A DNA stretch of 64,000 nucleotides from Gemmatimonadota bacterium (GTDB lineage Bacteria > Gemmatimonadota > Gemmatimonadetes > Longimicrobiales > Gaopeijiaceae), in NCBI GenBank assembly GCA_030827315.1, contig JAURER010000009.1, positions 1 to 64,000 on the forward strand, written 5' to 3'. Each line of letters starts with the position of its first letter. Position 1 is the stretch's first letter. Shown here in pieces: positions 1 through 64,000 of the stretch. The notes below the pieces were generated by a model that made no database searches, was not told the origin of the DNA, and worked only from the letters and a program-made list of their open reading frames with translations. The position numbers and the translations under genes are program-made.

Positions 1-131
1 ATCGGCGCGTCGGGTCGGATCGGGGTGGGCGTTGCGGCGGAGCGCCCGTGGCGGTTCTATGTTCGTGGCGCGCCGGGCGTGTCCCGACATCCGCGCTGAA
101 CCACCCACCCTCGCACGAGGCTCCCACGCGC

Positions 132-1544
132 ATGAGTGACCCGACCTGGATCTCGGTACTGCCTCCGGTTCTCGCGATCGGTCTCGCCATATGGACGCGG
201 CAGGTGTACCTGTCGCTGGCGGGGGGGCTCTGGCTCGCGTGGACGATCCTCGCCGGATGGAATCCGCTCACGGGACTCGCGTCGACCGTCGAGTCCACCG
301 TCAGCGTCTTTTCGGACCCGGGCGACACGCGGGTCATCATGTTCACCCTGGTCATCGGCGCGCTCATCGCCACGGTCCAGGCTTCCGGCGGCGTGCAGGG
401 CTTCGTGGAGGTGCTCGAGCAGCGTCGCTGGGTCGACTCCTCGAAGCGCGCTCAGCTGCTCGCGTGGGGTACGGGTGTGATCATCTTCATCGAGTCGAAC
501 ATCACGGTACTCGTGGCCGGCACGGTCGCCCGTCCCCTCTGTGACCGATACCGGTGCTCGCGCGAGAAGCTCGCCTACATCATCGACTCCACGTCCGCGC
601 CGATCTGCATCCTGATTCCGCTCAATGCGTGGGGCGCGTACAACCTCCAGCTGCTCGAGGGGCTCGGCGTGGAGAACGCGCTCGGGGTGTTCGTCACGTC
701 GATCGCGTTCAACTTCTACGCGTTCGCCGCCGTCTTCCTGACGCTCGCGGTGATTCTGTTCGGCATCGACATCGGCCCGATGAAGAAGGCCGAGAAGCGT
801 ACGCGCGACGGTCGTGTGCTCTGGCCCGACGCGACGCCCATGATCGACGAGGAGGTGCTGTCGACGGCGCCCGCCGAGGGGATGCCCACGCGGGCGCGAA
901 ACATGCTGCTCCCCATCGCGTCGATGGTGCTGTTCATGCCCCTGGCGCTCTGGATCACCGGGGGGGGAGACATCCGCGACGGATCGGGCTCCACGAGCGT
1001 CCTGTGGTCGGTGAGTTTCGGCCTCGGCGTGTCGTGGCTCCTTCTTCGGGCGCAGGGTCTGTTCACGGTCGACGAGCTGGTTCGTGTGGCGCTCAAGGGC
1101 GCGGGTGCGCTCGTGCCCCTCGCGCTCATCCTGCTGCTCGCGCTCGCGCTCGGCGACGTGATTCGTGAGCTCGGCACGGGGGAGTACGTGGCGAGGATCA
1201 CCGCGGGCGCCATGCCCAACTTCCTGTATCTGCCGCTCATCTTCCTGGTATCGGGTGGGATCGCGTTCGCGACGGGAACGAGCTGGGGTACCTTCGCGAT
1301 CATGTTGCCCATCGCGGTACCCGCGGCGGCGACGCTGGGACTGCCGCTGGCGCCGTTCGTGGCCGCGTCTCTCGCAGGAGGCGTGTTCGGTGACCACTGC
1401 TCCCCCATCTCCGACACCACCATCATCTCTTCGATGGCCGCCGCCACGGACCACGTCGACCACGTCCGCACGCAGCTTCCTTATGCGCTGATCTCGGGCG
1501 CCGTGGCCGTCGTCGGCTTCGCGATCCTGGGGGCCGCGATGTAG
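132..1544 (+). CDS. NhaC-type Na+/H+ antiporter family protein
   Basis: Polytopic inner-membrane transporter of 470 residues, most like the Na+/H+ antiporter NhaC family. The chain is almost wholly hydrophobic helices. Two stretches match that family: residues about 115-170 (FIESN, then DSTSAPICILIPLNAWGAY) and about 417-430 (GDHCSPISDTTIISS), which is the family's best signature. The open frame reaches back to 48, but the extra 28 residues are polar and unlike a membrane protein start, so I chose the ATG at 132. The substrate cannot be proved from sequence, because relatives also move organic acids in exchange for sodium. It stands alone on the strand ahead of etfBA with about 95 bases between. 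Confidence 0.85.
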   Translation: MSDPTWISVLPPVLAIGLAIWTRQVYLSLAGGLWLAWTILAGWNPLTGLASTVESTVSVFSDPGDTRVIMFTLVIGALIATVQASGGVQGFVEVLEQRRWVDSSKRAQLLAWGTGVIIFIESNITVLVAGTVARPLCDRYRCSREKLAYIIDSTSAPICILIPLNAWGAYNLQLLEGLGVENALGVFVTSIAFNFYAFAAVFLTLAVILFGIDIGPMKKAEKRTRDGRVLWPDATPMIDEEVLSTAPAEGMPTRARNMLLPIASMVLFMPLALWITGGGDIRDGSGSTSVLWSVSFGLGVSWLLLRAQGLFTVDELVRVALKGAGALVPLALILLLALALGDVIRELGTGEYVARITAGAMPNFLYLPLIFLVSGGIAFATGTSWGTFAIMLPIAVPAAATLGLPLAPFVAASLAGGVFGDHCSPISDTTIISSMAAATDHVDHVRTQLPYALISGAVAVVGFAILGAAM

Positions 1545-1640
1545 TCGGACCGGGTCCAAACACGACCGGAAAACCCTTATGTTGTCATGCTGTCCGGCCG
1601 CCGCCGGCGCACCTGCATTCTCGACAGTGGAGAGAGGGAG

Positions 1641-2390
1641 TTGAACGTCATCGTCTGCGTGAAGCGCGTGCCCGACACCGAAGCCCGGATCCGCGTCGAC
1701 GCGACCGGGAGCGCCATCGACGGGTCGGGCATCAAGTTCGACATCAGTCCGTACGACGCGTTCGCGGTCGAGGCGGCGCTGCGGATGAAGGAGGCGGCGG
1801 GGGCCGGCGAGGTCACGCTGCTGACTCTGGGCGACGCCGCGTCCCAGGAGACGCTGCGGAAGGGGCTGGCCATGGGCGCCGACAGGGCCGTTCTCCTGAC
1901 CGGCTCCGTGGGCCTCGACGGCCTCGCGACCGCGAAGGCCCTCGCCGCCGAGCTCGGGGCGTCCGACGCGCCGCTCTTCCTGTTCGGCGTGAAGGCCGCG
2001 GACGACGATCAGCAACAGGTGGGCCCGATGGTGGCCACGCTGCTCGACCGTCCGTGCGTCACCGGCGTGTCGACGTTCGAGGTCGCCGACGGCAGGGTCC
2101 TGTGCCAGCGTGAAGTTGAGGGCGGGAGCGAATCCGTCGAGGTCGGGCTACCGGCCGTGCTGTGCATCACCAAGGGCCCGAACGAGCCGCGCCTCGCGGC
2201 GCTGAAGGGGATCATGGCCGCCAAGAAGAAGCCGCTCGAAGAGAAGGCCGCTCAGGTGGTCGAGACGCGCGTCCGGCTCCGGACGCTCGCCGAGCCGCCC
2301 GCGCGGCCCGAGGGACGCATCGTCGGCGAGGGCGCCGACGCCGTCCCGGAACTCGTGCGGCTGCTTCGCGAGGAAGCGAACGCACTTTAG
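1641..2390 (+). CDS. etfB: Electron transfer flavoprotein subunit beta
   Basis: Beta subunit (249 residues) of the cytoplasmic EtfAB heterodimer. It binds AMP and helps carry electrons from acyl-CoA and related dehydrogenases toward the quinone pool. The N-terminus reads NVIVCVKRVPDTEARI, the usual EtfB opening, followed by the nucleotide-binding core. I chose a TTG start at 1641 because it places the conserved opening at residue 1 and has a purine-rich ribosome site (GAGAGAGGGAG, 1630-1640) directly before it. An ATG at 1587 would add an 18-residue basic tail not seen in the family. etfA follows 65 bases downstream, so the two probably form one transcript. Confidence 0.93.
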   Translation: MNVIVCVKRVPDTEARIRVDATGSAIDGSGIKFDISPYDAFAVEAALRMKEAAGAGEVTLLTLGDAASQETLRKGLAMGADRAVLLTGSVGLDGLATAKALAAELGASDAPLFLFGVKAADDDQQQVGPMVATLLDRPCVTGVSTFEVADGRVLCQREVEGGSESVEVGLPAVLCITKGPNEPRLAALKGIMAAKKKPLEEKAAQVVETRVRLRTLAEPPARPEGRIVGEGADAVPELVRLLREEANAL

Positions 2391-2455
2391 GAAGGGGCTC
2401 TTTCGCCCCGGCATCCCGGGCAATCACGAATTCAAGAACAACTGGAGCAGTCCCC

Positions 2456-3445
2456 ATGGCGAACGTGCTCGCCTTCGCAGAGCAGAGAGACGGACAGATC
2501 GGCGCGTCCGCCCGTGAGGCGGTCGGGGTCGCCGCGACGGTGGCCGCGGCGTCCGGTGGAGATGCCCATGCACTCGTCCTCGGAGGTCCGGGCGTCGCCG
2601 GGATCGCCGGATCGCTCGGAGCGGTCGGGGCCGAGGTCGTCGCCGTTGGCGAGCACGATGCGCTCGCCGAATACAACCCCGAGGCGTACGTGGACGTCGT
2701 CGTCGATCGCATCAGGGCCGGCGAGTACCGTGCCGTGGTTTTTCCGGCGACGACGCTGGGCAAGGACCTGGCACCGCGCGTCGCAGCCAAGCTCGACGTG
2801 CCGATGGTGTCCGACGTGACCGCGATCGACGCCTCCGGGGCGATGCTCGTGGTGACGCGCCCGGTTTATTCGGGCAAGGCGTTCGCCACGCTCGAGGTGG
2901 AGGCCAGTCCGGCCGTCTTGTCCATCCGTCCGAACGTCTTTCAGGCGGCCGTGCGTTCCGCCGCCGGTGCGGTTGAGTCGTTCGTGCCGACGGTCGACCC
3001 TTCGACGTTCCGCATGCGGGTGGTGGAGCGCAGGGCGGCGGCGGAAGGGAAGGTGGACGTGTCGGAGGCCTCGGTGGTGGTGTCGGGCGGGCGCGGGATG
3101 AAGGACCCCGCGAACTGGCAGCTGCTGGAGCAGCTGAGAGACGCACTCGGCCCCGACGTGGCCCTGGGTGCCTCGCGTGCCGTGGTAGACGCCGGGTGGC
3201 GGCCCCACGGAGAACAGGTCGGCCAGACCGGCAAGACGGTCGCCCCGAAACTCTACTTCGCCGTCGGGATCTCCGGTGCGATCCAGCACCTCGCGGGCAT
3301 GCGCACCGCGAAGACGATCGTGGCCATCAACCGCGATGCCGACGCCCCCATCTTCGGCGTGGCCGACTACGGGATCGTGGGAGACCTCTTCGACGTGCTG
3401 CCACGGCTGACCAGCGAGATCGCGGCGCTCCGGTCGGGCGACTGA
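2456..3445 (+). CDS. etfA: Electron transfer flavoprotein subunit alpha
   Basis: Alpha subunit (329 residues), which holds the redox FAD of EtfAB. The C-terminal third carries the FAD-binding signature: [18 protein letters not shown] near residues 255-273, then [20 protein letters not shown] and [16 protein letters not shown]. Length and domain order are normal for the family. The ATG at 2456 gives [15 protein letters not shown], a typical EtfA start; the longer frame back to 2162 lies inside etfB and is not coding. It ends 21 bases before the oppositely oriented M23 peptidase gene. No dedicated dehydrogenase or Etf:quinone oxidoreductase gene lies in the window. Confidence 0.95.
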
Positions 3446-3466
3446 TTCCGGGCGGGGCGGGGGCGC

Positions 3467-3928
3467 TCATCGCGCGCCCGTGGGTCTGCCGCCCAGAATG
3501 GCGACCGGGTCGACCGGTCGGCCCCACCTCCATACCTCGAAGTGGAGATGCGGGGCGGTCACCTGCCCGCTGGCGCCGCTCAGCCCGATCGGGTCGCCGG
3601 CGCGCACCGACGTTCCGGCGCTGACCCCGATCTGCGAGAGATGGGCATAGATGGAGAGCAGTCCCGCGCCGTGGTCGATCCAGACGACGCTTCCGAAGCC
3701 GGTCATCGTCCCCGCGAAGCGGATGTGACCGGTCGCCATCGCGCGAACCGGTGTGCCGGTGGGGACGTTGAGGTCGATGCCGCGGTGCACGTCCGGACGC
3801 AGGCCCAGGAAGCGCAGTCCGAAGCCGGACGTCGGGGTTGCATCGACGGGCCAGCGGGGCAGGTAGCAGCCGGAGACCGCCGCCACCGTCAGCGCCAACG
3901 CTCCCGCGCGCCCGACGCGGGTCATCAC
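3467..3928 (-). CDS. M23 (LytM) peptidase lipoprotein
   Basis: Small (153 residues) secreted zinc peptidase that should cut peptidoglycan peptide cross-links from the outer or periplasmic face. The N-terminus is a lipoprotein signal with lipobox AVSGC (Cys21). All LytM metal and catalytic positions are present: His48 and Asp52 in HRGIDL, His96 in YAHL, and His127/His129 in HLHFE. It therefore looks active, unlike the EnvC-like protein at 24556-25761. Its start overlaps the moeA stop by four bases (ATGA), so it is translated after moeA although the functions are unrelated. It is short for a free-standing M23 protein, being little more than the catalytic domain. Confidence 0.88.
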   Translation of the reverse strand: MMTRVGRAGALALTVAAVSGCYLPRWPVDATPTSGFGLRFLGLRPDVHRGIDLNVPTGTPVRAMATGHIRFAGTMTGFGSVVWIDHGAGLLSIYAHLSQIGVSAGTSVRAGDPIGLSGASGQVTAPHLHFEVWRWGRPVDPVAILGGRPTGAR

Positions 3929-5235
3929 CCCACGTCGGCTTCGAGCACCGCCAGCGCGTCGTCGAGGAGCATGACATCGACGGTTTCACCCGGCTCCACG
4001 GTGCTTCTCGCGGGTTCGACCACGGCGAGCCCGTCGGCGAGGGCCAGCCCCCGCACCAGCCCCGAGAGCTGGGGACCGGTGAGCGCGGCGACCAGCACGC
4101 CGTCACGGACTCGGACGGTCACGCGCTGGAAGTAGGTCAGGTCGGCAGGTGTGTCGAAGCGCTCTTCCGCCACGCACGGCACGACCCGACGGAAGATGCG
4201 TCGGTGTCCGGCCATGCGCAGCAGGAAGGGGCGGACGAAGACCTCGAAGGTTACGAACGCGGACGAGGGATTGCCGGGGAGGCCGAAGACGGCCTGGCGG
4301 CCTTCGGCTCTCCCGAGCCAGCCGAAGCTGACGGGACTGCCGGGACGCATGCGGACTCTCCAGAAGTCCCGCTCGAAACCCAGCTCGTCCAGGACTTCCT
4401 TGACCAGATCGGCTTCGCCCATCGAGGCTCCTCCGATGGTCACGAGCGCGTCGGCGTCCGCGCCCGCCGAGATCCGGCTTCGCAGGGCGTCCCGGTCGTC
4501 CGCAGCCGTGCCGAGCGCGTACGCCTCTCCCCCTGCCGCCTCGATCATGGCGACCAGCATCCTGCCGTTGGATTCGGGCACGCCGAGACCCGCCCGGACT
4601 TCGTCGTACCGCTCGGGTCCACGGAGTTCGTCGCCCGTGGTCAGAACCGCGACGCTGGGACGCCGATGCACCAGGACCTCGGCGCGGCCGGCTGCCGCGA
4701 GCACGCCGAGCGTGCCCGGTGTGACGGACCAACCCTGCTCGAAGAGGCGGGCGCCCTCCCGCATATCCTGGCCGGCCGCCCGGACGTGTCTCGCACGATC
4801 GCGGTCCGAGAATATCCGGACGGTGCCGGACCGGGCCTCTCGATCGGTGTCCTCGACCCGGATGACGGTGTCCGCTCCGGCGGGAATCGGGGCCCCGGTC
4901 ATGATGCGGATGGCCATCCCCGGGGGCAGAACAACACCGGCGTCGCCACCCGCGCGCACGACGCTCGCGACCGGCAGTTCCACCGGGCTGTCGGGGCTCG
5001 CGCCCGTCACCTCGTGGGCCCGGACGGCGTACCCGTCCATGGCGCTGTTGTCCCAGGGCGGGAGCGTCGCTTCCGCGACGACCGGCGCGGCGAGCGCCCG
5101 ACCTACCGCCCGGGCGAGAGGTACGGTTTCCTCTCCCACCGTGCGTGCCGAAGCCAGAATCCGACGGACCGCCTCGTCCACTCCGAGCCAGTCGGCCGGG
5201 AGGACCTCGAAGCGGGCTCCGACCCCGCGGCTCAT
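3925..5235 (-). CDS. moeA: Molybdopterin molybdenumtransferase MoeA
   Basis: Cytoplasmic enzyme (436 residues) that inserts molybdate into adenylylated molybdopterin, the last common step of molybdenum cofactor synthesis. Visible family motifs are DNSAMDGYAV (62-71), LTTGDELRG in the MogA-like domain (about 196), TIGGASMGEAD (about 258) and GLPGNPSSAFVTFE (about 325), followed by the small C-terminal domain. The frame continues upstream to 5511, but that part is antisense to the outer-membrane protein gene; the ATG at 5235 gives a normal MoeA N-terminus. moaC lies separately at 22911-23399; no other cofactor gene or molybdoenzyme is in the window. Confidence 0.93.
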   Translation of the reverse strand: MSRGVGARFEVLPADWLGVDEAVRRILASARTVGEETVPLARAVGRALAAPVVAEATLPPWDNSAMDGYAVRAHEVTGASPDSPVELPVASVVRAGGDAGVVLPPGMAIRIMTGAPIPAGADTVIRVEDTDREARSGTVRIFSDRDRARHVRAAGQDMREGARLFEQGWSVTPGTLGVLAAAGRAEVLVHRRPSVAVLTTGDELRGPERYDEVRAGLGVPESNGRMLVAMIEAAGGEAYALGTAADDRDALRSRISAGADADALVTIGGASMGEADLVKEVLDELGFERDFWRVRMRPGSPVSFGWLGRAEGRQAVFGLPGNPSSAFVTFEVFVRPFLLRMAGHRRIFRRVVPCVAEERFDTPADLTYFQRVTVRVRDGVLVAALTGPQLSGLVRGLALADGLAVVEPARSTVEPGETVDVMLLDDALAVLEADVG

Positions 5236-5245
5236 GCTGCTCCGC

Positions 5246-5938
5246 TCACCAGCGGTACAGGAGAGCGAGCGAGAAGCCCAGACCTCCGAGCCATTCACCG
5301 TCTGCGACCCCGGTGAAGTCACGCTCGGGCAGTGTGTACCCGGGCGGTGTGTCGATCTTCCAGAGTGAGAAGGTCCCGTCACCGCGGAGGGTGAATCGTT
5401 CGGCCAGATACCAGCGGGAGCCGGCGGTGATGGTGCCGTAGAAGCTGTTGCCGAAGTCGAAGCGGTCTTCCGCCAGCAGGACTTCGTCCAGCGCGTCGGC
5501 GCTCGACGCATCCAGCGCGATGCCTCCGCCGAAACTCACGAAGGGGCTGAGGGCGTGCCACGAGCGCCGACCGACCAGCGAGAACCGAATGCGAGCCTCG
5601 ATCGTGACCACTTCGGCGTCGGCCTGACCGATGATGCGGTCCCCTTCCACGCGCCCCGGGTCGAGGATGTCACGCCCTCCCGCGATCCACTGCGTCACGC
5701 CCTCGAGAGCGAGCGGTCCGGACAGTTCGATGCCGTAGCGAATGCCCACGACCTGACCTCCGTCGGGGCCGTAGCCGAAGCGCCCGGTATTCACCGCCGT
5801 AGTGCCGCCGAAGACGCCGATCTCCTGGGCCTGCTCGAGGTACTGATAGGGCGACGAGATCGCCTGAGCCGTGGCGGGGCGGGGCAGGGCGAGCGCGGCG
5901 AGCGCGGCGAGGAGGAATCTGGTACGGGGAGTCCGCAT
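5246..5938 (-). CDS. Predicted outer-membrane beta-barrel protein
   Basis: Exported protein of 230 residues whose specific role I do not recognise. It starts with a clear Sec signal peptide (basic MRTPRTR, Ala/Leu core, cleavage after ATAQA). The mature part is a series of alternating hydrophobic/polar strands rich in Gly and aromatics and ends in LLYRW; a terminal aromatic residue is the usual signal for Bam-dependent barrel assembly. Size suits an eight-stranded OmpA/OmpW-like barrel. It is first in a leftward group with moeA (10-base gap) and the M23 lipoprotein. A repeated GCGAGCGCG tract encodes the Ala/Leu core of its signal peptide. Confidence 0.7.
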   Translation of the reverse strand: MRTPRTRFLLAALAALALPRPATAQAISSPYQYLEQAQEIGVFGGTTAVNTGRFGYGPDGGQVVGIRYGIELSGPLALEGVTQWIAGGRDILDPGRVEGDRIIGQADAEVVTIEARIRFSLVGRRSWHALSPFVSFGGGIALDASSADALDEVLLAEDRFDFGNSFYGTITAGSRWYLAERFTLRGDGTFSLWKIDTPPGYTLPERDFTGVADGEWLGGLGFSLALLYRW

Positions 5939-6090
5939 GAAGGGACCGCGCTCCTGTCACTTCGGGTTATGACTTCGGGACATGGATGATTGACGCCCTT
6001 CGGCGCCCCGGGCAAATTCTTGGTCTATCTCGTCTTGCAGCGCCCGGCCGCTCGTTCTAACACCTTCCGATCGCGATCGTTTCCGACCCG

Positions 6091-7122
6091 ATGCCACTTC
6101 GAACCAGGTTCCTCTTGGGCGCTCTGCTCCTGACCGCGGGGACCCACCTGGTGGCGACGACCGCGGCCGGTGCCCAGGAGCGCGCCGTCCTCCGCTCCGA
6201 GGAGAACTTTCGCCGGGAGCCGAACGGCGTCGTTCTCGCTCGTCTGTCACCCGAAACGTCGCTGCGCGTGCTTGGCACCCAGGGGAACTGGACCCAGGTG
6301 GAGGTCGAGGGCTGGGTCTGGCTGCGGTCGGTGCAGGTCAGTGAGGATACCTCGTTCGATCTCGTGGTCTCCGCGGACGGAGGCGAAAATCTACGCTCTG
6401 GGCCGTCCGGCACCATCCTTGCGCGTCTGGAGGAGGGCGTGCTCCTCGAGGAACTGGGCCGGGACGTGGCATGGGCACGGGTCTCCCGCCTCGGGTGGGT
6501 GTGGAGCGCTTCGGTGCGGATGGCGCCCGCCGCGGACGCACCCGCGGGGCGTGCCGACCCCACGGTCGCCCGGCCGTCCGGTCCCTCTTCGCGTTCGCCG
6601 GGTGGCTTCCGTCGGACCGCGGGGGGAGCGATCCTCACCGCTCCGGACGGCGACACGCTCGCCGTCGCGGAGCCCGCGAGCGACGTCGAAGTTCTCCGTC
6701 AGGAGGGCAACTGGGCCCGGGTTCGCGTGGAGGGGTGGATGTGGATGCCCGCCGGGAACGAGGCCGCGCTTTCCGCGGACGCCGGGCCGTCCGCGCTCGA
6801 ACCCGACGATCTCATGGCCGACCCGGATGCACACGCCGGCCGCGTTGTCGCCTGGACCATACAGTTCATTTCGCTCGCGCGGGCCGAGCCCATCCGTACG
6901 GACTTCTTCGAAGGCGAGCCCTTCCTTCTGGCCCGCTTCGGAGGTCAGGACGGGCCGTACGTGTACGTCGCGGTACCGACCGACCGCCTCGGCGAGGTGG
7001 AGGGACTCGTGCCCCTCGAACGGGTGGATGTGACGGGCAGGATCCGGACCGGGGCCTCGTCGCTCACGGGCGCGCCGATCATCGACCTGATCTCGATCCA
7101 GCGTGCGCGGGAGGATCGATGA
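6091..7122 (+). CDS. Exported protein with SH3-like repeats
   Basis: Secreted protein of 343 residues with a signal peptide (cleaved near AAGAQE, about residue 30) followed by three bacterial SH3-like units: about 31-77 (ENFRREPNGVVLARL through GWVWLRSV), about 90-148 (ENLRSGPSGTILARL through GWVWSASV) and about 175-225 (through GWMWMP). Such domains usually bind cell-wall peptides or glycans. The C-terminal third (about 240-343) has no domain I recognise but looks like an OB-type beta fold. Its TGA overlaps the ATG of the metalloprotease lipoprotein downstream by four bases, so the two are likely made together. No enzymatic motif is visible. Confidence 0.75.
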   Translation: MPLRTRFLLGALLLTAGTHLVATTAAGAQERAVLRSEENFRREPNGVVLARLSPETSLRVLGTQGNWTQVEVEGWVWLRSVQVSEDTSFDLVVSADGGENLRSGPSGTILARLEEGVLLEELGRDVAWARVSRLGWVWSASVRMAPAADAPAGRADPTVARPSGPSSRSPGGFRRTAGGAILTAPDGDTLAVAEPASDVEVLRQEGNWARVRVEGWMWMPAGNEAALSADAGPSALEPDDLMADPDAHAGRVVAWTIQFISLARAEPIRTDFFEGEPFLLARFGGQDGPYVYVAVPTDRLGEVEGLVPLERVDVTGRIRTGASSLTGAPIIDLISIQRAREDR

Positions 7123-9359
7123 AGGCAGGGCGGAGCGGCCGATTCCGCTCCGTATCGCGGGTCCCGATCGCGGGCGCGCTGCTTGCCTTCGTCGCCTGCA
7201 GCTCCGGCCCCACGGAAGTCATCGAGCAGCCTCTCGAGGTGCTCATCGCCGGAGGTGACGGCCAGTACGGAACTGCCGGACAGACCCTGCTCGCTCCGCT
7301 TCACGTGGTCGTGCAGAACGCCATTACGGGGCTGCCGGCCAAGGGGCGGGACGTGCGCTGGGCGGTGGAGGGCGGCAGTGCCTCGATCGTCTCGGCCGTC
7401 GCGACGCTGACTGACTCGACGGGCTCCGCACGCGCCACAGTGCGCATGGGCGCGACCGCCGGTGAGGTGACGGTTCGCGCTTCCGCGCCCGGGCAGAACA
7501 ATGCGACGACGCTCTTCCGCCTCTACCTCGTGGACCGCCCGGAGCTCGACGCTCTCGCGGCATCGACGGCGGTCCCCGGTGGCTCGCTGACCCTCACGGG
7601 CGGCAACTTCAGCCCGATTCCAGAGCAGAACGTCGTTCTCTTCTCCGGCATCCGCGCGCGGGTGACGAGTGCGACGTCGACCGCACTCGCGGTCACCGTA
7701 CCGGCGTGCCTCCCCGAGCGGTCGGTGTCGGTCCAGGTCCAGCTGGGCGTCGTGGCAAGCGCCCCACGTCCGCTCGACATCCTGGCAGGCGGATCCGTCG
7801 AGTCACTGGCGGTGGGCGGCGTGTTCGACGCGGACGACCCTGAGGGGTATCCGTGCGTGACGCTCCCCGGCGACGGGACGACCGAGTATCTCGTGATCGC
7901 GCAGGCCGCCAGCAAGGTCGGATCGGCGACGCATCCCGTCACCCTCTTCGGTCTCGCCGGGGGGGCTTCGTCGCCCGCGCGCGTCCAGGGGTTAGCCCCG
8001 TCCTTCGAGGCGCCGGTTCGCCTCCCGCGCCCGATCGAGACGGACACCACTGCGTGGCGTGAGCTGCCGTTCTCGGAGGTCGCGCGCCGGACAGACGACG
8101 TCCAGGCGCTGTGGGATGCCCGGCTGCGGGCCACGGAGCGTGCGTTGGCCTCGGCACGTGCGCGCGCCGCGTCGGGGCGGACCGGGGGGCTCGCGGCCGC
8201 GGAGTCGCCTGCGGCGGTCCCCGCGGTGGGTGAGCGTCGGACCTTCTCCGTCTACCGCAGCCCCGGCGACTTTGCGCAGGTTAGCGCGGAGGCCCGGTAC
8301 GTCGGAGCGCATGCGGCACTGTTCGTGGACGTGAACGCGCCGGCCGGTGGCTTCACGCTCGATGATCTGCGGCTCTTCTCGCAGCGCTTCGACGATATGA
8401 TTCACCCGGTGGTCACCGACGCATTCGGATCCGAGTCCGATCTCGACCGCAACGAGCGCGTCATCATCCTCTTCACGCCCGTGGTCAACTCGCTCACGCC
8501 GACCGGGTCGTCGGGCTTCGTGGGAGGCTTCTTCTTCGGTCTCGACCTGCTGACCGACCAGCCGAGCAGCAATGCCGGCGAGATCTTCTATACGCTGGTT
8601 CCCGACCCGGCCGGATCGTTCGGGGACCCCCGCAGCACGCAAGGGCTGCTCGACGTGGTGCCGGCGGTGCTCGCGCACGAGTTCCAGCACATGGTGAATT
8701 TCAACGAGCGCGCGCTCAAGCTGAAAGCCTCCGGCAACGAGACCGTCTGGCTGTCGGAAGCGCTCGCGCAGTACGCCGAGGAGCTCGTGGCCCGTAGCTA
8801 CGAGGCGCGGGGAGACGCCGAGAGCGTTTCGCTCTTCCGCGGCGGAGTGCGCACGCGGGCCCGGCGGTATCTCGCGCGCCCGGACACGGTGTCCCTGATT
8901 GTTTCGGCGGGGCAGGGGACGCTGGCTGAGCGGGGCGCAGGCTTCCTGTTCCTGACGTACGTGGCCGGGCGGTACGGTCCGGCGGTGACGGGCCGCCTCA
9001 CGCAGACGGCACTGACCGGCGTCGAGAACGTGGAGACGCAGACCGGCACGGCATGGCCCGAACTCCTCGAAGACTGGTGGGCGGCCACCTGGCTCGACGA
9101 GCTCGGGGTCGCCTCGAGTCCGCTGGTGTATGCGGGCACGGAGCTGCGTTCCTTCCTCGGTACGCCGTTCCCGCTCGTTCCGGGATCCCTCGGCGGAGCG
9201 GATTTTACGCGCTCGCTCGCGCTGCGCTCCTCCGCGGCCGCGTACTACATTGTGAAGCCCTCCCCCGGGGGGTCGTCCACGCTCAGAATCGGGGGCAAGG
9301 GAGGCGGAGCGAGCGCTCCCCAGGCGCTGCCACAGCTCCGGGTGGTGCGTCTGCGCTGA
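7119..9359 (+). CDS. M30-like zinc metalloprotease lipoprotein with Ig and IPT/TIG domains
   Basis: Lipoprotein of 746 residues (lipobox LAFVAC near residue 27). Order of parts: a Big-1-like Ig domain (about 35-130), an IPT/TIG domain (about 145-220, with GGSLTLTGGNFSPIP), a linker, then a metalloprotease domain from about 390. The zinc site is HEFQH at 520-524 within HEFQHMVNF, followed by WLSEALAQYAEEL; Glu547 there probably completes the site. HEFxHMxNF is the pattern of hyicolysin-type (M30) peptidases, and related Gemmatimonadota lipoproteins have this layout. I chose the ATG at 7119, which overlaps the stop of the SH3-repeat gene; the long upstream extension is out-of-frame antisense-like sequence. 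Substrate unknown. Confidence 0.8.
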   Translation: MKAGRSGRFRSVSRVPIAGALLAFVACSSGPTEVIEQPLEVLIAGGDGQYGTAGQTLLAPLHVVVQNAITGLPAKGRDVRWAVEGGSASIVSAVATLTDSTGSARATVRMGATAGEVTVRASAPGQNNATTLFRLYLVDRPELDALAASTAVPGGSLTLTGGNFSPIPEQNVVLFSGIRARVTSATSTALAVTVPACLPERSVSVQVQLGVVASAPRPLDILAGGSVESLAVGGVFDADDPEGYPCVTLPGDGTTEYLVIAQAASKVGSATHPVTLFGLAGGASSPARVQGLAPSFEAPVRLPRPIETDTTAWRELPFSEVARRTDDVQALWDARLRATERALASARARAASGRTGGLAAAESPAAVPAVGERRTFSVYRSPGDFAQVSAEARYVGAHAALFVDVNAPAGGFTLDDLRLFSQRFDDMIHPVVTDAFGSESDLDRNERVIILFTPVVNSLTPTGSSGFVGGFFFGLDLLTDQPSSNAGEIFYTLVPDPAGSFGDPRSTQGLLDVVPAVLAHEFQHMVNFNERALKLKASGNETVWLSEALAQYAEELVARSYEARGDAESVSLFRGGVRTRARRYLARPDTVSLIVSAGQGTLAERGAGFLFLTYVAGRYGPAVTGRLTQTALTGVENVETQTGTAWPELLEDWWAATWLDELGVASSPLVYAGTELRSFLGTPFPLVPGSLGGADFTRSLALRSSAAAYYIVKPSPGGSSTLRIGGKGGGASAPQALPQLRVVRLR

Positions 9360-9440
9360 GCCTCCGTCGGACCTGAATCTTCGGAACGGTGGTACCGTAG
9401 GGACGAACGTTGAAGCGAGAACGACTGGCCGGCGAGGACG

Positions 9441-10241
9441 ATGCGCTGTTCCACATGCGGTGAAGACCTGCAGCCCGGCGCCGTGCGCTGTCCGACCTGC
9501 GGGACGTCCACGCCCATGGGCACGGCGATCACCCGCCCTGCCGGCGTTCGTCGGTGCCCGCGCTGTTCGTACCAGGGCGAGGGTATTCCCTACTTCCGCC
9601 GGGGCGGACACGTCGGTCTGCTCATCGGGGCGAGCCTGTTTACCTACGGGTTCGGGGGGCTGATCTACTGGCTGGCCCGTCGCAAGCATCTGATCTGCCC
9701 GCGCTGCGGCCTGGCGTGGGAGAACGCCGCGCGTGCGCTGTCCGTGACCGGGCCCGAACCGGAGCGCCGCCTCCTGGAGCAGCAGCCCGACGAGAAGCTA
9801 CCGAGCGCGGGGCTGAAGCGACGTGTACTGGGCACCGCGATGGTCCTGCTCGCGAGCCTCGTCGTCCTCATCGGCTTCGTCGAGTGGGAGATGGCCACCG
9901 TGGCCGTGGGCTCCGTCCTCGGGGGTGGTGGATCGCTGACCTTCTACTGGGGCTGGCAGGGGCTGCAGGACCGCCGGAAGGCGATCATGCAGGGGCTTCA
10001 GCGCAAGATTCTGCGGCTCGCCTCGATACGGGGTGGCACGCTCACGGTCACCGAGGTGGCGTCGGACCTGAATCTCGCGCTGCCGGCGGCCGAGAAGATT
10101 CTCGAGTCGATGGACGACGGCTTCCGGGTGCGTTCCGAGATCTCGAACGAGGGCGTGATCTACTACGAGTTCCCCGAGATCCTCTACCGATCGGAGCTCG
10201 GGCTTTCCGAGGGTCCGGGAGCGCTCGACCCGGGGGACTGA
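9441..10241 (+). CDS. LITAF-like zinc-ribbon membrane protein with C-terminal winged-helix-like region
   Basis: Uncharacterised 266-residue protein. Four CxxC knuckles are visible: Cys3/Cys6 and Cys17/Cys20 form a short N-terminal zinc ribbon; Cys39/Cys42 and Cys86/Cys89 (HLICPRCG) flank a hydrophobic stretch (about 58-79). The second pair, with a membrane-seeking insert between knuckles and HxCPxC at the end, resembles a LITAF-type domain. Two further transmembrane helices follow (about 133-150 and 155-175). Residues about 185-250 look like a winged helix (TVTEVASDLNLALPAAEKIL). Such a layout could sense metal or membrane state, which is inference. Its last 58 bases overlap the end of the EamA gene on the other strand. 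Confidence 0.7.
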   Translation: MRCSTCGEDLQPGAVRCPTCGTSTPMGTAITRPAGVRRCPRCSYQGEGIPYFRRGGHVGLLIGASLFTYGFGGLIYWLARRKHLICPRCGLAWENAARALSVTGPEPERRLLEQQPDEKLPSAGLKRRVLGTAMVLLASLVVLIGFVEWEMATVAVGSVLGGGGSLTFYWGWQGLQDRRKAIMQGLQRKILRLASIRGGTLTVTEVASDLNLALPAAEKILESMDDGFRVRSEISNEGVIYYEFPEILYRSELGLSEGPGALDPGD

Positions 10242-11125
10242 GCCAGCCGGGCGACGGTCAGTCCCGCCAGGACGATGCCGGCACCCAGCAGCTGAAGCCG
10301 CGCGGGCACCTCGCCGAGCCAGACCCAGGCGGTGAAGAGGGCCGCGACGGGCACGAGGTTGGAGTAGACCGCCGTTCGGTTGTTGCCCAAGGCCTGCACA
10401 CCCCGGTACCAGAGCAGGTAGGCGAGCCCGATCGAGAGAAAGCCCGCGTACGCCACGCCGGCCCACACCCCCCACGAGACCGCGCCGAAGTCGGTGCGCG
10501 TGAGGGAGGGCAGCCCCAGGAGAACCAGAAAAGGCGTCCCCACGTAGAGCGTCCACGCCGTCATGCGGAGCGCGCCGTACCGCGCGACGGCGTCACGGGA
10601 CGCCACCGTGTAGATAGACCAGAGCACGGAAGCGATCACCAGGAGGAGGTCTCCCCGAAGGGTCTCCGTGCCGAGGGAGACCGTGTCGCCGCGACCGAGT
10701 ACCACGAGCACCATCCCGACGAGCGTTCCCAGGATCCCCACGCCGACCCATGGCGTCGGCCGCTCGTGGCCGGCCAGCGCGGACATCAGGACTGTCCAGG
10801 CGGGGGTGGTCGACAGCAGCAGGCTCGCGTTGCCCGCCCCGGTCCAGTCGATGCCGTAGATGAAGCAGATCTGGTATGCCACGTTGCCCAGCATGCCGAG
10901 AATCACGATCCGCAGCATGTCTTCCCTGGTCGGGTGCCAGGGACCGGGGCTGCCCCGGAGCACGATCGCGAGCGCGAGGACGGCGAGCGGAAAGCGCAGT
11001 GCGTTCAGGGCGAGGGGCTCGAGCTCGTCGAGAACGATCTTCACGACGGAGAAGTTGACGCCCCAGATGCCGGCGAGGGCCACCAGACCCAGGTCGGTGG
11101 TGAGCGTGCCGCGGCTGTTCCTCAT
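10184..11125 (-). CDS. EamA/DMT-superfamily transporter
   Basis: Inner-membrane protein of 313 residues with about ten predicted helices arranged as two EamA repeats, the layout of drug/metabolite exporters such as RhaT/YdcZ relatives. The start MRNSRGTLTTDLGLVALAGIWG and the second-half glycine-rich helices (LGTLVGMVLVVLGRG, AGVAYAGFLSIGLAYLLWY) are typical. The substrate cannot be inferred. The C-terminal 19 residues (Ser/Pro rich) are encoded by sequence that is also the end of the convergent zinc-ribbon gene. No partner gene is adjacent on the same strand, so it is likely monocistronic. Confidence 0.88.
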   Translation of the reverse strand: MRNSRGTLTTDLGLVALAGIWGVNFSVVKIVLDELEPLALNALRFPLAVLALAIVLRGSPGPWHPTREDMLRIVILGMLGNVAYQICFIYGIDWTGAGNASLLLSTTPAWTVLMSALAGHERPTPWVGVGILGTLVGMVLVVLGRGDTVSLGTETLRGDLLLVIASVLWSIYTVASRDAVARYGALRMTAWTLYVGTPFLVLLGLPSLTRTDFGAVSWGVWAGVAYAGFLSIGLAYLLWYRGVQALGNNRTAVYSNLVPVAALFTAWVWLGEVPARLQLLGAGIVLAGLTVARLAQSPGSSAPGPSESPSSDR

Positions 11126-11332
11126 CGGTTCTCCGTTCGGGGAGCGTCGCCCCCCGGCTCCTGGCCGCGCACAAGTTGACCGCGATCATTGCGCGCCGCC
11201 ACAGTCGTGGCACGCGACCCGCGCGAGGGTGCCTGCAGTCCGTGGATCGTGGCGTTGCCGGGCGACGCGCCCGTGACGGCGCGACGGCCGTCTGGAAGCT
11301 CTCGCCGCGGTGAGCGGGGGTGTGCTCCTTCC

Positions 11333-11360
11333 TTGACGTTTCGTACGTCGGTGATAGCCT
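11333..11360 (+). promoter_or_regulatory. Predicted sigma-70 type promoter for the 83-residue orphan
   Basis: TTGACG (11333-11338), a 16-base spacer, then TAGCCT (11355-11360), in the 295-base intergenic region before the small gene at 11421. A start site would fall near 11367 and leave a leader of about 55 bases. Five of six -35 bases match consensus; the -10 match is weaker. The rest of this gap (11126-11332) is GC-rich and shows no gene or RNA that I recognise. It must also hold the start signals for the leftward EamA gene. Confidence 0.35.
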
Positions 11361-11420
11361 AGGAGGCGAGCGATCCGTGGGTTACGGGTCGCTCAGGACA
11401 CCACTCCCGGATTCGAAACG

Positions 11421-11672
11421 ATGAGAGAGTTCACCGACGCCGACGGCCGTGTCTGGATTGCGTCGGCCACCGAAGAATCGGGCGCCGACTACAAGGGCCG
11501 CTTCCACCTGGTCATGCGCTCAGGGGACGGTGACGAGGTCGTCGAACTCGCCGACGTCCGCTGGAACAGCGAGCGATCGGCGCACCGCACGCTTGCGACG
11601 ATGTCCGTCGTGGAGCTGCGTCGCCGCCTCCGGTCCGCAGAGGGTCGGGGCGTGGTCGACCTGGCGTCCTGA
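11421..11672 (+). CDS. Small conserved-looking protein, function unknown
   Basis: Predicted 83-residue cytoplasmic protein, no signal peptide or membrane segment. The N-terminal half alternates hydrophobic and polar residues as in a small beta sheet (EFTDADGRVWIA, FHLVMRSGDGDEVVEL) and the C-terminal part is a basic helix (TMSVVELRRRLRSAEG). I do not recognise a family with certainty; compact proteins of this build occur in Gemmatimonadota-like genomes. Support for it being real is the ATG with a plausible promoter upstream, codon use like the neighbours and a clean stop 15 bases before the convergent dacB end. A strong ribosome site is not visible. Confidence 0.6.
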   Translation: MREFTDADGRVWIASATEESGADYKGRFHLVMRSGDGDEVVELADVRWNSERSAHRTLATMSVVELRRRLRSAEGRGVVDLAS

Positions 11673-11687
11673 AGGGCGCGTCCGTCC

Positions 11688-13427
11688 CTAGTCGTTGCCG
11701 CCGCGCTGCGGGATCTCCACCCACTGACCGGCCAGGATCCGGTCCGGCTCCAGGCGCGGATTGACTCTGAGCAGCTCGTCGACCGTCACTCCGTACCGGT
11801 ACGCGATCGCGCGCAGGTCCTCCCCTCGCGCCACACGGTGCCGATCGGAGACGGCGGTCGTGCGCCGGCTCGGCGCCGGGGTTTCGGCGGTGATCACGGG
11901 AACCTGATCCGGCGAGCGCCGGAATTCCGCGAGGCGCGTGCCGATCTGGTTCTCGACGCGCTTGGCGCGGGTCTGCGACGGCGAGGCGTTCACGATCATC
12001 GAGAAGGCGAGGCGCTCCCCGTCGAGTGACCGGACCATGCCGCTCAGGGCCGACACGCCCTCGATCGTTCCCGTCTTCGCGCGCAGGTTGTCGGCGGCTG
12101 CGGTGCGGTACATTCGGCCGAGCTCCCCCCTCGTGCCGGCCCGCGGAAGCGTGGCCCAGTACTCGGGCCAGAGCGGGCTTTCGTTCATGGCGGAGAGAAG
12201 CTGGACGAAGGTGCGCGCCGAGACTCGATTCGAGGCCGAGAGTCCGGAGCCGTCGTGCTGCACCATGCCCGTCGTATCGGCGCCGATGGCGTGCATCGCG
12301 CGGCGTACCGCGCGCGCACTGGCCTCGGGCGTGCCCGCACCTTCCGCAGCGCGGCCCACGGAACGAAAGACCAGCTCCGCGAAGAGGTTGTGGCTCTGCT
12401 TGTTGACGACGGCGAGGTAGTCTGCGAGTGGCCGCGACACGTGGGTCGCGAGAATCCGCGCGCCGGGCCGTCCGAGGGCGGGAGCGCTGATGCGCTTCGT
12501 CACGGACCCCGCGGGCAGCGAGACGGTCCGGTTCGCCCCGAGCACCGTGATCCCGCGATCCTCGAGGGCAGCCCGGAAGGAGGCTCCGGCGAAGTCGGCG
12601 GGATTCGCGACCGTCATCTGACGCCAGACGTCCCGGGCGCCCTGTTGGATCCGGCCCTCGATACGCACGGGCTCCAGGGGGTCATCCCGAAGGATGGCGA
12701 GGCGGGGGCCCGCCTGTCCCGCGACGGTCTCGGCCGAGTTCTCGACGGTGAGCGCGGAGTGCGGCGGCACCGTCTCCACGCGCGGAGGCGCGCCCGGCTG
12801 ATCGGGGCGGATGCGGAAGGAAACCACGTTCTCGTTGTAGGAGAGCGCGGACACCGCGGCGGCAAAATGCTCGTTGAGATCCCTGCTGTCCCAGCCGCCG
12901 TCACGGAGTGGCCCGGGAAAGAACGACTGGTCGGCCACGACTTCGCCCGCCACGGTGTGGATCCCCGCCAGCTCGAGCTGGTCGATCAGGCGCCGGAAGA
13001 CCTCGTCCTTCCGCACGTAGAAGCGGTCGGAGATTCCGGGATCTCCGGTGCCGTAAAGGGTGAGATCACCCTGCAGGACCCCGTTTACGATCGGGGCGTC
13101 CGACAGAACCCACGTCCGGAAGCGGTACTCCGGACCGAGCACGTGCAGAGCGGCCGCGGTGGTGAGCAGCTTCATGTTGGACGCGGGCGCGAGTGGCTCG
13201 TCCGCAGCGACGGAGAAGATGGTGTCCCCGGTGTCGAGCGATACCACCAGAACGCCCCATTCCGCGTTGCCCCAGCGGTAGGTGTCGAGCGCCCCCTGCA
13301 GCGTCGCGCGCAGGCGATCGAGGTCTTGGGACGAGGCGGGCAGTGCCAGCGCCAGGTGGAGGACGAACCCGGTGAGGAGGGCGGCGAGACGTCCTCTCGC
13401 CGACGGGCGTCCGCCTGTCTCGGTCAT
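11688..13427 (-). CDS. dacB: D-alanyl-D-alanine carboxypeptidase/endopeptidase (S13, PBP4 type) with C-terminal LysM
   Basis: Periplasmic penicillin-binding protein of 579 residues that trims or opens peptidoglycan peptide links. After a signal segment (about 10-33) the S13 fold shows the catalytic SxxK as SNMK (Ser83/Lys86), the DGSGLS motif near 392 that supplies the second active-site element, and KTG within AKTGTIEG near 452. A LysM domain ends the protein (about 530-575, GEDLRAIAYRYGVTVDELLRVNP), which would hold it to glycan; classic PBP4 lacks this. It begins 19 bases after the fur-like gene on the same strand, so the two may share a transcript. Confidence 0.92.
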   Translation of the reverse strand: MTETGGRPSARGRLAALLTGFVLHLALALPASSQDLDRLRATLQGALDTYRWGNAEWGVLVVSLDTGDTIFSVAADEPLAPASNMKLLTTAAALHVLGPEYRFRTWVLSDAPIVNGVLQGDLTLYGTGDPGISDRFYVRKDEVFRRLIDQLELAGIHTVAGEVVADQSFFPGPLRDGGWDSRDLNEHFAAAVSALSYNENVVSFRIRPDQPGAPPRVETVPPHSALTVENSAETVAGQAGPRLAILRDDPLEPVRIEGRIQQGARDVWRQMTVANPADFAGASFRAALEDRGITVLGANRTVSLPAGSVTKRISAPALGRPGARILATHVSRPLADYLAVVNKQSHNLFAELVFRSVGRAAEGAGTPEASARAVRRAMHAIGADTTGMVQHDGSGLSASNRVSARTFVQLLSAMNESPLWPEYWATLPRAGTRGELGRMYRTAAADNLRAKTGTIEGVSALSGMVRSLDGERLAFSMIVNASPSQTRAKRVENQIGTRLAEFRRSPDQVPVITAETPAPSRRTTAVSDRHRVARGEDLRAIAYRYGVTVDELLRVNPRLEPDRILAGQWVEIPQRGGND

Positions 13428-13446
13428 TCCCGGTGAGGGTCTTGGC

Positions 13447-13905
13447 TCAGGCCGGAGCCGGGGCCGGGCTTCCCTGAGGGAGACAGTCGGAGCAGTAGCC
13501 GGAGAGCTCGAGGCGGTATCCCGTCACCGTGAACCCCCCCTCGACACCGCGCAGGGCGTCGATCTCCCTGCGCGCGATGTCCCCGACGAGGTCGCGGACC
13601 CGCCCGCAGACCATGCAGCGCGCGTGGTGGTGGAGGTCGGTGCGCCCGTCATAGCGAGCCGAGTGATCGGCGTATGTGAGCTTGACCGCGAGGCCGCACC
13701 CGACGAGGGTTTCGAGGCTCTTGTACACCGTCGCCAGCGAAATTGCGGGCAGGTCGCGTCGTACGGCGAGGAAGACCTCGTCCGCGGTCGGGTGCGTGTC
13801 GGTCGAGGACAGGTACTGGAAGACCGCGGCCCGCTGCTCCGTGAAGCGCTGGCCGCTGGCCTCGAGGGCCTCTCTCAGCACACTCTCGTTGGTCGGATCG
13901 CTCAT
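13447..13905 (-). CDS. Fur-family metalloregulator (Fur/PerR type)
   Basis: DNA-binding repressor of 152 residues. The winged helix is at about 15-75 (GQRFTEQRAAVFQYL, SLATVYKSLETLVGCGL) and the dimer/metal region follows with DLHHHARCMVCG and a second CxxC (YCSDC) near the end, the pair of CxxC motifs that bind structural zinc. Sequence alone does not separate Fur, PerR and Zur. In-frame starts also exist at 13932 (ATG) and 13941 (TTG), but the predicted promoter would start RNA near 13934, so I prefer the ATG at 13905, which opens MSDPTNESVL. dacB lies directly downstream. A metal-efflux ATPase lies 0.7 kb away. Confidence 0.88.
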   Translation of the reverse strand: MSDPTNESVLREALEASGQRFTEQRAAVFQYLSSTDTHPTADEVFLAVRRDLPAISLATVYKSLETLVGCGLAVKLTYADHSARYDGRTDLHHHARCMVCGRVRDLVGDIARREIDALRGVEGGFTVTGYRLELSGYCSDCLPQGSPAPAPA

Positions 13906-13940
13906 GACCTGCCGGACATCGTGATCATGCATCAACCCCA

Positions 13941-13970
13941 ACTTTACACGGCGCTCGGAAAAGGTGTCAA
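13941..13970 (-). promoter_or_regulatory. Predicted promoter of the fur-like gene
   Basis: On the minus strand TTGACA (13970-13965), an 18-base spacer and TAAAGT (13946-13941) give a good sigma-70-like match with a perfect -35. The start site would be near 13934. The segment around it also holds a short inverted repeat, TGAT-N5-ATCA (13922-13934), which could be an operator for autoregulation. The 47-base gap to the divergent gene at 13989 is so short that the two promoters must overlap. Confidence 0.5.
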
Positions 13971-13988
13971 CCGCGGGGGGCTTACACC

Positions 13989-14573
13989 GTGAGCGTCGAT
14001 CCGATCCTCACGCTCGAGCCGCTCGTGGAGGCGATTCAGGCCGGGGTCGAGGCGGTGGGCTGGGAGCTGTCGGGGATGCAGAAGACGACCAGCCACCAGT
14101 TCGAAGGGCGGTGGGAGGGTGAATCGACCCGCAGTGCCTACGTTTTCTTCCATCCGGTGGACGGTCCCGACTGGGCCAGCGTCGACGTCTACCTGGACGA
14201 GACGGGCCAGGGGCTTTCGGGCAATCTCGCCCTGGTCGTCGACATCGCGCCGCTGGCACGGCTCGGCTCGACGGAGACCGTGCTGGCGTCCTTGTCCGAG
14301 GCGTCGCGCCGCCATCTGCCCCAGCGGTATCGGCGCCCGGTCACGCTCCGGTACCGACTTGCCGACGCGGCGGACGACGTGGGATCCGCGGAGACCGAGG
14401 TCCGCTTCAAGCTGGGGCTGCCCCGCAGAATCATCGAGGCCGGACCTCCTTCCGTCACGGACTTTGCGTCCGAGGTCGTGCGCGCCTTCGGGGAGCTGCT
14501 CCGGTCGCCGGAGGTGTCCGCGCACGCCTTGGCCGACGAGGACGCGCGGCCGCAGTGGGAGGGGCTGGAGTGA
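13989..14573 (+). CDS. Conserved-looking protein, function unknown
   Basis: Cytoplasmic protein of 194 residues that I do not recognise. It has no signal peptide, membrane helix or cysteine cluster. The centre shows beta-strand patterns rich in aromatic residues (RSAYVFFHPVDGPDWASVDV) and the C-terminal half has amphipathic helices (DFASEVVRAFGELLRS). It starts with GTG at 13989, with divergent fur upstream and the metal ATPase ending 12 bases past its stop on the other strand. Position between a Fur-type regulator and an efflux pump might suggest a metal link, but nothing in the protein itself shows metal binding. Confidence 0.65.
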   Translation: MSVDPILTLEPLVEAIQAGVEAVGWELSGMQKTTSHQFEGRWEGESTRSAYVFFHPVDGPDWASVDVYLDETGQGLSGNLALVVDIAPLARLGSTETVLASLSEASRRHLPQRYRRPVTLRYRLADAADDVGSAETEVRFKLGLPRRIIEAGPPSVTDFASEVVRAFGELLRSPEVSAHALADEDARPQWEGLE

Positions 14574-14585
14574 CGGCGCACCCGG

Positions 14586-16523
14586 TCAGGACGCCGCGGA
14601 CCCGTCTTCCCGTGGGTGCCCGTGCGCGAGCAGGCGAAGCCCGTTGAACACGACGATCACCGTCGAGCCCTCGTGCCCGAGGACAGCGATCGTGAGCCCG
14701 ATCCATCCCATCAGTGCCGAGACCACCAGGATGGCCATGACGCTTAACGCGAAGACCAGATTCTGCCGCACGATCGCCCGGGTGCGGTGGCTGAGTCGCA
14801 CCGCGTGCGCGAGAGCCCCGAGGTCTGCGCCCATGACCACGACGTCGGCAGTCTCCAGCGCCACGTCGGTGCCGGCGGCGCCGATGGCGATCCCGACCGT
14901 AGCCACGGCGAGCGCGGGCGCGTCGTTGACGCCGTCTCCGACCATGGCGACCGGGCCGTCTCGGCCGAGCTCCTCCAGGATGGTGCTCTTCTCCTGAGGC
15001 TGCAGCGCCGCGTGGATCTCCTCGATGCCGACCTGCTGTCCGACGGCTTCGGCCGTTTCTTTCGCGTCTCCGGTGAGCATTACGATCCGCTCGATTCCGG
15101 CTGACCGAAGCGCCTGGATCGCAGCGGCCGCTCCAGGCCGAGGATGGTCCTGGATGGCGAACGCGCCGGCGTGACGTCCGTCCAGCGCGGCCCACACGGG
15201 CGTCGCCGTGGGGAATTGCGCCGCGAGCCACTCGGACGTGGCCGGGTCCACGGGGGCGCCCACCGCTTCCTCGACCCAGCGGCGGCGTCCCACTGCGACC
15301 CGCGTCCCTTCGACGTGCGCGACCACGCCCTTCCCGGGGATCGAGTCGAAGTCTTCCGGCTCTCGAAGCTCGATGCCGCGGTCGGCTGCGGAGCGGACGA
15401 GCGCGGCCGCCAGATGGTGCTCCGAGCGGGCCTCGGCCGAAGCGACGAGTCTCAGGAGACGGTCTGCTTCCGCCGGCGTACCCCCGACCGACCGAATGCC
15501 CACGACCTCGGGGTGACCGACGGTCACGGTCCCGGTCTTGTCGAGCGCGAAGGTCTGCACCTCGCTGAGCGCGTCGAGGTGGGCACCGCCCTTGAAGAGA
15601 ATGCCGTGCCGGGCACCGTTCGACACGGCCGACACGATGGTAGCCGGAATGGAGATCACGAGCGCGCACGGTGAGGCGACCACGAGCAGGGTCATGGCGC
15701 GGTAGAACGCGTCGTCGAAGCTCCAGCCGAGCAGGAGCCAGGGCACGACGATGGCGAGGGCCGCCGCGATGATTACCCCAGCCGCGTAGCGTCCTTCGAC
15801 CTCTTCGATCCATCCCTGCGTGGGGGCCCGTGCTTCGCGCGCCTCCTCCACCAGGGCGATGACGCGTGCCAGCGCGGTGTCGTCGGCCGCCCGCGTCATC
15901 TTCAGGTCGAGGAAGCCGGTCGCGTTGAGGGTGCCCGCGAAGACGGACGCACCGGGCCTCTTGTCCACGGGGGTCGGCTCACCAGTCAGGGTCGATTCGT
16001 CCACGGCCGACGCGCCAGCCACCACGACGCCGTCCACGGGGATCCGGTCGCCGGGGCGCACGCGGACCACGTCCCCGGGCGTCAGCTCCTCGATCCGCAC
16101 CACGCGCTCCTGACCGCCCTCCATCCGTACCGCTTCCTCCGGGCGCAGCTCGATGAGCGATTCGATGGATCGTCTCGTTCTCCGGAAAGCGAAGGTCTCG
16201 AGGGTGTTGCCGAGTGAGAAAAGAAAGAGGAGGATCGCGCCCTCGAGCCAGTGTCCCACGACAGCCGCGCCCGCAGCCGCGAGCAGCATGAGGATGTCGA
16301 CGTCGAGGCTCCACGCGCGAAGGGCGCGGGCACCGCGGATCGACGCCTCCCAACCTGCTGCCGCGTAGGCGAACAGAAAGAGCGGAAGGGCCAGCGAGGG
16401 GAAGCCTGCGCGAGGCGCGAGCCACCCTGCCAGCAGGGCGACCAGCGCGCCGATCGTGGACGCGATATCGAGGCGGAGCCGACGCTGTCCGGCGGCTTCG
16501 TTCGAGGCGGCCGCGGCCGTCAT
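14586..16523 (-). CDS. Heavy-metal translocating P-type ATPase, P1B-4-like
   Basis: Inner-membrane metal efflux pump of 645 residues. Present are the A-domain TGE ([10 protein letters not shown], about 180), SPC in the metal-binding helix ([10 protein letters not shown], about 284), phosphorylation motif DKTGT (about 325), an HP-type dipeptide region ([10 protein letters not shown]), TGD (LTGDAKE, about 495), GDGVNDAP (about 526) and HEGST in the last helix pair (about 616). SPC plus HEG[G/S]T is the P1B-4 pattern, whose members move Co, Zn or Fe(II). There is no N-terminal CxxC metal-binding domain, also usual for P1B-4. ZntA/CadA-type assignment is less likely because those carry CPC. The nearby Fur-family gene makes iron or zinc control plausible. 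Confidence 0.9.
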
Positions 16524-16660
16524 CGAGTTCCGTGGAGAGTCATCGGGGAGAAGATAGCATTCCGTCGGAGGGGTGGGGGTCCGGGCCGACTTGCTCCCCG
16601 CGGACGGGTGTGCAGATTGGGATGCGACACTCCGCGGACGCGAACACGAGGCTCCACTTC

Positions 16661-18619
16661 ATGGCTCAGGACACCGGCGCGCTGGACGACCTTCTTCGCG
16701 AGGATCGACGATTCCCGCCCCCCGGTTCCTTCGTGGCGAGCGCCGTGGTTCGAGATCCCGGAGTCTACGAGCGCGCCGCCGCCGACCCGGAAGCGTACTG
16801 GGCCGAGTGGGCGTCGAAGCTCGACTGGTTCGAGCCGTGGCACACGGTGCTCGAGTGGAATCCGCCGTACGCGAAGTGGTTTCTCGGCGGAAAGCTGAAC
16901 GTCTCGCACAACTGCCTGGACCGCCACGTCGAGGCCGGCCGCGGGGCGAGGACGGCGCTCATATGGGAGGGGGAGCCGGGCGACACGAAGACCTACACCT
17001 ACGCCGAGCTGCACGCCGAGGTGTGCGCGTTCGCGAACGTGCTCAGGGGCCTCGGCGTCGAACGGGGCGATCGGGTCACGATCTACCTGCCCATGATTCC
17101 GGAGGCCGCGGTCGCGATGCTCGCGTGCACGCGCATTGGCGCGGTGCACTCGGTCGTCTTCGGCGGCTTCAGCCCGGACTCCCTGGCCGACCGCAACAAC
17201 GACGCGAGCTCGAAGGTGCTGATCACGGCGGACGGTGGGTGGCGTCGGGGTGGCATCGTCCCACTCAAGGCCAACGCCGACGAATCCCTGAAGACCTCGC
17301 CCACCGTGGAGCACGTCGTGGTGGTCCGGCGTGGCGGGACGCTGTCCGAGCAGACCCCCGCGGACATGCGCGAGGGACGCGACCACTGGTACCACGAGCT
17401 CATGGCCGACGCGTCGAGCGACTGTGCCGCCGAATGGATGGACGCCGAGGATAACCTCTTCATCCTTTACACCTCCGGGACCACGGGAAAGCCGAAGGGC
17501 GTCGTGCACACCACGGGCGGTTACCTGACGCAGGTCTGCGCCACGACCCGGGCGGTGTTCGACCTCCACGACGACGACGTCTACTGGTGCACCGCGGACG
17601 TCGGCTGGATCACCGGACACAGCTACATCGTGTACGGTCCGCTGGCCAACTGCGCGCAGATCGTCATGTACGAGGGTGCTCCGGACACCCCCGACCGGGG
17701 ACGTTTCTGGCAGATCTGCGAGAAGTACGGCGTCACGATCTTCTACACCGCGCCGACCGCCATCCGGGCCTTCATGCGCTGGGGGGACGAGTGGCCGGCG
17801 AAGTCGGACCTCTCCTCGCTCCGCCTCCTGGGCACCGTCGGTGAGCCGATCAATCCGGAGGCGTGGATGTGGTACCACCAGGTGATCGGGCACGAGCGGT
17901 GCCCGATCGTCGATACGTGGTGGCAGACGGAGACCGGTGCCATCATGATCACCCCGCTGCCCGGGCTTACGGAGACGAAGCCGGGCACCGCCACCCTCCC
18001 GTTCCCGGGGATCCAGGCCACGATCCTGACCAACGACGGGAAGGAGGCGCGCGCGGGCCTGCTCGCCATCACGACGCCGTGGCCGTCCATGCTCCGGACC
18101 GTCTGGGGTGACGATCGGCGCTTCCGCGAGACGTACTGGTCGAAGTGGAAGGACATCTACTTCCCCGGCGACGGTGCCAAGATGGACGACGACGGCTACC
18201 TCTGGATCCTCGGTCGCGTCGACGACGTCCTGAACGTGGCGGGGCACCGGATCGGGACCATGGAGGTGGAGAGCGCCCTCGTCGACCACCAGGCGGTCGT
18301 CGAAGCGGCCGTGGTCGGAAAGAAGCACGACATCAAGGGCGAGGCCATCGCCGCCTTCGTCACGACGCGCGAGGGCGTGGAGCCCACGGACGCCCTGAAT
18401 GCCGAGCTTCGGGATCACGTCGGCCGCAAGATCGGCGCCATCGCCAAGCCCGAGGTGATCGTCTTCACCGCCGAGCTTCCGAAAACCCGGTCGGGGAAGA
18501 TCATGCGCCGGCTTCTGCGCGACATCGCCGAGGGGAGGGCCGTGGGCGATACCACGACGCTCGCCGACCCGGCGGTGGTGCGGCGGCTTCAGCAGATGCA
18601 CGAGGCCGAAGAAGGCTGA
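16661..18619 (+). CDS. acs: Acetyl-coenzyme A synthetase
   Basis: Cytoplasmic AMP-forming enzyme that makes acetyl-CoA from acetate, ATP and CoA. At 652 residues from the ATG at 16661 it has the usual Acs length. Motifs: [11 protein letters not shown] (phosphate loop, about 266), TWWQTETG (about 418), the hinge and CoA region [13 protein letters not shown] (about 516), and [10 protein letters not shown] near the end, whose second lysine is the acetylation-controlled catalytic Lys. An ATG at 16622 would add 13 residues; I prefer 16661 because [12 protein letters not shown] is a normal family start and has an upstream GAGG. It is divergent from the metal ATPase and convergent with the acyltransferase. 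No acetylase or deacetylase gene is adjacent. Confidence 0.95.
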
Positions 18620-18694
18620 CGATCCTGCGCGGAGACGTGCCGAGCCGGGGTTCGCGCTCGCGAGACGCCTTCGGGCTCGTGGCCGCCCGGGTTC

Positions 18695-19519
18695 CTAGCG
18701 CCCGGAGAAGGGGTCGACCGTGGGTGGTGCCCTGTTGGCGCGTTCCTCGGCCGACTTCTCCTTGATCTTCCGCGCGGGCACGCCGACGTACACCCAGTGG
18801 GGTTCGGTGGGCTTCGTGAGCATCGATCCTGCGCCGACCATCGAGTCGTCGGCGACGTGCGAGCCGGCGAGGACCGTGGCGTGATAGGTGATCCGCGCGC
18901 CCCTGCCGATGACGGTCTTCGGCAGATAGACGATCCGGCCGTCGACGATGTTGTGAGAGTGCGAGTAGACGTTGGCGAAGTCGGACACCGAAGACCGATC
19001 GCCGATCTCAATGCCCCCGCGGTCGTCGAGAAGGACGTGCCGGTGGATCACCACGCCGTCGCCGACGTGCAGGTTGTATCCGAAGGACACCCGCACGTGT
19101 GTGAACGCCTTGAAGTTCTCCCCGCAGCTGCCGAACACGTGCTTCGCCAGGATACGGCGGAAGCGGATACCCAGCTCCACGTTCTCTCCCAGGCTGCTTC
19201 GGTCGAACATCTCCCAGAGCCAGAGGAGCGGTTTGCGGGGGGCGTAGCGCTTCTCGTCGAGCTCCTGGTAGTACTCGGGCTCGAGGGTGACGTTGCGCGG
19301 ATCCATCTGCGCCAGGGCGACCCGGCCGGACGCCGACATGCTGGAGGCGTCGACGGCGGAGAGGCCGGGGTAGTAGAGATCGGTGAGGATGCCGCGGCAC
19401 AGTTCATCGCGGTCGCACGCCGGATCGTCGAGCGATTCGCGGAGCCACGCGAGCCATTCGTCGTAGAGCGACGCGGCCCCGTCGGCGACGGCCACGGATC
19501 GAAGCGGGAGGAACGACAT
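18695..19519 (-). CDS. Left-handed beta-helix acyltransferase (hexapeptide repeat family)
   Basis: Protein of 274 residues whose second half (about 130-245) is built of hexapeptide turns (LHVGDGVVIHRHVLLDD, IEIGDRSSVSDFANVYSHSHN, TVIGRGARITYHATVLAGSH, DSMVGAGSMLT), ending in the usual YVGVPARKIKEK. This is the CysE/LacA/NodL-type trimeric acyltransferase fold, which transfers acetyl or other acyl groups to sugars or amino acids. The first about 110 residues are an alpha-helical extension rich in acidic and aromatic residues that I cannot assign. A His in the helix (SHSHN) is a plausible catalytic base. No sugar-nucleotide or LPS genes sit next to it, so the acceptor is unknown. Confidence 0.82.
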   Translation of the reverse strand: MSFLPLRSVAVADGAASLYDEWLAWLRESLDDPACDRDELCRGILTDLYYPGLSAVDASSMSASGRVALAQMDPRNVTLEPEYYQELDEKRYAPRKPLLWLWEMFDRSSLGENVELGIRFRRILAKHVFGSCGENFKAFTHVRVSFGYNLHVGDGVVIHRHVLLDDRGGIEIGDRSSVSDFANVYSHSHNIVDGRIVYLPKTVIGRGARITYHATVLAGSHVADDSMVGAGSMLTKPTEPHWVYVGVPARKIKEKSAEERANRAPPTVDPFSGR

Positions 19520-19682
19520 GAAGTGACGTTATCGGGATTGCGGCCGGGAGCAAGGTCACGAAAGCCGGGGAGCGGTCCCCCCGGAGCGATCGGTGTGGGC
19601 GTTTCGAGCCGGGTTCCGAGGCTGTTTCACTTCCCCGCAGCGGTTAGAATTACTGGACAGGCACGCGTACCGGGTCACCAAC

Positions 19683-20060
19683 ATGCACGACGTCCTTCGG
19701 CAGCGGTTGCTGCGCAAGATCGAAAGCCTTCCCGACGAGCGCATCTACCAGGTGCTCGACTATATCGAGTTTCTCGAGTCGAAGTACTCGACGCCCGCGA
19801 GCATCGAGGCTTCGGGCCTGCAGAAGTTCGCCGAGGGGCTGGAAGACAAGATGCGTCGGCGTGCGGTGAGCCCGACGACCATCCGGGAGGCGTTCCAGCT
19901 CATTTCGGCGGCCGACCGGGTCCTGTCCGGAGTCTCTTCCGCCGGCCGCCAGATTCTGAACGACCTCAACCAGGTCATCGAGGCGGAAGGGACACCGCGC
20001 TCGGAGGGCGAGCCCTCGGACGAGACCGTGCGCAACATCGAGGCGGACCCCAGGAAGTGA
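19683..20060 (+). CDS. DUF2281-like small protein, function unknown
   Basis: Predicted 125-residue cytoplasmic, mainly helical protein. The N-terminal LPDERIYQVLDYIEFLESKY resembles DUF2281-type proteins, which are often small antitoxin-like or regulatory partners, but here no toxin gene follows. The rest is a predicted amphipathic helix pair and a charged tail. The frame is open from 19593, but the first 30 codons give a Cys/aromatic-rich start without a ribosome site, so I prefer the ATG at 19683. It sits alone before guaB, with 154 bases between. Confidence 0.6.
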   Translation: MHDVLRQRLLRKIESLPDERIYQVLDYIEFLESKYSTPASIEASGLQKFAEGLEDKMRRRAVSPTTIREAFQLISAADRVLSGVSSAGRQILNDLNQVIEAEGTPRSEGEPSDETVRNIEADPRK

Positions 20061-20074
20061 GGGCGCCCTGATCG

Positions 20075-20103
20075 TTGACGCCCCGGGGACGTGCGGATAT
20101 CGT
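20075..20103 (+). promoter_or_regulatory. Predicted promoter of guaB
   Basis: TTGACG (20075-20080), a 17-base spacer and TATCGT (20098-20103). RNA would start near 20110 and carry a leader of about 105 bases before the guaB ATG, containing the two hairpins listed separately. A seven-codon open frame (20109-20132, MERVKLL) begins at the predicted start site; it could be chance. Confidence 0.4.
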
Positions 20104-20156
20104 CCGCCATGGAACGAGTGAAGTTGCTCTGAGTCATCGCGCGCTCGCGCTGCGGA

Positions 20157-20189
20157 GCCCGGTCGCCGGGCGCCCCAGGCGGGCGTTTT
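20157..20189 (+). terminator. Tandem hairpins with U-run in the guaB leader (possible attenuator)
   Basis: Two adjoining inverted repeats: GCCCGG-TCG-CCGGGC (20157-20171) and CGCCC-CAGGC-GGGCG (20171-20185), the second followed directly by TTTT (20186-20189) and a further CGCTTT. The shape is that of a Rho-independent terminator, 25 bases before the guaB start. It could end transcripts from the gene upstream or act as an attenuator for guaB. The stems share one base, so they may be alternatives rather than simultaneous. Confidence 0.4.
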
Positions 20190-20214
20190 CGCTTTCGAGA
20201 GAGGTCCTGGGTTC

Positions 20215-21690
20215 ATGTCTGACGGCTCCGCGAACGGCCGTATCGTCAAAGAAGCTCTGACGTTCGACGACGTCCTCCTCATCCCGGGGCACTCGCTTGT
20301 GCACCCGAAGGACACCGACGTCTCCTCGAAGGTCTCCCGCGGCATCGAGCTCCGCATCCCGCTGCTCTCGGCCGCCATGGACACGGTCACCGAGTCCGCG
20401 ATGGCAATCCAGATGGCGCGTGAAGGGGGCCTCGGGATCATCCACAAGAACCTCTCTCCCCAGTTGCAGGCGGAGGAAGTCGATCGGGTGAAGCGGTCGG
20501 AGAGCGGCATGATCATGAACCCGATCACGCTGACCTCCGACGGTCTGCTACAGGACGCACACGCGCTGATGGCGCGTTTCTCGATCAGTGGTGTCCCCAT
20601 CGTCGACGACGAGGGGCGGCTGGTCGGTATCATCACAAACCGCGACCTCCAGTTCGAGACGGATCTCACCCGTCCCATCTCCGCCGTGATGACAGCGGAG
20701 GAGCTCGTCACCGTGCCCGAGGGCACGACGCTCGAGCAGGCGCAGGACATCCTCCATCGGCACCGCATCGAAAAGCTCCCCGTCGTCGACGGGGAGGGAC
20801 GGCTCAAGGGGCTGATCACGGTCAAGGACATCTTCAAGCGCCGGATGTACCCTGACGCCTGCAAGGACCGGCACGGGCGCCTTCGGACCGGGGCTGCCAT
20901 CGGCGCTTCGCTGGCCGACCTCGACCGCGCGAGGCTGCTCGTGGACGCCGGCGTGGACCTTCTGGTGGTCGACACGGCCCACGGGCACTCGGAGGGCGTG
21001 CTTCAGGCGGTCGCCCGCGTCCGCGAAGCCTTCCCCGACGTTCAGCTCGTGGGCGGAAACGTGGGGACGGTCGACGGGGCCCGGGCGCTCGTGGAGCGGG
21101 GCGTAGACGCGGTGAAGGTGGGTGTCGGTCCGGGCTCCATCTGCACGACGCGGATCGTCACCGGGGTGGGTCTGCCGCAGCTCACGGCCATCATGGATGC
21201 CGTCGCCGGCGCGGACGGCGCCGTTCCGGTCATCGCCGACGGCGGCGTCCGGTATTCCGGTGACCTCGTGAAGGCGCTCGCGGCCGGGGCGCATTCCGTC
21301 ATGATGGGCTCGATGTTCGCCGGCACCGACGAGTCGCCTGGCGAGACCTTCCTGCTCGAGGGAAGGCGCTTCAAGACCGTCCGCGGCATGGGGTCGCTCT
21401 CGGCCATGGAGCAAGGGTCCGCGGACCGCTACTTCCAGGAGGGCGAGATGGAGAAGCGGAAGCTCGTGCCCGAAGGGATCGAGGCGAGGGTGCCGTACAA
21501 GGGTCCGGTCTCGGACACCATCTACCAGCTCGTGGGCGGGCTGCGGGCCGGCATGGGGTATTGCGGCGTCGGAACGATCGACGAGCTGCGCACGAAGACG
21601 CGCTTCAACCGGGTGACCACGGGTGGGCTGCGCGAGTCGCATCCGCACGACGTGACCATCACCCGTGAGGCGCCGAACTACCACATGTAG
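20215..21690 (+). CDS. guaB: Inosine-5'-monophosphate dehydrogenase
   Basis: Cytoplasmic NAD-dependent enzyme that turns IMP into XMP, the committed step of GMP synthesis. The 491-residue chain has the catalytic TIM barrel interrupted by two CBS domains (about 95-215). The active-site loop [18 protein letters not shown] places the catalytic cysteine at residue 310, and the flap region contains the usual [16 protein letters not shown]. The ATG at 20215 has a GAGAGAGG ribosome site at 20197-20204. The lytic transglycosylase gene starts one base after the stop, so read-through or coupling is likely. Candidate promoter and leader hairpins precede it. Confidence 0.97.
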
Positions 21691-21691
21691 C

Positions 21692-22870
21692 GTGACGAAA
21701 CGACCGTTTGGCGCGTTCCTGGCGAGCCTCGCGATCGCGGGCTGCTCCCCGTACGCCGGGGCAGGGACGTCCGAACCTCCTGCGCCGTACCCGGTGCCGG
21801 AGATCCGGGTTGAGCCCGCGGAACTGGGTCCGATGCCCGAGGTCGGCTACCTGAGCCCACCGCCCGGGGACATCGTTGCGGACCCGATCCTGTCGTCACC
21901 GGTGATGCGCGATCCCGAGTTCCGGGAATCGGTCGCGTGGTGGGTCGACTACTGGTCCGGCGCCGCGCGCCGCGCGTTTCCCGACTTTCTCGCCCGCATG
22001 TCGGTTTACGAGCAGACGGTCGACTCGACGCTGGCGGACCGGGGGCTGCCTCCGTCGCTCCGCTACCTCCCGCTCATCGAGAGCGGGTACAACCCTTCCG
22101 CGCGCAGTCGGGCCAGCGCGGTGGGGATGTGGCAGTTCATGAGCGGCACGGCGCGCGAGCTCGGACTGCACGTTGGACCCTTCGTCGACGAGCGGCGCAG
22201 CCCCTGGCGATCGACGGAAGCTGCCGTCCAGTTCCTCGACGAACTTCACACCGCGTTCGATTCGTGGTTCCTGGTGCTCGCGGCGTACAACGGGGGACCG
22301 AACCGAGCGCGTCGCATCCTCCGGGAGCACGCGCCCCTGGCCCAGCCTTCGGACAGCCTCTTCTGGGCCCTGAGGCAGCATTGGCCGCGGGAGACCCGGG
22401 ACTTCGTCCCGAAGCTCGTGGGTGCGATCATCGTCGCGGGCGCCCCGGAGCGGTACGGTTACGAGCGACCCACGCCGCTCGGGCCGAACCGCTTCGACGA
22501 GGTGGAGGTGCCGGACGCCACCACGGTAGACGTGCTCGCCTCGGCGGCGGGGGTGGACGAACAGACCATGCGTTCGCTCAATCCGGAGCTCTTCCGCGGC
22601 TTCACGCCCCCGGGACGCAGCTGGCGCCTCAGAGTTCCCGAGGGGCGGGGCAGGACCTTCGAGGAGACGTACGCGAGCATCCCGAAGGATCGGCGCATGA
22701 CCGTCGTCGAACATGCGGTCGAGCCCGGGGAGACGCTCTCGCACATCGCGCGCCGCTACGGCGTGACCGTGTCCGACCTCGAGGCGGCGAACCCGGAGGT
22801 GCGTCCGCGCTACCTTCGCGTGGGGGCCCGACTCACCGTCCCGATCCTGCTGGGCCGGGGCGGAGCCTGA
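21692..22870 (+). CDS. Lytic transglycosylase lipoprotein with LysM (MltD-like)
   Basis: Outer-membrane-directed lipoprotein (392 residues) that cleaves peptidoglycan glycan strands with formation of anhydro-muramyl ends. From the GTG at 21692 a signal with lipobox AIAGC appears (Cys18). The SLT domain (about 100-250) carries the catalytic Glu130 in LPLIESGYNPSA, then SAVGMWQFM and AYNGGPNRA, all standard for the family. A diverged LysM-like stretch (about 280-320) is followed by a clear LysM (about 342-388, ETLSHIARRYGVTVSDLEAANP). The start lies one base past the guaB stop; a GTG start with no separate ribosome site suggests translation depends on guaB. Confidence 0.9.
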   Translation: MTKRPFGAFLASLAIAGCSPYAGAGTSEPPAPYPVPEIRVEPAELGPMPEVGYLSPPPGDIVADPILSSPVMRDPEFRESVAWWVDYWSGAARRAFPDFLARMSVYEQTVDSTLADRGLPPSLRYLPLIESGYNPSARSRASAVGMWQFMSGTARELGLHVGPFVDERRSPWRSTEAAVQFLDELHTAFDSWFLVLAAYNGGPNRARRILREHAPLAQPSDSLFWALRQHWPRETRDFVPKLVGAIIVAGAPERYGYERPTPLGPNRFDEVEVPDATTVDVLASAAGVDEQTMRSLNPELFRGFTPPGRSWRLRVPEGRGRTFEETYASIPKDRRMTVVEHAVEPGETLSHIARRYGVTVSDLEAANPEVRPRYLRVGARLTVPILLGRGGA

Positions 22871-22910
22871 CCCGAGGGCGCCGCCCCCGCAGCCGCGACG
22901 AGGAACTCCC

Positions 22911-23399
22911 TCATTCCGCGCTCCAGCGCCCCGACGCACCGCCTTCCTTGCTCAGGAGGCGGATCCCTTCCATCCGCATGCCGCGATCGATCGCCTTGAC
23001 CATGTCGTACACGGTGAGCAGGGCGACGGAGACGGCAGTGAGCGCCTCCATCTCCACGCCGGTCCGGCCGGCGTAGGTCGCCTCCGCGCGGGCGCAGACA
23101 CCCGGAAGGTCCGGGTCGACTCGCAGGGTGACCCGGACCGAGGCGCCCGGGAGCGCGTGACAGAGGGGAATGAGGTCCGCGGTCTTCTTGCCCGCCATGA
23201 TCCCCGCGAGCTCGGCCACCTGCATCGGGTCGCCCTTCTTCGAGCGCCCCGAGACGATCACCTCGAGGGTCTCCGGCTGCATGACGATTTGGCCCTCGGC
23301 GACGGCCACGCGTCGGGTCTCGTCCTTCGCCGTGACATCCACCATGGTCGCCCGCCCCTCCGCGTCCATGTGTGTGAGTCCGTCCGCGCGCTCGCTCAT
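22911..23399 (-). CDS. moaC: Cyclic pyranopterin monophosphate synthase MoaC
   Basis: Second enzyme of molybdenum cofactor synthesis (162 residues): it closes the pyranopterin ring on the product of MoaA. Family marks are [14 protein letters not shown] (about 72-85), the [20 protein letters not shown] block (about 113-132) and KAIDRGM. It is the last gene of the long leftward run and overlaps the holB stop by four bases (ATGA). moaA and the molybdopterin synthase genes are not in the window. The first 15 residues form a short extension before [11 protein letters not shown], which aligns with the usual start; an internal ATG at codon 11 is possible. Confidence 0.94.
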
Positions 23400-24559
23400 C
23401 GTACAGCTCCGGCCAGGGGAGTGCCCCTCCGGAAGGCGGGGCGCAGGTCGCGGATCAGCGCCGCGACCACGAGTTGGGGGTTCACGTTGCCGCGCGCCAG
23501 TGCGCGGGCCCGTTCCACGGAGGAGAAGGCCTCAGCCACGTCCACCGCCGGTGCCCCGGTGTCGGCGAGGTGCTTCTCGAGCCGGGCCCTCGCGTCCTGG
23601 TTGAAGACGGCGTCACCCGCGCCCGCGGCGACCGCCGCGAGGTCGCGGAGCCACTCCTCGACGAAGGTGAAGAGCTCCACGAAGCTGCGGGCACCCGCCG
23701 GGGGAAAGGAGATGGCGACTTCGTACCCGTCACCGGGCCCGGCTCCCATGGCCGCGACGACGATCTCGTAGGCTCGCCGACGCAGCTGCTCGAGCGGCCC
23801 TGGTTCCCCGTCGTCGGGGAGGAAGGCCACGGCGCGCCCCGGCGAGCCCTGGCCCAGGCGGGCCGCCCACGCCGCCGTCCGGTCGTCGGCCGACGCGTGC
23901 TCGCTCAGGAACGCATGGACGTCCTCGAACGTCAGCGGGGGCACGTGGAGGGGTACCGTGCGGGACCGGATCGTCGGAAGCAGGAGACCGGGCTCGCTGC
24001 TCGTGAGAATGAAGCGCGCCGCGCCCGGCGGCTCCTCCAGGAGCTTCAGCAGCGCGTTTGCGGCCTCCTGGCTCGACTCCTGGGGAACCAGTGCCTCGGC
24101 CTGTCCGACGATGAACACCGGGCCCTCGGCCATGTTGGGTCGCTTGGCCGCCACGGCCCGTAGGTTCGTCACGGTGCCCAGGTAGATGGCGCGCACGTCC
24201 TCGGTCCAGCTGGGGCGGACGGAGTTGGATCGAATCTCGGCGAGCTCTTCGTGCCGGGCCTGCTCGAGCGCGTCGGGCATGCGGTCCGCCGAGACGCCCT
24301 TCGGTCGGGGGAGCGGGAAGTACCAGTGGATATCGGGGTGCTCGAGGGCGAGCGCCATTCGGCAGGGGCCGCAGCAATCGCAGGGGCCGTCCTCAGGGCC
24401 CATGCATACGAGCAGCCGGGCCAGCCACAGGGCCAGGTGCTGCTTGCCCACGCCGCGCGCGCCGTGCAGCAAGAGCGCGCTCGGGAGGACGCCGGCGCCG
24501 TGCGCACGGACCAGCGAAGCCCGCACGGCTTCGTGGCCGCGCAGGGGGTGGAGCGTCAC
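23396..24559 (-). CDS. holB: DNA polymerase III delta' subunit
   Basis: Clamp-loader subunit of 387 residues belonging to the AAA+ replication factor. It has an altered Walker A, GARGVGKQ (about 33-40), and the zinc module [15 protein letters not shown] (about 52-66) seen in DnaX/HolB proteins, followed by the sensor region (LILTSSEP-like [18 protein letters not shown] near 183). The C-terminal part is the helical collar domain. It starts four bases inside the envC-like stop and ends four bases inside moaC, so it is translationally coupled on both sides. Assignment to delta' rather than tau/gamma rests on length and on the divergent Walker A. Confidence 0.88.
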
Positions 24560-25761
24560 GGCGCCCCCGGCGGACGGAGCCAGACCAGGGGATCCTGAGC
24601 GCGGGGCGTACCCCCCTCCTCGGGGATGCGGATCTGGAATTCGAGGTGTGGACCCTCGGGGGTGTCGGAGCCACCCACGGTACCGACGACCTGCCCCGCG
24701 GTCACCTCCCGGCCCTCGACGACGCCGATGTCCTCCAGGTACACATAGAGGGTGTACACGCCGTTTCCGTGGCCCAGGATCACGGTGGGGCCGTAGCCCT
24801 CGAACGGCCCGGCGTAGGCAACGGTTCCGTCTCGGACCGCGTGCACGGGGGTGCCGGCCGGCGCGGCGATGCCGATGCCGTTCCAGCGGATGACCGTGCC
24901 GTTCGGGCGACGGTTGGGCCCGAAGCGGTAGATGAGAGAACCCTCGACCGGCCAGTCGAGCGAGCCGGCGTCTCGCGGGCCGATCGCGGCGCCGACCGGC
25001 ACACTCCGCCGCTCGGCCTCGAGGCGACGGCGCTCCAGTTCATCGAGCAGCGTCGTCATGCGCGACTCGTCCGCGGCCAGTTCCTCGATGCGCGACGAGG
25101 CGGTCTGGACCCGCGCTCGGAACTGCTGCAGGGCGGACTGCCGCTCCTGCTCGACGGAACGCAGTTCGACGACCTCGCTGAGCCGATCCTGCCGCAGGGA
25201 GCCCAGAAGCGCCATCCGGTCGCGCAGCGCGTCGTTCTGTGTGAGCAGCTCCAGCTCCAGCGAACTGACCCGCTCGACGAGAGCCTGATCGAAGGCCGCG
25301 ATGCGCTGGAGGTAGCGATACCGGTTGATGAGGTCGGTAAACGAGCTGGCGCCGAGTAGCACCTGCACGGTGTGCGCGGGGCCCATCTTGTAGATGTCGC
25401 GCAGGCGCCGGTACAGCACGGCCTGACTCTCCGCCAGCCGCTCCTGCGACCGGATCAGCTGGCCCGTGGTCTCGCGGATCTGCTGGGCGGTGGCGTCGGA
25501 CTGGAATTCGACCTCCGCAAGCACCGACCGCGAGGCCGACAGCCGACGCTCTACGTTGGCGAGCTCCTCGGCGGTATTTCGGACGCGGTTCCTGGCGTCG
25601 CCGACCTCACGCTCGAGGCGGGCGCGCTCCTCTCGTATCTGCTCGAGTCGGCGCTGACTGGCTCTGATCTCCGCAGTGAGATCGGGCGTCTGCGCGGCGA
25701 GCCTGGCGACGGGCAGTCCGATCAATGCGAAGGCGAGGACGAGCGTGCGCGCCGGGTGCAC
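24556..25761 (-). CDS. EnvC-like murein hydrolase activator (degenerate M23/LytM with coiled coil)
   Basis: Periplasmic protein of 401 residues: signal peptide (1-23), a long coiled coil (about 28-260) and a C-terminal LytM fold (about 285-398). The zinc ligands of an active M23 enzyme are missing: RWNGIGIA stands where HxxxD should be, YVYL replaces YAHL, and PHLEFQ replaces HLHFE. That combination of coiled coil and dead LytM domain is the EnvC plan, in which the protein activates cell-wall amidases at the septum when bound to FtsEX. ftsX ends four bases upstream and ftsE precedes it, which strongly supports this role. Gram-positive PcsB/CwlO partners are alternatives, but those have other catalytic domains. 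Confidence 0.88.
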   Translation of the reverse strand: MHPARTLVLAFALIGLPVARLAAQTPDLTAEIRASQRRLEQIREERARLEREVGDARNRVRNTAEELANVERRLSASRSVLAEVEFQSDATAQQIRETTGQLIRSQERLAESQAVLYRRLRDIYKMGPAHTVQVLLGASSFTDLINRYRYLQRIAAFDQALVERVSSLELELLTQNDALRDRMALLGSLRQDRLSEVVELRSVEQERQSALQQFRARVQTASSRIEELAADESRMTTLLDELERRRLEAERRSVPVGAAIGPRDAGSLDWPVEGSLIYRFGPNRRPNGTVIRWNGIGIAAPAGTPVHAVRDGTVAYAGPFEGYGPTVILGHGNGVYTLYVYLEDIGVVEGREVTAGQVVGTVGGSDTPEGPHLEFQIRIPEEGGTPRAQDPLVWLRPPGAP

Positions 25762-25765
25762 GGGG

Positions 25766-26620
25766 TCAGACCTCCCGCAGATGTCGGCGGATGGCGAAGC
25801 CGCTGGAGATCGCCCCGAAGAGGCCGCCCGCGAGCAGGCCTACGCCCACCCACCAGCCGGGGACCCATGCGATCTCGAAGAGATACGCGTACACGCCGCG
25901 GTAGGTACCGTAGGTAATGGCCCAGGCGATCAAAGCGCCTCCGAGGCCGGCGAGAGCGCCTTCGAGAAGGAAGGGTCTCAGGATGAAGCCGGACGTCGCC
26001 CCGACGAGTCGCATGACGAGGATCTCCTCGCGGCGGGCGAAGATGGCGATGCGTAGCGCAGCGCCGATAATGAGGGCCGCGACGAGCCCGAACGCCCCGC
26101 CCAGCACCGCGGTACTCGCGAAGCCGATCCGGCGGAGCGCGAACAGCCTGTCGACCCACTCCCGACCGTACTGGGAATCTTCGACGAACGGGTAGCCCTC
26201 CGCGGACTCCGCGATCCGGGACACCACTTCGAGACTGCTCTCTCCCGACCGGATCTCGACCTCGAGCGACTGGGGCAGGGGATTTACCTCGGCATCCATG
26301 AAGAGCTCGCCGAACTCGGGAAGCTCGCTTCGTGCCCGCTCCAGAGCGTCGCGTTTCGACACGTAGGTGACGAGGCGGACTTCCTCGAAGCGCGACAATT
26401 CCTCCAGAAGAAGATCGATCTCGCTCTGGCGTGCGTCGTCGCGGAGGTACACCACGACCTCGACGCGCTCCTCGATCGCGGCGAGCGCGAGCTCGAGGTT
26501 GTGCGCGGCCAGCGAGAAGAGGCCCACGACGAAGAGGGCCAGGCCGACCATGGCGGACGAGAGCCCCGTAAGGACCGGTGCCCTTCGGAAGGCAGCGATC
26601 GCCTCTCGCAGCGCGTACAT
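25766..26620 (-). CDS. ftsX: Cell division protein FtsX
   Basis: Integral membrane half of the FtsEX ABC complex, 284 residues. TM1 (about 16-38) is followed by a large periplasmic loop (about 40-165) and three more helices (about 170-195, 215-240, 255-275), the four-helix FtsX/MacB-type layout. The loop is the expected docking site for the EnvC-like protein encoded just downstream. The ATG shares its A with the ftsE stop (TGATG), so ftsE and ftsX are made together. Confidence 0.93.
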   Translation of the reverse strand: MYALREAIAAFRRAPVLTGLSSAMVGLALFVVGLFSLAAHNLELALAAIEERVEVVVYLRDDARQSEIDLLLEELSRFEEVRLVTYVSKRDALERARSELPEFGELFMDAEVNPLPQSLEVEIRSGESSLEVVSRIAESAEGYPFVEDSQYGREWVDRLFALRRIGFASTAVLGGAFGLVAALIIGAALRIAIFARREEILVMRLVGATSGFILRPFLLEGALAGLGGALIAWAITYGTYRGVYAYLFEIAWVPGWWVGVGLLAGGLFGAISSGFAIRRHLREV

Positions 26621-27303
26621 CAGGACGCCTCCGTGCTGGGGGCGGAGTCGTACACGAGTCGACCCTGGTCCAGCTCGAAGACGCGTGCAGTCGAGTGCCG
26701 TCGGAGGACCTCGAGGTCATGGGTGGCCATGAGCACCGCCATCCCCTTGGCGTTGATATCCCAGAGAAGATCCATGACGCCGCGCGTGGCGCGGTCGTCG
26801 AGGTTTCCCGTGGGCTCGTCGGCGAGCAGGACGTAGGGGTCGTTGGCGAGGGCACGCGCGATCGCGACCCGCTGCTGTTCCCCGCCGGACAGCTCGTGGA
26901 CCATCGCCCCGGCCTTGGGGCCGAGCCCGACCTGCGAGAGCAGGCGCTGGGCCTTGGGCTGGATCACCTTCCTGGGTGTGCCGGTGACCTCGAGCACGAA
27001 TGCGACGTTCTCGAGCGCGGTGCGCCCGGGCAGGAGGCGGAAATCCTGAAATACCATTCCCACGCGTCGACGCAGCTTCCACAGCTCGCGCTCGCTGAGG
27101 GTCGCCGAGGAGAATCCGCTCACGCGGACCTCGCCGTCCGTCGGGCGGTCGGCCATGTGAATGAGCCGGAGCGTCGTGGACTTTCCCGAGCCGGAATGAC
27201 CGGTGAGGAACGCGAACTCGCCCTTGCGGAGGTGGAACGAGACGTCGTCGAGCGCGCGACCGCGCTTCGGGTAGTCCTTCGTTACGTGGTTGAGTCTGAT
27301 CAC
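26620..27303 (-). CDS. ftsE: Cell division ATP-binding protein FtsE
   Basis: ATPase of the FtsEX complex (227 residues), which links ATP turnover at the divisome to septal peptidoglycan hydrolysis through the EnvC-like partner. It has Walker A GHSGSGKST (35-43), the ABC signature LSGGEQQRVAIARAL (about 138-152), Walker B VLLADEPTGNLD (about 158-169) and the switch His (MATHD). Length is normal for FtsE, with no extra domain. pdxA lies 42 bases upstream on the same strand. Confidence 0.95.
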   Translation of the reverse strand: MIRLNHVTKDYPKRGRALDDVSFHLRKGEFAFLTGHSGSGKSTTLRLIHMADRPTDGEVRVSGFSSATLSERELWKLRRRVGMVFQDFRLLPGRTALENVAFVLEVTGTPRKVIQPKAQRLLSQVGLGPKAGAMVHELSGGEQQRVAIARALANDPYVLLADEPTGNLDDRATRGVMDLLWDINAKGMAVLMATHDLEVLRRHSTARVFELDQGRLVYDSAPSTEAS

Positions 27304-27345
27304 CGGATCACCGGTCGTGGCCTGACCTCGTTCCGGGAGACAAGG

Positions 27346-28290
27346 TTAGACATGGAGGGAGGGGGTGTCAAAGCGATTTTGGGCCAGCGTCGAGGCGAGC
27401 CGGATCGCCTCGAGCATGGATGCCGGATCCGCGGATCCCGTGCCCGCGATGTCGAACGCCGTACCATGGTCGGGGGACGTGCGCACAAAGGGAAGCCCGA
27501 GCGTCACATTGACCCCCGATCCGAAGGCCACGGTCTTGAACGCCGCCATCCCGACGTCGTGGTAGGGGGCCACCACCGCGTCGAAGGCGCCCGCGAGGGC
27601 ACGTCCGAAGACGGTGTCTGCCGGGAGGGGGCCCGCGACGTCGATCCCACGGGCACGCGCGGATCGAACCGCCGGTGCGAAGACGCGAGCCTCCTCGTCG
27701 CCGAACAGGCCGCCGTCCGAAGCGTGCGGATTGAGCGCGCAGACCACGATCCGGGGCGCGGGCATGGCCCAGTCCTTTCGCAGGGCTTCGTCGAGCAGCC
27801 CGATCTGCTCGTCGAGCAGCGTCGTGGTCACCGCTTCGGCGACCGCGCGCAGCGGCAGGTGCGTCGTTGCCAGCAGGACGCGCAGGGCGCCGTCGAGCCG
27901 GGTCCGCTCGGCGGCCATGAGCATCCCGACACGTCGGACGCCCGCGAGGCGGGCGAGCATCTCGGTCTGGCCGGGAAAGCGACGGCCCGCTGCGTGGAGC
28001 GACGGCTTGTGGAGGGGAGCGGTCACGATGGCACGGACGTCGCCGGCGAGGGCCAGCTCGACAGCATGCTCGATGGATTCGGCCGCCCAGGCCCCGGCAT
28101 CGGCGTCGCCGAACGCACGAGCGTCGGTGGCGACCCGCTCCAACTCGTCGGGGCTCATCGGGCCGTGGGGACCGATAATGGACACGGACGCGCCGGGACG
28201 CTCGCGCGCGAGGACCTCCAGCGATCGAAGGGCGACCTCAGGACCGATGCCCCGGGGATCTCCTGGCGTAACGACGACCCGGGATATCAC
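27346..28290 (-). CDS. pdxA: 4-hydroxythreonine-4-phosphate dehydrogenase
   Basis: NAD(P)-dependent enzyme (314 residues) of the DXP-dependent pyridoxal phosphate pathway. Recognisable are GDPRGIGPEV at the N-terminus, APLHKPSLHAAG with a metal-binding His, LNPHASDGG, and the YHDVGMAAFK / NVTLGLPFVRTSPDHGT block near the C-terminus; the His and Asp residues there bind the divalent metal. It starts with GTG at 28290 immediately after the surA stop with no gap, so it is probably coupled to surA. In E. coli surA and pdxA are also adjacent, so this order is conserved widely. Confidence 0.94.
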   Translation of the reverse strand: MISRVVVTPGDPRGIGPEVALRSLEVLARERPGASVSIIGPHGPMSPDELERVATDARAFGDADAGAWAAESIEHAVELALAGDVRAIVTAPLHKPSLHAAGRRFPGQTEMLARLAGVRRVGMLMAAERTRLDGALRVLLATTHLPLRAVAEAVTTTLLDEQIGLLDEALRKDWAMPAPRIVVCALNPHASDGGLFGDEEARVFAPAVRSARARGIDVAGPLPADTVFGRALAGAFDAVVAPYHDVGMAAFKTVAFGSGVNVTLGLPFVRTSPDHGTAFDIAGTGSADPASMLEAIRLASTLAQNRFDTPSLHV

Positions 28291-29598
28291 CTACATGCGG
28301 ATTTCGATGTAGGTCCGGGCCCGCAGACCCTCCAGGAGCTTCGCGATCTGCTTCTCCTGCTGGATCTGGCCGGCGATCTGCCCGCGCAGGTCCTCCAACG
28401 TGTAGGCACCCGCTTCCCGGACTTCCACCACCTCGACGACGGCGAGCTGAGTCTCGCCCGTGGGGAGCTGGTACTCCATGGGCCCGACGAACTGTCCCGA
28501 GGAGGCGTTGCGGAGCGCGCCGTACGCCGGGGGCAGCTCACCGAGCTGGTCGAAGCCGAAGGTGAGGGAGTCCGGCGCGGCCGGGTCCGAGTACTCCGCG
28601 GCGAGCGCCGTCATGCGCTCTCCGGCCCTCGCACGGGCGAGCACGTCGGACGCCACCTCCCGGGCACGGGCGACGTCGTCGGCGCCCTTCTCGGGTATGA
28701 TCAGGATGTGCCGGGCCTGCCGCTCGGCTCTCCGGGCTCGCTCGACCTTGATGATGTGGAAGCCGAAGTCGGTCTCGACCACGCCGCTGATCTGGTCGGG
28801 CAGAAGCTCGAATGCCGCCTCCTCGAACTCGCGCACCATCCGGCCACGACGGAACCAGCCGAGATCCCCGCCCAGTGGAGCGGAGCCAGGATCGTCCGAG
28901 TAGATGCGGGCGAGCTCGGCAAAGTCCTCACCGGCCTGCACCCGCACGAGCAGGGAGTCAGCCAGTGCCCGGGCCACCGCATGCGCGCTCTCGCTGGCCT
29001 CCGGCACGATGACGGCCTGCCGGATCGTGATCAGGCGGGGGCGCTGCTGCAGCTGGCCGCTGGCCTCGCGGAAGCGCTGCAGCAGCTCGTCCTCGGTGAC
29101 TTCCTCGGGCGGGGCGTCGCGCACGCGAAGCTGGAAGTACATCTGCTGGACCCGCTCGGCCCGCGCCTCGCTTCGCAGGATCTCGCGGTACTCCGTGAGG
29201 GTGAGCCCCTCGGCGGCGAGCGCCTGCTGGAGCATCACCTGGCCACCGAATTCCGCCGTGAGCTGCTGGATTCGCTCGCCGACGCGCTCTTCGACGACTT
29301 CCTCGTCGACCGTGATCAGCGAGTCCTTCGCGGCCCACTGCAGGATCAGGAGCCGATCGACGTAACGGTCGAGGACCTCGCGGAAGAGCTCTCCGTAGGC
29401 CGGATCCGTCGGGTCGGGCACCGGCGCGCCACCGAGTGCCAGCCGCTGGACTTCCTCCTGAATCTGCGACGCCACGATGACGGAATCCCCGACGACGGCC
29501 ACGAGACGGTCGACCACGTCGGAATCCAGCACCTGCGCCGCGACGGTCCGGGGCAGGGGTACGGCGAGGAGGAGCAGGCAGAGGGCGGATCGGACCAT
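28291..29598 (-). CDS. surA: Periplasmic peptidyl-prolyl isomerase / outer-membrane protein chaperone SurA
   Basis: Exported chaperone of 435 residues with a signal peptide (cleaved after TVAAQ). The N-terminal SurA-type helical region covers about 25-165, followed by two parvulin units. The first (about 168-270) is intact, with [13 protein letters not shown] and [11 protein letters not shown]. The second (about 275-385) keeps ARHILI but lacks the GGDLG turn and looks inactive. The ATG at 29598 directly begins the signal peptide and has GAGGAGG just before it; a TTG at 29676 overlapping the upstream stop would add 26 charged residues. The surA-pdxA order supports the name. Confidence 0.88.
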
Positions 29599-29672
29599 GC
29601 CTCCTCGTAAACCGTGCCCCCCCGGGTGGTTCCTGACCCGACGGGCTGCCGGCGCGTTCTCGTTTCGGTTCG

Positions 29673-31115
29673 TCAACGGCCTGCTCCGTCGCGCACCGCG
29701 TCCATGGAGTCGACCACCGTTTCCTCGGCGGGCGAGAGCTGGCGGGCCGCCCTGATCTCCGCGACCGCGAGGATTACCTGTCCCACCGCGACGTCCGAGA
29801 TGTTCACGGATCGTCCCTCGCGCAGCTCGAAGCCTACGATGCCCAGCGGGACCACCTGGGAGGCGCCGCTGACGACGTCGGCGAGCGCCCCTTCGACGCC
29901 GCGCGCGACCGCGACCTCGAGGTCTTCGCCGGGTGCGCGGTCGAGTTCGAGGAGGCCGAGCATCCGCGTCGCTTGTCGGAGCTGGACCCGGGCGTCGTCG
30001 ACGAGCACGTCGAGGCTGTCCCGGGAGGGGCGAAGACCTTCGGCCTCCGCGGCGCGGATCAGCAGTTCCCTTCGCGCGAGGCTCTGGAGGAAGTCGGTAA
30101 CCTGCTCGTCGTCGGCGCCGGCCAACTGGTCGCGCAGCTGCGGGGACTCCAGCTGCATGACGGTGCGCAGGTCGCCGACCGTGACGGCGTCACCGGTCCA
30201 CTCGATCAGGGGGCGTCGCTCACCTCGCCCCGCGAGCCTGCCGCCCGGAGCGCCGGCGATCTCGCGAACGATGTCGAGCGCGCCCTCCTGGACCTGGGGC
30301 GAAGCGGCGTCCACCAGCGCGGCCACGAAGGTGGACTCGGCCTCCTGGACCATGCGGGCCTGCACCTGGCGGCGGTACCCAACCGCCGTCTCATCGAAAG
30401 CACGTACGCGCCGTTCCTCGAGCCGAATCAGGTGCAAGCCCAGGGGGGTTCGGACGACGTCGCTGATCTGTCCGGGCTCGAGCGCCATCGCGGCCGCCTC
30501 GAACGGAGCCACCATGTCGCCACGACCGAAGAAGCCGAGATCCCCGCCCAGCGCGGCCGAGCCTGGGTCCTGGCTGAACTGACGGGCGAGCGCCTCGAAT
30601 CTCTCTCCGCCGACGGCCCGCTCCCGCAGGGCGAGCAGCGCCTGCCGAACACTGTCCTGCTGCTCGGCGGTCGCCTGCATGGGGAACTCCAACATGATGT
30701 GCCGCGCGCGGATCTCGAGCGCCGGAGCTTCCGCCTCGTAGCGGGACCGGAGCTCGTCCTCCGTGATGAAGGTGTCGACCTGGATCACCGAATCACGGAG
30801 CTGGAAGACCATCGACTGCGAGACCTGCTGCAGCACCATCGGGTCGAGGTCGAGGTCCGAAAACGTCGAATCGCGTCCCGCCGCGTCGGCGAGGAGGGTG
30901 TAGTCCACCCACAGTTCGGCGAGGGCCCGGACCACGCCCGTCTCGGCCGGGAGACCCTCCTGGTCCACGAGGAGCTCGACCGCCTGATCGACGGTGAGCC
31001 GATACGAGCCCACGCGCGCGACCGCCTCTTCTTCCGCCTGCTCGGCCCCGCATGCCATGAGCCCCATGGACGCGACTGCGACCACGAACGACCTGCACTT
31101 CTGGATCTTCTTCAC
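29673..31115 (-). CDS. PpiC/parvulin-type peptidyl-prolyl isomerase lipoprotein
   Basis: Lipoprotein of 480 residues (lipobox GLMAC, Cys22) with a helical chaperone-like N-terminal part, a parvulin domain (about 132-240, RARHIMLEF through [13 protein letters not shown] and [14 protein letters not shown]) and a long helical C-terminal region (about 245-480). It probably assists folding of exported proteins like PrsA or a SurA relative. It lies directly before surA on the same strand, so the two form a chaperone pair. The C-terminal half has weak resemblance to a second SurA-like core, but no second intact parvulin domain is visible. Confidence 0.82.
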
Positions 31116-31143
31116 CGTCTCTGTGACCTCTCGCTCGTCGATT

Positions 31144-34100
31144 TCATGCTGCCTCTCCCTTCGCCGAATGCAGCGCCGAGAGCGCCACGAGGACGGTCTC
31201 GACGATGGGCTCGGCCCCTTCCTGCTCGAGCTGGACGGACAGGGGGTGAACCCTCAGTACGTCCAGTCGCGCCTGCCGCTGCGTGAGCGGGCCCTCCAGT
31301 GCCGCCATGCGCGGCACGACTCCCTCCCGGAAGCTGAGGCGCGCCGTCCGCCCCCGAACGATGACTCGCTCCAGCCCGAGCGCGCGTCCCAGGATGCGCA
31401 TGGCGGCCACATCCAGCAGTCGCTCGGCCTCCGCGGGTAGGGGACCGAATCGGTCGGTCATCTCGCGCCGAAGCCCATCGACTTCCATTCGACCGGTCGC
31501 CTTCGAGAGGCGCCGATAAAGATGGAGCTTTTGGCTCGAATCTGAAACGTAGGGGTCGGGAAGGTACGCTGGACCCTGGAGGGTGACGTCCGGCTCGGGC
31601 CACTCCACCGCTTCCTCGCCCTTCTCGATCCGCTCGACCGTCTTGCGCAGCAGGCGCATGTAGGCGTCGAGACCGATCTGCTGCGCGAAGCCGGACTGAT
31701 CCGCGCCCAGGAGATTGCCCGCGCCGCGCAACTCGAGGTCGCGAAGCGCCACGGAGTATCCACTCCCGAGCTCGGTGTAGTGCTCGAGCACGCGCAACCT
31801 CTTCTCGGCCTCCTCGTTCACGTCGTCGGGAACCAGGAGGTAGCAGTACGCCCTGCGGTCGGACCTGCCGACGCGCCCCCGGATCTGGTAGAGCTGGGAG
31901 AGACCGAACCTGTCCGCGCGGTCGACGATCAGCGTATTGGCGTTCGGAACGTCGAGGCCGTTCTCGATGATCGAGGAGCAGACGAGGAGGTCCACCTCAC
32001 CGTCCACGAAGGCACGCATGACCTCGTCGAGCTCGGCGCCCCCCATCTGTCCGTGGGCCACGCCGATGCGGGCCTCGGGCACGAGTGTGCCGATCTCGTC
32101 GGCGACGTTGTAGATCGTGTCGATGCGGTTGTGCAGGAAGAATGCCTGTCCGCCACGGTCGAGCTCGCGATGGAGGGCTTCCGACAGGAGCTGGTCGGAC
32201 CACGGCAGGACGTTCGTGAAGATCGGCATCCGGTCGCGCGGTGGCGTTCGGATGAGCGACAGGTCGCGGATGCCGGAGAGGGACAGATACAGCGTCCTGG
32301 GAATCGGCGTTGCGCTCAGCGTGAGGACGTCGATGGAGGTCCGCAGCTTCTTGAGACGCTCCTTGTGCTTGACCCCGAAGCGCTGCTCCTCGTCCACGAT
32401 GAGGAGTCCAAGATCCTTGAAGACGACGTCCCGGGACAGGAGCCGGTGGGTGCCGATCACGATGTCGACGCCGCCCTCGGCGACGCTGGAGAGAAGCTCC
32501 TTCTGCTCTTTCGCCGTTCGGAACCGGCTGAGCGATCCGACGCGCACGGGGTAGTCGGCCAGACGTTCCTCGAAGGTGTGCCGGTGCTGTTCCGCGAGAA
32601 TCGTCGTCGGCGCGAGCACGGCCACCTGTTTGCCGTCCTGCACCGCCTTGAAGGCCGCGCGGATGGCGACCTCGGTCTTCCCGTAGCCGACGTCGCCGCA
32701 GACGAGTCGGTCCATGGGGCGCACCGCTTCCATGTCGCGCTTGACGTCCTCGGAGGCCTGCCGCTGGTCTGGTGTGTCGTCGAAAAGGAAGGACGACTCC
32801 ATCTCCATCTGCCACCTCGTGTCGGGCGAGAACGCGTGCCCCACGGCAGCCTGTCGGCGGGCGTACAGCTCGAGGAGCTCGGTGGTCATCTCCTCGAGGA
32901 CCCGTTCCGTCCTGTTGCGCAACGCCTTCCACTTCTTGCCACCGATCCGGTGGATGCTCGGTGGTCGCGCGTCGTCGGACTCTCCCACCCACCGTTCGAT
33001 GAGGTCCAGCCGGGTCACGGGCACGCGCAACAGGTCACCGCCGGCGTACTCGATCGCGAGCACCTCCATCTGCTGGGCGCCGATGGCCATGCGCTCGAGC
33101 CCGCGGAACTGCCCTACGCCGTGGTCCATGTGAACCACGAAGTCGCCCGGCGCGAGCTGGGCTAGGCTTTCGAGGGCCACGGACCCGCGAAACCTGCGGC
33201 TTCGTCGAACGCGACGAGGCCGGCGGAAGATCTCGTGGTCGTTGAGCACGCGCAGTGGGGGTGTCGTGCACCCGAGCTCGAAGCCGCCAGACAGCGCTCC
33301 GAGGCCGAGACGGGCTCCCGGAGGGAGGCGCTTCACCCCACCGAGGATCTCCTCGAGCCGCTCGAGCTGCCCGTCGTTGTCGCACAGCACCACGGTTTCG
33401 TGTCCCCGGGCCGCACCCTCCCGCAGGTACGCCTCGAGTTTCGCCATGTCCCGGTCGATGGACGGTACCGGCGTCGCCTCGATGTTCCGGGGCGCGTCGG
33501 ACGATGCCGTCAGCGCCAGTACCGGGAGGGCATCGAGCCGCTGCTGCATCTCGTCCGGCGCGAGGAAGAGCGCCTCGGGGCGGGGTGGCGTGGCGCCCGA
33601 GTGCACCAGACTTTCGTAGAGCGTCGAGACGCGGGTCCAGGTACGCTCCATCTCTTCGAGCACCGGCCAGTCGCCCAGGTGCACCACGACCGCGTCTGCG
33701 GGCAGGAGCTCGAGCAGGGAGCGGGGGACCGAACTGTCGTCGTCGTGGTCCCGGCGCCGGAAGTCCACGGGCAGGACGTGCGTCTCGGAGATCTCCCGCG
33801 TGGAGCGCTGGTCGAGGACGTCGAACGTGCGGATCGACACGATCTCGTCCCCCCAGAACTCGATGCGCACCGGGTCCCCCGCCGACGCGGAGAAGACGTC
33901 GAGGATGCCACCGCGCACCGCGAACTGTCCCACTTCCTCGACGAGCGACACGCGGTCGAAGCCCCGCTCCTCGAGCATCAGCGGAAGGGAAGCCAGGCTC
34001 ACGTCGTCGCCGACCCGGAAGGTCGCCCGGAGATCGGCCAGCCGCACGGGGATGGGTACGCGCTCCTGGAGCGCGCGTGGCGTGGTGACGACGACCTTGG

Positions 34101-34458
34101 TTCGGCCCGAGAACAGCGCCTCGACCGCCTCGACGCGCAGGCCGCCGATCTCCAGATGCGTCTCCGACTCCTCGTACGGGAGCGCCTCCTTCTGCGGGTA
34201 CAGGTGGGATTCCTCGGTCCCGTCGAGAAGGGTCTCCAGGTCCGCCTCAATGGAGATCGCGTCCTGAGGCGTCTGCGCGAGAACGACGAAGACGCGCTCC
34301 CGGTTCATGCGGTGCAGCGAGGCCACCACCGCCGCACCGATGGAGCCGATGGCGCCACCGAGGACGACCCTCTGGCCCGCCGCGGGAAGGGCCCTCGCGG
34401 TGGCCGCGAAGGCGGGAGAGGTGGCCACACCCCTCAGGATCGCGTTAGTCGACTCCAT
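31144..34458 (-). CDS. mfd: Transcription-repair coupling factor Mfd
   Basis: DNA translocase (1104 residues) that pushes stalled RNA polymerase off damaged DNA and brings in UvrA. The N-terminal UvrB-like module and the RNA-polymerase interaction domain (about 425-510, PGDFVVHMDHGVGQFRGL) precede the RecG-like motor: GDVGYGKTEVAIRAAF (about 586), APTTILAEQH, DEEQRFGVKHKERLK, LSATPIPRTLYLSLSG and QIRGRVGRSDRRAYCYLL. The TRCF C-terminal domain follows. I chose the ATG at 34458 ([10 protein letters not shown]), which overlaps the BatA-like gene by 14 bases; an upstream start at 34494 would give an Arg-rich tail. Confidence 0.95.
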   Translation of the reverse strand: MESTNAILRGVATSPAFAATARALPAAGQRVVLGGAIGSIGAAVVASLHRMNRERVFVVLAQTPQDAISIEADLETLLDGTEESHLYPQKEALPYEESETHLEIGGLRVEAVEALFSGRTKVVVTTPRALQERVPIPVRLADLRATFRVGDDVSLASLPLMLEERGFDRVSLVEEVGQFAVRGGILDVFSASAGDPVRIEFWGDEIVSIRTFDVLDQRSTREISETHVLPVDFRRRDHDDDSSVPRSLLELLPADAVVVHLGDWPVLEEMERTWTRVSTLYESLVHSGATPPRPEALFLAPDEMQQRLDALPVLALTASSDAPRNIEATPVPSIDRDMAKLEAYLREGAARGHETVVLCDNDGQLERLEEILGGVKRLPPGARLGLGALSGGFELGCTTPPLRVLNDHEIFRRPRRVRRSRRFRGSVALESLAQLAPGDFVVHMDHGVGQFRGLERMAIGAQQMEVLAIEYAGGDLLRVPVTRLDLIERWVGESDDARPPSIHRIGGKKWKALRNRTERVLEEMTTELLELYARRQAAVGHAFSPDTRWQMEMESSFLFDDTPDQRQASEDVKRDMEAVRPMDRLVCGDVGYGKTEVAIRAAFKAVQDGKQVAVLAPTTILAEQHRHTFEERLADYPVRVGSLSRFRTAKEQKELLSSVAEGGVDIVIGTHRLLSRDVVFKDLGLLIVDEEQRFGVKHKERLKKLRTSIDVLTLSATPIPRTLYLSLSGIRDLSLIRTPPRDRMPIFTNVLPWSDQLLSEALHRELDRGGQAFFLHNRIDTIYNVADEIGTLVPEARIGVAHGQMGGAELDEVMRAFVDGEVDLLVCSSIIENGLDVPNANTLIVDRADRFGLSQLYQIRGRVGRSDRRAYCYLLVPDDVNEEAEKRLRVLEHYTELGSGYSVALRDLELRGAGNLLGADQSGFAQQIGLDAYMRLLRKTVERIEKGEEAVEWPEPDVTLQGPAYLPDPYVSDSSQKLHLYRRLSKATGRMEVDGLRREMTDRFGPLPAEAERLLDVAAMRILGRALGLERVIVRGRTARLSFREGVVPRMAALEGPLTQRQARLDVLRVHPLSVQLEQEGAEPIVETVLVALSALHSAKGEAA

Positions 34459-36400
34459 CGGCCTGCGTGCTCTCCGCCTCGCGGCGGAATGCAAGCGGGT
34501 TTCGCTCGCCCGAGGTCGCCATCAGCGACTCGAGTATGAGCAGCGCCAGTCCCGCGAGCAGAAACGGCCACCAGAGCTCCGGCCCCTGCCGCGACCGGAA
34601 TACGGCCCGAGGCCAGGACCCCGCGCGGTCGACCTCGGTGACCGACCGGCCGATGGCGTCAGGGAAGTTCTCCTCGGCGAGCGGTTCGAGTCGCGACTCC
34701 TCGGGGGGAGGGTTGAGTGCGACGATGGCCACGACCGAATCGGCGGCGAGGAAGGTGTAGAGCCCGGCGACGCCGGTTCCTCGTACGACGCGCGTGGCGT
34801 CGATCTCGGATTCGGTGCCGTCGGGAAAGCGCACCGAGGTCGCCGCGGCCGGTGCGGGGAGGTGACTCCCCGTCGTGACCTCGGCCTGCGCGCCGCCCGC
34901 GCCCGCCCAAGCACCCGCCACCCAGTCGATGAAGCGTAGCATCCCGGTCGACACGGGCAGCGTCGTGCCCGACGCGTCCATGGGGGACCCGATCAGCAGG
35001 TAGCGACGGCCCGCACCATCGGAGCCCTCCACCGCCCAGGGCCGCCCGCCGACTTCCGCGAGCGTGCGCGACGGGGCGGGCGGGTCGCCCGCAAGCGTGA
35101 GCTCGTACCGGGCGCGCACCCGCACCCCGGAGAGCGACTCGGGCAGCGCCACCCCCTCGAGCTCTCGCTCACCGGCGGTCGCGGACGGCTCGTAGACCCA
35201 GGGGATGCCCGCCTCCGCGAGCCTGCGGTTCAGCGCGGGCAGGAGGGCGGGGTCGTCGGAAGGGACGATCAGCGAGGCGGTCCGCGACGAACGCCGGTCG
35301 AGGCCTTCGCCGTTGCCCGAGACGAGCGCATCGGCGTCACCGGCGGCGGCGAGCCGGACCCGACCGGCGTTCTCGAGCACGCCGAGCGCCTCCGCCACAA
35401 AGACACTCACATCGCCCGCGCGCGCGACCTGGGGGGCCGGCCGGGACCGGAACGCGAAGAAGCGCCGATCGTCCGCACGCAGCGCGTCGGGGTCCGCGTC
35501 CACGTATCCCTCGATCCACCCCGTGCCGGACGGAGGAAGGGCGATCGTCGTCTCGGACCCGGGCGCGAGGGTCGCGGCCCCGCGGATCCGCTCGTTCACG
35601 ATCAGTCGCGCAGGCACGCGGACCGTGTCCTCCTCCGACGTCGTCTCGAGCGCGGAGACGGTCACGTCTGCGCGCTGCCCCTCGAGCGGCGGGAGTCCCG
35701 CGCCCACCATGACCGAGGTCAGAGCACGGTTCGTACCTTGCGCGCGCTGCCCCGTCCACGCGACGACGTCGAAAGCGCCCGCGGGGCCGGGCCGGGAGCC
35801 GGTGGTGAAACCGGTGGCCTGCAGATCGGAGAGGAGATGGATCTCCCGGTGCTCCATCCCCGACGTCTCCAGCAGCCGTGCAGCCCGTTCGAGGGCCCCC
35901 GAGAGGTCTCCGCCGGCGTCGCTCGGCTCCGTTTCCTCCACCGACGCGCGGACCTCGGTCGCCGTGCCCGGTATGGCCGGAATCCACGGCTCGCCCGCAC
36001 GAACGAGCCAGAACCGGTCTTCCGAGGTCGCTTCGTCCAGGGCAGCGGCGGCGAGCTCCTTCAGCCGGTCGAGCACGCGGACGTCGCCCACCACCAGCCC
36101 GCTGCTCAACGAGTTGTCGAGCACGATCACCGCCGCGGTGGCCGGATGCGCCGTGCCGCGTCCCCCGAAATACAGCCGTGCGCCAGCGGCCACGAGGAGG
36201 ATGAGGATGACGATGCGCGTGAGCATGAGCAGGAGCTGGCGCAGCCGGATGGTCCGGGCGTGCTCGCGTTCCGTGCGCTCCAGGTAACGCAGGGCGGGAA
36301 AGATGATCCGTCGGGTCTCGTGCTTCTGGAAAAGGTGCAGCCAGATCGGAATCGAGATCGCGGCGCCCGCGAGAAGGAAGAGGGGGTTCAGCGCACCCAT
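34445..36400 (-). CDS. BatA/VWA-domain membrane protein
   Basis: Membrane protein of 651 residues. It begins with the BatA-type N-terminal segment ([31 protein letters not shown]) and a second helix (about 54-78), then a von Willebrand A domain whose MIDAS is DNSLS (Asp95, Ser97, Ser99). A long beta-rich region follows and a last helix (about 618-635) precedes a short cytoplasmic tail. Such proteins usually act with DUF58 proteins and MoxR ATPases as a chaperone-like system. The DUF58 gene is 19 bases upstream, but no moxR gene is present in the window. The ATG at 36400 opens [10 protein letters not shown], typical for the family. Confidence 0.83.
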
Positions 36401-36419
36401 CGTGGTTTCCCTGCCGCCC

Positions 36420-37358
36420 TCAGCCCAGTCGCTCGCGTTTGCGCAGGTAGGCGCGAAGCGCCATCGACAGCGCCCCGTCCGTGTCGACCACGTGGTAGTC
36501 GATTCCGTGTGGTCTGAGGTCGCGTTGCCATTCCGCCAGCGCCTGCCGCACGGCTTCACGGTATTCGGAGCGGATGTCCGCGACGCTCACCAGGAGCTCT
36601 GCATCCGACTCCGGATCGACGAAGCGCGCCTCGGATCCCGGCGGCAGCTCGCGCTCGCCCGGGTCGATGAGATGGAAGACGAGTACCTCGTGTCCGTGGT
36701 GCCGCAGGAAGCGCAGCGCGGTCAGGGTCTCCTGGCGGGCCACAAGGAGGTCCGAAATCAGAATGACGAGTCCGCGCCGATGCAGTCGCACCGCGAGGTC
36801 GCGAAGCGCGGTTTCGGCGGACGTCCGGCCCCGGGCCTCGATCGCGCGCAGGCGGCGCACCGCCTCGTGCCACTGGCGTCGCCCCCCCCGTGCCTGGAGG
36901 CGGTCGACGACCGTGTCGTGGAAGGCGGCCATGCCGACGGAGTCGCCCTGACGCAGGAGCACGAGCGCGAGCGACGCAGCGAGGTGCTTCGCATACCACA
37001 GCTTCGTCGGGAGGACACCGGGGTTCGAAGTCCATCCCATCGATTCGCTCACGTCCAGCAGGAGGTGGGCCCGCAGGTTCGTTTCCTCCTCGAACTGCTT
37101 GACGTAGTAGCGGTCGGAGCGCCCGTACATGCGCCAGTCGATGTAGCGCAGGTCGTCGCCGGCCTGATACGCTCTCAGTTCCGCGTATTCGGCCGAGAAC
37201 CCGCGGTGAGGCGAACGATGAAGCCCCATGATGAAGCCCTCGACGACCTCGCGCGCGATGAGCTCGATACCGCCGAGCTGCGAGAGCGTGGCGGGGTCGA
37301 GGAGGTCGGCGCGGAGGCCGGCTCGGGTCTGGGGCCGCGTGTCGTTCATGAGAGCCAT
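36420..37358 (-). CDS. DUF58 (VWA-like) protein
   Basis: Cytoplasmic 312-residue protein of the DUF58 family. The family core [20 protein letters not shown] (53-72) and [16 protein letters not shown] is followed by a VWA-like fold with MIDAS DVSES (Asp102, Ser104, Ser106). Family members work with MoxR-type AAA ATPases, perhaps in metal insertion or protein maturation. It leads the 11-gene leftward run; 108 bases separate it from divergent lepA. ATG codons at 37358 and 37349 are both possible; neither has a clear ribosome site. Confidence 0.85.
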
Positions 37359-37466
37359 GGAAGCTACCGGCGGGGTGGCACGCCCTCAACCGGACGGGTC
37401 TACGGGTGCGCATGGGGCTCGGTTAACTTTTGCGCCCCGCACGTCCACTCCGTCCCGAAACGTCCG

Positions 37467-39265
<1,799 letters not shown>

Positions 39266-39269
<4 letters not shown>

Positions 39270-40249
39270 GCCACCGCTGGCTGATCGGCGTTGATATCGG
39301 CGGCACGAACCTCGTGGTCGCCGCGGTCCCGTACACGGGTGGCGAGCCCGCGGCCGTCCGCTCGCGACCGACGTCGCCGGGCCGCGGAGCGGATGCGGCC
39401 GTCGCCGACATCGCCGAGATGGCGGAGGAAGTCGTCGCCGAGACCGTGGAGCGCCACGGCGCCCGCCGAGAGGACTTCCGAGGTGTCGGCATCGGGTGTC
39501 CCGGGCCCCTCGATCGAAGAAAGGGTGTCATCGGGACGAGTCCCAACCTCCAGTGGGATGGCTACCCGATCCGGGACCGCATCTCCGCGGCGGTCGGGCT
39601 TCCGGCCTCTCTCGACAACGACGCCAACTGCGCCACGTACGGCGAGTGGTGGCAGGGGGCCGGACGCGGTACGGCGTCCCTGGTCGGTGTCACGCTGGGT
39701 ACAGGCATTGGCGGAGGGTATATCGAAGCTGGCCGCCTGCTTCGCGGGACGAGCGGCAGCGGGTGCGAGATCGGGCACATGACCATCGACTTCGACGGTC
39801 GCATGTGCGGGTGCGGCAACCGCGGGTGCCTCGAGGCGTACGCCTCCGGACCGGCCATCGCTGCGCGAGCCCGGGAAGGACTCGAGGCGGGGAGGACATC
39901 CGTGATGCCCGAGATGGTGGGAGGCGATCTCTCGCTCGTCACCGCGGCCACCGTGTACGAGGCGATCCAGGCCGGCGACGCGTACGCGAGCGAAGTCCTG
40001 ACCGAATCGGCGAGAATTCTCGCCGTCGGGCTGGCGAACGTGATCAACGTCTTCAACCCCGAGATGATCGTGATCGTCGGCGGGGTCACGCGGGCGGGAC
40101 GCTATCTGTTCGCGCCGCTCCGGGAGGAAGTCGGCCGACGGGCGTTCGGGAGCGCGGTCGAGGCCTGCACGATCGTGCCCGGCGCGCTGCCTGCGACTGC
40201 CGGAGTCATCGGGGCGGCGGGCGTGTTCGTGATGGAGCGCCACCGCTGA
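39266..40249 (+). CDS. ROK-family sugar kinase, glucokinase-like
   Basis: Cytoplasmic kinase of 327 residues of the ROK family. The N-terminal phosphate site is DIGGTN (10-15). Other marks are [13 protein letters not shown] (about 74-86) and the zinc-binding block [20 protein letters not shown] with its His and CxCGxxGC cysteines, which marks ROK glucokinases and related hexose or N-acetyl-hexosamine kinases. The [12 protein letters not shown] motif supplies the catalytic Asp. Exact sugar not decidable; glucose is the most frequent for this build. The ATG overlaps the lepA stop (ATGA). A second kinase follows 14 bases downstream. Confidence 0.88.
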
Positions 40250-40263
40250 GGCGGACGCTCGGT

Positions 40264-41223
40264 GTGGTCGGCACGCTCGTGTGGGACCGGATCGTGGCCC
40301 ACGACCGGTCGGGCGAGGTCGTCGAGCGTTGGGGCGGGATCGGGTACGGGATCGCGGCGGCCGCAGCGGCGCTTTCGAGGCAATGGCGCGTGCTCCCCAT
40401 CGTCCGCGTCGGGCGAGACATGCACGGTCACGCCCTCGACTTCATCTCGACGGTCGATGGGGTCGACGCCTCGGCGATGCTCTCGGTCGATGCCCCCACC
40501 AACCGCGTGGAGCTTTGCTACCACTCCGCTTCGGAGCGGACCGAGCGCCTTACCGGAGGGGTTGGTTGCTGGCCGTGGGCGGAACTCCGGACGCGCATTG
40601 CGCGGTGCGACGCCCTCCTGGTGAATTTCGTCTCCGGCCACGAGGCGACGCTGGAGACGACGCGCCGCCTCCGCGGTGGCTTCAAGGGCCCGATCTACGC
40701 GGACCTGCACTCGCTCTTTCTCGGGACCCGGGCGGACGGGACCCGCGTACCTCGCCCACTCGACGATCCGGAGGCCTGGGTGCGCTGCTTCGACGCCGTG
40801 CAGCTGAACGAAGCGGAGGCGCGCCTCGCACTGCCCGGCGGTGCTTCGTCGGAGCGCATGCCGGACGTCGCGCTCGGCTGGGGGGCCGGGCTCGCCGTGG
40901 TCACCGGTGGGGAAGCCGGCGTGCGGTGGGCTGCCCGCCGGGACCTGAACGCCGACCCTCTGGCCTGGCGCACGGCGGGCGGCGGCCGATCCCCGGTGCC
41001 CGGGGCGCGCGTCGTGACCGGAAGCGTTACCATCTCATCGGCTCTGCGGGGAGACCCGACCGGGTGCGGCGACGTGTGGGGCGCGGCCTTCTTCGGCCGC
41101 CTCCTCTCGGGCGACTCGATCGGCACGGCGGCGGAGACGGCGACTCGGTTCGCGGCTCGCAACGTTGTGCATCGTGGGGCCGACGGTCTTTTTCAGGCGC
41201 TCCTGCACGAGGTGGTTCCCTGA
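40264..41223 (+). CDS. PfkB-family carbohydrate kinase
   Basis: Ribokinase-fold kinase of 319 residues. The N-terminal glycine-rich stretch GGIGYGIAAAAAALSR (about 25-40) is the sugar-side lid region and the C-terminal DPTGCGDVWGAAFFGRLL (about 263-280) is the PfkB signature with the catalytic Asp in GCGD. The middle has the domain expected for nucleotide binding (AVVTGGEAGVRWAA). Sugar unknown. The start is GTG at 40264; no ATG is available and the ROK gene stops 14 bases before. The next gene begins with overlap, so the kinase is embedded between a sugar kinase and a signalling-like pair. Confidence 0.8.
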   Translation: MVGTLVWDRIVAHDRSGEVVERWGGIGYGIAAAAAALSRQWRVLPIVRVGRDMHGHALDFISTVDGVDASAMLSVDAPTNRVELCYHSASERTERLTGGVGCWPWAELRTRIARCDALLVNFVSGHEATLETTRRLRGGFKGPIYADLHSLFLGTRADGTRVPRPLDDPEAWVRCFDAVQLNEAEARLALPGGASSERMPDVALGWGAGLAVVTGGEAGVRWAARRDLNADPLAWRTAGGGRSPVPGARVVTGSVTISSALRGDPTGCGDVWGAAFFGRLLSGDSIGTAAETATRFAARNVVHRGADGLFQALLHEVVP

Positions 41224-42131
41224 ACGTCATCGCGGTTCCCGGTTCGCTCGATCACCACACGATCGACGCATTCTTCGATGAGGTCGTCGGCCGTGCCGGC
41301 GATCGGGTGCTCATTGACGCGCGCCACCTTCGATGGGTGGATCCCGACGGCATGGTGGGGCTTCTGCTCGCGGGCACCATCGCGGGGCGGGAGCAGGCCG
41401 CGCTGCCTCGACTCGGGCTTCCCGAGAGCCACGACGTGGTGGGGTACCTTGCGCGCATGGGCTTCTTCGAGGCGGCACGCGGGATCTACGACTTCGACGC
41501 GCCCGCGCGCCGGGCCTCCTCTGGTGGACGCTCGGACGTCCTGCTCGAGATCACCTCGGTGTCCTCGAACGCCGACGTGCATGAGGTGGTGGACCGGGTC
41601 CAGGGGCAGGCCGGGGCGATTCTCACGTCCAAGCTGGGGTACCCCGGGACGGCCGCGGTGCAGTTCTCCGTGATGCTGTCGGAGCTCTGCCAGAACATCA
41701 TCGAGCACGCGGACGCGCCGGGCTGGGTCGCTGCCCAGGCGTACAACTGGGCGAAACGACTGGGGCGGTTTGTGGTCGTGATCTCGGTGATGGACGTGGG
41801 GCGCGGATTCCGGGGCTCGCTGGCCGGGGAGCACTCGCTGCGCTACGGAGACCGATGGGGTGACTCGACGGCCCTCGAAGCCGCGTTTCTGCACGGCCTC
41901 ACCCGCTTTCCCGACTCGGGCCGCGGCCAGGGGATCCAGCAGATCCGAAAGCAGGTGAGACGCTGGGACGGCGCCATCACGATCCGCAGCGGAACGGCAC
42001 GGATCGGGCAGGTGCCGGAGTGGGACGACGCGCCGCCGCTCGTCGACGGACTGGCCCCGCTGCCCGGCGCCCAGGTGAGCATCATCCTCCCCGCCAAGGC
42101 CACCGATGCGTTCGGCACGGGGGGCGCATGA
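41220..42131 (+). CDS. STAS domain fused to HATPase (Bergerat) domain, partner-switch-like
   Basis: Cytoplasmic protein of 303 residues not matching a named gene. Residues 1-80 form a STAS-like fold (RVLIDARHLRWVDPDGMVGL, 29-48). The anti-anti-sigma motif DSSG reads DPDG (41-44), so Asp43 stands at the phosphoserine position. Residues about 95-300 form an anti-sigma-type ATPase: N box ELCQNIIEHA (155-164), G1 box MDVGRGF (Asp192) and G2 box GRGQGIQQIRKQ (about 235-246). Kinase and its target-like domain are thus in one chain. The start is uncertain: a CTG at 41220 overlapping the kinase stop (CTGA) keeps the first STAS strand, while a GTG at 41307 would remove it. Confidence 0.75.
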   Translation: MNVIAVPGSLDHHTIDAFFDEVVGRAGDRVLIDARHLRWVDPDGMVGLLLAGTIAGREQAALPRLGLPESHDVVGYLARMGFFEAARGIYDFDAPARRASSGGRSDVLLEITSVSSNADVHEVVDRVQGQAGAILTSKLGYPGTAAVQFSVMLSELCQNIIEHADAPGWVAAQAYNWAKRLGRFVVVISVMDVGRGFRGSLAGEHSLRYGDRWGDSTALEAAFLHGLTRFPDSGRGQGIQQIRKQVRRWDGAITIRSGTARIGQVPEWDDAPPLVDGLAPLPGAQVSIILPAKATDAFGTGGA

Positions 42132-42730
42132 CCGACGTTCCGCGCGACCCGATCGCCATCGACGTGGGCGAGGTGCTCGGCGAGGTCCTGTCGGATGTGA
42201 AACGGAGCGTGACGTCGCTCTATTCCAGCCTGGTGACGCGTCCGACCGGCCGCGCCGTGCGGAGTGCGATTCAGTTGCAAGTCGAGGGCGCCGGGACGGT
42301 GTCGCTGTCGCTGATCGACTTCTCGGAGGTCTCGATCATCGACTTCTCCTGCGCCGACGAGGTCGTGGCGAAGCTCCTGCAGGAATACCTCGACGACGGC
42401 CCTCCCGACGCCTACTTCGTCTTCAGCGGCGTGCACGAGCCACATCGTGACCAGATCGAAACAGTCCTTACCCGTCAGGCGCTCGCCGCCGTGGTGGAGA
42501 CGCATCCCGGAGTGTTCGGCCTGCTTGGAAAGCACTCGGCGGGCGAGGCGAGGGTCTGGGGCGTGCTGGAAGAACACGGTGCGATCGACGCCGAAGAGGT
42601 CGACGCGCTCCTCCCGGGAGCGGAAGACCGCGAGGCGCTCGGTGGACTGGTCCGTCGGCGCCTCGCGTTCCGCAGTCCCGCCTCGGGGCGGGTGCACGCG
42701 CTCAGCCGGCTCGTACACCACCTACTCTAG
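42128..42730 (+). CDS. STAS-like (DUF4325-type) protein with winged-helix-like C-terminus
   Basis: Cytoplasmic 200-residue protein whose ATG overlaps the STAS-HATPase stop by four bases. Residues about 45-110 look like a STAS/DUF4325 fold: SLSLIDFSEVSIIDFSCADE (59-78), with Ser74 at the position that is phosphorylated in anti-anti-sigma factors. The C-terminal 80 residues (VWGVLEEHGAIDAEEVDALL, then LGGLVRRRLAFR) fit a winged-helix pattern, so the protein may bind DNA or a partner. It is the natural substrate candidate for the ATPase encoded upstream, which is inference. The PLP enzyme gene follows 22 bases downstream with its own ribosome site. Confidence 0.7.
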   Translation: MTDVPRDPIAIDVGEVLGEVLSDVKRSVTSLYSSLVTRPTGRAVRSAIQLQVEGAGTVSLSLIDFSEVSIIDFSCADEVVAKLLQEYLDDGPPDAYFVFSGVHEPHRDQIETVLTRQALAAVVETHPGVFGLLGKHSAGEARVWGVLEEHGAIDAEEVDALLPGAEDREALGGLVRRRLAFRSPASGRVHALSRLVHHLL

Positions 42731-42752
42731 AACTTTTCCCGCGGAGCGATCC

Positions 42753-43910
42753 ATGTCCGGATCCAGCAGCGAACGCCTCGGCCCAGCAACGCTCGGGGTA
42801 CACGGAGTCGACGAAGCAAGGATCCCCGGGGCCCCCGTCGTCCCCCCGATCACGCAGAGCGCCACCTTCCACTGGGCTTGCCCCGACGATGGGGAGCTCC
42901 TCTACAGTCGCTACGGGAACAACCCCAACCAGCTGCAGGTCTCAAGCAAGATCGCCGCCCTCGAAGGCGCAGAGGCTTCCGTAGCCCTGGCGAGCGGAAT
43001 GGGTGCCACCGCCATGGCCCTCCTCGCGCTCACGCGGTCCGGGGACCACATCGTCGCGTCGTCGCGCCTCTACGGAGCCACCCACGCGCTGCTCGCACAC
43101 GAGTTTCCGCGTCGCGGGGTCAACACCACCTTCGTGGATCCGGACGTCGGTGGGTGGAAGGAGGCGATGCGGCCGAATACCCGCGTGCTCTTCATCGAGC
43201 TTCCGGTGAACCCGACGCTGAGGATTCTCGATCCGCGCCCCCTCGTCGACGTCGCCCACGAGCGCGGCATCACGGTCGTGTGCGACGCGACGTTCGCCTC
43301 GCCCGTGAACTTCCGCGCTCTCTCGTTCGGGATCGACGTCGTCATCCAGAGTGCGACGAAGTACCTGGGTGGTCATTCCGACGTGATCGCCGGCGCCGTG
43401 TCGGGAACCCGTGCCTTCGTCGAGGAGGCGACGCGGATGTCGCGCCTGTACGGTCCCTCGCTGGACCCGCACACGGCGTGGCTCCTCGATCGCGGCATCC
43501 GGACGCTCGACGTCCGTGTGCAGCGGCACAACGAGAACGCCTTGGCGGTCGCCCGCTGGTTCGAGGCACGGCCCGAAGTGCGTCGCGTGCTCTACCCGGG
43601 GCTCCCGTCGCACCCGGACCACGACCTCGCGCGGGAACTTCTGTCGGGCTTCGGCGGGATGGTGGGCGTCGTGCTCGACGGGGGCGGGGAGGCAGCGGAC
43701 CGCTTCATGAGCCGGCTTCGTCTGGCGATCGCGGCCCCCAGCCTCGGCGGCGTGGAGACCCTGGTGTCCCAGCCGCGCTGGACCTCCCACGCGGGGCTGA
43801 CGGCCGAGCAGCGCGAGGCCCAGGGAATTCCCGACGGCTTCGTCCGCCTGAGCATCGGCGTGGAAAACGCCGAGGACCTGATCGCGGACTTCGACCAGGC
43901 CCTCGGCTGA
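42753..43910 (+). CDS. PLP-dependent trans-sulfuration enzyme (cystathionine gamma-synthase/gamma-lyase family)
   Basis: Cytoplasmic PLP enzyme of 385 residues of the Cys/Met metabolism family. The PLP lysine is Lys203 in SATKYLGGHSDV; other marks are the tyrosine motif YSRYGNNPNQLQ (about 50-61), SGMGATAMALL, and the C-terminal SLGGVETLVSQPRWTSHAG block binding substrate carboxylate. Activity could be cystathionine synthase, cystathionine lyase or methionine gamma-lyase, which sequence cannot separate; the altered YSRYGNNPNQ (usually YSRxxNPT) hints at a specialised substrate. An ATG at 42753 has GCGGAGCG before it. A second family member lies at 59203-60366. It converges on pruA with six bases between. 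Confidence 0.88.
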   Translation: MSGSSSERLGPATLGVHGVDEARIPGAPVVPPITQSATFHWACPDDGELLYSRYGNNPNQLQVSSKIAALEGAEASVALASGMGATAMALLALTRSGDHIVASSRLYGATHALLAHEFPRRGVNTTFVDPDVGGWKEAMRPNTRVLFIELPVNPTLRILDPRPLVDVAHERGITVVCDATFASPVNFRALSFGIDVVIQSATKYLGGHSDVIAGAVSGTRAFVEEATRMSRLYGPSLDPHTAWLLDRGIRTLDVRVQRHNENALAVARWFEARPEVRRVLYPGLPSHPDHDLARELLSGFGGMVGVVLDGGGEAADRFMSRLRLAIAAPSLGGVETLVSQPRWTSHAGLTAEQREAQGIPDGFVRLSIGVENAEDLIADFDQALG

Positions 43911-43916
43911 CCGCGA

Positions 43917-45545
43917 TCAGGCCTCGTCGAGAAACGGATACCGGTAATCGACCGGCGAGACGAAGTTCTCCTTGATGGACCGGGCGCTGACCCAGCGCAG
44001 CAGGTTCATCATCGAGCCGGCCTTGTCGTTCGTCCCCGAGGCGCGTGACCCGCCGAACGGCTGCTGGCCCACGACCGCGCCCGTGGGCTTGTCGTTGATG
44101 TAGAAGTTCCCTGCTGCCTGAGCCAGTCGATCGACGGCGTGGCGGATCACGCGGCGGTCCCGCGCGAAGACGGCGCCCGTGAGCGCGTACGGCGAGGTGG
44201 AGTCGACGAGTTCCAGCGTCTCCTCCCATCGGTCGTCCTCGTACACGTAGACCGTCATGACCGGCCCGAAGATCTCGTCGCACATGGAGATGTAGTCGGG
44301 ACGCTTCGCGCGGATGATCGTCGGGCGGACGAACCAGCCCTTGGAGTCGTCGCACTCACCGCCGACCAGAATCTCCGCGTCGTCGGAGTCGCGTGCGTCC
44401 TCGATGTACTTTCTGATCTTCGCGAACGCGCGCTCGTCGATGACCGCGTTCACGAAATTCGTGAAGTCCCGGACGTCGCCCATGGTGAGCGCTGCCGTCT
44501 CCTCGACGAGCGGGCCCTCGAGCTCCTTCCACATGCTCGCCGGGATGTATGCCCGCGACGCCGCGCTGCACTTCTGCCCCTGGTATTCGAATGCGCCACG
44601 CAGGATCGCGGTCTTCACCGCCGCCGGATCAGCCGACGGGTGGACTGCGATGAAGTCCTTGCCGCCCGTTTCCCCTACGATGCGCGGATAGGTGCGGTAC
44701 GTGCCCATGTTCTCGCCGATGGTCTTCCAGAAGCTGTCGAAGACGTCGGTCGAGCCGGTGAAGTGCAGGCCCGCGAACGACGGCTGGCTGAGCAGCCTGC
44801 CGGTGATCGCGACCGCGTCGCCGGCCACCATGTTGATCACGCCCGGAGGCAGCCCCGCCTCTTCGAAGAGCTTCATCACATAGTAGTTGGAGAGCATAGC
44901 CGAGTGGGCGGGCTTCCACACCACGGTGTTGCCCATCATCGCGGGGGTGCCGGGAAGATTGGCCCCGATGGCGGTGAAGTTGAACGGGCTCACCGCGTAC
45001 ACGAAGCCTTCGAGCGCCCGGTACTCGGCGCGGTTCCATATGCCCTCGTCCGAGAGCGGCTGCATGGAATAGAGCTGCTCGGCGAAGTGCGCCCCGAAGC
45101 GGAAGAAGTCGACGATCTCACAGGCGGAGTCGATTTCGGCCTGGCGAACGTTCTTGCTCTGACCGAGCATCGTCGCGGCGTTGAGCTTCGGTCTCCATGG
45201 GCCGGCGAGCAGTTCGGCGACCTTCAGGAAGACGGCGATGCGGTCTTCCCAGCGCATGGTCGACCACTCGTGGTGGGCTGCCGCTGCCGCGGCCACCGCG
45301 CGGTCGACCTCGTCGGGTCCCGCGCGATGCGCTCGTCCGATCACGTGACCGTGCGCGTGGGGCATGACGACGTCGAACGTGTCGCCCGTGCGGATCTCCT
45401 CTCCGCCGATGACGAGGGGAATATCGACGATCCGGGAAGCCTGGGCTTCCAGCTCGGCCTTGAGCTCGGCCCGTTCCAGGCTGCCCGGGGCGTACTCGAG
45501 TACGGGTTCGTTGAACGGCGCGGGGGTGGTCGGGATCCCGGACAT
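43917..45545 (-). CDS. pruA: L-glutamate gamma-semialdehyde (delta-1-pyrroline-5-carboxylate) dehydrogenase
   Basis: NAD-dependent aldehyde dehydrogenase of 542 residues that finishes proline breakdown by oxidising glutamate semialdehyde to glutamate. Length and sequence match the single-domain P5C dehydrogenase group rather than bifunctional PutA. The catalytic cysteine is Cys326 in YQGQKCSAASRAY, the general base Glu lies in IVGETGGKDF, and the N-terminal and C-terminal blocks (SPFNFTAIGANLPGTPAMMG; QPFGGSRASGTNDKAG) are typical. I chose the ATG at 45545 (MSGIPTTPAPFNEP); the open frame reaches 45980 but overlaps the divergent mrp gene. No proline dehydrogenase gene is nearby. Confidence 0.94.
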   Translation of the reverse strand: MSGIPTTPAPFNEPVLEYAPGSLERAELKAELEAQASRIVDIPLVIGGEEIRTGDTFDVVMPHAHGHVIGRAHRAGPDEVDRAVAAAAAAHHEWSTMRWEDRIAVFLKVAELLAGPWRPKLNAATMLGQSKNVRQAEIDSACEIVDFFRFGAHFAEQLYSMQPLSDEGIWNRAEYRALEGFVYAVSPFNFTAIGANLPGTPAMMGNTVVWKPAHSAMLSNYYVMKLFEEAGLPPGVINMVAGDAVAITGRLLSQPSFAGLHFTGSTDVFDSFWKTIGENMGTYRTYPRIVGETGGKDFIAVHPSADPAAVKTAILRGAFEYQGQKCSAASRAYIPASMWKELEGPLVEETAALTMGDVRDFTNFVNAVIDERAFAKIRKYIEDARDSDDAEILVGGECDDSKGWFVRPTIIRAKRPDYISMCDEIFGPVMTVYVYEDDRWEETLELVDSTSPYALTGAVFARDRRVIRHAVDRLAQAAGNFYINDKPTGAVVGQQPFGGSRASGTNDKAGSMMNLLRWVSARSIKENFVSPVDYRYPFLDEA

Positions 45546-45750
45546 GGCGGTGGCGGGGTTGACGGGTGGGGGCGTGACCTTCGAACTGCGCCTCCGTGAC
45601 AGCTGAATCTCAACAGGGCCGGAAGGGGGCGCAACCACGACCGAACGCCCCCCCGGGCGCCGGAACCGGCCCCGTTCCATCGGGTACCCGCTCGCCTGTT
45701 CCCGGCTCTCCGCGGGCCCCCTGTATCTGCCAGCACTCCGAAAGGCGCAC

Positions 45751-46854
45751 ATGAGTTCCGAAGATCTCCGCCGCTCCATCATGGCCGCGCTGGCCCGCCT
45801 CCGGCATCCCGTTTCGGGGCGCGACCTCGTGGCGGGAGGCCACGTGCAGAACCTGGAGGTCGACGAGAAGGGCGCCGCACGCTTCCAGTTCCTACTGCGC
45901 CCGGAGGATCCGGGCGACCTCGTGAAGGAGGCGCGCGCCGCGGTCGAAGCCATCGACGGCGTCACCAGCGTGAAGATCAACGTACAGCTCCCGCAGATGA
46001 CGCCATCCGGCGGGGGCGGGCGCCAGGGCGGCCTCCAGCCGGGCTCGGTGCCGGCTCCGACGCCGCAGCCCGGGGTGCTCTCCGGCGTGCGTCACGTGAT
46101 CGCGGTCAGCTCCGGCAAGGGTGGCGTTGGGAAGTCGATGGTCGCCGCGAACGTCGCCGCGGCATTCGCCCAGCGTGGCCACCGGGTCGGGCTGATGGAT
46201 GCCGACATCTACGGTCCGAACATTCCGCTCATGTTCGGTGTGCAGCGCCGCCCGAGCGTCACGGGAGAGAAGGGAAAGGAACTGATCGAGCCTCTGGAAG
46301 CCCACGGCGTGAAGCTCATGAGCCTCGGCTTCCTGCTCGAGGAAGACCAGCCCGCGATCATGCGTGGGCCGCTCATCTCGGGGATCCTCAAGCAGTTCCT
46401 CGAGCAGGTCGACTGGGGCGATCTCGACGTGATGGTCGTCGACATGCCACCCGGAACGGGCGACGCGCAGCTCTCGCTCGTGCAGACGATCGACCTCGAC
46501 GGTGCGGTGATGGTCACCACCCCTCAGCAGGTCGCCACGGGCGACGTGCGACGTGGCATCAGGATGTTCGAGCGCGTGAACACGCGTGTGCTGGGCATCG
46601 TCGAGAACATGAGCGGCATGGCGTGTCCGCACTGCGCCGAGGTCGTGGACGTTTTCGGCTCCGGGGGCGGTGAGAAGCTGGCCGCCGAGATGGACGTGCC
46701 GTTCCTCGGGCGAGTTCCGCTCGACCCCGCGGTCGCCAGCGCCGGCGACGCGGGCGCGCCCACGGTCATTTCGGCACCGCGGTCGGCTGCCGCGGCCGCG
46801 CTCGACGCGATCGTGGCGACCCTCGAGGAGAAGCTGGGGGCAGGCGCGGCCTGA
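45751..46854 (+). CDS. Mrp/ApbC-type iron-sulfur cluster carrier
   Basis: Cytoplasmic P-loop ATPase of 367 residues that carries Fe-S clusters to client proteins. An N-terminal MIP18/DUF59 domain (about 1-85, LRHPVSGRDLVAGGHVQNL) is linked by a Gly/Pro-rich stretch to the ATPase with deviant Walker A SSGKGGVGKSM (about 117-127) and the MACPHC cysteines (Cys292, Cys295) that bind the cluster between subunits. This domain order is normal for bacterial Mrp. It starts with ATG at 45751 and has 205 bases between it and divergent pruA, where no gene is seen. It ends nine bases before a convergent small membrane protein. Confidence 0.92.
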   Translation: MSSEDLRRSIMAALARLRHPVSGRDLVAGGHVQNLEVDEKGAARFQFLLRPEDPGDLVKEARAAVEAIDGVTSVKINVQLPQMTPSGGGGRQGGLQPGSVPAPTPQPGVLSGVRHVIAVSSGKGGVGKSMVAANVAAAFAQRGHRVGLMDADIYGPNIPLMFGVQRRPSVTGEKGKELIEPLEAHGVKLMSLGFLLEEDQPAIMRGPLISGILKQFLEQVDWGDLDVMVVDMPPGTGDAQLSLVQTIDLDGAVMVTTPQQVATGDVRRGIRMFERVNTRVLGIVENMSGMACPHCAEVVDVFGSGGGEKLAAEMDVPFLGRVPLDPAVASAGDAGAPTVISAPRSAAAAALDAIVATLEEKLGAGAA

Positions 46855-46863
46855 CCCGGTGGG

Positions 46864-47100
46864 CTATTCGCCCTTCAGCCAGCGTCGGTCCTCGTCCGAG
46901 AGGGCGCCACGGTTCCGGGTCTTCTCGAAGAACTTCACGACCACCCAGCCGACGAGCAGGATGGGCGCCACCTTCGTGAGGAGGAAGAGCGCGAGGCCGA
47001 ATGTGAGGGAGAAGACCACGCCGACGATGCTCAGCACGATACCGGCGACGATGATGGTCGCGAGGCCGACTGCGAAGAAGGTCAAAAGAGATCCGATCAT
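46864..47100 (-). CDS. Small membrane protein of the ECF sigma operon
   Basis: Predicted 78-residue inner-membrane protein with two helices (about 5-28 and 30-54; IIVAGIVLSIVGVVFSL, ALFLLTKVAPILLVGWVV) and a charged C-terminal tail (KTRNRGALSDEDRRWLKGE). I do not recognise a family. Its ATG overlaps the stop of the DUF4097-like gene by four bases, making it the last gene of the ECF sigma operon. Small proteins of this kind in LiaI/PspC-type envelope stress operons often act as membrane anchors or partners; that is inference. Confidence 0.7.
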   Translation of the reverse strand: MIGSLLTFFAVGLATIIVAGIVLSIVGVVFSLTFGLALFLLTKVAPILLVGWVVVKFFEKTRNRGALSDEDRRWLKGE

Positions 47101-47942
47101 GGTTTGCCGTGCTCCGCGCGGGTCCACACCACCGAGACGCGCCCGAAGGCGGCGTCGAGATCGATGATCACGCGCCGGTCCGCGTCTTGGAAGTCCGGGG
47201 ACTCGTATACATCGCCGCGCTTGACGAGCCCCTCGGAGTCGAGCGCCGTGAGGAAGCTGTTCTTCCTGAGCTGGATGCCGAGTCCCTCCGGCACGCGCAA
47301 CTCGAGCGAACCGACCCCCACATCGATCACGAGGCGCGAGTCCCGGCGCCACCGGCCGTCCAGACCGAGCGTGATCTCCCCGACCCCCGCGTCGATCTCG
47401 ATGCGGTCCGCGTTGAGGTTTCCGAGTCCCATCATGCTGAACTGTGTCGCGCCGGCCTCGACGTGCGCCGTTTCCATTTCGAGCGGATTCGGCTCCGACA
47501 CGTCGATCGTCGACTCGGACGCCCCCGTGCTCAGTGACAGCCCCGTGAGGGAGAGCCCGCCGAGATCGATGTCGGCCCTCACCGCACCGAAGTTCAGGTC
47601 CAGGTCGAGCGGCACGCCCCGGGCGAGTTCGAGCTCCATCGCGCCGCTCCGCGACCGGCCGACCGTGATGTTCCGACCGATGGCGTCGACGCCCAGCCTC
47701 AGCCGCCGGCCCGAGTAGTCGGCGACCGGCTCGAATCTGTCTTCGTCATACCTCAGGTTCATCCGGTACAGCACCCCCTCGTCCACCGAACGGACGCTGA
47801 AGTCGCCGGAGCCGTAGTCCACGGAAACCCGCACCTCGTCGTTGTCCTGGAGCTGGCGCGACATCGTCACGGTCTTCCAGCTCTGGCCCTGGATCGCGAC
47901 GGGCACCAGCAGCGCGGCCGCGATCGTCATCGTTGTGCGCAT
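47097..47942 (-). CDS. DUF4097-like exported beta-repeat protein
   Basis: Exported protein of 281 residues with a signal peptide (1-20, ALLVPVAIQGQ). The mature chain is a series of short parallel strands separated by turns (GVPLDLDLNFGAVRADIDLGG, MEELELARG-like pattern MELELARG, IEIDAGVGEITLGLDG), as in the DUF4097 beta-helix proteins often found beside LiaF/PspC systems and ECF sigma factors. It overlaps the bactofilin-like gene upstream by one base (TGATG) and the small membrane protein downstream by four. No catalytic motif is visible; a scaffold or binding role in the envelope is likely. Confidence 0.72.
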   Translation of the reverse strand: MRTTMTIAAALLVPVAIQGQSWKTVTMSRQLQDNDEVRVSVDYGSGDFSVRSVDEGVLYRMNLRYDEDRFEPVADYSGRRLRLGVDAIGRNITVGRSRSGAMELELARGVPLDLDLNFGAVRADIDLGGLSLTGLSLSTGASESTIDVSEPNPLEMETAHVEAGATQFSMMGLGNLNADRIEIDAGVGEITLGLDGRWRRDSRLVIDVGVGSLELRVPEGLGIQLRKNSFLTALDSEGLVKRGDVYESPDFQDADRRVIIDLDAAFGRVSVVWTRAEHGKP

Positions 47943-49528
47943 CACGTCTGATCCTCCCGGTCGTGCTTCGCGTCGAGGCCCTCCTCGACGTCGATATTCA
48001 TGGCGGCCTCCCACGCGGCGTCGGCGTCGAACCCGCCCGGGTATTCCGGTCGCCTTCCTGCCCGGGTGAGCAGAACGGCGCCGAAGCCCACCTCCGCTGC
48101 GATGATCGTGACGATCACGCCAAGCGCGAAGAGCAGACCCCTCAGCAGGCCGAGGAAGGGCGCGATCGAGATCACGTGTGAGGCGATGAACGCCATGAGC
48201 AGTCCGAGCAGTCCGCCGACCAGGGTGACGATCGGGTTCGACTTCCGGATCCACCCGGTCCACGGGTAGCCGCTGTCCGCGAGCCACTCCCCCGCGACGC
48301 GCGCCACGGCGATGTAGCCGAGGAGCGCCGCCAGCATCGCGGCGAGCGGGAAGAGCGGGAGCCAGGCGATCGCGACCGGGATCCCGATGATCGAGACGGC
48401 CAGTACGATCGCGCCGAGCAGCCAGACCGGAATCAGAAGGAAGCTTCCGGCGAAGCCGACCATGGCGGCCCTGGCCGGGGTCCGCCGCGCCGTTTCGGCG
48501 ATCGCGTCCACGTTCTCTCCGGCGAAGGCGAAGAATCCGGCGCCGAGGAGGCCGAGGATGAAGACCAGGACGAGCTTCTCGAACACGCCACCGACGCCGC
48601 GGATGACCGGGCGCAGAGGTGCCATGATCGAGTAGGAGTCTCCGTCCTCGAGGCGGGCCGCTTCACGCAGCTCGCTGCGGAGGTTGCTGCGGAGCTCTTC
48701 TCGAATTTCATCGCGGAGACGGTCGCGCAGGTCGTCCTGGAAGTCGCGCTCGTCGTCGAGCACGTCGACGATGCCACCCCGGATCTCTCCGTTGTCGCGA
48801 AGGACCCGGGCGTCCGCGATGCGGGCCTCACCCTCGATGTATCCGTCTTCGCGCACGTCGAGCGCGCCCCCCACCACGACCACGTCGCCCGTGATCCCGC
48901 CCTCCACGGTCAGCGTACCCTCGATCACCACGATGCTGGCGTCTACGACCTCGTCACGCCCAACGGTGACGTCCTCGTCGACGTGGATGCGAAAGTCCTC
49001 GTCGAGTCCGGAGAGCGCCTCGTCCAGGGCGCCCAGTCGCCCGATCGCCCCGACGAGGAGGCGGGCGAGCGAGTGGCCGTTCCGGGAGGACGCGTCCACG
49101 TCGCGGGTCTCCGCTTCGGCCGGTGCCTGCGTCTCGCGCAGGGCACGCTCGAACGCGTCGTCGAGCTCCCGGGCGGCGTCGGCCAGCCCACCAGACAGCG
49201 AGGACGGTGCCGACCAGTCGACGAGACGCTCCGCGAGCGCGCCGTCTTCGAGCGCCATGGCCTCGCCCAGGAGGGCACGCCATGCCCGGTCCAGCTCGTC
49301 ACCCGTCCGATACGATCCGATCACGTTCCCGTCGAGGATCACGTCGCCGTCGTCGAAGCGAACGCGCAGCGTCGCGTCGTCGCGGAACCCGAGCTCGAGG
49401 GACGCGCCCGACGACGAGGCCGAGACGCTCTTGGCGACGATGTCTCGAAGCTGCGCCTCGGCGGATCCGGGAAGGGCGAGGGCGACGACGCCCAGAGCCA
49501 CAAGGCCCTTACGAAGCGAAGGTAGCAT
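47942..49528 (-). CDS. Exported/membrane protein with bactofilin-like polymer-forming segment
   Basis: Protein of 528 residues. A signal peptide or anchor (1-26) is followed by a helical region and then a beta-helix-like stretch (about 170-245, VVIEGTLTVEGGITGDVVVV and GYIEGEARIADARVL) resembling a bactofilin (polymer-forming cytoskeletal) core but exported. A charged coiled segment follows (about 255-300, DDLRDRLRDEIREELRSNLR), then a C-terminal block of about six membrane helices (about 320-500). The ATG at 49528 overlaps the anti-sigma gene by 20 bases; GTG at 49543 is an alternative. Function unknown; the operon suggests envelope maintenance. Confidence 0.72.
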   Translation of the reverse strand: MLPSLRKGLVALGVVALALPGSAEAQLRDIVAKSVSASSSGASLELGFRDDATLRVRFDDGDVILDGNVIGSYRTGDELDRAWRALLGEAMALEDGALAERLVDWSAPSSLSGGLADAARELDDAFERALRETQAPAEAETRDVDASSRNGHSLARLLVGAIGRLGALDEALSGLDEDFRIHVDEDVTVGRDEVVDASIVVIEGTLTVEGGITGDVVVVGGALDVREDGYIEGEARIADARVLRDNGEIRGGIVDVLDDERDFQDDLRDRLRDEIREELRSNLRSELREAARLEDGDSYSIMAPLRPVIRGVGGVFEKLVLVFILGLLGAGFFAFAGENVDAIAETARRTPARAAMVGFAGSFLLIPVWLLGAIVLAVSIIGIPVAIAWLPLFPLAAMLAALLGYIAVARVAGEWLADSGYPWTGWIRKSNPIVTLVGGLLGLLMAFIASHVISIAPFLGLLRGLLFALGVIVTIIAAEVGFGAVLLTRAGRRPEYPGGFDADAAWEAAMNIDVEEGLDAKHDREDQT

Positions 49529-50699
49529 GAGAAAGTCGATCACGTCGTGACCGGTCCGTGAAGAGGGTCCTGTGCAGAACGCGCAGGGCGAGCGCACAGA
49601 GGACGGAGTAGACGAGCGCGCCTCCCACCACGAGGGCAGGCGTGGTGCTGAGCGCGTCGATAAGCGATCTCGCACCGAACGCGTCGACGCCCTGAGGAAG
49701 CGCGCCGTAGAGGGTGGTGAGCGCGGTCGAGCCGAAGTCGGTGACCTGCCACCAGGCGAAGGACGCCAGCGCGCCGACGGTCATGGCCGGATGAGAGAAG
49801 ACCGCCCACGCGGCGAGTCCCACGATGACGGCCGGCGTGAACGCCACGCCGGTGAGCGCTGCCCACGCTTCTCGGCTGTGCGGCGCGAACCTCGATGCGG
49901 CGGCGACCGCCCGAGCCCAGAGGGGGCGCGGCGTGGCGAGGGCGCGCGTGGCGCGTGCGGCGCGGAACGCCGTCATGACACGCGCGTCGAAGTCCGGGGC
50001 CGGGGCGTGGCGTTCGAGGGTCCGGAGACGGGCGGTCACGGCCTGCCAGGACCGCAGCCGGTCCCTGCACCGGGCGCACCCGTCCACGTGAGCTTCCAGG
50101 CGCGCCACGGCCCTCGCCGGGAGGATGCCGTCCACGAAATCCTGAAGAATTCCCTCGGGCACGTGAAGGGGTGCGGAGGGGCGGACGAGCTTCAGGGCCC
50201 GAGCACGCAGACGTGCAAGCCGCGTCGTCCGCTCTCGGATCTCCACGGCTGCCATGACCCGCGCCGAGAACCCGTCGGACGGAGCGAGGGAGCCGAGCTC
50301 CTCGAGACGCCGCATCACCGCGAGCCACGCGTCGGCCTCGGCCGTGCAGGGCGGACACGCGCGGAGGTGATCTTCGACCCGACGCGCCTGTCGTCCGGCC
50401 AGTGTGCCATCCAGAAAATCGTAGAGGAGCTCGGTCGCGACGTGCGCACCGAGGCCGGGAACGGCCACTTCCGCCATGACGCGGTCGGCGAAGCCGCGCG
50501 AGGGCATGAGGGCGTCGGAGCGGGTCATCGTACCCAGGTCGTCGAACACGAGCCGCCACCCGTCCATTTCGGACGCACAGCGAGGGCACGCTGCCAGGTG
50601 TTCCTCGACCCCGGCGGCATCCCGCTCCGGGAGCGCGCCGTCGAGGAACGCCTGCAGCTGCTCGGCGCTCAGATGGAGGTCGTGGCTTCGGTTGTTCAC
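49509..50699 (-). CDS. Anti-sigma factor with three tandem zinc-finger (ZAS) units
   Basis: Membrane-associated anti-sigma factor of 396 residues, probably controlling the ECF sigma encoded just upstream. It has three complete ZAS motifs: His34/Cys38/Cys41, His111/Cys115/Cys118 and His204/Cys208/Cys211 (HxxxCxxC). Each is preceded by a DG segment (FLDGALP, FLDGTLA, FVDGILP) and followed by a similar helix (GFADRVM, GFSARVM, DFDARVM), so a unit of about 70-95 residues is repeated three times. Two predicted membrane helices follow (about 270-295 and 350-375). Usual anti-sigma factors carry one unit. The GTG at 50699 has GGAG seven bases upstream. It ends inside the bactofilin-like gene. Confidence 0.85.
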   Translation of the reverse strand: MNNRSHDLHLSAEQLQAFLDGALPERDAAGVEEHLAACPRCASEMDGWRLVFDDLGTMTRSDALMPSRGFADRVMAEVAVPGLGAHVATELLYDFLDGTLAGRQARRVEDHLRACPPCTAEADAWLAVMRRLEELGSLAPSDGFSARVMAAVEIRERTTRLARLRARALKLVRPSAPLHVPEGILQDFVDGILPARAVARLEAHVDGCARCRDRLRSWQAVTARLRTLERHAPAPDFDARVMTAFRAARATRALATPRPLWARAVAAASRFAPHSREAWAALTGVAFTPAVIVGLAAWAVFSHPAMTVGALASFAWWQVTDFGSTALTTLYGALPQGVDAFGARSLIDALSTTPALVVGGALVYSVLCALALRVLHRTLFTDRSRRDRLSHATFAS

Positions 50700-50841
50700 G
50701 GGTTCACTCCGGTGACCTGCGATCTGCGCTCACTACGCATCCGCGTCGCCGGGGGTTTCACCCGTCGGGGAGCTTTTTCGCGGGAAGCTTCCACGGCATG
50801 GTCGTCCCCGAAGGGCCGGCGTCCGGCGGTCATCTCGGCGG

Positions 50842-51516
50842 TCACGGGGCCAGGTGGGCAAGAGAGTGGCGGAGCTCCGCCCGGGCCCGGTGCAGGTACG
50901 TCTTCACCGTGCCCAGCGGCAGGTCCATGATCTCCGCGATTTCGTCGTAGGCGTATCCCTCTACGTGCCTGAGCAGGACCACCGTTCGGTACTCCTCCCG
51001 CAATCCTCCGATGGCCTGCTCGATCTCGCTGCCCAGCTCCCTGTTCTCTACGAACTGCTCCGGGTTCTCGTCCGTGCCCGCCACCACCACCCGGCTCCGG
51101 TCGATCTCGTCCGGGGTGCGAGCGTGGGGCGAGCCGTCGATGGAGATCGTGTCGAGCTTCTTCCTCCGGAGGTGATCGATGGTGTGGTTGTTCGCGATCT
51201 TCAGGATCCAGTTGCTGAACTTGTAGCTCGGCTTGTAGGAGCTGATCGCGTTGAAGGCGCGGATGAAGGCTTCCTGTGCCAGATCTTCGGCGAGCGTGCG
51301 GTTGCGCACCATCCGGTAGACGAGCGAGAACACCGGCCGCTCGTAACGGACGAGCAGCTCGCGGAAGGCTGGCTCGTGCCCGCGCGCAGCGAACGTCGCG
51401 AGATCGCGGTCGTCGAGCGTCGCGTAGTCCGGAGTGGCCAGGGTGTCTTCGTCCCGCCGGGGGTGGACGAGCCACCGCGCGGTGGCCCGCGGCAGGAGGG
51501 CGATGTCGGTGATCAT
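50842..51516 (-). CDS. ECF-type RNA polymerase sigma factor
   Basis: Group IV sigma factor of 224 residues. Region 2 shows FRELLVRYERPVFSLVYRMV and the DLAQEAFIRAFNAI core (about 52-90), and region 4 ends with YRTVVLLRHVEGYAYDEIAE and LPLGTVKTYLHRARAELR. No C-terminal extension. The N-terminal about 40 residues are an unusual extension before region 2; an ATG at 51516 with GGGGAAGG is the start. The anti-sigma gene follows after 142 bases of non-coding sequence, in which I see no clear structure. ECF sigma plus membrane anti-sigma usually senses envelope damage; the downstream genes fit that. Confidence 0.9.
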   Translation of the reverse strand: MITDIALLPRATARWLVHPRRDEDTLATPDYATLDDRDLATFAARGHEPAFRELLVRYERPVFSLVYRMVRNRTLAEDLAQEAFIRAFNAISSYKPSYKFSNWILKIANNHTIDHLRRKKLDTISIDGSPHARTPDEIDRSRVVVAGTDENPEQFVENRELGSEIEQAIGGLREEYRTVVLLRHVEGYAYDEIAEIMDLPLGTVKTYLHRARAELRHSLAHLAP

Positions 51517-51586
51517 CGCCTTCCCCTACGGAGGCGGTGCGTCGCCGGTTTCGGATCCTGCCCAATCGAAGGGGCGCGGCGGGCCG

Positions 51587-51615
51587 TTGAGCCCTCACCG
51601 CGCTTTCCGTAGCTT
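51587..51615 (+). promoter_or_regulatory. Predicted promoter of menG
   Basis: TTGAGC (51587-51592), a 17-base spacer and TAGCTT (51610-51615), about 70 bases before the menG start. Match is fair. The 167-base gap it lies in is shared with the divergent ECF sigma gene, whose own promoter I could not place. Confidence 0.35.
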
Positions 51616-51683
51616 TCGGCCCGCATGCCGCCGCCGGCGGACTTTCGGGCCCCTGAAAGCTATGCGGCTGACCGAACCCTGTC

Positions 51684-52412
51684 ATGCAAAGCCCATCCGA
51701 AGCCGCGCCGCGGTCCGGCGCCGACCGCGAGAAGCAGGTACAGCAGATCTTCTCGGAGATCGCACCGCGGTACGACCTGCTCAACCATGTGCTGAGCCTC
51801 AACATCGATCGGTCGTGGCGGCGCAGGGCGGTGGACCTGCTGGAGTGGTCCGTGGCGCCCGCCGGCACCTTCCTCGACGCGTGCGCCGGCACGTACGACC
51901 TCTCGCTCGAGCTCGCGAAGCGGCCGGGCTTCCGGGGACGGGTCATGGCGTCGGACTTCGCGCATCCCATGCTCGTGCAGGGGGCGCCCAAGATCGGCGA
52001 GACGTCGATCTCCTCGATCTGCGGCGATTCGCTCCGGCTCCCCTTCGGCGACGATGTCTTCGACGGCGCGACCGTCGGCTTCGGTGTGCGAAACCTGTCG
52101 GAGCTCCAGACAGGGCTGGCCGAACTCCGGCGGGTGCTCAAGCCCGGGCGCCGTCTGGTGGTGCTGGAGTTCACCGTTCCGCCCAACCCGATCGTGCGTG
52201 CCGGCTACCTGTTCTACTTCCACCACATCCTCCCGGTGGTCGGGCGGATCGTCTCGGGCCATCCGTGGGCCTACACGTATCTGCCGAAGTCGGTGAAGGA
52301 GTTCCCGGGGCCGCGTGACCTGGGCACGCTCTTCGAGCTGGTCGGCTTCCACGACGTGGGATGGAAGCTGCTCTCCGGAGGTATCGCGGCGATCCACTGG
52401 GGACGGGCGTAA
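51684..52412 (+). CDS. menG: Demethylmenaquinone methyltransferase (UbiE/MenG family)
   Basis: SAM-dependent methyltransferase of 242 residues that finishes menaquinone (or ubiquinone) ring methylation. Typical blocks are FSEIAPRYDLLNHVLSLNID (about 24-43), an altered SAM motif LDACAGTYDLSLELA (usually LDxxCGTGD), GFGVRNLSELQTGLAELRRV (about 132-151), LKPGRRLVVLEFTVP and the YLPKSVKEFPGP region. I name it menG rather than ubiE because nothing suggests ubiquinone in this lineage, but the family does both. The gene stands alone on its strand and converges with the second M16 gene (40-base gap). Confidence 0.88.
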   Translation: MQSPSEAAPRSGADREKQVQQIFSEIAPRYDLLNHVLSLNIDRSWRRRAVDLLEWSVAPAGTFLDACAGTYDLSLELAKRPGFRGRVMASDFAHPMLVQGAPKIGETSISSICGDSLRLPFGDDVFDGATVGFGVRNLSELQTGLAELRRVLKPGRRLVVLEFTVPPNPIVRAGYLFYFHHILPVVGRIVSGHPWAYTYLPKSVKEFPGPRDLGTLFELVGFHDVGWKLLSGGIAAIHWGRA

Positions 52413-52452
52413 GACCCCGAGTTCGAGCCGCGCGGGTCGTCGACGCGCTGCG

Positions 52453-53946
52453 TCAGCGTGCGGAGGGACGGCGAGGGTCCAGCACGGTCACCGGACCCAG
52501 GCGCTCGAGATCCGCGGCGATCCGGCGCGGGTCGCCGACCACCAGGATCGTCATGTCCCGGGGCCTAAGGTGCTCCGCGAACACCGCGCGGACGTCCTCC
52601 GGTGTCACCTGCTGCACGCCGGCCCAGTACCGTTCGAGCCAGTCCTCGGGCAGTTCCTGCGCCAGATAGTACATGGTCCGCGACACGATCTGCCCCGGCG
52701 TGTCGAAGTTGAACACGAAGCCGTTGACGATCCGGTCGACCGTGGTGCCGACCTCCTCCCGCGTGGGCGGCGACGCGCGCAGCTCTTCCATGATGTCGAG
52801 CATGAGTTCGATGGCGGGAACGGTGTTCTCCGGGCGCGTCCTCGTCGTCGCGCCGATGATGCCCTCGTGCTGGCGCGGGGTCGTCCAGAGCGAGGCCGCC
52901 GAGTAGGCGAAGCCCTCCTCCGTCCGGACCCGCCCGAGCAGCCTGCTTGAGAAGCCACCCCCGCCCAGGATCGAGTTGCCGGTCATTGCGGCGTAGTACG
53001 TCCGGTCGTCGGCGAGCCGGACATCCGTCGGGTGGGCCATCACCACCACCGACTGGTCGAGCTCCTTCTCGATGAGGAAGACGCCGGGAGCGCGGCGGAT
53101 CTCCGGGGTGGGTCCCTCGGGCAGTGGCTCCAGGCAGGCGGGGAGCCGCTGCACCAGGGCGGTGAGCATCCCCTCGACCTCGACCCAGGACGCGTCGCCG
53201 GTCACGCCGAGGATCGCGTTGTCCCGGCAGAGGATGCGCCGGTGGAGGAAGTGGAATGCCGGAGGGGCGAGATGCTCCGGGGCCAGGTCTTCGGCATCCA
53301 TCTCCCATCCGATGGGATGGTCGCCGAAGAGGAGGCGGTTGATCTCCGAGTAGGCGAGCCGCGCGGGGTCGTCGGCGCGTCTGAGGACGCTCTCGAGCTG
53401 ACGAGCGCGCCACGCCTCGATCTCGGCACCGTCGAAGCGGGGATGGGCGAGCATGTCCCCCCAGAGCTCGAGGGCGAGCGGGAGGTGCTCCGTGAGGGTG
53501 TTGATGGACGACGTGACGCTGCCGCCGGCCGTGCCGAAGGCGAGCTGGATCGCGTACCGCTCCAGGATGTCGTCGACCTCGCCGGGCGTCCGGGTCTCCG
53601 TGCCCCCGTACCGCAGCATCGCCGGCAGCCCGAGCGCAGGCGCGAAGAGGCGCCGCTCGAAAAGGCCGTATCCGCCGCGCACGTAGGCGTACACGGTCAC
53701 CAGCGGGAGGTCACGGTCCTCGAGGAGCAGAACGCGCACCCCGTCGATCTCGTGGTGCTCGACCTCCGGCTGCTCGAAGACGAGCGGCTCGAACGCGAGG
53801 CGGTCCAGCGCGGCGCGACCGGGCTCGACCTGCGCGCCGAGGGCTGACGGTCCCGCCGCCGCCGCGAGTGCCCATCCGACGGCGAAGGGGAGCCAGGGGA
53901 CTCGCGTCTCCGGCTGGCGTCTTCGGGCTGCGTGAACGGAGCTCAT
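52453..53946 (-). CDS. M16-family peptidase-like protein, catalytically inactive type
   Basis: Exported protein of 497 residues with an N-terminal signal (about 18-38, LGAQ). Two M16 halves are visible, but the zinc motif HxxEH is absent; the corresponding stretch is ALGLPAMLRYGGTETRTPGE. It keeps the C-terminal M16 core (GGGFSSRLLGRVRTEEGFAYS) with the R/Y pair used in substrate contact. Inactive subunits of this sort pair with an active M16 partner, as in mitochondrial processing peptidase. The active partner is the gene just upstream, whose stop overlaps this ATG by four bases. Proposed role: binding half of a heteromeric periplasmic protease. Confidence 0.85.
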   Translation of the reverse strand: MSSVHAARRRQPETRVPWLPFAVGWALAAAAGPSALGAQVEPGRAALDRLAFEPLVFEQPEVEHHEIDGVRVLLLEDRDLPLVTVYAYVRGGYGLFERRLFAPALGLPAMLRYGGTETRTPGEVDDILERYAIQLAFGTAGGSVTSSINTLTEHLPLALELWGDMLAHPRFDGAEIEAWRARQLESVLRRADDPARLAYSEINRLLFGDHPIGWEMDAEDLAPEHLAPPAFHFLHRRILCRDNAILGVTGDASWVEVEGMLTALVQRLPACLEPLPEGPTPEIRRAPGVFLIEKELDQSVVVMAHPTDVRLADDRTYYAAMTGNSILGGGGFSSRLLGRVRTEEGFAYSAASLWTTPRQHEGIIGATTRTRPENTVPAIELMLDIMEELRASPPTREEVGTTVDRIVNGFVFNFDTPGQIVSRTMYYLAQELPEDWLERYWAGVQQVTPEDVRAVFAEHLRPRDMTILVVGDPRRIAADLERLGPVTVLDPRRPSAR

Positions 53947-55529
53947 CGTGACCGCTCCCGGGCGAGCGTGGCGACCGTTCGGTTGGAGGCGACGAGATAC
54001 TGTGCGGCGACGCGCCGCACGTCGTCCGGCGTCACGGAGCGAAGCTGATCCATCGACCGGAACGTTTCGCTCCAGTCCCCGAAGAGTGCCTCGGATTCGG
54101 CCAGCTGAAACGCCAGCCCCAGGTTCGACTGGATGCGTCGCACGGCGGCGGCCGCGATCTGGTTGCGGACCCGCTCGACTTCGTCGGCGCTCGGGCCCTC
54201 GCGGGCCAGCTGGTCGATTTCCCGGTAGATGGCGGCCTCGAGGTCCGCGGGCGTATGGGGAAAGATCGGAGCGACATCGAGCTGGAAGAGGCGTGGGTAC
54301 TTCACCCCCGGGCCCATCGACGTGAATACCGACGTGGCGGCACGCGTCTCCGTGACCAGCCTCCTGTGGAGGCGCGAGGTCCTGCCACCGGTGAGCACCG
54401 AGGAGAGGACGGCGAGGGCCGGAGCGTCGGCGTGCGTCACCGACGGTACATGCCATCCCACGCGAAGCAGGGGCTCGGCGTCCCACGCCAGGTCGACGCG
54501 CCGCTCACCCTGCTGCGGTGGCTCGACCGCCTCGACGACCGGTGCGGGCTCACTCCCCGGGATGGGGCCGAGGTAGCGCCGCGCCCACCGCTCGGCCCGA
54601 TCCGGGTCGAAGCTCCCGACGACGGCCAGCACCGCGTTGTCGGGGCCGTAGAAGCGGCGGTAGTACGAAGAGACGCCGCTGCGGGTCAGGGATCGCAGGT
54701 CGTCCATGGTGCCGACCACGGGCTGGCCGTAAGGATGCACCCGGAACGCCGCCCGGAGATGCGCCTCGTACAGCAGGCCGCCGGGGCTCGTGTCGACGCG
54801 CATCCTTCGCTCCTCCATGACCACGTCGCGCTCGGAGTAGAACTCCCGGAAGACGGGGTTGGCCATGCGGTCCGCCTCGAGCGCGAAGTAGAGCTCCGCC
54901 CGGTTGGCGGGGAATTCCACGAAGTAGTGGGTCGACTCGGATCCCGTGGTCGCGTTGAGCCCCTGAGCCCCGGCGCGGGTGAGAATCCGGTCGTACTCGT
55001 TCGCGAGCACGAAGGCTCGGGCCTGGTCCTCGAGCGCGGCGATCTCGAGGGCGAGCGAATCGACGCGCGCCACGTCCGCCCGGGCGCGCGCCGCGACGAG
55101 CGAGTCGTTGCGCTCGTCCATGATCCGGAAGAGCACCCGTTCCGCCTCGACGTCGGTGGTGCCGATGCTCTCGGTGCCCTTGAAGAGCATGTGCTCCAGG
55201 AGGTGCGCGATCCCGGTCGAACCCGGCTCCTCGTGTACGCCGCCGATCCCGAACTGCATGACGAACGAAACGGTCGGTGCCCCGGCGCGAGGAAGGAGGA
55301 GGACCCGCATCCCGTTGTCGAGCACCAGCCGCCGCACGGGGAGTTGCTCGCCCGGGGTTCGGGGCAGGTCGTAGGCGGGGCCGCGGGTCGTGTCGGGTCG
55401 GGGCGCAGGGGACGCCACCGGGGCGTCGGGAGCGCGCGGGGACGTCGCGGGCGCGCAGGCGGCGAGCAGCGCGATCCCGACGATCCACTTCAGCGCGCGC
55501 GGGCGCGTCCGGGCACGGCCCCCGCTCAC
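53943..55529 (-). CDS. M16-family zinc metallopeptidase lipoprotein (active type)
   Basis: Lipoprotein of 528 residues (lipobox LLAAC, Cys25). The zinc/catalytic motif is HLLEH at 109-113, and the substrate half retains its own fold (about 300-520, GRTSRLHRRLVTETRAATSV). It cleaves peptides in the periplasm or outer membrane, with the inactive partner downstream. The GTG at 55529 overlaps the mutM stop (GTGA) by four bases, an unusual joint between a DNA repair and a protease gene. An insert of about 60 residues (DVEAERVLFRIMDERNDSLV onward) follows the zinc motif. Confidence 0.88.
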   Translation of the reverse strand: MSGGRARTRPRALKWIVGIALLAACAPATSPRAPDAPVASPAPRPDTTRGPAYDLPRTPGEQLPVRRLVLDNGMRVLLLPRAGAPTVSFVMQFGIGGVHEEPGSTGIAHLLEHMLFKGTESIGTTDVEAERVLFRIMDERNDSLVAARARADVARVDSLALEIAALEDQARAFVLANEYDRILTRAGAQGLNATTGSESTHYFVEFPANRAELYFALEADRMANPVFREFYSERDVVMEERRMRVDTSPGGLLYEAHLRAAFRVHPYGQPVVGTMDDLRSLTRSGVSSYYRRFYGPDNAVLAVVGSFDPDRAERWARRYLGPIPGSEPAPVVEAVEPPQQGERRVDLAWDAEPLLRVGWHVPSVTHADAPALAVLSSVLTGGRTSRLHRRLVTETRAATSVFTSMGPGVKYPRLFQLDVAPIFPHTPADLEAAIYREIDQLAREGPSADEVERVRNQIAAAAVRRIQSNLGLAFQLAESEALFGDWSETFRSMDQLRSVTPDDVRRVAAQYLVASNRTVATLARERSR

Positions 55530-56359
55530 CGCGCGGCCGGCTGGCATCGCGGGCAGAAGAACGCCGACCGGTTCGCGAAGACGATACGCTCGACGGCCGT
55601 CCCGCACCGCCGGCATGGCTCCCCGTCTCTGCCATAGACCCACAGGAGGCTGGCATACCCGCCTTCGCCCCCGATGGCGTTTCGGTAGTCCCGGATGGTC
55701 GTGCCTCCCTCGTCGATCGCGTCGGACAGGACGGACCGGACCGCGCCGTGCAGCGCGGTCGCCTCCGTCTTGGTGAGGGAGGAAGCCGGTCGCTGCGGGT
55801 GAATCCCTGCCAGAAAGAGCGCTTCTGCGGCGTAGATGTTCCCCACGCCCGCCACGCGTCGCTGGTCGAGGAGCCACGATCGGACCGGCGAACGCGAGCC
55901 GCTCAGTGCCACGTGCAGCGCCCTCGCCGTCCACCCGTCACCCAGCGGCTCGGGACCGAAGCGCGCCTCCCGGACGGTCCACTCGGTGTCGCCGAGGCAC
56001 TCGACGGTGCCGAAGCGGCGGGTATCGTCGAAGACGAGGACGCCGCCGTCGGAGAAACGGAAGCGGACCGCTGGATGCCCGGGGCGGCGCGCGCCCCGCG
56101 GTGGCGCAGGGAAGGGGAGGAGGCGGCCGGTCATGCCCAGGTTCACGGCGATGCGCCGGCTCCCGTCGAGGAGGATCAGTACGTTCTTCGCTCGCCGCTC
56201 GACCGCCAGGATCGTGCGGTTGCGGACCCGAGGCGCGAAGGAGCGTACGCCTTCGCGGAGGACGTCCGGCCGAAGGACCTCGGCACGGGTGATCCGGCGG
56301 CCCACGATCAGGGGGCGCAGACCGCGGACGATCGTTTCCGCCTCGGGGAGCTCTGGCAT
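55526..56359 (-). CDS. mutM: Formamidopyrimidine-DNA glycosylase
   Basis: DNA repair enzyme (277 residues) that removes 8-oxoguanine and other oxidised purines. It opens PELPEAETIVRGL, in which Pro2 is the nucleophile and Glu3 the acid/base; the usual PELPEVE has Ala here at position 7. The H2TH region (DQRRVAGVGNIYAAEALF) is present, and the C-terminal zinc finger has four cysteines (CRRCGTAVERIVFANRSAFF then CPRC). Start ATG 56359. Head of a group of three overlapping genes with the two M16 genes; 47 bases from ybjQ-like upstream. Confidence 0.95.
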   Translation of the reverse strand: MPELPEAETIVRGLRPLIVGRRITRAEVLRPDVLREGVRSFAPRVRNRTILAVERRAKNVLILLDGSRRIAVNLGMTGRLLPFPAPPRGARRPGHPAVRFRFSDGGVLVFDDTRRFGTVECLGDTEWTVREARFGPEPLGDGWTARALHVALSGSRSPVRSWLLDQRRVAGVGNIYAAEALFLAGIHPQRPASSLTKTEATALHGAVRSVLSDAIDEGGTTIRDYRNAIGGEGGYASLLWVYGRDGEPCRRCGTAVERIVFANRSAFFCPRCQPAAR

Positions 56360-56406
56360 GACCGGGGTGGGGCCGGACGGTGGTGGCGAGACCGGGTGCG
56401 GGTGGC

Positions 56407-56739
56407 TCAGTCCCGCGGAGGTGCGAGCCGGACGGCGGTTCCCGCCGTGGTGACCATCAGCATGCTCCCGGCCTTCCCGAGGACCTCGTAGTCGATGTCC
56501 ACGCCGATTACCGCGTGGGCCCCCAGCTCCTGGGCTCGCCCGGCCATCTCGCGCAGCGCCTCCTGACGCGCGGAGCGAAGCGCGTCTTCGTAGGCCCGCG
56601 CGCGGCCTCCGACGACGTCGCGCACGGCCGCGAAGAGGTCCTTGAAGATGTTTGCACCCACGATCGCCTCTCCCATGACGATGCCCAGGTAGTCTTCGAC
56701 GGGCCGGCCTTCCACGGAGTGTGTCGTCGTGATGATCAT
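56407..56739 (-). CDS. YbjQ/UPF0145-family protein
   Basis: Small cytoplasmic protein of 110 residues. Family marks: [57 protein letters not shown] and [13 protein letters not shown], ending in [13 protein letters not shown]0145 proteins form pentamers of unknown role. The ATG at 56739 is preferred over an upstream Arg-rich start at 56784. Its start overlaps the purD stop by four bases. Confidence 0.88.
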
Positions 56740-58034
56740 TCGTCGTCGTCGTGTTCGCGTTCGAGGCGGGCGCGTTCGCGCCATCCGATGTCACCGCGGA
56801 AGAAGGCACCGTCGAAACGGATGCGAGCGGCCGCGGACCGGCTCCCGTCGGCGGCCGCGGGGAGGGTCGGCGCGAGGGCCGTGACCGCGAGGACCCGCCC
56901 GCCCGACGTGACGAGCTCGCGACCCCTGCGCGCGGTCCCCGCGTGGAAGACGAGAACGTCGTCGGATTCGAGGTCGGTCGGGATCGTAATCGGCTTCCCC
57001 TTCTCGTACGACCCGGGGTAGCCGCCGGAGGCGACCACCGTCGTGACGGCGGCGCCCCGACGCGTTCGGGCGGTATGCCCCGCGAGTGAGCCGTCCTCCG
57101 CGACCGTCGCAAGCAGGTCGAGGAGCGAAGACTCCATGAGGGGGAGCACGACCTGCGTCTCCGGGTCGCCGAACCGGCAGTTGAACTCCACGACCTTGAG
57201 CCCTTCGGCCGTGTTCATGAGACCCGCGTACAGGAGGCCCTTGAATGGCGCGCCGTCGGCCGCGAGAGCCGAAAGGGTCGGGGCGATCACCTCGGTACGC
57301 GCTTCCGCCAGGAGGTCCGTGTCCGCGATCGAGACCGGGGCGTACGCCCCCATCCCCCCGGTGTTCGGACCGCTGTCCCCCTCGCCGACGCGCTTGTGGT
57401 CCTGCGAGGGCTGGAGCACGACGAAGTCCCGTCCGTCCGAGACCGCGAAGACGGAGATCTCCTCGCCCTCCATGTACTCCTCGATCACGAGTTCCCGCCC
57501 GGCTTCGCCGAATTCGAGCCCGCCAAGCATGGCGTCGATCGCGGCGACGGCCTCGGCGACCGTCATGCAGACCACTGCGCCCTTGCCACCGGCGAGGCCG
57601 GAAGCCTTCACCACGATGGGCGCGCCCTGCGCCCTCACCCAGTCGACCGCGCCGGCGCGGCTCGAGAACGTCCGGTGCGCCGCGGTGGGAACGTTGGCGT
57701 TGCGCAGCAGTTCCTTTGCGTACGCCTTGCTCGACTCGATCCGCGCCGCCGCGCGCGTCGGACCGAAGATGGGCAGGCCCTTCGAACGAAACCGATCGAC
57801 GATCCCCGCGGCCAGCGGCCCCTCGGGCCCGACCACCGTCAGGTCGATGCGGCTGGACGCCGCCCAGCCGGCGAGAGCCTCGACATCCCCCGGGGCGATC
57901 TCCACCGTCTCGCACAGGGGCGCCATGCCGCCATTGGGCTGCGTGACGTAAAAGCTCGCTCCCGGCGCGTCGCGTCGGAGCTTCCAGAGAAGGGCGTGCT
58001 CGCGCCCACCGTTCCCAACGATCAGGATGCGCAT
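56736..58034 (-). CDS. purD: Phosphoribosylamine-glycine ligase (GAR synthetase)
   Basis: ATP-grasp enzyme of 432 residues, second step of purine synthesis: joins glycine to phosphoribosylamine. Begins [19 protein letters not shown]; the ATP-grasp core contains [15 protein letters not shown] (about 140-154), [12 protein letters not shown] (about 190), [13 protein letters not shown] (about 222-234) and [17 protein letters not shown] (about 289-305). Length normal. Other pur genes not present nearby. The ybjQ-like gene overlaps its end; the M48 gene lies 32 bases upstream. Confidence 0.96.
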
Positions 58035-58066
58035 CTGTGGAAGATGTTTCCTCGGGCTCCGGTCGG

Positions 58067-59086
58067 CTATCGCCTGAGCGAACTCATGAAGTCCGAGCCC
58101 GCCCGCTTCGCCGCTTCCGTCACCGAGTCCAGGAAGTCCTTCGCGCCCTCGGCGTACGCGGATGCGGCGGCCTTGAGGTCTTCCTGATACACCGGGTCGG
58201 GCTCGCCGCGCCGGGCGTATTCGCCACGGACTATCCGGTCGTATTCGCCGCTCTCGATCCAGTCGCGGAGCTCCGCGACGCGCAGAACGTGGAACGGATG
58301 CGTCCGGCCGAGCAGGTTGAGGACCTTGAACACCTGGTCGGCCACGTCGCCGCTCTCTCGGTACTCCTCGGCCTGCACGATGAACTCCTGGAGGCTGGTC
58401 TCATCCTTCTGCGCGCCGCCCGCCATCTTCAGCATGGCGCGCATGACGATCTCCGGATCCTGCGTCGCCAGGAGGCCGGCCCGGTCACACGAGAGCTCGG
58501 ACTTGCGGGACCATTCGAGAAGCGCCACCAGGACCGCCCGCGCCGCGAGCCCGACGATGGGAAAGCCCATGTTCGCCAGGTTGATGAGCAGGACCGTCAT
58601 CGTCTTGTATAGAACGTGATCGCTCATGATGTGCGCGATCTCGTGCGCCATGACGAACTGCAGCTCCTCGTCGTCGAGCAGGATCCGTGTGCCCGAGTTG
58701 AGGATGATGAAGGGGCGTTCCATGCCGAAGGCACCCGCGTTCACCATCGGAGTCTGCGACATGAAAAGCGGATATTCCTCGGGCGCGTCGAGCGTCCGCA
58801 GCGCTTCCCGGTAGAGCCGGTAGACCTCGGGGAACTGGTTCTCACTGACCCGGACCGCGTCGGCCTGGAACGCGAGACGGATCGGCTTCTCTCCGAAGAA
58901 GCCGAAGATTTTCTTGAGCACGTCGTCGAATACGGGAATCCGACGCATCGCCTGCAGGGCGGCCTTGTCGGCGGGGTGCTCCCACGCGTGCGGAGCGATG
59001 TCGGTGAGCACGCGGCGCGCTCTCGTCGAGCTCTGTCCGTTCTCCCCGCCGCCGCGCCCCTCGGGGCGATCGTGCTCGTCCGCCAT
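58067..59086 (-). CDS. M48-family metalloprotease
   Basis: Membrane-linked zinc protease of 339 residues in the M48 family. The catalytic motif is AHEIAHIMSDH (about 147-157, HExxH); the third ligand Glu is in KSELSCDRAGLL (about 197). One or two hydrophobic stretches after the motif (about 160-190, MTVLLINLANMGFPIVGLAA) may dip into the membrane. There is no signal peptide; the first 40 residues are polar. The closest relatives are the HtpX/YhfN-like M48 enzymes, but the lack of N-terminal membrane helices separates it from HtpX. Confidence 0.86.
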   Translation of the reverse strand: MADEHDRPEGRGGGENGQSSTRARRVLTDIAPHAWEHPADKAALQAMRRIPVFDDVLKKIFGFFGEKPIRLAFQADAVRVSENQFPEVYRLYREALRTLDAPEEYPLFMSQTPMVNAGAFGMERPFIILNSGTRILLDDEELQFVMAHEIAHIMSDHVLYKTMTVLLINLANMGFPIVGLAARAVLVALLEWSRKSELSCDRAGLLATQDPEIVMRAMLKMAGGAQKDETSLQEFIVQAEEYRESGDVADQVFKVLNLLGRTHPFHVLRVAELRDWIESGEYDRIVRGEYARRGEPDPVYQEDLKAAASAYAEGAKDFLDSVTEAAKRAGSDFMSSLRR

Positions 59087-59202
59087 CGTGTCACCCTCTC
59101 TCAGATGTTCGTGCCCGCGTCCGTGGCATCCGGGTTCCGGATCCGGGGGCCCTACGGCACGTCGTCGTCACCGGTTTCACTACTCCGTGCAGGGCCGTCG
59201 GT

Positions 59203-60366
59203 TCAGCCGAGCACGCGATCGAGGTCCGCGAGGATGTCCTCGATGTCCTCGATCCCGACGGAAAACCGGACCAGGCCCGGGGTGATGCCCATGGCCTCCC
59301 GGCGGTCCTGCGGCACCGAGCCGTGGGTCATCAGCGCGGGCACGTTCACGAGCGACTCCACCCCGCCGAGGCTCTCGGCCAGGGAGAAGATGCGCAGATG
59401 CTCGGTGAGCGCCTTCGTCCGCTCCAGGGTTCCGACGTCGACCGAGACCATGCCCGTGAAGCCGGACATCTGCCGCTTCGCGAGGTCATGCTGTTCGTGG
59501 GACGGGAGGCCCGGATAGAGAACGCGATCCACCTTCGGATGCGACTCGAGCCACGTCGCCACCGCGAGGCCGTTCTCGTTGTGGCGCTGCATACGCACGT
59601 GCATGGTCTTGATCCCCCGCAGCGTGAGCCAGCAGTCCATGGGCCCAGGGACGGCACCCGTCGACTTGCGAATGAAGTAGAGATCGTCCGCGAGCTCCGC
59701 GTCCTTCACGGCAACCAGCCCGCCGATGACGTCGGAGTGCCCGTTCACGTACTTCGTCGAGGAGTGCATGGTGAAGTCCGCGCCGATTTCCAGGGGTCGC
59801 TGGTTGTAGGGCGACGCGAACGTGTTGTCGACGCAGAGCAGCGCCCCGCCCGCGTGCGCGACATCCGCGACCGCGGCAATGTCGCAGAGCTTCATCATCG
59901 GGTTCGTGGGCGTCTCGACGTGCACGAGCTTCGTGTTGGGGCGCATGGCGGCCGCCACCGCGTCGGTGTCGCGCGCATCGACGTAGGTGAACTCGATGCC
60001 GAAGCGGCTCAGCACGCGGTTGAACATGCGCGTGGTTCCCCCGTACGTGTTCTCCTCGCTCACCACGTGGTCGCCGACCGAGAGGCGCTTCACGATCGCC
60101 TCGATGGCCGCGAGTCCGGAGGCGAAGGCGACGCCGTGGGTTCCTGCTTCGAGGGCGGCGATGCTCGCTTCGAGCGCTTCGCGCGTCGGATTGGCCGTCC
60201 GGCCGTAGTCGTACCTCCCGTCGTGCGGCTCTCCGACCGCCGGCTGCACGTAGGTCGACGTCTGAAAGATGGGCGTCATGATCGCCCCGGTGACGGGCTC
60301 GGGCTCGACGCCCGCGTGGATGGCGCGCGTGCCGAAGGAGAGGCCCTTCAAAGCCTCGTCTCGCAT
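59203..60366 (-). CDS. Cystathionine gamma-synthase/lyase family PLP enzyme
   Basis: PLP enzyme of 387 residues of the trans-sulfuration family. Key points: YDYGRTANPTREALEASIAA (about 44-63, near-canonical), Lys205 in SSTKYVNGHSDV holding PLP, and SLAESLGGVESLVNVPALMT (about 330-349). These agree well with cystathionine gamma-synthase or gamma-lyase. The longer frame to 60570 is Arg/Ala rich; the ATG at 60366 gives MRDEALKGLSFGTRAIHAG. The second such gene is at 42753-43910. The 216-base gap upstream, shared with divergent glmM, shows no riboswitch that I can recognise. Confidence 0.9.
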   Translation of the reverse strand: MRDEALKGLSFGTRAIHAGVEPEPVTGAIMTPIFQTSTYVQPAVGEPHDGRYDYGRTANPTREALEASIAALEAGTHGVAFASGLAAIEAIVKRLSVGDHVVSEENTYGGTTRMFNRVLSRFGIEFTYVDARDTDAVAAAMRPNTKLVHVETPTNPMMKLCDIAAVADVAHAGGALLCVDNTFASPYNQRPLEIGADFTMHSSTKYVNGHSDVIGGLVAVKDAELADDLYFIRKSTGAVPGPMDCWLTLRGIKTMHVRMQRHNENGLAVATWLESHPKVDRVLYPGLPSHEQHDLAKRQMSGFTGMVSVDVGTLERTKALTEHLRIFSLAESLGGVESLVNVPALMTHGSVPQDRREAMGITPGLVRFSVGIEDIEDILADLDRVLG

Positions 60367-60582
60367 GGGTGTCCTCTTGTCGCGACCAAAGGGGCGCGCC
60401 GCGGACGAGCGGCGCGGAAGGAAGGGAACGGCGGAATCTGCACCGAGCGACCCCGAGCCGCCACCGACGCCCGATGTGCTCCGTTGACGGTAGGGGCGGG
60501 GGCGGGCGAAACTTCGCGGCGCGGCTGCCCGGCGCGAGGGCGCCGCCGTCTCGTTGCAGATCCGCAGCATGCCGGGGGTACG

Positions 60583-61968
60583 GTGCCGATTCAGCTTCCC
60601 GAAGGTCTGATGGTCAGCGTCTCAGGCGTTCGGGGGAAGGTGGGCGACCCGCTGACGCCCGAGCTCATGGCCGGGATCGCGGCTGCGCTCGGCGCGCACC
60701 TCCGCGAGGTCGAGGGCGGCCGGACCGTGTGCCTGGGCAGGGACTCGAGGGTTTCCGGTCCGATGTTCGCCCGGGCGGTCACGGCGGGGCTCCAGTCGGT
60801 TGGCTGCGACGTCGTCGACCTCGGGGTCGTTCCCACGCCTACGCTTCTCATGGCGGTCCGCGACACGGGCGCCATCGGCGGGATCGGCGTCACCGCCAGC
60901 CACAACCCCGCGCAGTGGAACGCGCTCAAGCTTGTGTCCAGTGAAGGGATCTTCCTCGACGCCGAGCGCTCGGCGCGCTTCCGCAGCTACCTGGCCGAGG
61001 TCGACCCTCCGCGCGCCGCCTGGGACGACCTGGGATCGGTGCGGCGGGACGACGGGGCCTGGGCGCGCCACCTCGAGCGAATCCTCGCTCTCCCGGTCAT
61101 CGACGCGGACCGGATCCGCGCCGCGGGGCTGACGGTGGCGGTCGACTGCGTGCACGGGGCCGGCGGGCCGGTCGTGACGGAGCTGCTCGAGCGGCTCGGG
61201 TGCCGGGTCGTGGGCATCGGCATGGAGCCGGACGGCTGGTTCCCGCGCGATCCCGAGCCGACCGCCGCGAACCTCGCGGAGCTCGGCGCGCTGGTGAAGA
61301 AGAGCGGTGCAGCGGTCGGACTCGCGATCGATCCAGACGCCGACCGCCTTTCGCTCGTCGACGAGACCGGACGCCCGATGGGAGAGGACCTCACGCTGGC
61401 CCTCGCGGCGGCGGCCGTCCTGAAGGCCACGCCGGGCCCGGTCGTGACCAACCTCTCCACGAGCCGCGTCGTGGAGGACGTGGCGGCGGCGTTCGGGGCG
61501 CCGATGGTGCGCGCCCCGGTCGGCGAAGTGAACGTGGCCCGCCGCATGCAAGCGGAGGGCGCGGTGGTCGGGGGCGAAGGGAACGGGGGGGTGATCCTCC
61601 CGGCGCTGCACCACACCCGGGACGCCCCGCTGGCCTGCGCGCTCATCCTGCAGCACCTTGCAGAGGAGGGGCTTACGCCGTCGCGCGCGGCCGGCCGCTG
61701 GCCCTCCTACGAAATCGTGAAAGAAAAGATCTCCTTCCCGCGTGAGGCGCTCGCGATCGGGTACGCCGCCCTGGAGGCGGACCTGGACGCGGGTGAAACT
61801 GACACGTCCGACGGACTCCGGCTCGCGTGGCCGGATCGCCGGGCGTGGCTCCACGTGCGACCGTCGGGTACCGAGCCGGTCGTTCGCCTCATCGCCGAGG
61901 CCCCGGACGCCGAGTCGGCCCGGAGCCTCGTCGCGCGGGCGGGAGCGTTGCTGGCGGGTGTCGCCTGA
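60583..61968 (+). CDS. glmM: Phosphoglucosamine mutase (archaeal-like phosphohexomutase)
   Basis: Alpha-D-phosphohexomutase of 461 residues, here taken as glucosamine-6-P to glucosamine-1-P mutase because glmS follows directly. The active phosphoserine is Ser106 in TASHNPAQWNALK; the metal loop is DPDADRLSLVD (about 250); the sugar loop GGEGNGGVILP (about 327) and the phosphate loop RPSGTEPVVRL (about 428) complete the four domains. The GEGNGG loop and the opening SVSGVRGKVG are more like archaeal and Thermus-type enzymes than E. coli GlmM (GEQSGH). A PGM/PMM role remains possible. Start GTG 60583, with GGGGG upstream; ATG at 60610 is the alternative. Confidence 0.88.
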   Translation: MPIQLPEGLMVSVSGVRGKVGDPLTPELMAGIAAALGAHLREVEGGRTVCLGRDSRVSGPMFARAVTAGLQSVGCDVVDLGVVPTPTLLMAVRDTGAIGGIGVTASHNPAQWNALKLVSSEGIFLDAERSARFRSYLAEVDPPRAAWDDLGSVRRDDGAWARHLERILALPVIDADRIRAAGLTVAVDCVHGAGGPVVTELLERLGCRVVGIGMEPDGWFPRDPEPTAANLAELGALVKKSGAAVGLAIDPDADRLSLVDETGRPMGEDLTLALAAAAVLKATPGPVVTNLSTSRVVEDVAAAFGAPMVRAPVGEVNVARRMQAEGAVVGGEGNGGVILPALHHTRDAPLACALILQHLAEEGLTPSRAAGRWPSYEIVKEKISFPREALAIGYAALEADLDAGETDTSDGLRLAWPDRRAWLHVRPSGTEPVVRLIAEAPDAESARSLVARAGALLAGVA

Positions 61969-62018
61969 CGCCGCCGGCGCCCTGACATTCCTCCGTTCGC
62001 ATCGCAGGAGACACCGCC

Positions 62019-63857
62019 ATGTGCGGCATCGTCGCATACGTTGGATCGAAGCAGGCGACCCCGATCCTGCTCGCGGGCCTCAAGCGCCTGGAGTACCGGG
62101 GGTACGACTCGGCGGGTGTCGCGCTCCTCAATGGCGACGGCGTACGCGTCGTCAAGCAGCCGGGCAAGATCCGGATGCTCGAGCGGGCGATCGACGCCGC
62201 TCCCCAGCGGGCGACGTGCGGCATCGCGCATACCCGCTGGGCGACCCACGGCGCGCCCACTGAGCCCAACGCGCACCCGCACACCTCCCCTACGGGGGAC
62301 ATCGCGCTGGTCCACAACGGCATCATCGAAAACGCCGACCTGCTGCGGACGATGCTCCAGGCGGAAGGGTACGCCTTCGCTTCGGAGACCGATACGGAGG
62401 CGGTGGTCCACCTCATCGACTTCCTCTGGAAGGAGGGGCCGCTCGAGGACGCGGTGGCCGCAGCCCTGCGCGAGGTGGAGGGGGCGTACGGCATTGCGGT
62501 GATCTCCTCGCGGGACCCCGGCAAGATCGTGGTGGCCCGGCACGGAAGTCCGCTGCTCATCGGCGTCGGACACGACGGCGAGATGCTCGCGGGCTCCGAT
62601 GCGGCTGCGGTCATCGAGCTCACCCGTGACGTCGTCTACCTGGATGACGGCGACTACGCCGTTCTCACGGCCGACGGGTACCGAACCTTCCACCTCGAAG
62701 GTGACGGTGAGGAAGTCGAGCGCGGGGTCCACGCCATTACCTGGGATCTCGACGCCATCGAGAAGGGTGGCTACGAGCACTTCATGCTCAAGGAGATCTT
62801 CGAGCAGCCGAGCTCCGTCGCCGACGTCCTGCGCGGCCGGCTCCTCCCCGACAACGGCGACGCCCGCCTCGGTGGGATCATGAACCACGAGTTCGACCTC
62901 GGCCGCGTCCGGCGCATCGTCATCACGGCGTGCGGAACGAGCTGGCACGCGGGACTCGTGGGTGAGTACATGATCGAGGAGCTGGCGGGAATTCCGGTGA
63001 GCGTCGAATACGCGTCGGAGTTCCGCTACCGCAATCCGGTCCTAGAGGAGGGGACGCTGACCCTCGCCATCAGCCAGTCCGGCGAGACCGCCGACACCCT
63101 GGCGGCGCTCCGAGAGGCGGAGCAGCGCGGTCTCAAGACGATGGGCATCGTCAACGCGGTCGGCTCGACGATCGCGCGGCAGACGGATTTCGGGATCTAC
63201 CTGCACGCAGGCCCCGAGATCGGTGTCGCCTCCACGAAAGCCTTCACCAGCCAGCTCGTTGCGCTCTCCCTCTTCACCCTCTTCATGGCGCGTCGTCGGG
63301 ACATGTCCGCGGCACGGGGCGCGGAGATCGTGCAGCATCTCCAGGTGCTGCCCAGCCAGATCGAGGAGGTCCTCCGGCTCAACGACGAGATCCGCGACCT
63401 CGCCGCGAAGCTCAAGGACGCGAGCAACTTCCTGTATCTCGGGCGCGGCTACCAGTTCCCGGTCGCGCTCGAAGGGGCCCTGAAGCTCAAGGAAGTGAGC
63501 TACATCCACGCGGAGGGGTACCCGGCGGCCGAGATGAAGCACGGACCCATCGCGCTCATCGACGAGGAGATGCCGGTCGTCTTCCTGGCACCGCGGGACC
63601 CGATCTTCTCGAAGGTGGTGTCGAACATCGAGGAGGTGAAGGCGCGACGCGGGCGCATCATCGCGGTGGTCAGCGACGACGCCCCCGAGCTGCAGGGGAA
63701 GGTGGACTACATGCTGAAGGTGCCCCAGACCCTGCCGCACCTCCTGCCGGTGCTGACCACGATCCCGCTTCAGCTCCTGGCGTACCACATCGCGACCATG
63801 CGCGGCTGCGACGTGGACCAGCCTCGGAACCTCGCGAAGTCCGTCACGGTCGAGTGA
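62019..63857 (+). CDS. glmS: Glutamine-fructose-6-phosphate aminotransferase (isomerizing)
   Basis: Makes glucosamine-6-phosphate from fructose-6-P and glutamine, feeding peptidoglycan and LPS. At 612 residues it has normal length. Cys2 (MCGIV) is the glutaminase nucleophile; the GATase II domain holds RLEYRGYDSAGVAL and TRWATHGAPT. Two SIS domains follow (TACGTSWHAGLVGEYM; ISQSGETADTLAAL; GRGYQFPVALEGALKLKEVS), and the protein ends RNLAKSVTVE, the family C-terminus. Only 50 bases separate it from glmM, so there is no room for a glmS ribozyme. Confidence 0.97.
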   Translation: MCGIVAYVGSKQATPILLAGLKRLEYRGYDSAGVALLNGDGVRVVKQPGKIRMLERAIDAAPQRATCGIAHTRWATHGAPTEPNAHPHTSPTGDIALVHNGIIENADLLRTMLQAEGYAFASETDTEAVVHLIDFLWKEGPLEDAVAAALREVEGAYGIAVISSRDPGKIVVARHGSPLLIGVGHDGEMLAGSDAAAVIELTRDVVYLDDGDYAVLTADGYRTFHLEGDGEEVERGVHAITWDLDAIEKGGYEHFMLKEIFEQPSSVADVLRGRLLPDNGDARLGGIMNHEFDLGRVRRIVITACGTSWHAGLVGEYMIEELAGIPVSVEYASEFRYRNPVLEEGTLTLAISQSGETADTLAALREAEQRGLKTMGIVNAVGSTIARQTDFGIYLHAGPEIGVASTKAFTSQLVALSLFTLFMARRRDMSAARGAEIVQHLQVLPSQIEEVLRLNDEIRDLAAKLKDASNFLYLGRGYQFPVALEGALKLKEVSYIHAEGYPAAEMKHGPIALIDEEMPVVFLAPRDPIFSKVVSNIEEVKARRGRIIAVVSDDAPELQGKVDYMLKVPQTLPHLLPVLTTIPLQLLAYHIATMRGCDVDQPRNLAKSVTVE

Positions 63858-63899
63858 CTCTGGAGTCCCGGGCGATCGCGTGAGCGGGGGTGGCCGCCC

Positions 63900-64000
63900 A
63901 TGAGGGTCGTGCTGCAGCGGGTCTCCCGCGCGCAGGTCGGCGTCGACGGGATCGTCGTCGGCGCCATTGGGCGCGGCTTTCTGCTGCTGACGGGCTTCAC
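63900..64000 (+). CDS. dtd: D-aminoacyl-tRNA deacylase (5' part, runs off the window)
   Basis: Start of a gene cut by the window edge. The first 33 codons ([17 protein letters not shown], then [16 protein letters not shown]) are the N-terminus of D-tyrosyl-tRNA(Tyr) deacylase, which recycles D-aminoacyl-tRNAs; the family starts MRxVxQRVxxAxVxVxG. It follows glmS after 42 bases. The catalytic parts lie beyond the end. Confidence 0.85.

What the first reader, a model, noticed from the sequence alone, without database searches (positions are those of the whole stretch)
40264..42730. Sugar-kinase pair packed against a two-protein partner-switch-like module
A PfkB-like kinase, a STAS-HATPase fusion and a DUF4325-like/winged-helix protein are laid end to end with three- to four-base overlaps, behind a ROK sugar kinase and lepA. 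STAS plus Bergerat ATPase pairs normally control sigma factors or stress switches; here no sigma gene is near, and two sugar kinases share the transcript. A switch that senses sugar or its phosphate and signals through the wHTH protein is a testable idea. I know of no described system with this set.
Basis: partly seen in the sequence, partly recalled or inferred. Interest (0 to 1): 0.75.

Follow-up and report, generated by a model that had tools for sequence, protein, structure and literature searches.

The report
Class-wide kinase–STAS/winged-helix switch pair
Next to two sugar-kinase genes lies a tightly linked two-gene switch, an ATP-using protein like the kinases that control sigma factors plus a partner that joins a phosphorylation-type domain to a DNA-binding-type domain; nearly every member of the bacterial class Gemmatimonadetes has it, but the sugar kinases look like neighbours rather than part of the switch.

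Summary
lepA, ROK kinase, PfkB-like kinase, STAS-HATPase (SHA, 41220-42131), DUF4325-like STAS/winged-helix protein (SWH, 42128-42730) and a Cys/Met PLP enzyme lie head to tail with 4-nt overlaps. The order is class-wide in Gemmatimonadota: SHA is in 238 of 249 genomes sampled, and SWH sits downstream of SHA in 114 of 114 testable loci. The kinases are less tightly bound. PfkB is upstream in 81 of 88 loci and ROK in 73 of 88, but lepA (78) and the PLP gene (69) travel about as well as ROK. Near-complete genomes have the pair without PfkB, and one family has lepA-ROK-pfkB-PLP with no pair. SHA models as SpoIIAB (Z 14.4) with an invariant ATP site. SWH has an invariant Ser74 inside a DUF4325-like domain, then a wHTH. 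Elsewhere in the phylum STAS, HATPase and DUF4325 are fused in one protein. Related pairs without ROK or an adjacent sugar kinase lie on Nostoc, Vibrio and Pseudomonas plasmids. Best reading: a sigma-less partner switch in which SHA phosphorylates or binds SWH, whose wHTH carries the output. The sugar-sensing idea is unproven and weakened. New variant of a known kind.

The parts
37452..39269 (+). lepA (elongation factor 4); start approximate; syntenic neighbour
   Evidence: upstream of SHA in 78 of 88 loci
39266..40249 (+). ROK-family kinase, glucokinase-like; 4-nt overlap with lepA; neighbour
   Evidence: PF00480 E 1.7e-66; TIGR00744 231.7 bits, cut-off 260.35; present in 73 of 88 loci
40264..41223 (+). 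PfkB-like sugar kinase with GDPTGCGD motif; start inferred; neighbour
   Evidence: PF00294 E 2.3e-4, below cut-off; present in 81 of 88 loci
41220..42131 (+). SHA: STAS + HATPase protein, 303 aa, probable CTG start overlapping the PfkB stop
   Evidence: overlap conserved
41220..41504 (+). SHA N-terminal STAS domain (residues 1-95); residue 43, taken as the phospho-acceptor position, is variable
   Evidence: STAS_2 1.4e-4; TM1442 Z 10.3 over model residues 1-94; column 43
41529..42104 (+). SHA Bergerat ATPase domain (residues 104-295)
   Evidence: SpoIIAB 1til_E Z 14.4, rmsd 2.7, 134 aligned
41682..41696 (+). SHA N box E155-N159
   Evidence: invariant in 56 of 56
41793..41807 (+). SHA G1 box D192-x-G194-x-G196
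   Evidence: invariant in 56 of 56
42128..42730 (+). SWH: DUF4325-like STAS domain + winged helix, 200 aa
42236..42262 (+). SWH motif T37-R38-P-T40-G41-R-A-V-R45
   Evidence: T37, R38, T40, G41 and R45 invariant in 59 of 59
42347..42349 (+). SWH Ser74 in D(F/Y)SCADE, candidate phosphorylation site
   Evidence: Ser74 invariant in 59 of 59; Ser kept in DUF4325 of the fused proteins
42533..42727 (+). SWH C-terminal winged helix (residues 136-200)
   Evidence: model pLDDT above 90; TrmB hits in 6 of 59 members, best 3.3e-5
42753..43910 (+). Cys/Met-metabolism PLP enzyme; neighbour
   Evidence: PF01053 1.5e-120; downstream in 69 of 88 loci

Best explanation
SHA and SWH form a sigma-less partner switch. 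SHA's SpoIIAB-like ATPase domain is a serine kinase and reversible binder of the DUF4325-like STAS domain of SWH, and Ser74 of SWH is the phospho-acceptor. SHA's own STAS domain lacks a conserved acceptor and probably serves as a regulatory or docking domain. The phosphorylation or binding state sets what the SWH winged helix does: DNA binding, or contact with another protein. The pair was placed between pfkB and the PLP gene in an ancestor of most Gemmatimonadetes (or lost from family f5) and has stayed there by vertical descent. The sugar kinases and lepA are probably co-transcribed neighbours, not shown to be components. Shown: pair linkage, class-wide single-copy conservation, intact ATP site, invariant Ser, folds, domain fusion, and independence from the kinases. 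Inferred: kinase activity, Ser74 as the site, the role of the wHTH, the signal, and the phosphatase (perhaps the genome's one clear SpoIIE protein, or none).
For: SHA and SWH presence agree in 97 of 98 relatives; the one exception sits at a contig end. SWH is downstream of SHA in 114 of 114 loci with room. Genomes that lack SHA lack SWH, apart from that contig-end case. ATP-site residues E155, N159, H163, D192, G194, G196, G236 and G238 are invariant. SpoIIAB is the top structural match, Z 13.8-14.4, ahead of RsbW at 11.6 and histidine kinases at 9.8 or less. SWH matches RsbS (8.1), RsbR (7.8) and SpoIIAA (7.3) among its top rows. Ser74 is invariant in 59 of 59. Fusion evidence: 415-417 aa proteins in the same phylum carry STAS_2-HATPase-DUF4325 in one chain, DUF4325 above its Pfam cut-off. 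A2 matches their N-terminal part (3.7e-7) and A1 their DUF4325 part (3.7e-5; 1.2e-5 with the four-sequence alignment), against 0.12 and 0.27 for controls. Related gene pairs: Nostoc SHA homologue 2.1e-24 and its neighbour 6.4e-5, Vibrio, Pseudomonas with a true DUF4325.
Against: No phosphatase or sigma gene is adjacent. Pfam cut-offs for STAS, HATPase and DUF4325 are not reached by the window proteins, and the SWH structural matches are near the background range. The wHTH is not basic overall (median net charge -1), so DNA binding is doubtful. No complex was modelled. STAS-type partners can act through binding to non-sigma targets, so phosphorylation of Ser74 is not certain.
Confidence: 0.6

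Rival explanations
1. Sugar-sensing switch: ROK and PfkB products, or their phosphorylated sugars, control SHA, which signals through SWH.
For: PfkB is upstream in 81 of 88 and ROK in 73 of 88 loci; PfkB>SHA is an exact 4-nt overlap in 72 of 112 junctions; residual distance correlation PfkB-SWH 0.26, Mantel p 0.006. Partner switches tied to carbon supply exist: IcfG/Slr1861 in Synechocystis (PMC12329169) and SiaABCD (PMC7647112).
Against: lepA (78 of 88) and the PLP gene (69 of 88) are about as linked as ROK. G026 and G038 (93 and 92% complete) and G008 (87%) have the pair but no PfkB match; L053, L081, L085, L185 and L199 lack both kinases at the locus. Family f5 keeps ROK-pfkB-PLP without the pair. 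PfkB-SHA, ROK-SHA and ROK-SWH residual correlations are not significant. Nostoc and Vibrio pairs have no sugar kinase listed nearby; the Pseudomonas locus has a PfkB gene about 3.5 kb away, not adjacent.
Confidence: 0.12
2. Classical anti-sigma partner switch acting in trans: SHA holds a sigma factor encoded elsewhere and SWH is the antagonist; its wHTH is a structural add-on.
For: SHA is closest to SpoIIAB, including the SpoIIAB-sigmaF complex chain 1l0o_A, Z 14.2. Three SigBFG-like sigma genes lie elsewhere in the genome.
Against: No SigBFG hit reaches the family cut-off (234.35 bits; best 132.3). The genome has a separate RsbW/RsbV/RsbU-like trio. The related Nostoc, Vibrio and Pseudomonas pairs list no sigma gene nearby. 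It does not account for a wHTH on the partners in two other phyla.
Confidence: 0.15
3. Phosphorylation-independent regulator: SHA is an ATP-dependent binding partner or chaperone of the SWH transcription factor, as one GHKL/STAS complex.
For: The STAS-HATPase-DUF4325 fusion suggests a stable complex.
Against: ExxxN box and invariant Ser74 fit a kinase-substrate pair.
Confidence: 0.13

Closest known systems
SpoIIAB/SpoIIAA and RsbW/RsbV partner switches
   Same: SpoIIAB-like ATPase fold with intact ATP site; partner with a STAS-type fold and an invariant Ser; adjacent genes
   Different: Kinase carries its own STAS domain; partner is DUF4325-like with a wHTH; no sigma factor or phosphatase in the operon; sequence below Pfam cut-offs
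STAS-HATPase plus DUF4325 ('ATP-binding protein' + 'STAS-like domain-containing protein') pairs, e.g. Pseudomonas plasmid pBYT1-1
   Same: Same domain order, adjacent genes, Ser before xxDE kept
   Different: Partner is DUF4325 alone without wHTH; on a plasmid
Nostoc linckia plasmid2 pair and Vibrio atlanticus pCECT7223 pair (annotated hypothetical; ATP-binding + HTH protein)
   Same: HATPase protein followed by a STAS-like/wHTH protein of 180-197 aa; the closest architectural match found
   Different: No sugar kinases or lepA next to them; low sequence identity; function undescribed; the STAS part of the Vibrio ATPase was seen by eye only
SiaABCD of Pseudomonas aeruginosa and IcfG/Slr1861/Ssr1600 of Synechocystis
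   Same: SpoIIAB-like kinase and STAS protein linked to carbon supply (PMC7647112, PMC12329169); SiaC's output is not a sigma factor
   Different: Have PP2C phosphatases; outputs are a diguanylate cyclase or SigC; no wHTH partner

Membership tests
SpoIIAB/RsbW-type kinase | Bergerat ATPase fold closest to anti-sigma kinases | tested here: met
   1til_E Z 14.4, rmsd 2.7, 134 aligned; RsbW 11.6
SpoIIAB/RsbW-type kinase | Intact N box and G boxes | tested here: met
   invariant in 56 of 56
SpoIIAB/RsbW-type kinase | Pfam HATPase_c_2 above cut-off | tested here: not met
   16.3 bits, cut-off 27.4
SpoIIAB/RsbW-type kinase | Cognate sigma factor in the operon | tested here: not met
   none among the genes from lepA to the PLP gene, nor listed at the Nostoc, Vibrio and Pseudomonas loci
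SpoIIAB/RsbW-type kinase | Serine kinase activity on the STAS partner | not testable with these tools
   needs biochemistry
Anti-sigma antagonist (RsbV/SpoIIAA) | STAS fold | tested here: inconclusive
   STAS rows lead (RsbS Z 8.1, SpoIIAA 7.3) but Z is near background
Anti-sigma antagonist (RsbV/SpoIIAA) | Pfam STAS above cut-off | tested here: not met
   no family for the window protein; STAS_2 0.12 in 1 of 59
Anti-sigma antagonist (RsbV/SpoIIAA) | Conserved Ser/Thr at the phospho-acceptor position | tested here: met
   Ser74 invariant in 59 of 59; equivalence to the SpoIIAA Ser is by motif, not by a superposed complex
DUF4325 (PF14213) | Pfam cut-off reached | tested here: not met
   best 0.0086 in 1 of 59 members
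DUF4325 (PF14213) | Profile similarity to confirmed DUF4325 domains | tested here: met
   hhalign 1.2e-5 over 74 columns; controls 0.12 and 0.27
wHTH transcription factor (TrmB/MarR-like) | Winged-helix domain | tested here: met
   TrmB hits in 6 of 59, best 3.3e-5; model
wHTH transcription factor (TrmB/MarR-like) | Binds DNA | tested here: inconclusive
   net charge of the domain is median -1
Four-gene sugar switch | Kinases present wherever the pair is | tested here: not met

The most novel reading that the evidence does not exclude
A widespread kind of partner switch in which the substrate of a SpoIIAB-like serine kinase is itself the transcription factor (DUF4325-like domain + wHTH), with no sigma factor; in Gemmatimonadetes it has become a class-wide core regulator. 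It would give DUF4325 its first function.
Probability: 0.33. Interest if true: 0.68.

Novelty: new variant of a known kind. Interest (0 to 1): 0.5.

Why it matters
DUF4325 ('STAS-like domain of unknown function') has no described function that I could find in the papers held. The fusion of STAS, HATPase and DUF4325, the invariant Ser and the wHTH partner together make a simple, testable case that DUF4325 is the substrate or binding partner of a SpoIIAB-type kinase. In Gemmatimonadetes, a little-studied class, the pair is a single-copy, nearly universal regulator of unknown target.

Tried and rejected
1. Sugar kinases as obligate components: rejected as a requirement, since each side occurs without the other.
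2. SWH as a plain RsbV/SpoIIAA STAS: profile comparison with the genome's own RsbV-like protein gave only 0.12, while DUF4325 gave 1.2e-5.
3. Rate correlation as proof of a functional link: lepA-SHA and SHA-PLP correlate most strongly after control (0.73 and 0.61), so the test mostly reports vertical descent and is not specific; ROK and PfkB follow lepA poorly (r 0.44 and 0.42).
4. Defence system: PADLOC 'DrmA' matched SHA (2.7e-13), but only at positions 74-246 of a 1750-position model. Its first part appears to be a STAS-HATPase-DUF4325 unit, so this is domain sharing, not a DISARM gene.
5. Phage origin: no match in phages or viral contigs.
6. Promoter and terminator scan of 37000-44000 found none of either; consistent with one transcript but weak.
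7. G172, G203 and G288 first looked like losses; two also lack a lepA match and the third has lepA at a contig end, so they are probably assembly gaps.
8. Papers: DUF4325 gave two incidental mentions; 'STAS-like domain' two.
A survey of other phyla's genomes was not possible because search centres must be genome handles.

Full report
What is there. The window lies in a Gemmatimonadota genome: its closest named relatives are labelled Gemmatimonadetes/Gemmatimonadota, Gemmatimonadales or Longimicrobiales, apart from two odd titles. lepA, a ROK kinase, a PfkB-like kinase, SHA (STAS + HATPase), SWH (STAS-like + winged helix) and a Cys/Met PLP enzyme are laid head to tail on the + strand. lepA/ROK, PfkB/SHA and SHA/SWH overlap by 4 nt; 14 bases separate ROK from PfkB. 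SHA most probably starts at CTG 41220 inside CTGA. Across 125 distinct loci the exact 4-nt overlap recurs in 72 of 112 PfkB>SHA and 68 of 125 SHA>SWH junctions.

How conserved. SWH was found in 91 and SHA in 90 of 98 relatives, nearly always one copy each. In a phylum sample SHA was in 238 of 249 genomes; it was absent from all six genomes of f10, the one family sampled from another class, and from family f5. Among 88 loci with enough flanking sequence, SWH follows SHA in 88, PfkB precedes in 81, lepA in 78, ROK in 73, and the PLP gene follows in 69. With only the downstream side required, SWH follows in 114 of 114. In family f3 SHA and SWH are hundreds of bases apart and, in the locus read in full, a cyclophilin-like gene sits between them (3 of the 88 loci by similarity search).

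Kinases versus pair. Genomes G026 and G038 (93 and 92% complete) and G008 (87%) have the pair but no PfkB match, while G045, G092 and G095 have PfkB and no pair. In G092 the order is lepA-ROK-pfkB-PLP with the pair cleanly missing; in G095 ROK-pfkB-PLP are together, also without it. In f10, lepA is not followed by these genes in the stretches that could be read. So the kinases and the pair are separable, and the linkage is that of a conserved gene block. Protein distances of SHA and SWH track lepA (r 0.91 and 0.81), while ROK and PfkB do so poorly (0.44 and 0.42).

Folds and active sites. The SHA model (pLDDT 92.7) matches SpoIIAB best (Z 14.4, rmsd 2.7, 134 residues), then RsbW (11.6); histidine kinases come at 9.8 or less. 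Its first 94 residues match STAS antagonists (Z 10.3). E155, N159, H163, D192, G194, G196, G236 and G238 are invariant. The residue of the SHA STAS domain that corresponds by motif to the phospho-acceptor (43) varies between Asn, Tyr, Val, Ser, Asp and Ala. The SWH model (pLDDT 89.5) has an N-terminal domain whose top rows include RsbS, RsbR and SpoIIAA (Z 8.1, 7.8, 7.3; borderline) and a C-terminal winged helix. Invariant residues are T37, R38, T40, G41, R45, D64, D72, S74, C75, A76, D77 and E78, with L83, L114 and G134. Six of 59 members hit TrmB, one DUF4325 (0.0086) and one STAS_2.

DUF4325 and the fusion. In several genomes of the same phylum a separate 415-417 aa protein carries STAS_2, HATPase and DUF4325, the last above its Pfam cut-off. 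The SHA profile matches its first part (3.7e-7) and the SWH profile its DUF4325 part (3.7e-5; 1.2e-5 with the four-sequence alignment), against 0.12 and 0.27 for controls. The Ser of the SWH motif DFSCADE falls on the third Ser of SSSFADE. Fusion in one chain, in the order of the two genes, is evidence that the two parts work together.

Other phyla. tblastn of SHA against plasmids found three records. On Nostoc linckia plasmid2 the SHA homologue (hhalign 2.1e-24 over nearly the whole length) is followed by a 197 aa protein that matches SWH (6.4e-5) and ends in a weak HTH. On Pseudomonas pBYT1-1 it is followed by a 102 aa DUF4325 protein (9.3e-13). A Vibrio atlanticus plasmid carries an ATP-binding protein followed by a protein with a winged helix (HTH_24 1.6e-6) that matches the Nostoc partner. 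None of these has a ROK gene listed or an adjacent sugar kinase; a PfkB gene lies about 3.5 kb from the Pseudomonas pair. So the pair is not tied to its place beside sugar kinases.

Own genome. A classical trio lies on G000:C6: SpoIIE with GAF (SpoIIE 1.1e-34), HATPase_c_2 (2.9e-24) and STAS (1e-20). At least three sigma-70-type genes lie elsewhere. SHA/SWH is therefore an additional system, and no DUF4325 hit above threshold exists in the genome.

Mechanism. Shown: linkage, conservation, intact ATP site, invariant Ser, folds, fusion and independence from the kinases. Inferred from the established SpoIIAB/SpoIIAA mechanism and from Slr1861/Ssr1600, where kinase activity on STAS serines was shown (PMC12329169): SHA binds and phosphorylates SWH at Ser74, and the state of SWH sets the function of its winged helix. 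Non-sigma outputs are known, for example SiaC/SiaD (PMC8457831), and SypA acts on an unknown target (PMC8256260). Carbon-linked partner switches are known (PMC7647112, PMC12329169), which keeps the sugar idea alive but does not support it here.

Verdict. The sugar-sensing reading is weakened. The most useful product is a testable function for DUF4325.

Noticed in passing
L073:5392-5865 (and the SHA-SWH gap of other f3 loci): In family f3 a cyclophilin-like peptidyl-prolyl isomerase gene sits between SHA and SWH, breaking their direct coupling.
   Followed up: partly
L239:3350-4603; L263:1042-2418; L266:1480-2727 (minus strand): Single proteins with STAS_2-HATPase-DUF4325 in one chain, present besides the SHA/SWH pair in some Gemmatimonadota genomes.
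   Followed up: partly
L233:4222-6676 (G000:C6): Classical RsbU/RsbW/RsbV-like trio (GAF-SpoIIE, HATPase_c_2, STAS) in the window's own genome, beside ksgA-like and rex-like genes and without a sigma gene called next to it.
   Followed up: partly
PADLOC model PDLC02567 (DrmA), positions about 74-400: The first 400 positions of this DrmA model match STAS-HATPase and DUF4325 proteins, so PADLOC may report false DrmA hits in Gemmatimonadota.
   Followed up: partly
L169, L170: Two contigs titled Gammaproteobacteria carry the Gemmatimonadetes SHA at 61% identity to the window; their labels are probably wrong.
   Followed up: no
window:40264-41223: The PfkB-like kinase is divergent: below the Pfam cut-off and with no PDB match by sequence better than E 0.39, although the GDPTGCGD motif is kept.
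   Followed up: partly
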